Shown: one piece after another, positions 1 through 33,381 of the stretch
Position numbering within the stretch: position 1 is the first letter of the stretch
Layout: every line of letters starts with the position of its first letter
Assembly (NCBI GenBank): GCA_030145325.1
Contig: JAQYVW010000033.1
Span: 1-33,381 of the forward strand
DNA: 33,381 bases
From: Desulfurivibrionaceae bacterium
Lineage (GTDB): Bacteria > Desulfobacterota > Desulfobulbia > Desulfobulbales > UBA5123
Direction: 5' to 3'
Notes under the pieces: generated by a model
What the model saw: the letters and a program-made list of their open reading frames with translations, nothing else
Told to the model about the DNA's origin: nothing
Databases searched by the model: none
Made by a program: the position numbers and the translations under genes

Positions 1-795
1 AGCACCGCTCATGATAAAGAGGATATTGCGGGTATTAACCACCTTCCGTTGCCGCTTGCCGGTGGAGCGAAAATGCTCAATGGCCTCCAGTTGCGACACC
101 GGATCATGGGGTTGCTTCAACTCCACCTCGGTCTCCTCCATGGGTTTCAGAAAAGCCCGCTGAACACCGGTGCGAGAGACATCCGGCCCCAAACGCGAAT
201 GGCTGGTGGCAATCTTATCAATCTCATCCACATAGATGATCCCATGCTGGGCGCGCTCGATATCGCCATCGGCCTCTCGGAGCAGATCGCGAACCAGATC
301 CTCCACATCACCACCCACATAACCGGTTTCACTGAATTTAGTGGCATCACCCTTGATAAAGGGCACCCCCAAGCGCTGGGCGATCAATTTAACCAGGAAG
401 GTTTTCCCCACCCCAGTGGGCCCCATCAGCAGGACGTTATTCTTGATTCTACCCACATGGTGCTGGCGCTTCTCGGGATGCTCTTCGGCAAAACGAATCC
501 GGTTGAAATGGGTGCAGACCTTGGTGGCCAACACCGCCTTGGCCTCGTCCTGCCGCACCACGTACTCATCGAGATAAGCCACCAGCTCTTCCGGGGTCAA
601 ACTGAAATTAAACGGTTTCTTCTTTTCAGGCTTTTGGGCAACCGGCGGCTTTTCCTCTTGAAAAGAAACATTGGGCAGGATCCCGGAGGAAACGATCTTG
701 ACCCGCTCCCCATACTTTTTAGACAGGTACTCGGAGAGCTCTTTCTCAAGTTCTTTCTGATCCGGCAGATTGCTATGGGGGGGATCTTCCATCAT
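1..795 (-). CDS. ClpX-like AAA+ ATPase, partial (C-terminus beyond window)
   Basis: 265 codons are visible and the reading frame runs off the left edge. The protein has a AAA-2/ClpX-type ATPase core: a DEYVVRQDEAK segment, Walker A GPTGVGKT at residues 125-132, a GYVGGDVEDLV segment like the ClpX TEAGYVGEDVE motif, and Walker B IIYVDEIDK with the catalytic DE at 190-191. The first ~65 residues are charged and K/P/E-rich, and lack the four-Cys zinc-binding domain that starts canonical ClpX. It is therefore probably a ClpX paralogue rather than the housekeeping unfoldase, and I leave the symbol blank. Two in-frame ATGs open the gene (795 and 792) without a strong Shine-Dalgarno. It begins 49 bp after ntrX and is probably co-transcribed with it. 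Substrate and any partner protease cannot be read here. Confidence 0.85.
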   Translation of the reverse strand, partial: MMEDPPHSNLPDQKELEKELSEYLSKKYGERVKIVSSGILPNVSFQEEKPPVAQKPEKKKPFNFSLTPEELVAYLDEYVVRQDEAKAVLATKVCTHFNRIRFAEEHPEKRQHHVGRIKNNVLLMGPTGVGKTFLVKLIAQRLGVPFIKGDATKFSETGYVGGDVEDLVRDLLREADGDIERAQHGIIYVDEIDKIATSHSRLGPDVSRTGVQRAFLKPMEETEVELKQPHDPVSQLEAIEHFRSTGKRQRKVVNTRNILFIMSGA

Positions 796-844
796 CAATA
801 ACCCAGGTTAGAATTACATTTACAAAAAATTAGTCCAACAATAC

Positions 845-2227
845 TCACGAATCTTCATCGTCGGTAAAAGATTTAAGCTTTTTATGCAAATGGCTGCGTT
901 CAAGGCCCACCTGCTCAGCGGTCTGGGTAATATTGCCCTGGTTTTCGTGCAGGCGACGTTGCAGGAACTCCCGTTCAAAGATCCGTTTCGCCTCCTTGAA
1001 GTTACCGCCTCCAAACAACTCTTCAAATCCGGCAGCAATGTCGGTGCTGGAACTACTTGCAATTGGCCCGGGCTGCAACAGTGACTGGACCATGGCGGCA
1101 GAGATCTCCGCCCCAGGGGTCATAATCGCCGCCCGTTCCATGAAATTACGTAACTCACGAACATTGCCAGGCCAGGAATGGCGGGATAGAGCCGTCATCG
1201 CCTCGTCACTCAAACTCTTTGCCCCCAACCCTTTGCGAGAAATTTGCACAAGAAAATCCGCCACCAGCAACGGAATATCAGCCAACCGCTCCCGCAACGA
1301 CGGCACAAAGATCGGCACCACGTTCAAACGATAAAAGAGATCGGCCCGGAAATTTCCCTCCTCAATCTCTTTCTCAAGATCCTTATTGGTGGCTGCAAGC
1401 ACCCGCACATTGACCGAATAGGTTTTGGAACCACCCACCCGCTCAAATTTCTGCTCCTGCAAGATGCGCAGGATCTTGGCCTGGGTCTTCATGCTCATGT
1501 CGCCGATCTCGTCAAGAAAAAGCATCCCGCCATCGGCCAGATCAAACTTGCCGCGCTTACCGGCGGTGGCCCCGGTAAAGGCACCCTTTTCGTGACCGAA
1601 TAATTCGGACTCGATCAATTCTTCCGGAATGGCCGCACAGTTCAACTCGATCATCGGGCGGCCACTGCATTTCGAGTGTTGATGAATACTTTGCGCCACC
1701 AATTCTTTACCGGTGCCATGCTCACCCCTGATCAACACCCAGGCATCGGTGGGCGCCACCAAATCAATTTGCTGTTGAAGATTTTTGATCGCCGCCGATT
1801 CGCCGGTGAGAGATGGCTTGCGCTCCGTTTGCTGACGCAGGATCAGATTCTCCTTCTCCAGCAGCGACAAGCGCAGGGCATTGTTGATGGAAAGAACAAT
1901 CTTGTCGTAGGAGGGTGGTTTTTCAATGAAATCAAAGGCACCCAAATGGGTGGCCTGCACCGCTGTTTCGATATTGCCGTGACCAGAAATCATAATCACC
2001 GGCAAATGACTGTGCGCTTCTTTGAGCCGCTTCAATGTCTCCATGCCATCAATGCCCGGCATCCAGATATCCAGCAAGACAAGATCAACCTGTTCAGTCT
2101 CAAGCAGGGTCAGCCCCAGCTCACCGCTTTCGGCGCAAACCACCTCAAAGCCCTCATCGGACAGAATGCCGGTAAGGGACTCGCGGATGCTGGCCTCATC
2201 ATCAATGACAAGAATTCGGTTAGGCAT
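845..2227 (-). CDS. ntrX: NtrX-type sigma54-dependent response regulator
   Basis: 460 aa. An N-terminal receiver domain (phospho-acceptor Asp53 in LVLLDIWMPG, conserved Lys103) is followed by a sigma54-interaction AAA+ domain with Walker A GEHGTGKE at 168-175 and the GAFTGA loop at 215-220, then a Fis-type helix-turn-helix in the last ~45 residues. This is the NtrC-family layout, and pairing with NtrY just upstream identifies it as NtrX. It should activate RNA polymerase-sigma54 when phosphorylated, classically in nitrogen or redox/respiratory control. I chose the ATG at 2227 because AGGTGA lies six bases upstream; an upstream in-frame GTG at 2236 overlaps that Shine-Dalgarno and is less likely. 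A 134-bp gap separates it from ntrY. Confidence 0.93.
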   Translation of the reverse strand: MPNRILVIDDEASIRESLTGILSDEGFEVVCAESGELGLTLLETEQVDLVLLDIWMPGIDGMETLKRLKEAHSHLPVIMISGHGNIETAVQATHLGAFDFIEKPPSYDKIVLSINNALRLSLLEKENLILRQQTERKPSLTGESAAIKNLQQQIDLVAPTDAWVLIRGEHGTGKELVAQSIHQHSKCSGRPMIELNCAAIPEELIESELFGHEKGAFTGATAGKRGKFDLADGGMLFLDEIGDMSMKTQAKILRILQEQKFERVGGSKTYSVNVRVLAATNKDLEKEIEEGNFRADLFYRLNVVPIFVPSLRERLADIPLLVADFLVQISRKGLGAKSLSDEAMTALSRHSWPGNVRELRNFMERAAIMTPGAEISAAMVQSLLQPGPIASSSSTDIAAGFEELFGGGNFKEAKRIFEREFLQRRLHENQGNITQTAEQVGLERSHLHKKLKSFTDDEDS

Positions 2228-2361
2228 TGATTTCACCTAAAGAGATTAAAAAAGCACTAGGACTCCACCACCCAGCCCCAAAAACGCTAAGCAATTTCAT
2301 CCCCAATCATTACAGGATATATCCTACCCCCACCCCTGGCAACATCTAACTTATGCCATAA
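2228..2361 (-). other. ntrY-ntrX intercistronic spacer with 12-bp palindrome
   Basis: This non-coding spacer holds a perfect 12-bp palindrome, AGGATATATCCT at 2314-2325, and a T-rich run directly before the ntrX ribosome-binding site. I see no convincing promoter or terminator. The palindrome could be an autoregulatory site, but that is inference from symmetry alone. Confidence 0.35.
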
Positions 2362-4641
2362 CTATTCAGAACTTTTTAACGGCAACTCGATGATGAAGCG
2401 GCTGCCGCAGGGTTCATTATCCTTTACCCGCAAGTAACCGCCATGATCGGCCACCACCGTGGTGGCAATGGCAAGGCCTAGACCGGTACCTGATTTCTTG
2501 GTGGAAAAATATGGTTCAAAAAGACGCAACTTATCCTCTTCAACAATCCCCGGACCATTATCCTGTACCTCGACAAAAACCCGCTGCCCATCGCCATCAA
2601 AAGAAAGGAGAATCTCTATTTCCCCCCCACCAGCGGAGGGAAGTACCGCCACCGCATTATCGATGAGATTAACCAATACCCGTTTCAGCTGTTTACGATC
2701 AAAGGAGAAATCAGGAACGGCCGGATCATCGCTGAAACGGAAATCGATATGCTTGTGTGCTTCTCGGTAGAGGGCCAGCACCTCCAGGATCATCTCCGAC
2801 AGCTTATTGACGCTCTTCTGTACGCTTGGCATGCGGGCAAAACTGGAAAATTCGCTGACCAACCGCTTCAGTTCATCCACTTGGTTAATAATGGTCTTGG
2901 TGCAGAGATCAAAAACCTCCCGCTCACCTTCGATGCGGTGCAAATATCTCTTCCGCAACCGCTGGGCGGATAGCTGAATGGGGGTGAGAGGATTTTTAAC
3001 CTCGTGGGCAATACGCCGCGCCACCTCGCGCCAAGCCGCCATCCGTTGCGCCTTTTCAAGCTCGGTAAGATTATCAAAGACCAGCACCACGCCAAGGGGA
3101 TGCCCCTCTTCATCCTCAAGCTTGGTAAAATTGACCCGCAGGAAAATGGTTTCATCACGAACCGTCAACCGCAGCGGCCGCTGCATGGACAACTTGCCGG
3201 AGGCCACCAGTTCATCAAGAAAAGCATCAAGAATGACCAGATGTTCAGGCCGAAGAATATCGTGATAATCTCTGCCGAGAACCTGATCATGCTTAACCCC
3301 AAGCAATTCTTCGGCAAAGCGGTTGATGGTGCTCACCAACCCCTTTTCATCCACGGAAATAACCCCGGCGGCAACATTGCGCAGGATAATCTCGGTGTAG
3401 CGCCGCCTCTTGTCAAGCTCCTGATTACCAGCCTGCAGGGCCTGATTTCCCTCCTCAATCTGATGCTTATGGGCAAGCAGATCACGGGTCATTCGGTTAA
3501 AGGAATCAACCAGGGTACCCATCTCATCGCCGGAGCTTTTTTCAAGAACAAAATCCAACTCCCCTTCGGCAACCCTCCTGGTGGCATCAGCCAGTTTACC
3601 GATGGGGACAGTGAGGCCGCGAGCAACGTAGAAGCCAAACCAAATCGCCGCAAAAACAATCAATAAGGTGACGATCAAAAGCATCACCAGCAGGCTGGTC
3701 TTGATGGGTGTTTTCAGCAACATCAACTGCCGATACCCCTCCAGTCCTTGGGAAATAACATTCATCCGCTCAAGACGAGCTCTGGGGATCAACAAGGAGG
3801 TGACCAACACACATTGGCGACTCTGCCCGTTCGGGGTCAACAAGTGCATCTTGGTTACTCCCCGCACCAACTCGCCGACAGCCACCTCCTGAATGACCAC
3901 TGCCCCCCCCTCCTCTTTTCCAGCTAACACCGCCCGAAAAAGATCCACCGGCACATCCGGCACCGCGTCAATGCTAATCCCTGTCGCAAAGGCATCGGCC
4001 AACGACATCCGCTGTTCGGAAACCACTTGTAAAGCGGCCAAATTGTAACTTTCCAGCAAATCACTTAAACGAGCCGCCAACCCCTGGCCGCTGCCATAGC
4101 GCAGACCACCCTGCTCAAGACGTCGGGCCAGATTCCCCCCCTGGGTGGTAACTTGGCGGCGAGCATTCTGGTACACCTCCTTACCGATACTAAGGGAGGC
4201 AACCAACGACTGCTCGACGTTGATATTGAACCAGTAATCCATACTGGTAGAAACAAACTGCAGAGAGATAAAAAATAGCAACGCGGTGGGGATCAAGGAA
4301 AGAGAAACAAAGGAAATAACTAACTTGATACGCAAGCCAGTACCGAGGAATTGCCGCCGCCGCTCAAAGATCAATTGCGCCAGGTTCCTGAGCACCAGAA
4401 AAACCATCAGCAGGAGGAGGAGGATATTGACATTGATCAGGACAAAAACCAGCACATTGCCACTAATGGGAAAGGAGATGGCCCCGACCTGAAAAACCTT
4501 GGTTTCAAGATAGGTAAAAAACGGAATCAACACACAGCAGAGGAGGATAACAAAACGGATACGCCGCCGCTTGCGGGCCCGAGCCTCAAAAAGCGCCGTC
4601 TCGGCTGCATCGTTGTCAAATGTTGATAAAGAATCCGCCAT
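2362..4641 (-). CDS. ntrY: NtrY-type transmembrane sensor histidine kinase
   Basis: 759 aa. The order of domains is: three hydrophobic helices in the first ~130 residues, an extracytoplasmic region, a further helix (LLVMLLIVTLLIVFAAIWF), a HAMP linker, a PAS domain, a HisKA domain with phospho-His546 in AHEVKNPLTP, and a HATPase_c domain with DNGPG and GTGLGLAI boxes. This matches NtrY, the membrane kinase that phosphorylates NtrX. The ATG at 4641 is preceded by GGGGATTGGG; an upstream TTG at 4665 would add eight residues but has no better ribosome site. It lies 70 bp after the DUF4390 gene, an arrangement also known from other proteobacteria. The stimulus cannot be inferred from the sequence. 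Confidence 0.94.
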   Translation of the reverse strand: MADSLSTFDNDAAETALFEARARKRRRIRFVILLCCVLIPFFTYLETKVFQVGAISFPISGNVLVFVLINVNILLLLLMVFLVLRNLAQLIFERRRQFLGTGLRIKLVISFVSLSLIPTALLFFISLQFVSTSMDYWFNINVEQSLVASLSIGKEVYQNARRQVTTQGGNLARRLEQGGLRYGSGQGLAARLSDLLESYNLAALQVVSEQRMSLADAFATGISIDAVPDVPVDLFRAVLAGKEEGGAVVIQEVAVGELVRGVTKMHLLTPNGQSRQCVLVTSLLIPRARLERMNVISQGLEGYRQLMLLKTPIKTSLLVMLLIVTLLIVFAAIWFGFYVARGLTVPIGKLADATRRVAEGELDFVLEKSSGDEMGTLVDSFNRMTRDLLAHKHQIEEGNQALQAGNQELDKRRRYTEIILRNVAAGVISVDEKGLVSTINRFAEELLGVKHDQVLGRDYHDILRPEHLVILDAFLDELVASGKLSMQRPLRLTVRDETIFLRVNFTKLEDEEGHPLGVVLVFDNLTELEKAQRMAAWREVARRIAHEVKNPLTPIQLSAQRLRKRYLHRIEGEREVFDLCTKTIINQVDELKRLVSEFSSFARMPSVQKSVNKLSEMILEVLALYREAHKHIDFRFSDDPAVPDFSFDRKQLKRVLVNLIDNAVAVLPSAGGGEIEILLSFDGDGQRVFVEVQDNGPGIVEEDKLRLFEPYFSTKKSGTGLGLAIATTVVADHGGYLRVKDNEPCGSRFIIELPLKSSE

Positions 4642-4711
4642 CCCAATCCCCAAATTCACCGCCAAGGCGAGAAAGCTGTAAATCCCTTATCGCAGCGGCG
4701 TAAAATGACCA

Positions 4712-5293
4712 TCAGTACCGAAACTGCACGGTACGCCAATCCGTTTCAAAATCCCATAAATGCCAAAAAGGGACAATATAATGAAAATTCAAGGGCAGGG
4801 TCTTCTTGGCCAGCCGCGCCTTAATGGCTAAGGTATACTCCCCGTCAGGAGTCAAGCTGTCTAATGATACCACCTTAAAACCATTCACCTCGGCCATCAA
4901 CCGCTTCGCTTCCTTAAAAGACGAAATATTAACGCTTTTGCCGTTATCACCTCGTAAGGTGAGCCGATATTCCTCTTTCAGGCTGTCATAGCTCAAGGTG
5001 TGATCAAAGGAAAGGGACACCACCTCCCGATCCGGCAAATAAGCGCGATCCTGATCCAGGTTAACAAAAAAGGTAAAGGTTACCGGAATGCCGTTACGAA
5101 CCCCCTCCTCCATCTCGGCGGTAAAACTGTTCTCCACGGAACAATACAACAAGAGGTCGGTGGTTGAATTGGTAACCACTATCTCCGTAATAGCTGCATC
5201 CTGGGCATAAAGAACCTGGGCCGGGAGCAGCAACGCGGCCATCAAGACCAATGCCCCGCACCACAGCAAGCCCGCCAAGAACCACGATTTCAT
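4712..5293 (-). CDS. DUF4390 family secreted protein
   Basis: 193 aa. The N-terminus is a Sec signal peptide: MKSW, a hydrophobic stretch to about residue 27, then LYA|QDA as a plausible cleavage site near residue 30. The mature part is beta-rich with a C-terminal FHYIVPFWHLWDFETDW segment, which I recognise as DUF4390. This family is commonly encoded immediately before ntrY-ntrX, so a periplasmic role feeding NtrY is plausible but unproven. I chose the ATG at 5293 because it opens a clean signal peptide and leaves 34 bp after the upstream kinase; the frame extends upstream into the kinase gene, but that extension looks like read-through of its coding sequence. Confidence 0.85.
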   Translation of the reverse strand: MKSWFLAGLLWCGALVLMAALLLPAQVLYAQDAAITEIVVTNSTTDLLLYCSVENSFTAEMEEGVRNGIPVTFTFFVNLDQDRAYLPDREVVSLSFDHTLSYDSLKEEYRLTLRGDNGKSVNISSFKEAKRLMAEVNGFKVVSLDSLTPDGEYTLAIKARLAKKTLPLNFHYIVPFWHLWDFETDWRTVQFRY

Positions 5294-5327
5294 CGCCGTT
5301 ACCACCAATGGCTTTGAAGTTACAAGA

Positions 5328-8279
5328 TTACTCACCGGCTCTCCCATTCCCCTGCATGGTTTCGCAAACCATCCGCACCAGAGTGACAATATTGAATGGT
5401 TTCTGCAAGAAAGCAAAGCCACGTTCCTCGATGATCGCCCACTGAGACTTTTGATCCGTGTAACCGCTGGACAAAATCACCGGCATTTCAGGCCGTTTCT
5501 CCCTGATCAGATCAGCTAATTGGATCCCGTTGTGCTCACCGGGCATCACCACATCACTGAACAGCAAGTCAAAGGCACCGTTTTCCTGCTGGAAAATATC
5601 AAGGGCTTGAACTGCGTCCACGGCCTGCAAAACCTTAAACCCTTTCCGTTCAAGGGTATCAGCGATCAACCGCCGCAAGGTTTCATCATCCTCAACCACC
5701 AGCACCCGCTGTCCTTCCCCTTGCAAATGGAGCTCCGTGGATTCAATAACCTCATCAACAGACTCCCCAACACTGGCGGGCAGATATATCTTGAAAGAAG
5801 TCCCTTGCCCCTCCACACCGACAACATCAATCCAACCTTGATGCTGTTTGACAATCCCGTAAACCACAGCCAAACCCAGACCGGTGCCCTTGCCCGCCTC
5901 CTTGGTGGTAAAAAACGGCTCAAAGATATGTTGCAGGGTCTCTTCATCTATGCCGCCACCACTATCGGTTACCTCCAAACAGGCAAAACAACCGGGACGT
6001 GCATCAGACATTGTTGCCGCTGTTTTTTCATCAAACTCCACATTGCAGGAACGGATATAAAGCTTACCGCCGTTATCCATGGCATCACGACCATTAACGG
6101 CAAGATTCATGATCACCTGCTCAACATTGGCGGCATTACCCTCAACCAGCACTAAATCTGTGGACAAGTCAGTAATAATCTCAATATCCTCACCGATGAG
6201 GCGCTTGAGCATCTTCAACAGGTTCTCGACCACATCATTCAAACGCAAAATAGAGAGGGTCATGGGCTGGGTACGACTGAAGAGAAGAAGCTGCCGAACC
6301 AGATTACCGGCCCGCTCGGTGGTTTCCTTGATCTGTCCCAAGTACCGGTGCTCCTTCTGCTCCACCGAGGAACTGAGCATCGCAAGATCCGCCGACCCCT
6401 GAATAATGGTCAGCAGGTTGTTGAAATCATGGGCAATCCCGCCGGCCAGAACCCCCACCGCCTCCATTTTTTGAGACTGAAGTAACTGCTCCTGCAAAGC
6501 CTCATTCTGAGTAGCCATAAGTTTTAATTCAGTAATATCGGTAATACTTTCCAACAGGCAAGGCCGGTCGGCAAGGGTTAGGGGAATCACGGTCTTCAAC
6601 ACCGACAAGGGCGAGCCGTCCAACCTTTGCAGGGTGACATCGGCCTGCTCGAAACGATCATTCATGCCAATGCACCGCTGCTGCCCCTTATCCCCCTCAC
6701 AAAAAAAGGAATGACACTGCGATCCGTTAAGAACGGAGGGCGAATCAGCGCCGATCATCCCGGCAGCAGCTGGGTTTGCATAGGTAATGGTTTGTTTTTC
6801 ACGATCAACAATGAAAATGCCGATGGGCACCGAATCAAGGATCACCCGGAGCCGCGCTTCATTCTTGCGCATGGAATCCTGCGCATGTTTGCGCCGCACC
6901 ATCTCTAACTGCAGCTGTTCATTAGTTTCAGCCAATTCAACCAGCCGTTGCTGAACCATTTCTTCCAGATGTTCGCGATACTTGATCATTTCCTCTTCGG
7001 CCCGAGAGCGTTCTTCAACTTCCTCGCTCAACTGTTCATTGGTGGCAAAAAGTTCAGCGGTGCGCCTCTCCACTATTTCCTCAAGCCGGGCATTGCTTTC
7101 CCGTAATTCATCCTCGGCACGCTGCCGGGCAAGGCGCATATCAAAATATCGCTCCGCAAGGATATTAAGCTCATCAGCCATTTGCCGCATCTCCCGCAAA
7201 TAACTCCACCCAAAAGGCCTTGGTTTCGAACCAGTAAGAATTGCATCAAATCCCTCTACCAATTCCACCTTCCGCCGATCAATGAAAGAAGCCACTCGCC
7301 CGGCCAAAAAGATAACCCCCAGAACCAGGACAAGGAAAATAACCGCCATATGCTTTTGACGTTTTTCAAGCCAACGTTCAAGATCACCACGATCTACGTC
7401 ATGACCAACCCAAAGAGTAGCAGCCATATGCTCATTGAAAATGATCGGCTGCCAGGCAACCTTACGCCCACCCTCGCCACTCCAAACAACCGCTTGATTA
7501 GCAACAAGTAGAGATTTTAAACCTGGGAACTCTTCCGTCTCGGCAACACCAAAACCTTCAGAATCATCTCTATCTTTGCCTAAAACCGCTTCTTGAATAC
7601 GCCGGAGAGAATTACCCTCCCGATCAAGCCAAAGAGATTCGGCATAATCACGTAAAAAATCGGTCATATTAACTCGAAAGCAAAGCACCCCGATAATTTT
7701 CCCTTTTGCTGCAACCACCGGGGTAACAAGTGAAATACCGTAGGCCTGAGATATATTATGACCAGCAGGACGAGGATTCAGATCAATATCACTGACCTTA
7801 ACTGACCCAAACGGCACCTTGAGCCCAGTCATGCAAAACTCAGACGCAACATGTTGATGGTTGATTCCGTTGCCAACCTGCCTAAGCGAACCGCTACCGT
7901 TACGAGTCAGATGCAGATGCTCCTTACCATGAATATCAATCAAGCGAACATTCAAAATCTCACGATGAGAACCGAACCATTTCTCAATAAGGCCAGAAAG
8001 ACGTTTAACCGCTTTTTCCCTATCAATGCCAAGGGATTCCTGGTGACCAATAATATCCTTTGCCCCCGGCAGACTGGCCAACGAGGAAACTCGCTCTTTA
8101 AGACGCTCAACCCGAACATTCAAGCCATATTGTTCACTCTGTAACCTTGAGATACTCTCCTGCTGCGCAGCCAGATCCAAACGCGCCAGCACGCTGGGAA
8201 AGTTAATACTGATCAACAAGGCTAGGGGCGCAACTCCAAATCCGGACAAAATAAGGATAATTACAAGCCGTAAATTCAT
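5328..8279 (-). CDS. hybrid sensor histidine kinase with C-terminal receiver
   Basis: 983 aa. A transmembrane helix (residues ~3-25) is followed by an extracytoplasmic sensor region of ~280 residues, probably Cache-like, and a second helix (~311-332). The cytoplasmic part has a long coiled coil rich in E/R with repeated [15 protein letters not shown]-like heptads (~375-475), a PAS domain, a HisKA domain with phospho-His617 in [12 protein letters not shown], a HATPase_c domain with [11 protein letters not shown], and a receiver domain with Asp909 in [10 protein letters not shown]. The ATG at 8279 has GGAG eight bases upstream. The terminal receiver could act as a phosphate sink or hand on to an unlinked phosphotransfer protein. 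It ends 34 bp before the DUF4390-ntrY-ntrX genes, so cross-talk with NtrYX is possible. Confidence 0.9.
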
Positions 8280-8421
8280 ACAAAAATCTCCATAGGCCAA
8301 CACATCATCACTAGTTCAACAAATCCTGCCACCCAACAGCAGAACAGATGCCTAGACACCATACCTGGACGCAATCTCCACCTTTTTAAATCATGCCAGC
8401 AGCGCCAGCCACAAACACAAA

Positions 8422-10059
8422 TCACCTCAACACCGGCCATCGCTCCCGCACCAACCTTTGCGCCTCAGCGAGAAAAGAAACAAAAGTGGCCGCATCCCGC
8501 GCACAGATTAAAATTGCCCCGTACTCCACCGCCATTCGCGCGGCAAACTCCTCGCCCACCAGGTCACTCTTATTAAATAGACGCAGACAGGGAATACCAC
8601 TCAAATCAAGATCCCGCAGCAAATCGTCAACAACCTGCATCTGATCCACAAAACGGGGGTTAGCGAGATCAACCACATGCACCAGCACGTCCGCCTCGTG
8701 CAATTCCTCCAGGGTCGCCTTGAAGGCCTGCAACAGATCTGCCGGGAGGTTACGGATAAACCCCACCGTGTCGGTAATAATCACCTCCATTTCCTCAGGA
8801 AAACGGAGCCTACGGCTGGTGGGATCCAAGGTGGCAAAAAGCTTGTCCTCGGCGACAATCTCACTGTTGGTGAGGGTATTAAGAAGAGTCGATTTACCGG
8901 CGTTGGTATACCCCACCAGCGACAACACCGGCAGATCCCGCTTCCGCCGTCGAGCCCGCCGATTATAACGTTCACGGCTTACCTCTTTCAATCGTTTACC
9001 CAGTTTGGCCAAGCGATCATTGATCCGCCGCCGGTCCACCTCAAGCTTGGTCTCACCGGGGCCACGGCCACCGATACCACCAGTGAGTCTGGACAGAGCA
9101 TCATCACGCATCCCCAACCGGGGCAACATATACTTGAGCTGCGCCATCTCGATCTGCAACTTCCCTTCCCGGCTCAAAGCCCGGCGGGCGAAAATATCGA
9201 GGATCAACTGGGTTCGATCAATAACCCGCATTTCGGTGTGATCGGTGATGGAACGGATCTGCGAAGGGTTCAACTCCTGATCAAAGATGAGCAGGTTGGC
9301 ATTAAATCTCAGGGCGGTGAGCATCAATTCGCCCAGCTTGCCCTTGCCCAGGATCAGGCGAGGATTAATCCGGTTCCGCCTCTGGATAACGGTGTCCAGC
9401 ACCAGCACATCGTCGGAACGAGCCAGTTCAATCAATTCGTCCACTGATTCCTCAGCGTTTTTTTTTGCCATGGTGGTGACGCTGATCAGAATAGCCCGGT
9501 CTCGGCCCCGGTCAACCTCGCGTACCGGGCGCAAACGAACGAATTCGTCTTCAAGGGCGGTGATCAATTCCAGAAAGTTGGCAGGCTGTTGGGCAGGAAC
9601 CACCGGCGGCAGGAAGTGCCATTGCTCGTCGCCACCGGCAGGAAGAAGATGCACTGCATACAATTTTTCCGGCAAACCATCAGGCTGAGCCTTCAGTACC
9701 GCCATCAAATCAAGGCGGAGAAAGAGCAGATCCATCAGATCATCTTCACTGATGGGCTCCCCGGCCAAATGGGTATGCACGCAACGCAACCCCTTCAAAC
9801 GGCCACCGGCGGAACGAATCTGATTAAGGACGGGGATAACAATGGTCTTGTGGTCACCAACAATCACGCATTCAACATGACCGACGCGATTGATCAGCAA
9901 ACCAATCTGACGAGCGATGGCCACTGACGTTTCGGTAAGGGCACGAGCCAGTTCCGGGCTGATAATGAATTCCGGCGAGAATCGGCGCGAGGCAAGACGA
10001 TCAAGGCTTTTACGTTGCGCGGGCTTCAAACCTTGGATATTGCCGGTGACCTTGGAAAT
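8422..10059 (-). CDS. hflX: HflX ribosome-associated GTPase (apparent ATT start)
   Basis: 545 aa if translated from ATT at 10059. HflX is a GTPase that binds the large ribosomal subunit and rescues or splits stalled ribosomes. Seen here: the HflX N-terminal domain, the family signature GGIGGRGPGETKLE at 327-340, a basic helix, and the G domain with GYTNAGKS (383-390), DTVGFIRNLP and NKSD. AAGGAG lies exactly seven bases before the ATT and directly after the selB stop. From this ATT the protein reads (M)SKVTGNIQGLKPAQ, which fits the expected family N-terminus. The only conventional alternative is GTG at 10107, inside selB, which adds 16 residues (five consecutive Arg) and has a badly spaced ribosome site. 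Confidence 0.92.
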   Translation of the reverse strand: MSKVTGNIQGLKPAQRKSLDRLASRRFSPEFIISPELARALTETSVAIARQIGLLINRVGHVECVIVGDHKTIVIPVLNQIRSAGGRLKGLRCVHTHLAGEPISEDDLMDLLFLRLDLMAVLKAQPDGLPEKLYAVHLLPAGGDEQWHFLPPVVPAQQPANFLELITALEDEFVRLRPVREVDRGRDRAILISVTTMAKKNAEESVDELIELARSDDVLVLDTVIQRRNRINPRLILGKGKLGELMLTALRFNANLLIFDQELNPSQIRSITDHTEMRVIDRTQLILDIFARRALSREGKLQIEMAQLKYMLPRLGMRDDALSRLTGGIGGRGPGETKLEVDRRRINDRLAKLGKRLKEVSRERYNRRARRRKRDLPVLSLVGYTNAGKSTLLNTLTNSEIVAEDKLFATLDPTSRRLRFPEEMEVIITDTVGFIRNLPADLLQAFKATLEELHEADVLVHVVDLANPRFVDQMQVVDDLLRDLDLSGIPCLRLFNKSDLVGEEFAARMAVEYGAILICARDAATFVSFLAEAQRLVRERWPVLR

Positions 10060-10072
10060 GACGTTTCTCCTT

Positions 10073-11995
10073 CTACGCCTTACGTTCGCGCAGGATACGC
10101 TTATCACCCACCCGAATGGTGAGTTTTATCTTGTCGAAATACTCAAGGAGCGGGATAGAAAATTTCCGGGTCAGGCCGGTCATCCCCTTAAAGCTCTGGG
10201 CATCAAGTTCACCACCTCCTCGACAAAATTCACGTACCTGCTCAGCCAAGGCATCGAGAGTGGCGGCATGGAAATAAAGATCCTCGTTAATCTTGAGCAC
10301 TGATTTATCTCGCACCAGCAAGGCCAGCATCTCACGAACCCGCGCCTGGGGCAAGGAATCAAAACGGCTGACCACCTCTTTGAGGGTGGGCGGTTTCAGG
10401 CCCGCATCAGCATACAGTTGCTCCATATCCCGCCGCAGGGATTCCTCGTCTTCCTTGAAGGAAACCTGATGATCGGCCAACCGCACTTCCGCATCGGCCT
10501 GGACAATCCGACCCGATTTGACCAGATCGTTGAGGAGCACCTGGAAAAGACGTTGATCCAGCCCTCGTTGCAACTGAAAACGCAACTCTTCCTTGGCCAA
10601 ACCACTCTGCATGGGGTTTTCAGTATGATAGGCGGTAAGGATGGCCACCACCTTGTCGGTGAGGCTTAAGAACACGCTCTCTTCAACCATCCGTTGTTTA
10701 TCGGATTCCACCACCATGATTTTTCGGGCGGAGAGAGGGCCGCTCAACAACTTCTTAAGCCGTTTGCCGAAGAGTCCCAACCGTACCGCCAGTTCATCAA
10801 AGGTAAGACCGGCAAAGCCGCTTTCCCGAATATGCAGTTGCGCCAACTCTTCCTGCCCGCCCTCTAGAAAGATCTTGAAGGCAGCACCGTTTTCGGGCCG
10901 AAAACGACGACGCTTCCGCAGAGAAACTCCGTTCAGCACCGCCCCGCCGCCGATGGTATAAACCGGCGAATAACTTCGCACCACGTAACGGTCTCCCGGC
11001 CAAGCGGTCACCGGTTCTTCCAGGAGCAACTGAACATTGCAGGTGGAACCGGGCAACGCCTCCTCATCATCAAGGAGGACAACCCGTCCCATCACCTCAG
11101 CAGTGCCAAGATGAACACGAACCCGAGCCCGGTTCTTAAATGGTTTCTTATTGCCGGAGAGATAAAGAAATTCAGCATCCAACATGTAGGAAGGATGCAG
11201 AGAACCCGGCGTGGCCAGCATATCACCGCGTCCGATCAACTCTTTGTCAATGCCCTGCACATTGATGGCGGTACGATGCCCAGCCTCAACCTCCTCAACA
11301 TCGTTGCTATGGACCTGAATGCCCCTGATTTTACCCGCCAGCTCTTGGGGATAGATCACCACCTCATCCCCCACTGCGATGCGACCAGAGATGGAAGTGC
11401 CGGTGACCACCGCCCCGAACCCCTTCATGGTGAAGATACGATCCACCGGCAAGCGGAACGGCCCGTGCGCTTCAGCAAGTTCGCTCTTGCTCACCAGCCG
11501 GTCAAGTTCAGCCCGCACCGCCTCGATCCCTTCTCCAGTGGTGGCGGAAACCGCAAACATGGGGGCTTTTTCAAGGAAACTGTCGGCAAGAAACTGCCGA
11601 ACATCGTCTTGCACCAGCTCCAGCCATTCAGCATCCACCATATCCTTCTTGGTGATCACCACCAACCCCTGTTGCACCCCCAGCAGCTTACAGATCTCGA
11701 AATGCTCACGGGTCTGAGGCATCACCCCTTCATCGGCGGCTATCACAAAGGCCACCAAATCAATCCCGGCGGCACCGGCCACCATATTCTTGACGAATCG
11801 CTCATGACCGGGAACATCGATGATCCCCAAACGGTGCCCGCAGGGGAGGTCAAGATGGGCAAAACCAAGCTCAATGGTAATCCCTCGCGCCTTCTCCTCT
11901 TTCAGGCGATCGGTATCGATACCGGTGAGGGCGCGAACCAGGCTGGTCTTGCCATGATCGACATGGCCTGCTGTTCCTAAGACTACTTCACGCAT
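10073..11995 (-). CDS. selB: selenocysteine-specific elongation factor SelB
   Basis: 640 aa. The protein is a translational GTPase with G1 GHVDHGKT (residues 10-17), G3 DVPGHE and G4 TKKD, EF-Tu-like beta-barrel domains, and a long C-terminal region expected to form the winged-helix modules that bind the SECIS hairpin of selenoprotein mRNAs. Length and order fit bacterial SelB. It delivers Sec-tRNA(Sec) to in-frame UGA codons, so the organism should make selenoproteins; selA, selD, selC and a UGA-containing selenoprotein gene were not found in the window. The ATG is six bases after the stop of the MBL-fold gene, whose TGGTGGTGA end doubles as the ribosome-binding site, suggesting translational coupling. 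Confidence 0.96.
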
Positions 11996-12001
11996 CCGAA
12001 A

Positions 12002-12646
12002 TCACCACCAGCCACCTTTAAGGAACGGATTAGAGGCTTTTTCCTCACCAATGGTAGACTGCGCGCCACCATAGCCATGGCCGGGCCAGACCACCGTCTT
12101 GGGGGGCAGAGTAAGGAGCCGCTCGGTAATGGAGGTATACAGTTGCTTGGAATCGCCGCCGGGGAAATCAGTGCGGCCAACCCCGCCGACAAAGAGGGTA
12201 TCACCGGCATAAAGATTTGCCTGGCCGTCATACAGACAGATACCGCCAGGCGTATGCCCAGGGGTATGAATAATCTCCATGGTCACGGAACCGATCTCAA
12301 GCTTATCGCCGTGCCGCACCTTAAGATCAGCCGGGGGAGAGAAAGCCAGCCCCAACATGGAAAAGTACTCCACGGTTTTGGGCTCGGCAAAGTAGGCGTC
12401 GTCTTCTTCATGCATCACAATTTGCGCGCCGGTGGCCTGCTTGATGCGCAGGTTGCCGCAGACATGATCGGGATGGCCGTGGGTGGCGACGATATACTCC
12501 AGAGTCACCCCCTCCTCGGCACAGAGCGCGAGGATCTTGTCCTCATCGCCGCCGGGATCGATGATTAACCCTTTTTTTGTTTCCGGGCAGGCCACCAGGT
12601 AACAGCACACCCCCATCATCCCCACCGTGATCTGTCTGATAATCAT
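12002..12646 (-). CDS. MBL-fold metallo-hydrolase (glyoxalase II-like)
   Basis: 214 aa. The metallo-beta-lactamase fold is shown by THGHPDH (residues 55-61), a later HTPGHTPGG, YAGDTLF and PGHGYG, which together supply the His/Asp ligands of a dinuclear metal site. The family includes hydroxyacylglutathione hydrolases and related thioesterases; the exact substrate is not readable, so I give no symbol. The ATG at 12646 has GAGGAAAACC in front; upstream in-frame GTG (12661) and ATG (12658) precede that ribosome site and are less likely. A strong hairpin separates it from mrp, but it is tightly coupled to selB downstream. No signal peptide, so it is cytoplasmic. Confidence 0.88.
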   Translation of the reverse strand: MIIRQITVGMMGVCCYLVACPETKKGLIIDPGGDEDKILALCAEEGVTLEYIVATHGHPDHVCGNLRIKQATGAQIVMHEEDDAYFAEPKTVEYFSMLGLAFSPPADLKVRHGDKLEIGSVTMEIIHTPGHTPGGICLYDGQANLYAGDTLFVGGVGRTDFPGGDSKQLYTSITERLLTLPPKTVVWPGHGYGGAQSTIGEEKASNPFLKGGWW

Positions 12647-12664
12647 GGTTTTCCTCATCACTCA

Positions 12665-12703
12665 AAATGAAAGCGGCCACGCCTTAAAAAAAGACGCGGC
12701 CAC
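12665..12703 (-). terminator. hairpin plus T-tract between mrp and MBL gene
   Basis: On the minus strand an 11-bp stem is formed by GTGGCCGCGTC (12693-12703) and GGCGTGGCCGC (12673-12683), all pairs closing if G-U pairs are allowed, with a T/A loop and a following TTTCATTTT. It starts six bases after the mrp stop and sits directly before the ribosome site of the MBL gene. It resembles a Rho-independent terminator and is related in sequence to the hairpin upstream of mrp. Confidence 0.7.
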
Positions 12704-12708
12704 AAGGC

Positions 12709-13656
12709 TCAACAATCGCAGGTATCGGGGTTACAAACCCCACCGGCGCAGCCACAACTGGAAGCCATCTCCAGGGTTGGCTTCTCAGACATGGACTTCT
12801 CAATCCGATTGACCAGTTCCTTGAAAGCGGTAATCGCCGGGCTATCACTGTCGGAAGCGAGATAGGGTTGGCCGTCATCACCACCCATAACCACCTTGGG
12901 ATCCAAGGGAATCTTACCGAGAAAGGGCACCGCAAAATCCTGGGCGGTCTGCTCACCACCACCACTCTTGAATATCTCCACGGTGTTGCTGCAATGGGGA
13001 CAGACTAACCCGCTCATATTCTCCACCAAGCCGACCACGTTCATGCTGACGTGTTTACAGAAATTCAAAGACTTGCGCACATCGGCCAAAGCCACTTCCT
13101 GAGGGGTGGTAACCACCAGGGCATGGGCGTCCTTGATGGTGGAAGAAACGGTCAGCGGTTCGTCACCGGTGCCGGGAGGGGCATCGATAATCAGATAATC
13201 CAACTCACCCCAATCCATATCGGAGATAAATTGACGAATGGCCTGAATCTTCAAAGGGCCGCGCCAAATAATGGGATCGTCCCGGTTCTCCATCAAGTAT
13301 TCAAGGGAGATTACCTTAAGGTTGTCGTTGTATTGCATGGGCGGCAACAGCTGGTTCTTACTCTGACGATCAGGAATCTTATCGGTGAGGTTGAGCATCC
13401 GGCAGATGTCCGGGCCATGCAGATCCACATCCATCAGTCCTACCTTGTGACCACGACTGGCCAACCCCAAAGCGAGATTGGTGGAAACGGTACTTTTACC
13501 AACTCCGCCCTTACCGCTCATCACCAAGATCTTGTTCTTGATCTTACCCAGCGAAGTAGTGATAGCCACTTCCTGCTGCGCGATGGAAGCATCTGCGGAT
13601 CCGCAAGATGAACCACCTTGTTTACTGCCGCAAGAACCACTGCTGCAATTACCCAT
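12709..13656 (-). CDS. mrp: Mrp/NBP35-family P-loop ATPase, Fe-S cluster carrier
   Basis: 315 aa. The deviant Walker A GKGGVGKST is at residues 48-56, followed by MDVDLHGP, the DAPPGTGDE motif and a central CPHC that in this family binds a shared Fe-S cluster at the dimer interface. The N-terminus is Cys/Gly/Ser-rich with Cys at 4, 9 and 18, and the C-terminus ends in another Cys cluster (CGCAGG-CN-DTCDC). N-terminal Cys motifs of this kind occur in NBP35-type members. The likely role is loading Fe-S clusters onto apoproteins, relevant to an anaerobe rich in Fe-S enzymes. ATG at 13656 has GAGG ten bases upstream; the frame upstream is not Mrp-like. It has its own promoter, operator-like repeat and leader hairpin. 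Confidence 0.93.
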   Translation of the reverse strand: MGNCSSGSCGSKQGGSSCGSADASIAQQEVAITTSLGKIKNKILVMSGKGGVGKSTVSTNLALGLASRGHKVGLMDVDLHGPDICRMLNLTDKIPDRQSKNQLLPPMQYNDNLKVISLEYLMENRDDPIIWRGPLKIQAIRQFISDMDWGELDYLIIDAPPGTGDEPLTVSSTIKDAHALVVTTPQEVALADVRKSLNFCKHVSMNVVGLVENMSGLVCPHCSNTVEIFKSGGGEQTAQDFAVPFLGKIPLDPKVVMGGDDGQPYLASDSDSPAITAFKELVNRIEKSMSEKPTLEMASSCGCAGGVCNPDTCDC

Positions 13657-13670
13657 ATCCGTAAACCTCA

Positions 13671-13706
13671 AAAAAAAATGAAAGCCACGTCTGAAAAGCA
13701 CGCGGC
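13671..13706 (-). terminator. leader hairpin with nine-T tract upstream of mrp
   Basis: On the minus strand a 7-bp stem GCCGCGT/ACGTGGC (13700-13706 with 13684-13690, one G-U pair) and a nine-base loop are followed by TTTCA and eight more T. The T run abuts GAGG, the mrp Shine-Dalgarno. It can act as the terminator for the cyclophilin unit, or as an attenuator for mrp because a promoter lies upstream of it. Confidence 0.7.
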
Positions 13707-13724
13707 AAAATCTTAAAACTCTAC

Positions 13725-13746
13725 AATTTCACCAAAAGCTGAAATT
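13725..13746 (-). promoter_or_regulatory. operator-like inverted repeat at mrp start site
   Basis: Perfect 7-8-7 inverted repeat AATTTCA-N8-TGAAATT. It overlaps the downstream half of the -10 box and spans the predicted start of transcription, the usual place for a repressor to block initiation. The regulator is unknown; a Rrf2/IscR-type or iron-responsive repressor would make sense for an Fe-S carrier, but that is inference. Confidence 0.5.
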
Positions 13747-13771
13747 ATAATGTACCCACGGTCATTTGCAA
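13744..13771 (-). promoter_or_regulatory. sigma70-type promoter for mrp
   Basis: On the minus strand TTGCAA (13766-13771), a 16-base spacer and a perfect TATAAT (13744-13749). The predicted start is near 13737, giving an ~80-base leader that contains the hairpin at 13671-13706. Confidence 0.6.
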
Positions 13772-13801
13772 GGTAAAACCATGGCGCAACGGACGGTGAA
13801 C

Positions 13802-14344
13802 TTAGATCAACGAGGGCCGCAGCTTGTCACCGAAAGCGCCTTCCAGCATCTCATTCCAGACCACCAGCTTATCCTTACACTGGTCAAGGAGGGAAGCAGT
13901 GTCACCCTTAATGGTGACCGTTTTCATCTCATCACCCTGAACGATGCTATTAACCACCTCCATATCCTCGTCACCAACCACCTCGCCAAATACCGCATGC
14001 TTGCCATCCAACCAAGCCGTGGGCACATGGGTGATAAAAAACTGGCTCCCGTTGGTGCCTGGACCGGCATTGGCCATGGAGAGCACTCCGGGTTTATCAT
14101 GACGCAGCGCATCGACGAATTCATCATCGAAACGATAGCCCGGCTCACCGGTCCCAGTGCCGAGGGGGCAACCGCCTTGCACCATAAAATCAGGGATCAC
14201 CCGATGGAACTTGATCCCATCATAAAAACCGCGTCCGGCAAGGTTCACAAAATTAGCAACCGTAAAGGGAACCTGATCTGCAAAAAGACGAAGGCGGATA
14301 ACACCTTTATTGGTTTCTACTTCCGCAATCAATTCATTGCCCAT
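13802..14344 (-). CDS. cyclophilin-type peptidyl-prolyl isomerase
   Basis: 180 aa. The cyclophilin core is shown by [15 protein letters not shown] with the catalytic Arg, [16 protein letters not shown] and KHAVFGEV. It catalyses cis-trans isomerisation of X-Pro bonds during protein folding. No signal peptide precedes the domain, so it is the cytoplasmic form (PpiB-like). The start is firm: AAGGAG seven bases before ATG at 14344. It is a single-gene unit with a good promoter and a ~125-base structured leader upstream, and a hairpin/T-tract downstream. Confidence 0.94.
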
Positions 14345-14389
14345 AACAATACTCCTTAAAAATCATTAATTTAAGTAATAGCCCAGTAA

Positions 14390-14461
14390 CACCACCAATA
14401 AGAGAGGTGGTGAAAATTACACAGCAAGTTTCCATGCCACCAAGGCACGGCCAACCGTACC
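14390..14461 (-). promoter_or_regulatory. structured 5' leader of the cyclophilin gene
   Basis: The leader between the predicted start (~14469) and the ATG holds two good hairpins on the minus strand: GGTACGG-TTGG-CCGTGCC (14444-14461) and CACCACC-N9-GGTGGTG (14390-14412). The GGTGG between them could pair alternatively with CACCACC, so two mutually exclusive folds are possible. I do not recognise a known riboswitch class. Confidence 0.45.
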
Positions 14462-14475
14462 CAACAGAACAAAAT

Positions 14476-14504
14476 AGTATAGTCGCCTGAAGGCTGTTGT
14501 TCAA
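14476..14504 (-). promoter_or_regulatory. sigma70-type promoter for the cyclophilin gene
   Basis: On the minus strand TTGAAC (14499-14504), a 17-base spacer and TATACT (14476-14481). The spacing is optimal. An AGCAGGG/CCCTGCT inverted repeat (about 14523-14556) lies just upstream. No gene lies between this promoter and the membrane-protein gene ending at 14608. Confidence 0.7.
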
Positions 14505-14607
14505 GAAAAAGAAATACGGCGAAGCAGGGTACCGAATCTGCTGCGTTAGCGCCCTGCTCACCTACCAAAAAAATAAGCTCGCGCCCCAGTGAGTAGTTAC
14601 CTTTTGG

Positions 14608-15081
14608 CTACAGAAAGGAAGCGACCCCGACAATCAAGCCGGAGAGTATTGGCAGCAGGAGATTACGGGCAATTCGATCCTGAAGGGGATAATTGAAATC
14701 ATACATCCAAAACCCGAAACAAGACGCGCCCAAGGTCAAGAAAGGCAGCGAGGCAAGCAACGGACCAATTTGCCCCCACAGATTCACCCCACCGCCAAAC
14801 CAAAGTAGAACGGCATCCAAAGAGAGGCAAACCAAGGACAACTGACTGATTTCAAATGTAAAACGACTAAGAACATACAACGGCCCATGCCAACGCAAGG
14901 TTCCGCAAAGATAAGAGATAATCAGTAAACAACAAACAACCAGCAATGCCGAGCCAAGCAGCGAACCTTGATTCTGGGTGAGGAAACGAAACATATCCTC
15001 ATGGAAAGCGGACAAATCCACCCTCCAGGCAAATCGCGCCCCCAACCACAACAGAGCAAAGATAGCAAAATCTTTAAACAT
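14608..15081 (-). CDS. unknown five-helix membrane protein beside PII-like gene
   Basis: 157 aa, not recognised. About five hydrophobic segments can be seen: residues ~3-20, 39-59, 73-95, 105-126 and 139-157, with short polar loops and few charged residues; the protein ends inside the last helix (VGVASFL). A Cys pair (VVCCLL) sits in the second helix. It begins 30 bp after the PII-like gene and shares its promoter, which suggests that it is the membrane target of that regulator. PII proteins typically gate membrane transporters, but I see no transporter-family motif. The start has only a weak GGGG ribosome site. Confidence 0.72.
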   Translation of the reverse strand: MFKDFAIFALLWLGARFAWRVDLSAFHEDMFRFLTQNQGSLLGSALLVVCCLLIISYLCGTLRWHGPLYVLSRFTFEISQLSLVCLSLDAVLLWFGGGVNLWGQIGPLLASLPFLTLGASCFGFWMYDFNYPLQDRIARNLLLPILSGLIVGVASFL

Positions 15082-15111
15082 AATCGCTGGCCCCGTTAGC
15101 CCACGGAGTAA

Positions 15112-15429
15112 TCATTGCTCTTCCACAAAGCCGATGGCCGAATCCAACTCATGAAGAAAGGCAAACCCTTGCCCTTTCTCCTTCAACCTGGCGGTCTTTA
15201 CCACCGCCGCCATCACTTTTTCAGACTCTTCCTGCTTGGTGACAATATAGATGATCTCTTTCTCGGGCCTGATCAGAAGCCCCATCAGACCCAACCGCTC
15301 CCGCACCCCGGTGCCACGACCAAAAGAAATGGTGGCACCCTGGGCGCCAGCAGCCATTGCCGCCTCCACAACCTTGTCCGCCTTACCCCGCTGCACGATG
15401 CAGGTAATCAACTTCGGGTTAGCGCTCAT
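15112..15429 (-). CDS. PII-like (P-II family) nitrogen regulator-type protein
   Basis: 105 aa, the size of a PII monomer. It has the ferredoxin-like PII pattern (LITCIVQRGKADKVVEAA, GATISFGRGTGVRERLG in place of the T-loop, EKEIIYIVT). The T-loop region lacks the uridylylated Tyr context of GlnB/GlnK, so this belongs to the divergent PII-like branch, which in related bacteria often accompanies a membrane protein (for example DUF1538). It probably binds a nucleotide and reports to the adjacent membrane protein; the ligand is not inferable. AAGGAG is nine bases before ATG at 15429. glnA, amtB and canonical glnK are not nearby. Confidence 0.85.
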   Translation of the reverse strand: MSANPKLITCIVQRGKADKVVEAAMAAGAQGATISFGRGTGVRERLGLMGLLIRPEKEIIYIVTKQEESEKVMAAVVKTARLKEKGQGFAFLHELDSAIGFVEEQ

Positions 15430-15513
15430 TGGTATCTCTCCTTAAAAATCACAAATCCCTTGACCATACGTGGCCTTTCCCCTTGCAAGGTAGTCCCCCC
15501 TCTTTCCTCCATC

Positions 15514-15542
15514 ATTACAACCAGTAAAAGAAGGCTTGTCAA
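15514..15542 (-). promoter_or_regulatory. strong sigma70 promoter for the PII-like unit
   Basis: On the minus strand a perfect TTGACA (15537-15542), a 17-base spacer and TGTAAT (15514-15519). The ~78-base leader to the PII-like ATG includes a CCTTGCAAGG palindrome (15481-15490). Confidence 0.75.
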
Positions 15543-15553
15543 GACAGAACGAA

Positions 15554-15985
15554 TTATTCATCCCCGCCGTGCACGGATTGACGACCACGTTTAATCTTCC
15601 CTCGTTTCTTTTTACTATCAAGCCTGCGCCTACGAGCACCCATCCCTGGCTTGGTTGGCCGTCGCCGTTTGGGCGCCTTTGCTGACTGCTCAACCAGAGC
15701 CAACAACCGGGCCACGGCATCGCGACGATTCTGCTCCAAAGAACGAAACCGCTTGGCCTCGATAACCAGAACCCCATCCAAGGTCAAACGGTTCCCCGCC
15801 AACCTAACCAGCCGCTGCCGCACCCCTGCCGACAATGAAGGTGAACCAACCACATCGAAACGCAACTGCACGGCGGAAGAAACCTTATTAACATGCTGAC
15901 CACCTGGCCCGGAGGCACGAATGCTATCGAAATGGAGTTCCTTGTCATCAATGAGAATCCCGTTTGCGGCAATAATCTGCGCCAT
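15554..15985 (-). CDS. arfB: ArfB (YaeJ) peptidyl-tRNA hydrolase, ribosome rescue
   Basis: 143 aa. The class-I release-factor catalytic loop is present as GPGGQHVNKV with GGQ at residues 28-30, and the protein ends in a long Arg/Lys-rich tail that inserts in the empty mRNA channel of stalled ribosomes. No codon-recognition domain is present, which separates it from RF1/RF2. It hydrolyses peptidyl-tRNA on ribosomes stuck without a stop codon. GGGAGG lies six bases before ATG at 15985. The gene follows the small membrane protein by 19 bp and is probably in one unit with it. Confidence 0.93.
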   Translation of the reverse strand: MAQIIAANGILIDDKELHFDSIRASGPGGQHVNKVSSAVQLRFDVVGSPSLSAGVRQRLVRLAGNRLTLDGVLVIEAKRFRSLEQNRRDAVARLLALVEQSAKAPKRRRPTKPGMGARRRRLDSKKKRGKIKRGRQSVHGGDE

Positions 15986-16004
15986 GAAAAACCTCCCTCA
16001 CCCC

Positions 16005-16403
16005 TCACAAACCACGAGTGGTCAGGAAAATATCCAGCAACACCGCCAATACCGACAGCACAAAAATAAAAAGGTAATTGATATTTTCACGAGATTTCTT
16101 GATAGACGAGAGGAGATAGATCAATACCTGCCGATCTTCACTGAGCAGGGGTGTTTCTTGCTCAAGTTTTTCAATCAGGCAATATTCAGTAACCGCTTTT
16201 TTTCTTTTTTGGGCAATCTGATACCGATACAGGAAAAAAATGGTATAGCCGATAATCCCCACATACCAGGTGGGACGAAACCACTCCGGGCGCAAATGAA
16301 CAAAGAGGATCAAGACCCGAAAAGAAAAGGCTGAGACCAGACCGATGGCAAAAAAAAGATTGATCACCAGAGGTGAAACAGTCTGCGGTGTACTGTGTTG
16401 CAT
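16005..16403 (-). CDS. hypothetical three-helix membrane protein
   Basis: 132 aa, not recognised. Hydrophobic helices are at residues ~13-35, 46-62 and 107-127, separated by a ~45-residue charged cytoplasmic-type loop (YQIAQKRKKAV, then an acidic amphipathic stretch). The first helix is interrupted by FRV. It lies between the AcuI-like gene (15-bp gap) and arfB (19-bp gap), so it is part of the same transcription unit. No function can be assigned. Confidence 0.75.
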   Translation of the reverse strand: MQHSTPQTVSPLVINLFFAIGLVSAFSFRVLILFVHLRPEWFRPTWYVGIIGYTIFFLYRYQIAQKRKKAVTEYCLIEKLEQETPLLSEDRQVLIYLLSSIKKSRENINYLFIFVLSVLAVLLDIFLTTRGL

Positions 16404-16418
16404 GGGTTCTCCCTTTCT

Positions 16419-17414
16419 TTAACGATCCAGATTGACAATCATGCGGCCCCGATGACCACCAGCCAGCATCAACTGAATCTGGGCAGAAAGATCGGCAAGG
16501 GAAATCTCCGTAACCAGATCAGCAATGGTGTCAAGCCGCCACTGGGCAGCCAATTTACCCCAAACCCGCTCCCGGATGGCCATCTCGCACTGGGCAGCCT
16601 CGATCCCCACCAAACTCACCCCCCGCAAGATAAAGGGGTACACCGTGGTGGGCAACTCCGGCGAAGCGACATTACCACAACAGGTAACCACCCCACCATA
16701 CTTCACCGACTTCAAAGCAGTGGCGAGGATCTCACCGCCCACGGTATCAATCACCCCAGCCCACTTTGTCTTCAGCAGCGCCATCCCTTTCTTATCGGTT
16801 ACCGCTTCCCTCCCCACCACCTCGCTGGCGCCAAGACTCTGCAAAAAATCCGCTTGGTCACTTTTGCCACTGGCCGCCACCACCCGAAAGCCGGATGCAG
16901 CGAGGATCGCCACACTCAAGGAACCCACGCCACCGGTGGCGCCGGTAACCAACACCTTGCCATCCTCTGGCTTAAGGCCATGGGCAATGAGTTTTTCCAC
17001 CGACAAGGCGGCAGTAAACCCGCCGGTTCCGTACATCATCGCTTCTTTAAGGGATAAGCCCCCCGGACAAGCCATCACCCAGGCTGCCGGCACCCTAATA
17101 TACTGACCAAAACCGCCGGGCTTATTCATCCCCAGATCATAGCAGCAGCAAAGCACCTCATCACCGGGCTTGAAGCGATCAGAATCACTGCCCACCACCT
17201 CTCCGGCCGCATCGATACCAGGGGTATGCGGGTAACGACGAGTCACCCCGCGGTTGCCGGAAGCGGACAAAGCATCTTTATAGTTAAGGGATGAAAACCG
17301 CACCCGGATCAAAACCTCACCTGGAGGCAGATCGTCCACCGATCGTTCCAGTATCTCGCTGAAATATTCCTTGTCAGCAGTTTCACTGACCACCAGAGCC
17401 TTAAATTTCGTCAT
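16419..17414 (-). CDS. acuI: AcuI/YhdH-type acryloyl-CoA reductase-like oxidoreductase
   Basis: 331 aa, the usual length. It is a medium-chain dehydrogenase/reductase without structural zinc: SSLNYKDALSASG and YPHTPGIDAAGEV at the N-terminal GroES-like part, the nucleotide-binding TGATGGVGS at 157-165, and the C-terminal GGVVTCCGN and FILRGVSLVGI segments typical of YhdH/AcuI. Family members reduce acryloyl-CoA or quinones with NADPH. The true substrate is uncertain. The ATG at 17414 follows the Nudix stop by two bases. Confidence 0.85.
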   Translation of the reverse strand: MTKFKALVVSETADKEYFSEILERSVDDLPPGEVLIRVRFSSLNYKDALSASGNRGVTRRYPHTPGIDAAGEVVGSDSDRFKPGDEVLCCCYDLGMNKPGGFGQYIRVPAAWVMACPGGLSLKEAMMYGTGGFTAALSVEKLIAHGLKPEDGKVLVTGATGGVGSLSVAILAASGFRVVAASGKSDQADFLQSLGASEVVGREAVTDKKGMALLKTKWAGVIDTVGGEILATALKSVKYGGVVTCCGNVASPELPTTVYPFILRGVSLVGIEAAQCEMAIRERVWGKLAAQWRLDTIADLVTEISLADLSAQIQLMLAGGHRGRMIVNLDR

Positions 17415-17416
17415 GC

Positions 17417-17884
17417 CTAAACAACCTCACTGCAATCATTTACCGATAAAATTGCCGGCACCCTGCCGGCATCATACTCAGGCGATGCCAAGAGCACCGC
17501 AATGGGAAGATCAGCCGGAGTCAGATCCAGCCCCGGCAGCATTGTCGGCAACAGCCACTCAATGCGGCCATGAACAACCGGTCGGTATTCGCCATGCCGA
17601 TGTCTTGCCAGGTAGGCGAGGAGAAGGTATGGAGCCCCGGCCACCGAAAATTCAACCTGGGCAAGCATCTCCCCCACCACAATTTCCACCCCCAACTCTT
17701 CATCTATTTCCCGAACCAAGGCCACCTGCGGTGTTTCCCCCAACTCAACCTTGCCGCCGGGAAACTCCCACTTCCCCTGATGAAGGCCGGAATTCCGTTG
17801 CGCGACCAGGATCAATCCATCATCCCGCTGGATAATGGCAGCCACCACCTGCTGCCGCCGCCTCAAGGCCACACTGCCGGGCAT
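17417..17884 (-). CDS. Nudix hydrolase, MutT-like
   Basis: 155 aa. A complete Nudix box, G-x5-E-x7-REU-x-EE-x-G-U, spans residues 44-66 (GKVELGE ... REIDEELGV). The preceding WEFPGGK is typical of MutT-type (d)NTP pyrophosphohydrolases that remove 8-oxo-dGTP, although other Nudix substrates are possible. A ~60-residue C-terminal extension follows the core. The start overlaps the end of the upstream hydrolase by 22 bases, so translation is probably coupled. Confidence 0.86.
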   Translation of the reverse strand: MPGSVALRRRQQVVAAIIQRDDGLILVAQRNSGLHQGKWEFPGGKVELGETPQVALVREIDEELGVEIVVGEMLAQVEFSVAGAPYLLLAYLARHRHGEYRPVVHGRIEWLLPTMLPGLDLTPADLPIAVLLASPEYDAGRVPAILSVNDCSEVV

Positions 17885-18348
17885 TGCAGCAAGGAAGGCC
17901 AGGCCAAGCTAGGGAAAACTTGCCGCAGCAGGTGATCATCCGCCACCACTTCCAGACTAAGATCCGTAAATATCCACCGGGCAACGGGCACCACTTCGGC
18001 CACCGGCGTCACGGTATCGTCTCGACCAATGAAGAGATGGGTTGCCACTGCCACCTGCTCACCCCCAGCCGCCGCAAATTCCGGAAAATTTAACGCCGGC
18101 GCCAGCAGCACCAAGCGCCGCACCCGACTGGGGTTCCTTTGCGCAAAAACCGTTGCCAGCAAACCACCATAACTTGACCCGACCAACACGAGGTTTTGCG
18201 CCGCCGCCACCACGGTAGCCAATTGGGCGAGGCGAGATGACAAATCACCCGAAAAATCAGGCCGGAGCATTTCAGGATACCGCTGCGCAAAATAGCAACC
18301 CTTGTGGCCGCTACCACTGCCTTCCAAGCCATGCAAAAAAATCAGCAT
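17863..18348 (-). CDS. small alpha/beta hydrolase (YqiA/esterase-like)
   Basis: 161 aa. It begins MLIFLHGLEGSGSGHKG, a lid-less alpha/beta-hydrolase start with an HG oxyanion motif, followed by the nucleophile elbow GSSYGG (Ser59), FIGRDD with a likely catalytic Asp110/111, and DDH with His139. The size and spacing match the small YqiA-type esterases. The same frame stays open upstream into the aminotransferase gene, but homology begins at ATG 18348, 14 bases after the aminotransferase stop, with GAGGG upstream. Natural substrate unknown. Confidence 0.82.
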   Translation of the reverse strand: MLIFLHGLEGSGSGHKGCYFAQRYPEMLRPDFSGDLSSRLAQLATVVAAAQNLVLVGSSYGGLLATVFAQRNPSRVRRLVLLAPALNFPEFAAAGGEQVAVATHLFIGRDDTVTPVAEVVPVARWIFTDLSLEVVADDHLLRQVFPSLAWPSLLQCPAVWP

Positions 18349-18361
18349 GAGCGCCGTGCCC

Positions 18362-19552
18362 TCAGCCGCGTGCCCTGGCCGCAGCCATGGCCTTGCTAAA
18401 GCCCGGCGCCGAACGAGCAATGACATCATCCTCAACACAGAATGCCAAACGAAAATATCCCGGCATCCCGAAACCACGCCCTGGCACCGCGAGAATCTTT
18501 TCCTCTTGGAGAAGAGCAACAAACTCAACATCATCCGCCAGCGGCGACTTAGGGAAAAGATAAAACGCCCCCTTGGGTGAGACAAAATCATAGCCAGCAG
18601 CCGCGAGAAGCTCACAAAAGACCTCCCGCCGGCGCGCATAAATCGAACAGTCCACCGAGACTCCCTGGAGCTCCCCCACCACCCGCTGCATCAAGGCCGG
18701 AGCATTAACAAAGCCCAAAATACGGTTGGCCAGGGTCATGGCCGCCAGCAAATCATCTCTCTCTTCGCAATCAGGGTGAACGGCAAGATAACCAATGCGC
18801 TCACCAGGCAAGGACAAATCCTTTGACCAGGAAGAGACGACGATGCTGTTTCCATAGGCGGTGAAGACACCCGGAACCTCGTGACCATCATAAACAATCT
18901 TGCGATATGGCTCATCGGCAATCATGAAGATGGTGGTACCATGTTCATGGCTGGCAGCTGCCAATAACTCCCCCAGAGCGGCAAGCTCGGAAGCCGAATA
19001 GATCTGACCGGTGGGATTATTGGGTGAATTGATAATAATCGCCTTGGTGCGGCCACTAAGGGCGGCCTTGATGGCGGCAAGATCAAGGCTGAAATCCTCG
19101 GCTGAGGAAACAACCTTTGTCACCCCACCGTGATTATCCACATAGAAATGGTACTCAACAAAAAAGGGGGCGATAATAATCACTTCATCGCCAGGATCAA
19201 GGATGGATTTCATGATCACATTGAGCCCCCCGGCAGCCCCGCAGGTCATCAAAAGTCCATCCCCACCAATAGCCAGCCCCTGTTCAGCACTTACCCGCGC
19301 CGCCACCTTCGCACGCACCGCCGGGTAACCGCCATTGGCCATATAACTGTGCACCCCAGGCCCCTCTTGGTGGGCAACCTCTCGCAACATCTTGCCAAAC
19401 TGCGGTGGTGGTGGCAGATCAGGATTACCGAGACTAAAATCAAACACATTCTCAGCTCCGTATTGCGCCTTCAGGGCAGCTCCGGCTTCAAACATCCTCC
19501 GAATCCACGACGAACGTTCACCAAACTCTTTCATCTTCACGGCAATGGCCAT
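18362..19552 (-). CDS. class I/II PLP-dependent aminotransferase
   Basis: 396 aa. PLP-enzyme motifs appear in order: LGNPDLPPP, NSPNNPTG (175-182), ADEPYR with Asp213, and SSWSKDLSLPGERIG, where Lys244 should form the Schiff base. This is fold-type I, aspartate/alanine-type; the exact amino-acid substrate cannot be set from sequence alone. The ATG at 19552 has GCAGGAG nine bases upstream; an in-frame TTG at 19570 precedes that site. It is the first gene of the tight aminotransferase-hydrolase-Nudix-acuI-membrane protein-arfB string. Confidence 0.92.
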   Translation of the reverse strand: MAIAVKMKEFGERSSWIRRMFEAGAALKAQYGAENVFDFSLGNPDLPPPPQFGKMLREVAHQEGPGVHSYMANGGYPAVRAKVAARVSAEQGLAIGGDGLLMTCGAAGGLNVIMKSILDPGDEVIIIAPFFVEYHFYVDNHGGVTKVVSSAEDFSLDLAAIKAALSGRTKAIIINSPNNPTGQIYSASELAALGELLAAASHEHGTTIFMIADEPYRKIVYDGHEVPGVFTAYGNSIVVSSWSKDLSLPGERIGYLAVHPDCEERDDLLAAMTLANRILGFVNAPALMQRVVGELQGVSVDCSIYARRREVFCELLAAAGYDFVSPKGAFYLFPKSPLADDVEFVALLQEEKILAVPGRGFGMPGYFRLAFCVEDDVIARSAPGFSKAMAAARARG

Positions 19553-19619
19553 CTTCACAAACTCCTGCAATAATCACATTCAGCCCGCCACAACCACCAA
19601 CCAAGCCGATGCGGATAGA

Positions 19620-21008
19620 TTAATTATTTTCTGTGGGGATCTTCAATTCGGGATACAAGGTTTTGGCACAATCAGGACAGATACCATGACTAAACTCAGC
19701 CTCGGAATGATCACGGATATAGGATTCGATCTGATTCCAAAAGCCTTGATCATCGCGAATCTTCTTACATGAGGAACAAATGGGTACAATCCCTTTCAGA
19801 GTCTTGATCTCAGCCAGCGCACCTTGCAGCTCGCCAATCAAAGACTCATTCTCCCTCTCGGACAACTCATGAGCCACAACTTCGTCTCGCAACTCATCGA
19901 CCTTCTTTTCTAGATCATTGCTGGTCTGCAACAAGACTTCAACCATCTTATTAAATGCACGGGCAAGCATGCCCACCTCGTCATTGCTGGCAACTTCAGC
20001 TTTCAAGGTCAAGTCGCCATCAGCAATTTTGCCCGCCACCAGCGCCAGCTGATCAACGGGGGCGCTGATCCCGGCGGCAATGTACAAGGCCACCAACAGA
20101 ACCACCACCACTGCCAACAAGACCATCAACACCGACATCCGCCGCAAAGACCTGACCGGAGCATAGGCTTCATCCTGATCAATTTTTACCACCACCCCCC
20201 AATCGGTGGACTCAACATGACGACCAATGGCCAATACCGGATGCTCACGATAATCAATACAGTCCATCAAAACCTTTTCACCGGCAAAGGAATAGTTGGC
20301 TGCATATTCTTTATCTCGAGACAGCGATCGCCCCACCGCCTGATCATGACCAAACCGGGTGGGAAGCAAAAATACGGGATCGCCGGATTCACCCTTCTTT
20401 ACGATGAGGGTCTCACCACTGCTGCCCAGACCGGAATAATCTCGCACCAACGAGAGGATACTATCAATCTTGGTTTTGATGACAATTACTCCGACCAACC
20501 TCTTCCCCAAGAAAAGCGGCCCCGACAAATAAAGCATCAGTTTTCCATGAGGATCACGAAAGAAATAATCGGCACTCTTTTCCTTGCGGCCTCGATCAAA
20601 AAAAACCGGATCAAAATGCTTCTCCCCGACAAGGTTGGCATCAGTTGCCGCTACAACAATCCCAGAAGGAGAATAGACGGAAATGGCAACGAAATCATCA
20701 ATGGAGGCAAGAGCGTCGGCCAGGATACGGTTCAACTTATCCAAATCTTGCCCGCCGCCGTTATCCAAAACCCCGGCCATACTTATTCGTAGTTGAGTAC
20801 GACTTGAAACAAGGGAGAGCCGCTCAAGGTTGCGAGCAACAATGGCATGGATTCGGTCATGTTGAATGGATGACACAGACTTCAGATGATTAACAATGGA
20901 GGCGGTGAGAGAACTTCTTGCATTATAATAGGAGAAGATACAGCCGACCCCGATTGGCACTAATGCCACCGCTAACATGGCCAACAACAATTTCGACTTG
21001 ATCTTCAT
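19620..21008 (-). CDS. Cache-HAMP membrane sensor with C-terminal CxxC...CxxC domain
   Basis: 462 aa. Transmembrane helix 5-27, extracytoplasmic Cache-type region ~30-285 (VYSPSGIVVAATDANLVGEKHFDPVFF is typical), second helix 289-312, HAMP ~310-363, coiled coil ~364-405, and a compact tail with C411-x-x-C414, H435, H441 and C444-x-x-C447 (CSSCKKIRDDQGFW ... SHGICPDC). No HisKA, HATPase, GGDEF or methyl-accepting domain is present. The tail recurs in sensor and response-regulator proteins of Desulfobacterota and looks like a metal-binding or redox-active zinc ribbon; its output is unknown to me. The ATG at 21008 (TTG at 21014 also in frame) has only a weak ribosome site. Confidence 0.85.
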   Translation of the reverse strand: MKIKSKLLLAMLAVALVPIGVGCIFSYYNARSSLTASIVNHLKSVSSIQHDRIHAIVARNLERLSLVSSRTQLRISMAGVLDNGGGQDLDKLNRILADALASIDDFVAISVYSPSGIVVAATDANLVGEKHFDPVFFDRGRKEKSADYFFRDPHGKLMLYLSGPLFLGKRLVGVIVIKTKIDSILSLVRDYSGLGSSGETLIVKKGESGDPVFLLPTRFGHDQAVGRSLSRDKEYAANYSFAGEKVLMDCIDYREHPVLAIGRHVESTDWGVVVKIDQDEAYAPVRSLRRMSVLMVLLAVVVVLLVALYIAAGISAPVDQLALVAGKIADGDLTLKAEVASNDEVGMLARAFNKMVEVLLQTSNDLEKKVDELRDEVVAHELSERENESLIGELQGALAEIKTLKGIVPICSSCKKIRDDQGFWNQIESYIRDHSEAEFSHGICPDCAKTLYPELKIPTENN

Positions 21009-21133
21009 AAGCAAGACTCAGGATATAGGTACAACTATTTGGTTAGCAAAAAACGATCCAACAAATTACAAGCTACCTATTCATAACATTTTCACTCAAT
21101 TTCATCCTGTCAAAACAGATGCCCCCCCCCACC

Positions 21134-21160
21134 TAAAAAGAGAGCGACCTTTCTTGCTCT
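21134..21160 (-). terminator. weak terminator candidate after small lipoprotein
   Basis: Minus-strand AGAGC-N10-GCTCT followed by CTTTTT. The stem is only 5 bp. The rest of the 210-base spacer (21009-21218) contains a nine-base G run on the minus strand and a TTGACA (21108-21113) without a well-placed -10 box. Confidence 0.4.
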
Positions 21161-21218
21161 GAACAAAACCTACCAAACAACATCCCAGCAGTACTTGGCG
21201 GAGGCCATGGGAAGATAT

Positions 21219-21470
21219 TTATTTCCCCTCTAGCTCTTCATCAATCTCCCCTAGACGCTTTTCAGCCAACCCCGTGGTCATCCGCGCAGCATCGAGAGGT
21301 GATTTTACCTTTTCCACAACAACCTCGGCGACATCACTGGTCATCTTGTCAACCCCACCCCCAGCTGTTTTCTCGTCACCACCACCGGAACAAGCAGTAA
21401 TAGATAGGCTAACCAGCAGAACCACCATCAATACAACAACTGTTCTCGCATAGCCAATTAAACATTTCAT
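21219..21470 (-). CDS. small lipoprotein, function unknown
   Basis: 83 aa. MKCLIGYART and a hydrophobic stretch lead to the lipobox ITAC with acylated Cys27, followed by SGGGDEK, a flexible Gly/charged linker and a short amphipathic helix (KMTSDVAEVVVEKVKSPLDAA). The +2 residue is Ser, compatible with outer-membrane sorting. GGAGG is eight bases before ATG at 21470. It sits alone between the split-Soret-like gene and the Cache sensor, right behind a strong terminator. The family is not recognised. Confidence 0.78.
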   Translation of the reverse strand: MKCLIGYARTVVVLMVVLLVSLSITACSGGGDEKTAGGGVDKMTSDVAEVVVEKVKSPLDAARMTTGLAEKRLGEIDEELEGK

Positions 21471-21486
21471 CCTAACCACCTCCCCC

Positions 21487-21535
21487 AAAAAAAGATAAGC
21501 GGTTGTCGACCCTGGGTCAACAACCGCTTATTTTA
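21487..21535 (-). terminator. very stable Rho-independent terminator
   Basis: On the minus strand AATAAGCGGTTGT (21520-21532) pairs perfectly with its complement at 21494-21506, and the inner GACCC/GGGTC extends the stem, leaving almost no loop. TCTTTTTTT follows. A/T runs on both sides would let it work in both directions. The T-tract touches the GGAGG of the lipoprotein gene. Confidence 0.85.
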
Positions 21536-21609
21536 ACACTATCTAAATAATAAGGTTTTCAGGATACGCGCCGAAAATCAACCGGCAGGTACCAAACAAA
21601 CCCCACTAC

Positions 21610-22398
21610 TTATGCTTCAGGAGCATCGGGAACGTCGTCACCATGGCAGTCTTCACAATTATACTGACCGGTAATCCCGTTCTCTTTGGAGCAGCTGAAA
21701 TCATTGGTCTTCTTGTAGGTGCCGTCATGCCATGCATTGAGCATCTCCACTAAGCGATAAGCAGAACTTGCCGCCACGCGGGCACAACGATCCTTACGTT
21801 CCTTACTCTTCAGCGGCAGACCAGCCTTCTTCATCCACTTGCCAACGGAGATATGGCAGAGGGGAGAATCACTGACGGTATGAACAATCTTGCTGGGATC
21901 AATCTTCGGATTTTTAGGAACAAATACGGGCATATTAGCCTTGGAATAAAAATCCATATTGTCCGCAGCAATCAGATGGCCTTCATGGGCACCAGCGATA
22001 CGGGGGCCGATGATCAAGTTAGCAACAATGTTAGCGCCAGCAGGAGAACCACAGATGGTACCCCAACCAACCTGCCCACCCTCAAGGAAGACAAAGGAAT
22101 CAATGGGGAAGGATTTGTATGGACCACCAACCTTCTCACGCAACTGGCCAATTACACTACTGATAACAGCACCGCCGCAGAAAACTCGGTACCACTCCTT
22201 GTAAGCAATCTCAGCGGTCTCTTGCGGATCAAGTTTAACATAAGGCCACGGCCATTTTTCAGTGGAACCGTCTTTAGCCTCAGCAGACTTAACCAAGTTG
22301 CCAAAGCCCGAGACTGCAGCCCCGGCAGCCAAGGCGCCGGTTCCAATCAACACCTGACGGCGCGACACCCCATTCTCATTGGTCTTGTCATCACTCAT
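21610..22398 (-). CDS. split-Soret-type cytochrome c, Tat-exported
   Basis: 262 aa. A twin-arginine signal (SRRQVL with Arg13-Arg14, hydrophobic core, AEA near residue 41) directs a folded, cofactor-loaded protein to the periplasm. The mature part has C74-GGA..., C116, C181, C205 and C236, the spaced-Cys pattern of the C_GCAxxG_C_C / split-Soret family, and one haem c site C248-ED-C251-H252 near the C-terminus. The D. desulfuricans family member is a dimer with stacked haems and an Fe-S cluster; its physiological partner is uncertain. ATG at 22398 is preceded by GGAGGG ten bases upstream; a GTG at 22404 is an alternative. A strong terminator follows. Confidence 0.85.
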   Translation of the reverse strand: MSDDKTNENGVSRRQVLIGTGALAAGAAVSGFGNLVKSAEAKDGSTEKWPWPYVKLDPQETAEIAYKEWYRVFCGGAVISSVIGQLREKVGGPYKSFPIDSFVFLEGGQVGWGTICGSPAGANIVANLIIGPRIAGAHEGHLIAADNMDFYSKANMPVFVPKNPKIDPSKIVHTVSDSPLCHISVGKWMKKAGLPLKSKERKDRCARVAASSAYRLVEMLNAWHDGTYKKTNDFSCSKENGITGQYNCEDCHGDDVPDAPEA

Positions 22399-22477
22399 AC
22401 TCACTGACCCTCCTCAAAATAATGATTGGGAACATAGCCAAAAGACCACAACGATCCTCCGGCAGATGCAAACTTAA

Positions 22478-22492
22478 TGGAGATACTCTCCA
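22478..22492 (-). repeat. inverted repeat TGGAGA-GTA-TCTCCA in split-Soret leader
   Basis: Perfect 6-3-6 inverted repeat about 80 bases upstream of the split-Soret-like start, probably within its transcript. It could form a small hairpin or an operator. Confidence 0.5.
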
Positions 22493-22585
22493 ATCGCCAA
22501 GGGCACCTCCTAAAATTAAAGGAGTATAAAATCTACCCTATAACATTAAATTTCGGTTGTAAACCTACCACAACATTCACTGTTT

Positions 22586-22602
22586 CAATATGTGGCATAT
22601 TG
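22586..22602 (-). promoter_or_regulatory. operator-like palindrome CAATATG-N3-CATATTG
   Basis: Perfect 7-3-7 palindrome of AT-rich character, the look of a dimeric transcription-factor site. It lies ~190 bases upstream of the split-Soret-like gene. Confidence 0.5.
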
Positions 22603-22605
22603 TCG

Positions 22606-22622
22606 CACCCTGGAACAGGGTG
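22606..22622 (-). promoter_or_regulatory. second 17-bp palindrome CACCCTG-N3-CAGGGTG
   Basis: Perfect 7-3-7 inverted repeat with GC-rich arms, three bases from the previous palindrome, so their centres are 20 bp apart (about two helical turns). Confidence 0.5.
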
Positions 22623-22754
22623 TGCTAAGCTTACCCAAAACATAATACAACAGCTTAGGAGTTCAACTAAGTACTAAAGAGCACCATTGAAAAAAATTCC
22701 GCTAATTCAGAGAGAAAAAATACACCACTAGGAAAAGAGGGAGGAAAACTACTT

Positions 22755-23426
22755 TCAGGGACGATACAATTGCTGACTAAAAATAAATTCAGAAACGGCT
22801 TTGGGAAGGAAACTATCTATGGAACTACCGCCTGCCACCCGCTGACGAACAATGGATGAAGAAATAACAACCGGCTCCATAACCAGAGGAGAAATCACGC
22901 CATGGCCATTGGCTCCTCGCCACCCTCCATGCTGAACGTCTAAACAATAATCACCAAAGCGGCTCGGCACCGCCTCATCCAGGCGCGGGGAATGCACACC
23001 GCCGCGATCCACCACCACCAAGTCGGCCAGCAAAGGAACCTGACGATACTCTTTCCAACTCTGGATTTCGACAAAGGCATCAATGCCCACCAGAAAAAAG
23101 AGTTTTACCGCCGAACCGAAATGGCGACGTAAGACGGCCAGGGTATCAACCGAAAAGGAAGGGCCGGGCCGCTCCGCCTCAAGAGATGTAACATACACCC
23201 CCCTTCGCCCTGCAATGGCTAGCCTGAGCATGGTCAGACGATGGACCAGGGGAGTGACAACAAGATCACGCTTATGGGGGGGGATGGCGGCGGGAACCAA
23301 GATCAAGCTGTCAAGATCAAGCCCAGCAAAGGCCGCTTCCACCAGCGCCAAATGACCGTTATGAACCGGATCAAAGGTGCCGCCAAGCACCCCGATCCGT
23401 TGGCCGAGCTCAGCAGGCAGATCCAT
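22755..23426 (-). CDS. nadD: nicotinate-nucleotide adenylyltransferase NadD
   Basis: 223 aa. The nucleotidyltransferase motif GGTFDPVHNGH is at residues 15-25, and ISSSIVRQR near residue 200 is the second ATP-binding motif. NadD converts nicotinate mononucleotide and ATP to deamido-NAD in NAD synthesis. GGAGG lies five bases before ATG at 23426, 15 bases after proA. The order proB-proA-nadD behind obgE is conserved in related bacteria; the usual downstream rsfS is not here. Confidence 0.95.
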   Translation of the reverse strand: MDLPAELGQRIGVLGGTFDPVHNGHLALVEAAFAGLDLDSLILVPAAIPPHKRDLVVTPLVHRLTMLRLAIAGRRGVYVTSLEAERPGPSFSVDTLAVLRRHFGSAVKLFFLVGIDAFVEIQSWKEYRQVPLLADLVVVDRGGVHSPRLDEAVPSRFGDYCLDVQHGGWRGANGHGVISPLVMEPVVISSSIVRQRVAGGSSIDSFLPKAVSEFIFSQQLYRP

Positions 23427-23441
23427 ACCGCCCTCCGAACC

Positions 23442-24698
23442 TCAGCTCCGCACCTGACCGTCACCGTAAACGATAAACTTCTTGGTGGTTAATTCCTTGA
23501 GCCCCATGGGGCCATAGGCATGAAGCTTGGTGGTACTAATGCCGATCTCGGCGCCAAGGCCGAATTCACCACCGTCATTAAAACGGGTGGAAGCATTGAC
23601 CATCACCGCCGAGGCATCAATCTCCCGCAACCAGCGCTGGGCATTGCCATAGTCAGCGGTAACAATATTATCGGTATGCTGGGAGCCATAACGAGCAATG
23701 TGATCCATGGCTGCATCCATATCGTCCACCACTTTCACCGCCAGAATCAGATCCAGGAACTCCATCCCCCAATCACCATCTTCAGCAGCCCGGCAATCAG
23801 CAACAATTGCCTTGGTTCGCGGACAACCTCGCAGTTCAACCCCAGCGGCAGTCAGGGCCAAAGCCACTTCGGGCAGAAAAGTAGCGGCAATATCCTGATG
23901 CACCAACAAACACTCCAGAGCGTTACAAACTCCGGGGCGATGGGTCTTGCCATTGACGACAATATCCACCGCCATCTTGATCTCAGCAGAGGCATCAACA
24001 AACTGATGACATACTCCTTTATAATGTTTTAAGACCGGAATCCGGGAGTTCTCAGCCACAAAGCGGATCAACCCTTCACCGCCACGGGGAATGACCAGAT
24101 CGATATACTCTTCAAGACTTAAGAGGAAATTCACCGCCTGCCGATCAGTGGTGGGCACCACTTGCAAGGCGGCGGGATCGATATCCTCAGCAGCCAGAAC
24201 ATCCTGCAACACCTTAGCCAGAGCCAGATTGGAATGGATCGCCTCGGAACCGCCACGCAGTAAGATCGCATTCCCGGATTTAAGACAGAGAGCGGCAGCA
24301 TCAACGGTGACATTGGGGCGCGACTCGTAGATCATCGCGATCACTCCCAAGGGCACCCGCATCCGCCCCACCGTAATGCCGCTGGGACGATTGGCCATCT
24401 CGGAGACCTCACCCACCGGATCAGGCAGGGCCGCAACCTCATGCAAGCCAGCAACCATGGACTGCATCACCTTCTCGGAAAGCTCCAACCGATCAAGCAT
24501 GGCCGCCGACAACCCCTTCTCACGCCCGGCAACCAGATCCTTGCCATTCTCAGCCTGGATATACTCTTGGTTGGCCAAAAGTGCTTCGGCCATCCGCAAC
24601 AAGACCCTATTTTTGGCCTCACTGGACAGACTGGCCATAACCCGCGCCGCCTTCTTGGCCTGAGCGGCCATCTTTTCTATGGTTACTTGTACCGACAT
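23442..24698 (-). CDS. proA: gamma-glutamyl phosphate reductase ProA
   Basis: 418 aa. It is an aldehyde-dehydrogenase-fold enzyme with VPLGVIAMIYESRPNVT, PRGGEGLIR and HRPGVCNALE, where Cys258 is the catalytic thiol. It reduces gamma-glutamyl phosphate with NADPH to glutamate semialdehyde in proline synthesis. AAGGGG is six bases before ATG at 24698; the frame extends 18 codons upstream, but those residues do not resemble ProA. The preceding step, ProB, is encoded upstream, separated by an unusual 202-base spacer. Confidence 0.96.
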   Translation of the reverse strand: MSVQVTIEKMAAQAKKAARVMASLSSEAKNRVLLRMAEALLANQEYIQAENGKDLVAGREKGLSAAMLDRLELSEKVMQSMVAGLHEVAALPDPVGEVSEMANRPSGITVGRMRVPLGVIAMIYESRPNVTVDAAALCLKSGNAILLRGGSEAIHSNLALAKVLQDVLAAEDIDPAALQVVPTTDRQAVNFLLSLEEYIDLVIPRGGEGLIRFVAENSRIPVLKHYKGVCHQFVDASAEIKMAVDIVVNGKTHRPGVCNALECLLVHQDIAATFLPEVALALTAAGVELRGCPRTKAIVADCRAAEDGDWGMEFLDLILAVKVVDDMDAAMDHIARYGSQHTDNIVTADYGNAQRWLREIDASAVMVNASTRFNDGGEFGLGAEIGISTTKLHAYGPMGLKELTTKKFIVYGDGQVRS

Positions 24699-24900
24699 AT
24701 TAATCCCCTTCAGATTCTGACCACAAAGAATGATGGCGGTGCAGCTAAGCAAAGAACGGCGAAAACGCTGACTTAATTCTTCCTAGCGGGTTCGCGGGTT
24801 CATGAAATACTCAACATCCCAGATGGATGCCTCCGCTTTCGCGACGCAACCACTCTTTGTCTATGGAATTTTACTGCTTAGCCATCTCTAGCAGTACGAC
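24699..24900 (-). other. proB-proA spacer, possible degenerate interspersed repeat
   Basis: No gene. On the minus strand it starts with the stem-loop ACTGC-TAG...CTA-A-GCAGT just after the proB stop, then has CGC-GAAA-GCG, CATCC/GGATG arms and a tandem GAACCCGC repeat. The look recalls the palindromic intergenic repeats of proteobacteria (the GGATGCCTCCGCTTTCGCG-like core), but I cannot prove multiple copies. Confidence 0.4.
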
Positions 24901-26046
24901 TTATAACAGAACAAGGTTGTCACGATGGATAACCTCGCCACCATCCTTATGGCCCAGTATTTTTTCAATATGACAAGTTTTAGCCCCTTGAATTCGGGAA
25001 ATCTCCTCAGAATCATACCCGACCAGGCCAGCAGCAATAGCCTTGCCCTCCTGGTTCAAACAATGAACCGGATCACCAATCCCAAATTCGCCGCGCACCT
25101 CAACAATCCCAGCCGGAAGCAAACTTTTCCCCTGCCCCACCAAGGCCCCACAAGCGCCAGGGTCTAAAACCAAAAAACCTTTGGGCCGCAAGGTATAAGC
25201 AATCCAGTGCTTACGAGAATGGATCTTTTCAGCCTGAGGGAGAAAGAATGTTCCCACCGCTTCGCCATTAAAAAGGTCGCGGACAATACCGGGCTCACGC
25301 CCCGAACCAACAAAAGAACTTCCCCCCCGCAACGAAACAGACTTGGCGGCCATAATTTTAGAGCGCATGCCGCCGGTACCCAGAAGTCCGCAGACATTAC
25401 CGGCCATCTCTTCAACATCCTCGTCAACCTCCCGCACGGTGGTGAGAGGCTTAGCGTCGGCATCGACGCTGGGGTTACCAGTGTAAAGTGAATCCACATC
25501 GGTGAGCAAGATTAACAAATCCGCTTCAATCAGGTTACTGACCATGGCCCCCAAGGTATCGTTATCCCCGAAACGAAGTTCATCCACAGACACCGTGTCG
25601 TTTTCGTTGATGATCGGTACCACCCCCCACTCAAGGAGGGTAAATAGGGTGTTGCGAACATTCAGGTAGCGGTGCCGGTGGGAAAAATCACTGTGGGTGA
25701 GCAGGAGTTGCGCCAACTTCTGCTCATACTGCTCAAAAACACCTTCATAGGCATGCATCAAGCTGCTCTGACCGGCAGCGGCCAAAGCCTGTTTCTCGCG
25801 CATACTGATATTTGCCTGACTGACCCCAAGCTTACGCCGCCCAGCCGCCACCGACCCGGAGCTAACCAGGATCACCTCACGACCAGACTCTTTCAGCCAA
25901 GCTATTTCAGCGGCAAGATTGGCAAGCACTTCATGATTGAGGCCAGAATCACAGGTCAGAACCGCACTACCGACCTTGACCACAATCCGCTTGGCGTCTA
26001 CCAGCTGCTCACGCCTTAACTCCATGCCTTCTGCAATAGGGATCAT
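24901..26046 (-). CDS. proB: glutamate 5-kinase ProB with PUA domain
   Basis: 381 aa. The amino-acid-kinase domain is shown by RIVVKVGSAVLT, VSSGSVAAGR, INENDTVS and GTGGMRSK; the C-terminal ~100 residues form a PUA domain. It phosphorylates glutamate at the gamma carboxylate and is usually feedback-inhibited by proline. The ATG at 26046 has AAAGG ten bases upstream; Met8 is a less likely start. It lies 27 bp after obgE. Confidence 0.96.
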   Translation of the reverse strand: MIPIAEGMELRREQLVDAKRIVVKVGSAVLTCDSGLNHEVLANLAAEIAWLKESGREVILVSSGSVAAGRRKLGVSQANISMREKQALAAAGQSSLMHAYEGVFEQYEQKLAQLLLTHSDFSHRHRYLNVRNTLFTLLEWGVVPIINENDTVSVDELRFGDNDTLGAMVSNLIEADLLILLTDVDSLYTGNPSVDADAKPLTTVREVDEDVEEMAGNVCGLLGTGGMRSKIMAAKSVSLRGGSSFVGSGREPGIVRDLFNGEAVGTFFLPQAEKIHSRKHWIAYTLRPKGFLVLDPGACGALVGQGKSLLPAGIVEVRGEFGIGDPVHCLNQEGKAIAAGLVGYDSEEISRIQGAKTCHIEKILGHKDGGEVIHRDNLVLL

Positions 26047-26073
26047 TTGCGTAATACCTTTTTCGTCTCAAAA

Positions 26074-27120
<1,047 letters not shown>

Positions 27121-27155
27121 TTAAAATGCACCGGAACGCAAAAACCGGCAGCAGA

Positions 27156-27178
27156 CCGAATCACCCAAGGTGAATCGG
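27156..27178 (-). repeat. stem-loop between rpmA and obgE
   Basis: CCGAATCACC and GGTGAATCGG pair over nine of ten positions with a three-base loop; an ACCGG/CCGGT mini-palindrome lies beside it and a GCCGGTTTTT run follows on the minus strand. It could lower read-through from the ribosomal-protein genes into obgE. Confidence 0.5.
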
Positions 27179-27213
27179 ACCGGCAACCGGTCTCGAAGAT
27201 ACTGCGCGGTTCC

Positions 27214-27480
27214 TTAGGAGTTGGAATCGACGGGATAGATACTGACGCGCTTACGGTTCCGTCCGAATTTCTCGAAGGTAACCACACCATCCGCCTTGGC
27301 GAAAAGGGTATAATCCCGACCACAACCAACATTGGTACCGGGATGAATCTTAGTGCCCAACTGCCGAACCAGAATATTACCAGCCCGCACCACCTGACCA
27401 CCGAATTTTTTGACACCACGCCGTTGTCCGGCGCTATCGCGACCGTTTCTAGAGCTGCCGCCCGCTTTTTTATGAGCCAT
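27214..27480 (-). CDS. rpmA: 50S ribosomal protein L27
   Basis: 88 aa, normal length. The basic N-terminus [16 protein letters not shown] is characteristic; this tail reaches the peptidyl-transferase centre. [14 protein letters not shown] and [10 protein letters not shown] complete the L27 pattern. No cleavable N-terminal extension is present. It follows rplU by 32 bp and is surely co-transcribed with it. Confidence 0.98.
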
Positions 27481-27512
27481 GAGAAAACCTCTCAGATAGT
27501 ATTCGCTTTAAA

Positions 27513-27824
27513 TTATGCAGAAATCTCGTTGATTTCCAAACCGGTAAAGAGCTGCCGATGGCCACGTTTAACCTTGTAGCCCTTACGACGTTTCTTCTTG
27601 AAGACAAGAATCTTCTTGGCCTTGCCCTGCTCAACAATCCGCGCCACGACCTTGGCACCCTCTACCACCGGCTGCCCGACCTTGACATCGTCGTCATTAA
27701 CCACCATCAGCACTTCGGACAACTCTACGGTGTCACCAACATTGCCGTCGAGTTTCTCGACCCGGAGACGATCACCCTGAGCAACCTGATACTGCTTGCC
27801 ACCGGTATTGATAATTGCGTACAT
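27513..27824 (-). CDS. rplU: 50S ribosomal protein L21
   Basis: 103 aa, the standard length. [14 protein letters not shown] and the basic [16 protein letters not shown] segment are diagnostic. I chose ATG 27824 because GGAGG is five bases upstream and the product is then exactly L21-sized; the frame stays open for 16 codons above it. It is the first gene behind a strong promoter and a hairpin-rich leader. Confidence 0.98.
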
Positions 27825-27849
27825 ACCTTCCTCCATAACATTTATACCG

Positions 27850-27950
27850 CCCGTGAAACGGGGTATTTCCATCTACCGAAAACCGGCGGGAAACGAACAC
27901 GGTCTGCACCGCCGGATAGGATCATATCAATTACGGCTCGCAAGCGAGCC
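27850..27950 (-). promoter_or_regulatory. structured rplU (L21) mRNA leader
   Basis: The ~150-base leader folds into at least three hairpins on the minus strand: GGCTCGC-TT-GCGAGCC (27935-27950), CCGGCGG...CCGCCGG (27883-27915) and CCCG-TTTCA-CGGG (27850-27862). Ribosomal-protein leaders often mediate autoregulation; L21 leaders are known in other bacteria, but I cannot match this one to a described class. Confidence 0.5.
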
Positions 27951-27974
27951 ACATCCTTACCACGTGAATCGTGC

Positions 27975-28003
27975 ATAAATAACATAATCCGCTAAATTGT
28001 CAA
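27975..28003 (-). promoter_or_regulatory. promoter for rplU-rpmA-obgE
   Basis: A perfect TTGACA (27998-28003) is followed at 17 bases by ATTTAT (27975-27980) in a very AT-rich context. The -10 box is imperfect, but position and -35 are convincing. Just upstream, after rng, GGTCAG-N7-CTGGCC (28020-28038) may terminate rng transcripts weakly. Confidence 0.6.
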
Positions 28004-28062
28004 GGGACAAAATAGCACTGGCCAGCATATTCCTGACCAAGAAAAAAACGGCCGCCTCGCTT

Positions 28063-29595
28063 CTATTTCTCCCAAGAAATCTCGTACCGCTCAACATGAA
28101 AATCCTTGGTGGAAACAATGGTCAACCGCTTATGCACCTCATCCTCCAAACGCTCCATGGTAGCCGCCTCTTCCTTCAACATCATGGTTGCCACCATGGG
28201 GTGAACCTTGATAGTAACGGCAGCCCCGGGCATTTTCTTGGCATTCCTGCTGACCTTGCGGAAAATTTCATAACAGACGGTGCGCCGCGACTTGTGCATC
28301 CCCTCTCCGTCGCAATAGTGACAAGGCTCACACATCACATGGGAGAGATCATCCCGGCTCCGCTTGCGGGTCATCTGCACCAAACCAAACTCGGAGACCT
28401 TGAGGATATTGATCCGACTTTTATCCTTCTTCACCGCCTCTTTCAAGGCCCGGAAAACCTCGTCGCGATGCGCCTCTTCCTCCATATCAATGAAATCGAT
28501 AATAATGATGCCACCGATATTACGGAGCCGAACCTGATAGGCGATCTCTTTAACCGCCTCCATATTGGTCTTGAAGATCGTATCCTCAAGCCCTTTCTTA
28601 CCCACATAGCGACCGGTATTAACATCGACGACGGTGAGGGCCTCGGTGGCCTCGATAAACAGATAGCCCCCGCAGCGCAACCAGATTTTTTTATCCAGGG
28701 CCCGACTGACGTCGGTTTCAATACCGTGGGCATCAAAAAGAGGCACATCTTCCTGATAAAAATGCACCTTGTCTTCAAGATTAGGGGCAAAAATTCTAAT
28801 AAAACGGCTGATCCGCTCAAAGGTCTGCCGATCATCAACCAGTACCTGGCTGATGTCCGGCGAGAAAAGATCTCGCACCGCCCGCAAGGTGATATCCAGA
28901 TCCTCATAGACAACACTGCCCACACTGGCTTTGGCGTCGGCATACTGAATCTCATCCCAAACATGGAGGAGGAACTCCATATCCGCCTCCAGTTCTTCAC
29001 GGGAAGCGTCTTCGGCCATGGTTCGGACAATGAAACCGGTTCCGGCTGGGCGCAAGGCTTCAATATCTTCGCGCAAACGCTCCCGAACCTCATCATTTTC
29101 AATCTTGCGAGAGATACCGATATGATCGGTCATGGGCATAAAGACCAGATTCCGACACGGCAAGGTGATGTGACAGGTAAGCCTTGCCCCCTTGGTGCCC
29201 ATGGGCTCCTTGCAGATCTGGACCAGAATATCCTGGCCCTCTTTCAGCAGGTCATCGATATTCATCCCTGGGCGGCGACGATCCAAAGCCTCCACCGACA
29301 TGCTATCGCAGTTACAGTCAGCACCGTTGCACTTGCAATTACTCATCCGCCGCTCAAGCTCGCCGGTATTGACATGAACATCGTCCACGTATAGAAAACC
29401 AGTACGCTCAAGACCAACATCGACAAAAGCCGCCTGCATGCCGGGTAACACTCGCACCACCTTACCCTTATAGACATTACCCACCAACCCCTTATCGGTG
29501 GGACGTTCGAGGTTCAACTCGACAAGATTGCCGTTTTCAACCAGCGCAATTCGCACCTCATACTCGGTGGCGTTGATCACCAAATCACTTGCCAT
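28063..29595 (-). CDS. rng: ribonuclease G with Cys-rich insert in S1 domain
   Basis: 510 aa. RNase E/G catalytic features are present: an S1 RNA-binding domain (~39-128), VVDVNTGRYVGKK and IIDFIDM with the two Mg2+-binding Asp residues, and a Zn-link region CEPCHYCDGEG. Length fits RNase G rather than RNase E, since no long C-terminal scaffold is present. It processes rRNA and decays mRNA. The odd feature is a stretch at ~80-110 within S1 containing Cys87, 89, 94 and 96 (NCKCNGADCNC). GAGAGG lies eight bases before ATG at 29595. It sits beside the TIGR03960 gene, a common pairing. Confidence 0.94.
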   Translation of the reverse strand: MASDLVINATEYEVRIALVENGNLVELNLERPTDKGLVGNVYKGKVVRVLPGMQAAFVDVGLERTGFLYVDDVHVNTGELERRMSNCKCNGADCNCDSMSVEALDRRRPGMNIDDLLKEGQDILVQICKEPMGTKGARLTCHITLPCRNLVFMPMTDHIGISRKIENDEVRERLREDIEALRPAGTGFIVRTMAEDASREELEADMEFLLHVWDEIQYADAKASVGSVVYEDLDITLRAVRDLFSPDISQVLVDDRQTFERISRFIRIFAPNLEDKVHFYQEDVPLFDAHGIETDVSRALDKKIWLRCGGYLFIEATEALTVVDVNTGRYVGKKGLEDTIFKTNMEAVKEIAYQVRLRNIGGIIIIDFIDMEEEAHRDEVFRALKEAVKKDKSRINILKVSEFGLVQMTRKRSRDDLSHVMCEPCHYCDGEGMHKSRRTVCYEIFRKVSRNAKKMPGAAVTIKVHPMVATMMLKEEAATMERLEDEVHKRLTIVSTKDFHVERYEISWEK

Positions 29596-29676
29596 GCTGT
29601 AAACCTCTCAAAAAAATTACAGGGGACTTACCATCTCTGCGCCCAGCGAAGACCACAAGTTCCCGCTTTGTCGTTT

Positions 29677-32262
29677 TTACGTCGCGTCTTTAACCCACAG
29701 CTTGATCAGGCGGATGGTTCGCTTCTCCTCATCACCAAGACCAAGCAACGCCGCCAACAACTCCAACGGCTTGATTCCCGGCTGCCCAGGAACGCCTTTC
29801 AAAACAAGACGGATGGAACCATCATCACCATCAACAACCAACTCCTTTACCAACGGGCGAGCATCAAGGATGCGTTTCTTACCCTTACGCACCAGCTCCA
29901 CCGGAAAAGAATCATCACTAAAAAATCGCTCAACCTCGCTGGCGGCAATCTGGCGGGGTGGAACAATCCGATAACAACTTTCAAGCTCCTTACCGTTACC
30001 AACTTTGCCGGTTAATTCAAGACCGAACACAGTCAAGCCAATGGGCAAAAAACTGTTCAGACTATCCTTCATCGCCGCCAGATCAGGCAATGGTTCCTTT
30101 AGATCCACGTACAGGTACTCGGCAAGACTTTCCGTCCCCACCGGCAGAGCCGGGCTAAAGGTGACCTTGGGGCCGGGGTTAAAACCATGGGAAAAATTGA
30201 GCGGCAACCGCGCCCGACGCAGAACACGATAAAAAACCTGAATCAACTCCAGATGCCCAAGATAACGCGCCTCATCCACCCGGCTATAATCAATCCGGTA
30301 AACAAAATGATCCTCTGCCCCCGGTTCGGGACGTGACCACCCCGCCGAGATGGCGGCCGGTGACTCTTCTGCCGAGACCGTATGAACAATGGGCTTGACG
30401 GTTTTAAAGTCACAGAGGCCGCATTTCTGGCAGCCATGCACTCGACAATCCGGCGTATACTCACCGGCCAACGCCTTTTCGTACTCGGCGGTAAAGAACT
30501 CCTTATCAAGACCGGAGTCCAGATGCTGCCAAGGCAAAACCTCATCAGCCCCGCGCCGCCGCAGATAATGGTCGAAATCAACCCCACACTCCGTAGCCGC
30601 CTGTTGCCAAAGCTCAAGATTAAAATGGTCCGACCAGGCATCAAGACGCGCTCCTTTGCGCCAAGCAACCTCAATAACCTGCGCCAAAACCCGATCGCCC
30701 CGCGAAAAGACCCCTTCAAGATAACTCTGGCGCGGATCATGCCGCTTCAAATTAAATTTCTTGCCCCGCAGCCTACTCTTTAGAAAATCAATGCGCGCAT
30801 AACCTTCCGCAATGGAAAGCTGTGGTTCACGCTCAAAAACCGTATGGGGTTTGGGGACAAAGGTGGCAGCGCTAACGCTAACCGTCTTATTGCCACCACC
30901 CGCGGCAGCCAAGGCCTTCTGGGCCAGATCTGGAATCGCCGCCATATCTTCGTCGGTTTCCGTGGGTAGCCCGAACATGAAATAGAGCTTTATCTGCCGC
31001 CAACCAAGACTAAACGCCGCCTCACAGGTCTTGAGCAAATCCACCTCGGTGATCCCCTTATTGATCACCTCCCGTAACCGGTCGGTGCCCGCTTCCGGGG
31101 CCAGGGTAAAACCAGTTTTCCGCACCCGCTTGATCTGGGCCATGATCTCCGGGGTCAAGGTGCCCACCCGCATGGACGGCATGGAAACCGAAACCCGCTC
31201 ACGGGCAAAGGTATCCATCAGTTCCAACATCAATTCCGGCAAACAGGAATAATCACCGGTGGAGAGTGAAAGCAGCGCCATTTCTTCAAAACCGCCCTGA
31301 TCAATCCCTTGTCTGGCCAACTCAAGAATCCGGGCTGGCGACCGCTCACGCACCGGGCGGTAGATAACCCCGGCCTGACAGAAACGGCAACCCCGCGTAC
31401 AACCCCGGGCAATCTCAATCCCCAACCGGTCATGGACAATGCGCGAGAGCGGTACCAGGGGCGGATATGGCGCCGGCACAGATTCCAGATCCGCCAGCAC
31501 CCTTCGCCGCACCCGCTCATACCCTGGCCGCAAAGTCTTCATGCCGGTAAATTTACCGTCATCGGCGTAGATGGGCACAAACAGGGAGGGAACATACACC
31601 CCCGCAACCTCACTCAAACGAGCAAGTTGTTCATCTCTGGCAACCCCTTCTTCCTTTGCCGCCGCCAACAACTCGGCAATCTCCATGATCGCCTCTTCAC
31701 CATCACCCAGGAGAATGGCGTCAAAAAAATCAGCCACCGGTTCAGGGTGAAACCCGCAAGGACCACCACCGATAACCAAAGGATACGATTCATCCCGATC
31801 TGCGGCGCGAAACGGAATCCCGGCCGAATTAAGAATGGTGAGGATATTGGTATAGCAGAGCTCAAAAGGAAGGGTGATCCCAAGGAGATCAAAATCAGCA
31901 ATGGGCCGCCGCGATTCCAAAGAAAAGAGGGGCGTCTGAGCACGTTGCAGCTCCGCCTCCATGTCTGGATCCGGGGCATATACCCGTTCGGCGAGGAGAT
32001 CATCCCGACCATTGACCAGATGGTAAAGGATCTGCAAGCCTTGATGGGACATGCCGATCTCATACAGATCAGGGAAGGCCAAGACCATCCGCAAACCAAC
32101 ATCGTCCCAATCCTTGCGGATCGCATTAATCTCATTACCACAATACCGGCTGGGTTTATTCACCAGCGGCAGAATAGCATCCAGGGTCTTATCATCGATG
32201 ATCTTACTGCCACCCTGAACACCACAGCTCTTATCAAGATTTTTCTTCGAAACCATATCCAC
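29677..32262 (-). CDS. TIGR03960 B12-binding-type radical SAM protein fused to TIGR03936/DUF2344
   Basis: 861 aa. An N-terminal B12-binding-like region (VLAFPDLYEIGMSHQGLQILY, VIGGGPCGFHPEP) precedes the radical SAM core with C288-x3-C292-x2-C295 (CTRGCRFC), expected to hold the [4Fe-4S]-SAM cluster. A short Cys motif (CRVHGCQKCGLCDF) follows, and the last ~220 residues are the DUF2344/TIGR03936 domain (YRIDYSRVDEARYLGHLELIQ, FSHGFNPGPKV). Family members are usually linked to rng and rplU and may modify rRNA, tRNA or protein; the substrate is unknown to me. GTG at 32262 with TGGG six bases upstream is my start; ATG at 32256 is equally possible. Confidence 0.93.
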   Translation of the reverse strand: MDMVSKKNLDKSCGVQGGSKIIDDKTLDAILPLVNKPSRYCGNEINAIRKDWDDVGLRMVLAFPDLYEIGMSHQGLQILYHLVNGRDDLLAERVYAPDPDMEAELQRAQTPLFSLESRRPIADFDLLGITLPFELCYTNILTILNSAGIPFRAADRDESYPLVIGGGPCGFHPEPVADFFDAILLGDGEEAIMEIAELLAAAKEEGVARDEQLARLSEVAGVYVPSLFVPIYADDGKFTGMKTLRPGYERVRRRVLADLESVPAPYPPLVPLSRIVHDRLGIEIARGCTRGCRFCQAGVIYRPVRERSPARILELARQGIDQGGFEEMALLSLSTGDYSCLPELMLELMDTFARERVSVSMPSMRVGTLTPEIMAQIKRVRKTGFTLAPEAGTDRLREVINKGITEVDLLKTCEAAFSLGWRQIKLYFMFGLPTETDEDMAAIPDLAQKALAAAGGGNKTVSVSAATFVPKPHTVFEREPQLSIAEGYARIDFLKSRLRGKKFNLKRHDPRQSYLEGVFSRGDRVLAQVIEVAWRKGARLDAWSDHFNLELWQQAATECGVDFDHYLRRRGADEVLPWQHLDSGLDKEFFTAEYEKALAGEYTPDCRVHGCQKCGLCDFKTVKPIVHTVSAEESPAAISAGWSRPEPGAEDHFVYRIDYSRVDEARYLGHLELIQVFYRVLRRARLPLNFSHGFNPGPKVTFSPALPVGTESLAEYLYVDLKEPLPDLAAMKDSLNSFLPIGLTVFGLELTGKVGNGKELESCYRIVPPRQIAASEVERFFSDDSFPVELVRKGKKRILDARPLVKELVVDGDDGSIRLVLKGVPGQPGIKPLELLAALLGLGDEEKRTIRLIKLWVKDAT

Positions 32263-32307
32263 ATTTTACCCAGGTGGGAATTATCTGCAAAAACCGCAAA
32301 GATATCA

Positions 32308-32335
32308 GGCTCGTTCTCCGACCAGAGAGCGAGCC
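32308..32335 (-). terminator. stem-loop between lipoprotein and radical SAM gene
   Basis: An 11-bp stem, GGCTCGTTCTC with GAGAGCGAGCC (one G-T pair), and a six-base loop. On the minus strand it is followed only by TGATATCTTTG, so termination would be partial; the long T-tract lies on the plus-strand side. Confidence 0.45.
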
Positions 32336-32369
32336 CGACCATATTTTTATAATTTTTTTTAACAAAGAG

Positions 32370-33197
32370 CTATGGCACTTCCACCAGCTCAAAACCCGGC
32401 GGCAAACTGAAGGAGAAATCCTTAGCCGCCAGATCGGCATCATCAAGCCAATCGCTCAAAGTAATCACCAACGTGCCCCGGTGTTGCCGGGTAGTGACGG
32501 TAATCCGGCCCGGCAGCAAACAATCATCCTTCCCCACCGCCCGGTAATCCTCGTACATGGTGTCGAAAACATCATCGCCATCATCATCCAAGACCTGATG
32601 CCGACGGATCACCCCCAGCGATGGATCAAACAACAAGCGGCGACGCTCACTGCCCACCCGCACCGTCAGCCAATACCCCCCCGTATCAAGGGCTCGACCA
32701 ACCTCCTCCACCACCACCGGCCCCACCGGCAACCTGCCACTGAGCCAATAAAACGATTCATGGGGGCGAAATCCTGCCGGCGCATACTTAACAAACGTTT
32801 CCGCCGCCACCTTGCCACCATAGCTCTTACCCTGAGCCACAGCCAAATAGCGAAAACGGTTACCATCACTGACCAGAATCAGCAACGGCTGCCCCAAGGG
32901 ATTAAGACCAACAAACCTTAAAAAGGCAGGAGACATTGCCTGGAGATAGCCGCTTACCGTCCCTGAATGCAGCAAGCCCGTAAGGGTCACGCTGGCCGCA
33001 ACATCGATGCAACAATGACATTGACTCTGCCGGGCTTGCAATTGCGCAAAAGCCGCCACCACCTCAGCCCGCTTAGCACCGGCAAGATCTACCGTCCGCG
33101 GCAGAGACGCGCAGCCAGCAAGTATACACAGCAATCCACAAACAACCGTCAACCATGCCGTAGATACACCTGCTCTTTGCAATCGCTTCATGCCCAT
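32370..33197 (-). CDS. LolB/DUF4292-like outer-membrane lipoprotein
   Basis: 275 aa. A basic start and hydrophobic stretch end in the lipobox LAGC with Cys29. The mature part has the half-barrel pattern of LolA/LolB-like lipoproteins (SGYLQAMSPAFLRFVGLNPLGQPLLILVSDG, then YWLSGRLP), as in lipoprotein-localisation proteins. Three Cys close to residue 65 (CHCC) are unusual. True LolB function is not proven; the family may also serve other envelope roles. The start is ATG 33197 with GGGGTGG eight bases upstream; ATG 33191 is an alternative. Confidence 0.8.
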   Translation of the reverse strand: MGMKRLQRAGVSTAWLTVVCGLLCILAGCASLPRTVDLAGAKRAEVVAAFAQLQARQSQCHCCIDVAASVTLTGLLHSGTVSGYLQAMSPAFLRFVGLNPLGQPLLILVSDGNRFRYLAVAQGKSYGGKVAAETFVKYAPAGFRPHESFYWLSGRLPVGPVVVEEVGRALDTGGYWLTVRVGSERRRLLFDPSLGVIRRHQVLDDDGDDVFDTMYEDYRAVGKDDCLLPGRITVTTRQHRGTLVITLSDWLDDADLAAKDFSFSLPPGFELVEVP

Positions 33198-33289
33198 GGG
33201 ATCAACCACCCCTGCCAGTAAAGACAGGACGATATTTTAATCTGATTACCAGCGAGTTTCAGCCAACTTTAGGAATAATCTCATTTAAT

Positions 33290-33323
33290 GTTCATTTTCT
33301 TTGTTTGCCCAAAGAAAACGAAC
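33290..33323. repeat. 14-bp imperfect hairpin, possible intergenic repeat
   Basis: GTTCATTTTCTTTG (33290-33303) pairs with 33310-33323 over 13 of 14 positions around the loop TTTGCC. No T-tract follows on the minus strand. It lies in a gene-free stretch from 33198 to the window end, with GAAGCGGCGAAAGAAACGG next to it; the pattern resembles interspersed TTTCTTTGGGC-type repeats, but no second copy is visible here. Confidence 0.5.
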
Positions 33324-33381
33324 CAGCAGCGAAGCGGCGAAAGAAACGGCACCCTGTGTCACTCGCCATGTGGTCAAGCCA

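Follow-up and report, generated by a model that had tools for sequence, protein, structure and literature searches.

The DNA analysed here (the window) is a stretch of 33,381 nucleotides from a Desulfurivibrionaceae bacterium (contig JAQYVW010000033.1), and its minus strand carries mrp, the gene for a 315-aa Fe-S carrier of the Mrp/NBP35 type. The translation contains the deviant Walker A motif GKGGVGKST of NUBPL-type P-loop NTPases and a CXXC motif in the form CPHC, and matches to mrp, mostly clear orthologues, were found in 58 of 58 related genomes. The protein resembles MrpORP of Desulfovibrio vulgaris in being an Mrp/NBP35 carrier in a sulfate reducer (PMC6345978). It differs in scoring 384.8 bits with the MrpORP model (NCBIfam NF041136), below the cut-off of 450. 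The MrpORP gene belongs to the orp operons, which have a sigma54-dependent promoter, and its product bears a second domain (PMC6345978). Every element listed before mrp in a preliminary description of the window is held by the 145 nt between mrp and the isomerase gene upstream of it. The features are as follows.

12002-12661: a metallo-beta-lactamase-fold gene, preceded by a hairpin that lies 3' of mrp
12709-13656, minus strand: mrp (PF10609, E 4e-98)
13666-13669, minus strand: Shine-Dalgarno sequence GAGG, adjoining the T-run and 9 nt from the ATG (13656-13654)
13670-13678, minus strand: run of nine T, after TTTCA, specific to the window
13684-13706, minus strand: leader hairpin, GCCGCGT (13706-13700) pairing with ACGTGGC (13690-13684)
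13725-13746, minus strand: candidate operator, the dyad AATTTCA-gcttttgg-TGAAATT, with perfect 7-bp arms and an 8-nt spacer
13749-13744, minus strand: -10 sequence TATAAT, as read from the sequence
13771-13766, minus strand: -35 sequence TTGCAA, with a 16-nt spacer to the -10
13744-13755, minus strand: block GTACATTATAAT, containing the TATAAT and invariant in three congeners
13765-13778, minus strand: block TTTTACCTTGCAAA, containing the TTGCAA and invariant in three congeners
13802-14344, minus strand: cyclophilin-type isomerase gene, next upstream of mrp

The leader hairpin has a 7-bp stem with one G-U pair and a 9-nt loop, and UUUCAUUUUUUUUU lies directly 3' of it. The dyad lies over the predicted start site and overlaps the -10 sequence, the AAT being common to both. 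A few nucleotides past the mrp stop codon there is a strong hairpin (12703-12673, minus strand, z -4.4); at the equivalent place in the congener G002 a hairpin of like design is found with its bases changed, and this 3' hairpin seems better conserved than the one before mrp. Two open reading frames upstream of mrp, at 15112-15429 on the minus strand, lies the gene for a small P-II-like protein, described as near the selB gene cluster, which is found downstream at 10073-11995.

The preliminary description had placed a TTGCAA/TATAAT promoter, a palindrome, and a hairpin with a T-tract in front of mrp, and all of these are present on the minus strand as described. Promoter-like pairs numbered 4 in a 3.5-kb region and 3.4 +/- 2.1 in its shuffles, and a consensus match alone is therefore no proof of a promoter. 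The window of 33 kb contains 33 perfect 7-bp dyads with spacers of 0-12 nt, about one per kb, and approximately 5% of shuffled 145-nt leaders also contain one. The window leader folds with a z of -1.4, and 19 of 200 shuffles fold equally well. Since each element alone is near the level of chance, the decision must come from relatives.

Three congeners were compared, namely the window, G002 and G001 (whose leader was taken from a contig end); G001 and G002 are closely related, so that the genus footprint represents in effect two lineages. All three are identical at 16 of 16 positions of the -35 block GGTTTTACCTTGCAAA and at 27 of 29 in the block formed by the -10 and the dyad, compared with 4 of 10 in the spacer and 7 of 20 in the stretch that follows. 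Fourfold codon sites of mrp agree between the window and G002 at only 62 of 134 positions, so the background is strongly diverged. Conservation extends beyond the -10 to about +14, and two possible -10 registers, TATAAT and an overlapping TACATT, are both invariant in the genus.

Leaders of mrp were then compared more widely (n=108). An unsupervised search recovered a gap-free element of approximately 40 bp, TTTTTGCTTTTCAAA-N7-CGGCATTAnnGTA(TA), in about 60-70 of the 108, mostly 83-262 nt ahead of the start codon; about one third of the leaders are without a site. The G113 assembly has near-identical mrp loci and promoters on two contigs (L212 and L233), perhaps from two strains in one bin. 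As read from the alignments, conservation is highest at TTGC and at T-A....T, with 16-17 nt between the two, which is the pattern expected of -35 and -10 elements. The likeness to sigma70-type promoters thus consists of two hexamer-like boxes at a spacing within 16-18 nt, with T, A and T the most conserved positions of the -10. The element departs from such promoters in having TTGCnTTT or TTGCAA as its -35 in place of TTGACA, and in being conserved past the hexamers and linked to one gene.

The specificity of the element for mrp was assessed with a sequence-only profile of 38 sites from which the window was left out. In most genomes tested the top site was the mrp leader and the remaining sites were far weaker, and mrp lay within 1.5 kb of 35 of the 36 profile sites examined. 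Many of the scanned genomes had contributed training sites, and the strength of the mrp matches is thus partly by construction; the scarcity of other sites is not. A match at E <= 0.05 was obtained in 121 of 194 genomes of the order, a count in which not every match was checked and about 10 are expected by chance. When other orders of the phylum were scanned, 8 of 148 genomes matched; four of these lie outside the order, and their matches are not at mrp. The core TTGC(T/A)TTT(T/C) was present in 23 of 52 mrp upstream regions and in 2 of 178 others (antisense counts in this survey are mrp sites seen from the divergent neighbour). The near-single-site genome scans and the 2 in 178 led us to reject a generic promoter of these genomes. 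The motif can also be read as the C-terminus of an upstream protein (AFQ.tGI.V*), a reading that was rejected: the frames are short and show no relationship further upstream, one of them is interrupted by a stop, and the terminal stop codon varies. Literature searches brought up no account of these elements.

The profile built without the window did not detect the window's own site. The block TTTTACCTTGCAAA is identical at 12 of 14 positions to TTTTGCCTTTCAAA, and GTACATTATAAT at 9 of 11 to TTACAGTATAA, both taken from another family. Together the two blocks give 21 identities in 25 at a spacing one base shorter, a score reached by none of 5000 shuffles and with a lead of 4 over the next best place in the window; the blocks had been hand-picked from one family before scoring, and the spacer range was widened to 9-11 nt after the data had been looked at. 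We regard the window promoter as a diverged homologue of the order-wide mrp element, a reading that needs a one-base change in spacing. In the homologous register the -10 falls at TACATT (13754-13749), within GTACATTATAAT and five bases upstream of TATAAT.

The promoter proposed before mrp is thus supported by conservation both in the genus and across the order, and mrp most likely has a conserved sigma70-type promoter of its own under gene-specific constraint. On the strength of these comparisons, the region is probably the local form of an old, mrp-specific element of the Desulfobulbales. That element has a -35-like box, TTGC(T/A/C)TTT, and at a distance of 16-17 nt a -10-like box, TAnnGT(ATA); in the window genus it would have drifted to TTTTACCTTGCAAA-N9-GTACATTATAAT, one base closer. 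RNA polymerase would be expected to start near 13737 or, with the ancestral register, approximately 5 nt further upstream, and the conservation beyond the hexamers may reflect a gene-specific regulator.

The dyad had been described as an operator. Its core, ATTTCA-N8-TGAAAT, stands, with all six inner pairs kept in the three congeners; the outermost pair does not, being broken in G001 and G002, where two spacer positions are also changed, and the dyad was not found in mrp leaders beyond the genus. The suggested genome search for the 22-bp palindrome yielded a single exact copy in 3.36 Mb and no set of genes, the near matches lying mostly within genes. A near copy does occur upstream of tsaD in G001 and G002 (L225 and L252), in G002 between tsaD and a divergent moaA-like gene. 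A palindrome regulon was rejected, as this pair of sites was not seen in the window genome and the other near matches are mostly intragenic. The pattern is compatible with an operator, and also with the first transcribed bases being important to the promoter; the dyad may plausibly be an operator at the level of the genus.

The strongest competitor to an mrp-specific element is an ordinary constitutive promoter. On this account there would be no dedicated regulator, and the dyad would have arisen by chance from an AT-rich -10 together with a conserved early transcribed sequence. The frequency of such dyads, about one per kb of the window, agrees with this account, as do the broken outer pair in two congeners and the lack of a regulon. 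It sits less easily with conservation that runs on beyond the -10, as far as about +14, in a strongly diverged background, or with an order-wide element that is almost exclusive to mrp and not generic, and we consider it possible but distinctly the less probable account.

A second competitor arises from nifU, which has an order-wide element of its own, TTGC(T/A)TTTTg-N-GCAAAAAATTATGnT. The core TTG(C/A)NTTT is present in 25 of 30 nifU upstream regions, and the nifU profile matched in held-out genomes, with E 1e-8 in the window genome (G000) and E 1e-7 in G001. The site in the window genome lies 86-128 nt upstream of nifU and is conserved across the order.

G000 C26:45349-45391 (L355 / L363), minus strand: nifU element CTGTTGCTTTTTGAGTGTCAAAAAATTATCTTG

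The mrp and nifU elements have TTGC(T/A)TTTT and TAnnnT in common. The nifU site of the family f13 is similar to the mrp form, and in three f13 genomes the mrp profile found a weak site ahead of nifU (E 0.02-0.035, a range in which about 10 chance matches are expected over 194 genomes). In approximately 10 genomes of the family f12 a site of the mrp type precedes a CbpA-like gene with a J-domain and DnaJ_C (L232, L235-L240, L314-L316 and L318). A common regulator or sigma specificity reading TTGC(T/A)TTTT-N-TAnnnT might therefore serve mrp, nifU and, in f12, the CbpA-like gene as an Fe-S biogenesis regulon of the Desulfobulbales. Both the nifU results and the CbpA sites point that way, as does the rarity of the core elsewhere. 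Against it, hardly more than one gene per genome is found by either profile, as would also be expected of separate promoters specific to each gene; the part in common is short, the mrp-profile matches at nifU are weak and the comparisons were picked after the data had been seen. We judge such a regulon unlikely. A little less likely again is its fuller form, in which a so far unrecognised Fe-S-biogenesis regulator or sigma specificity acts at mrp, nifU and the CbpA-like gene of one family, and the mrp site of the window genus has drifted and acquired an overlapping dyad operator. The presence of nifU, an Fe-S scaffold gene, among the few genes with similar promoters is the only pointer to iron or cluster control.

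The hairpin and T-tract had been proposed as an attenuator, and the window arrangement, a hairpin followed by a U-run before the gene, does resemble attenuators of the intrinsic-terminator type. It differs in that both parts are unconserved, and no conserved alternative antiterminator fold was noted. The hairpins of the congeners are unrelated in sequence: the window has GCCGCGT/ACGTGGC, and the stems of G002 and G001 are centred on GGCCGTTG/CAACGGCC and GGCCGCC/GGCGGTC, respectively. The congener leaders fold with z values of -1.1 to -1.8. The run of nine T is absent from G001 and G002, in which the Shine-Dalgarno sequence is GGAGG. Since the T-run and the hairpin sequence are both missing before orthologous mrp genes, those of the congeners included, the proposal fails the conservation check that the preliminary description itself had set. 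Leader hairpins were rejected as a feature of the class, since 107 mrp leaders show ordinary folding with a mean z of -0.31, and Rfam gave no match at the gathering score and one at chance level (E 0.54). At least six T in eight are found between about -35 and -15 in 72% of the 108 mrp leaders; together with the ordinary folding, this favours reading the T-run as a translation leader rich in U. The region before the gene would then comprise a variable leader stem and a U-rich leader for ribosome binding of the kind that mrp usually has, and in the window the two might form a species-specific weak terminator.

The scheme of the preliminary description, a promoter, repressor operator and terminator-type attenuator in series that give mrp separate controls of initiation and of read-through, with iron or cluster status as a possible signal, can draw on the presence of all the parts in order, the conserved dyad core, the UUUCAUUUUUUUUU directly after the hairpin and some stem at that place in each congener, but the window-only T-run, the unrelated hairpins, the slight folding of mrp leaders and a palindrome not enriched in the genome so as to mark genes make it very improbable.

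What looks in one genome like a striking stack of motifs can thus resolve into one conserved part, here the mrp promoter, and two uncertain ones. The broader result is a conserved, putative promoter element linked to mrp in the order, which has its counterpart in concept in the IscR-controlled promoters of Fe-S biogenesis (PMC4618611, PMC6599224), where a gene-specific control region is likewise found at Fe-S biogenesis genes. The regulation of Fe-S carriers in strict anaerobes has been little studied, and the mrp-linked element, together with the related element at nifU, provides a bait sequence with which the regulator may be found.
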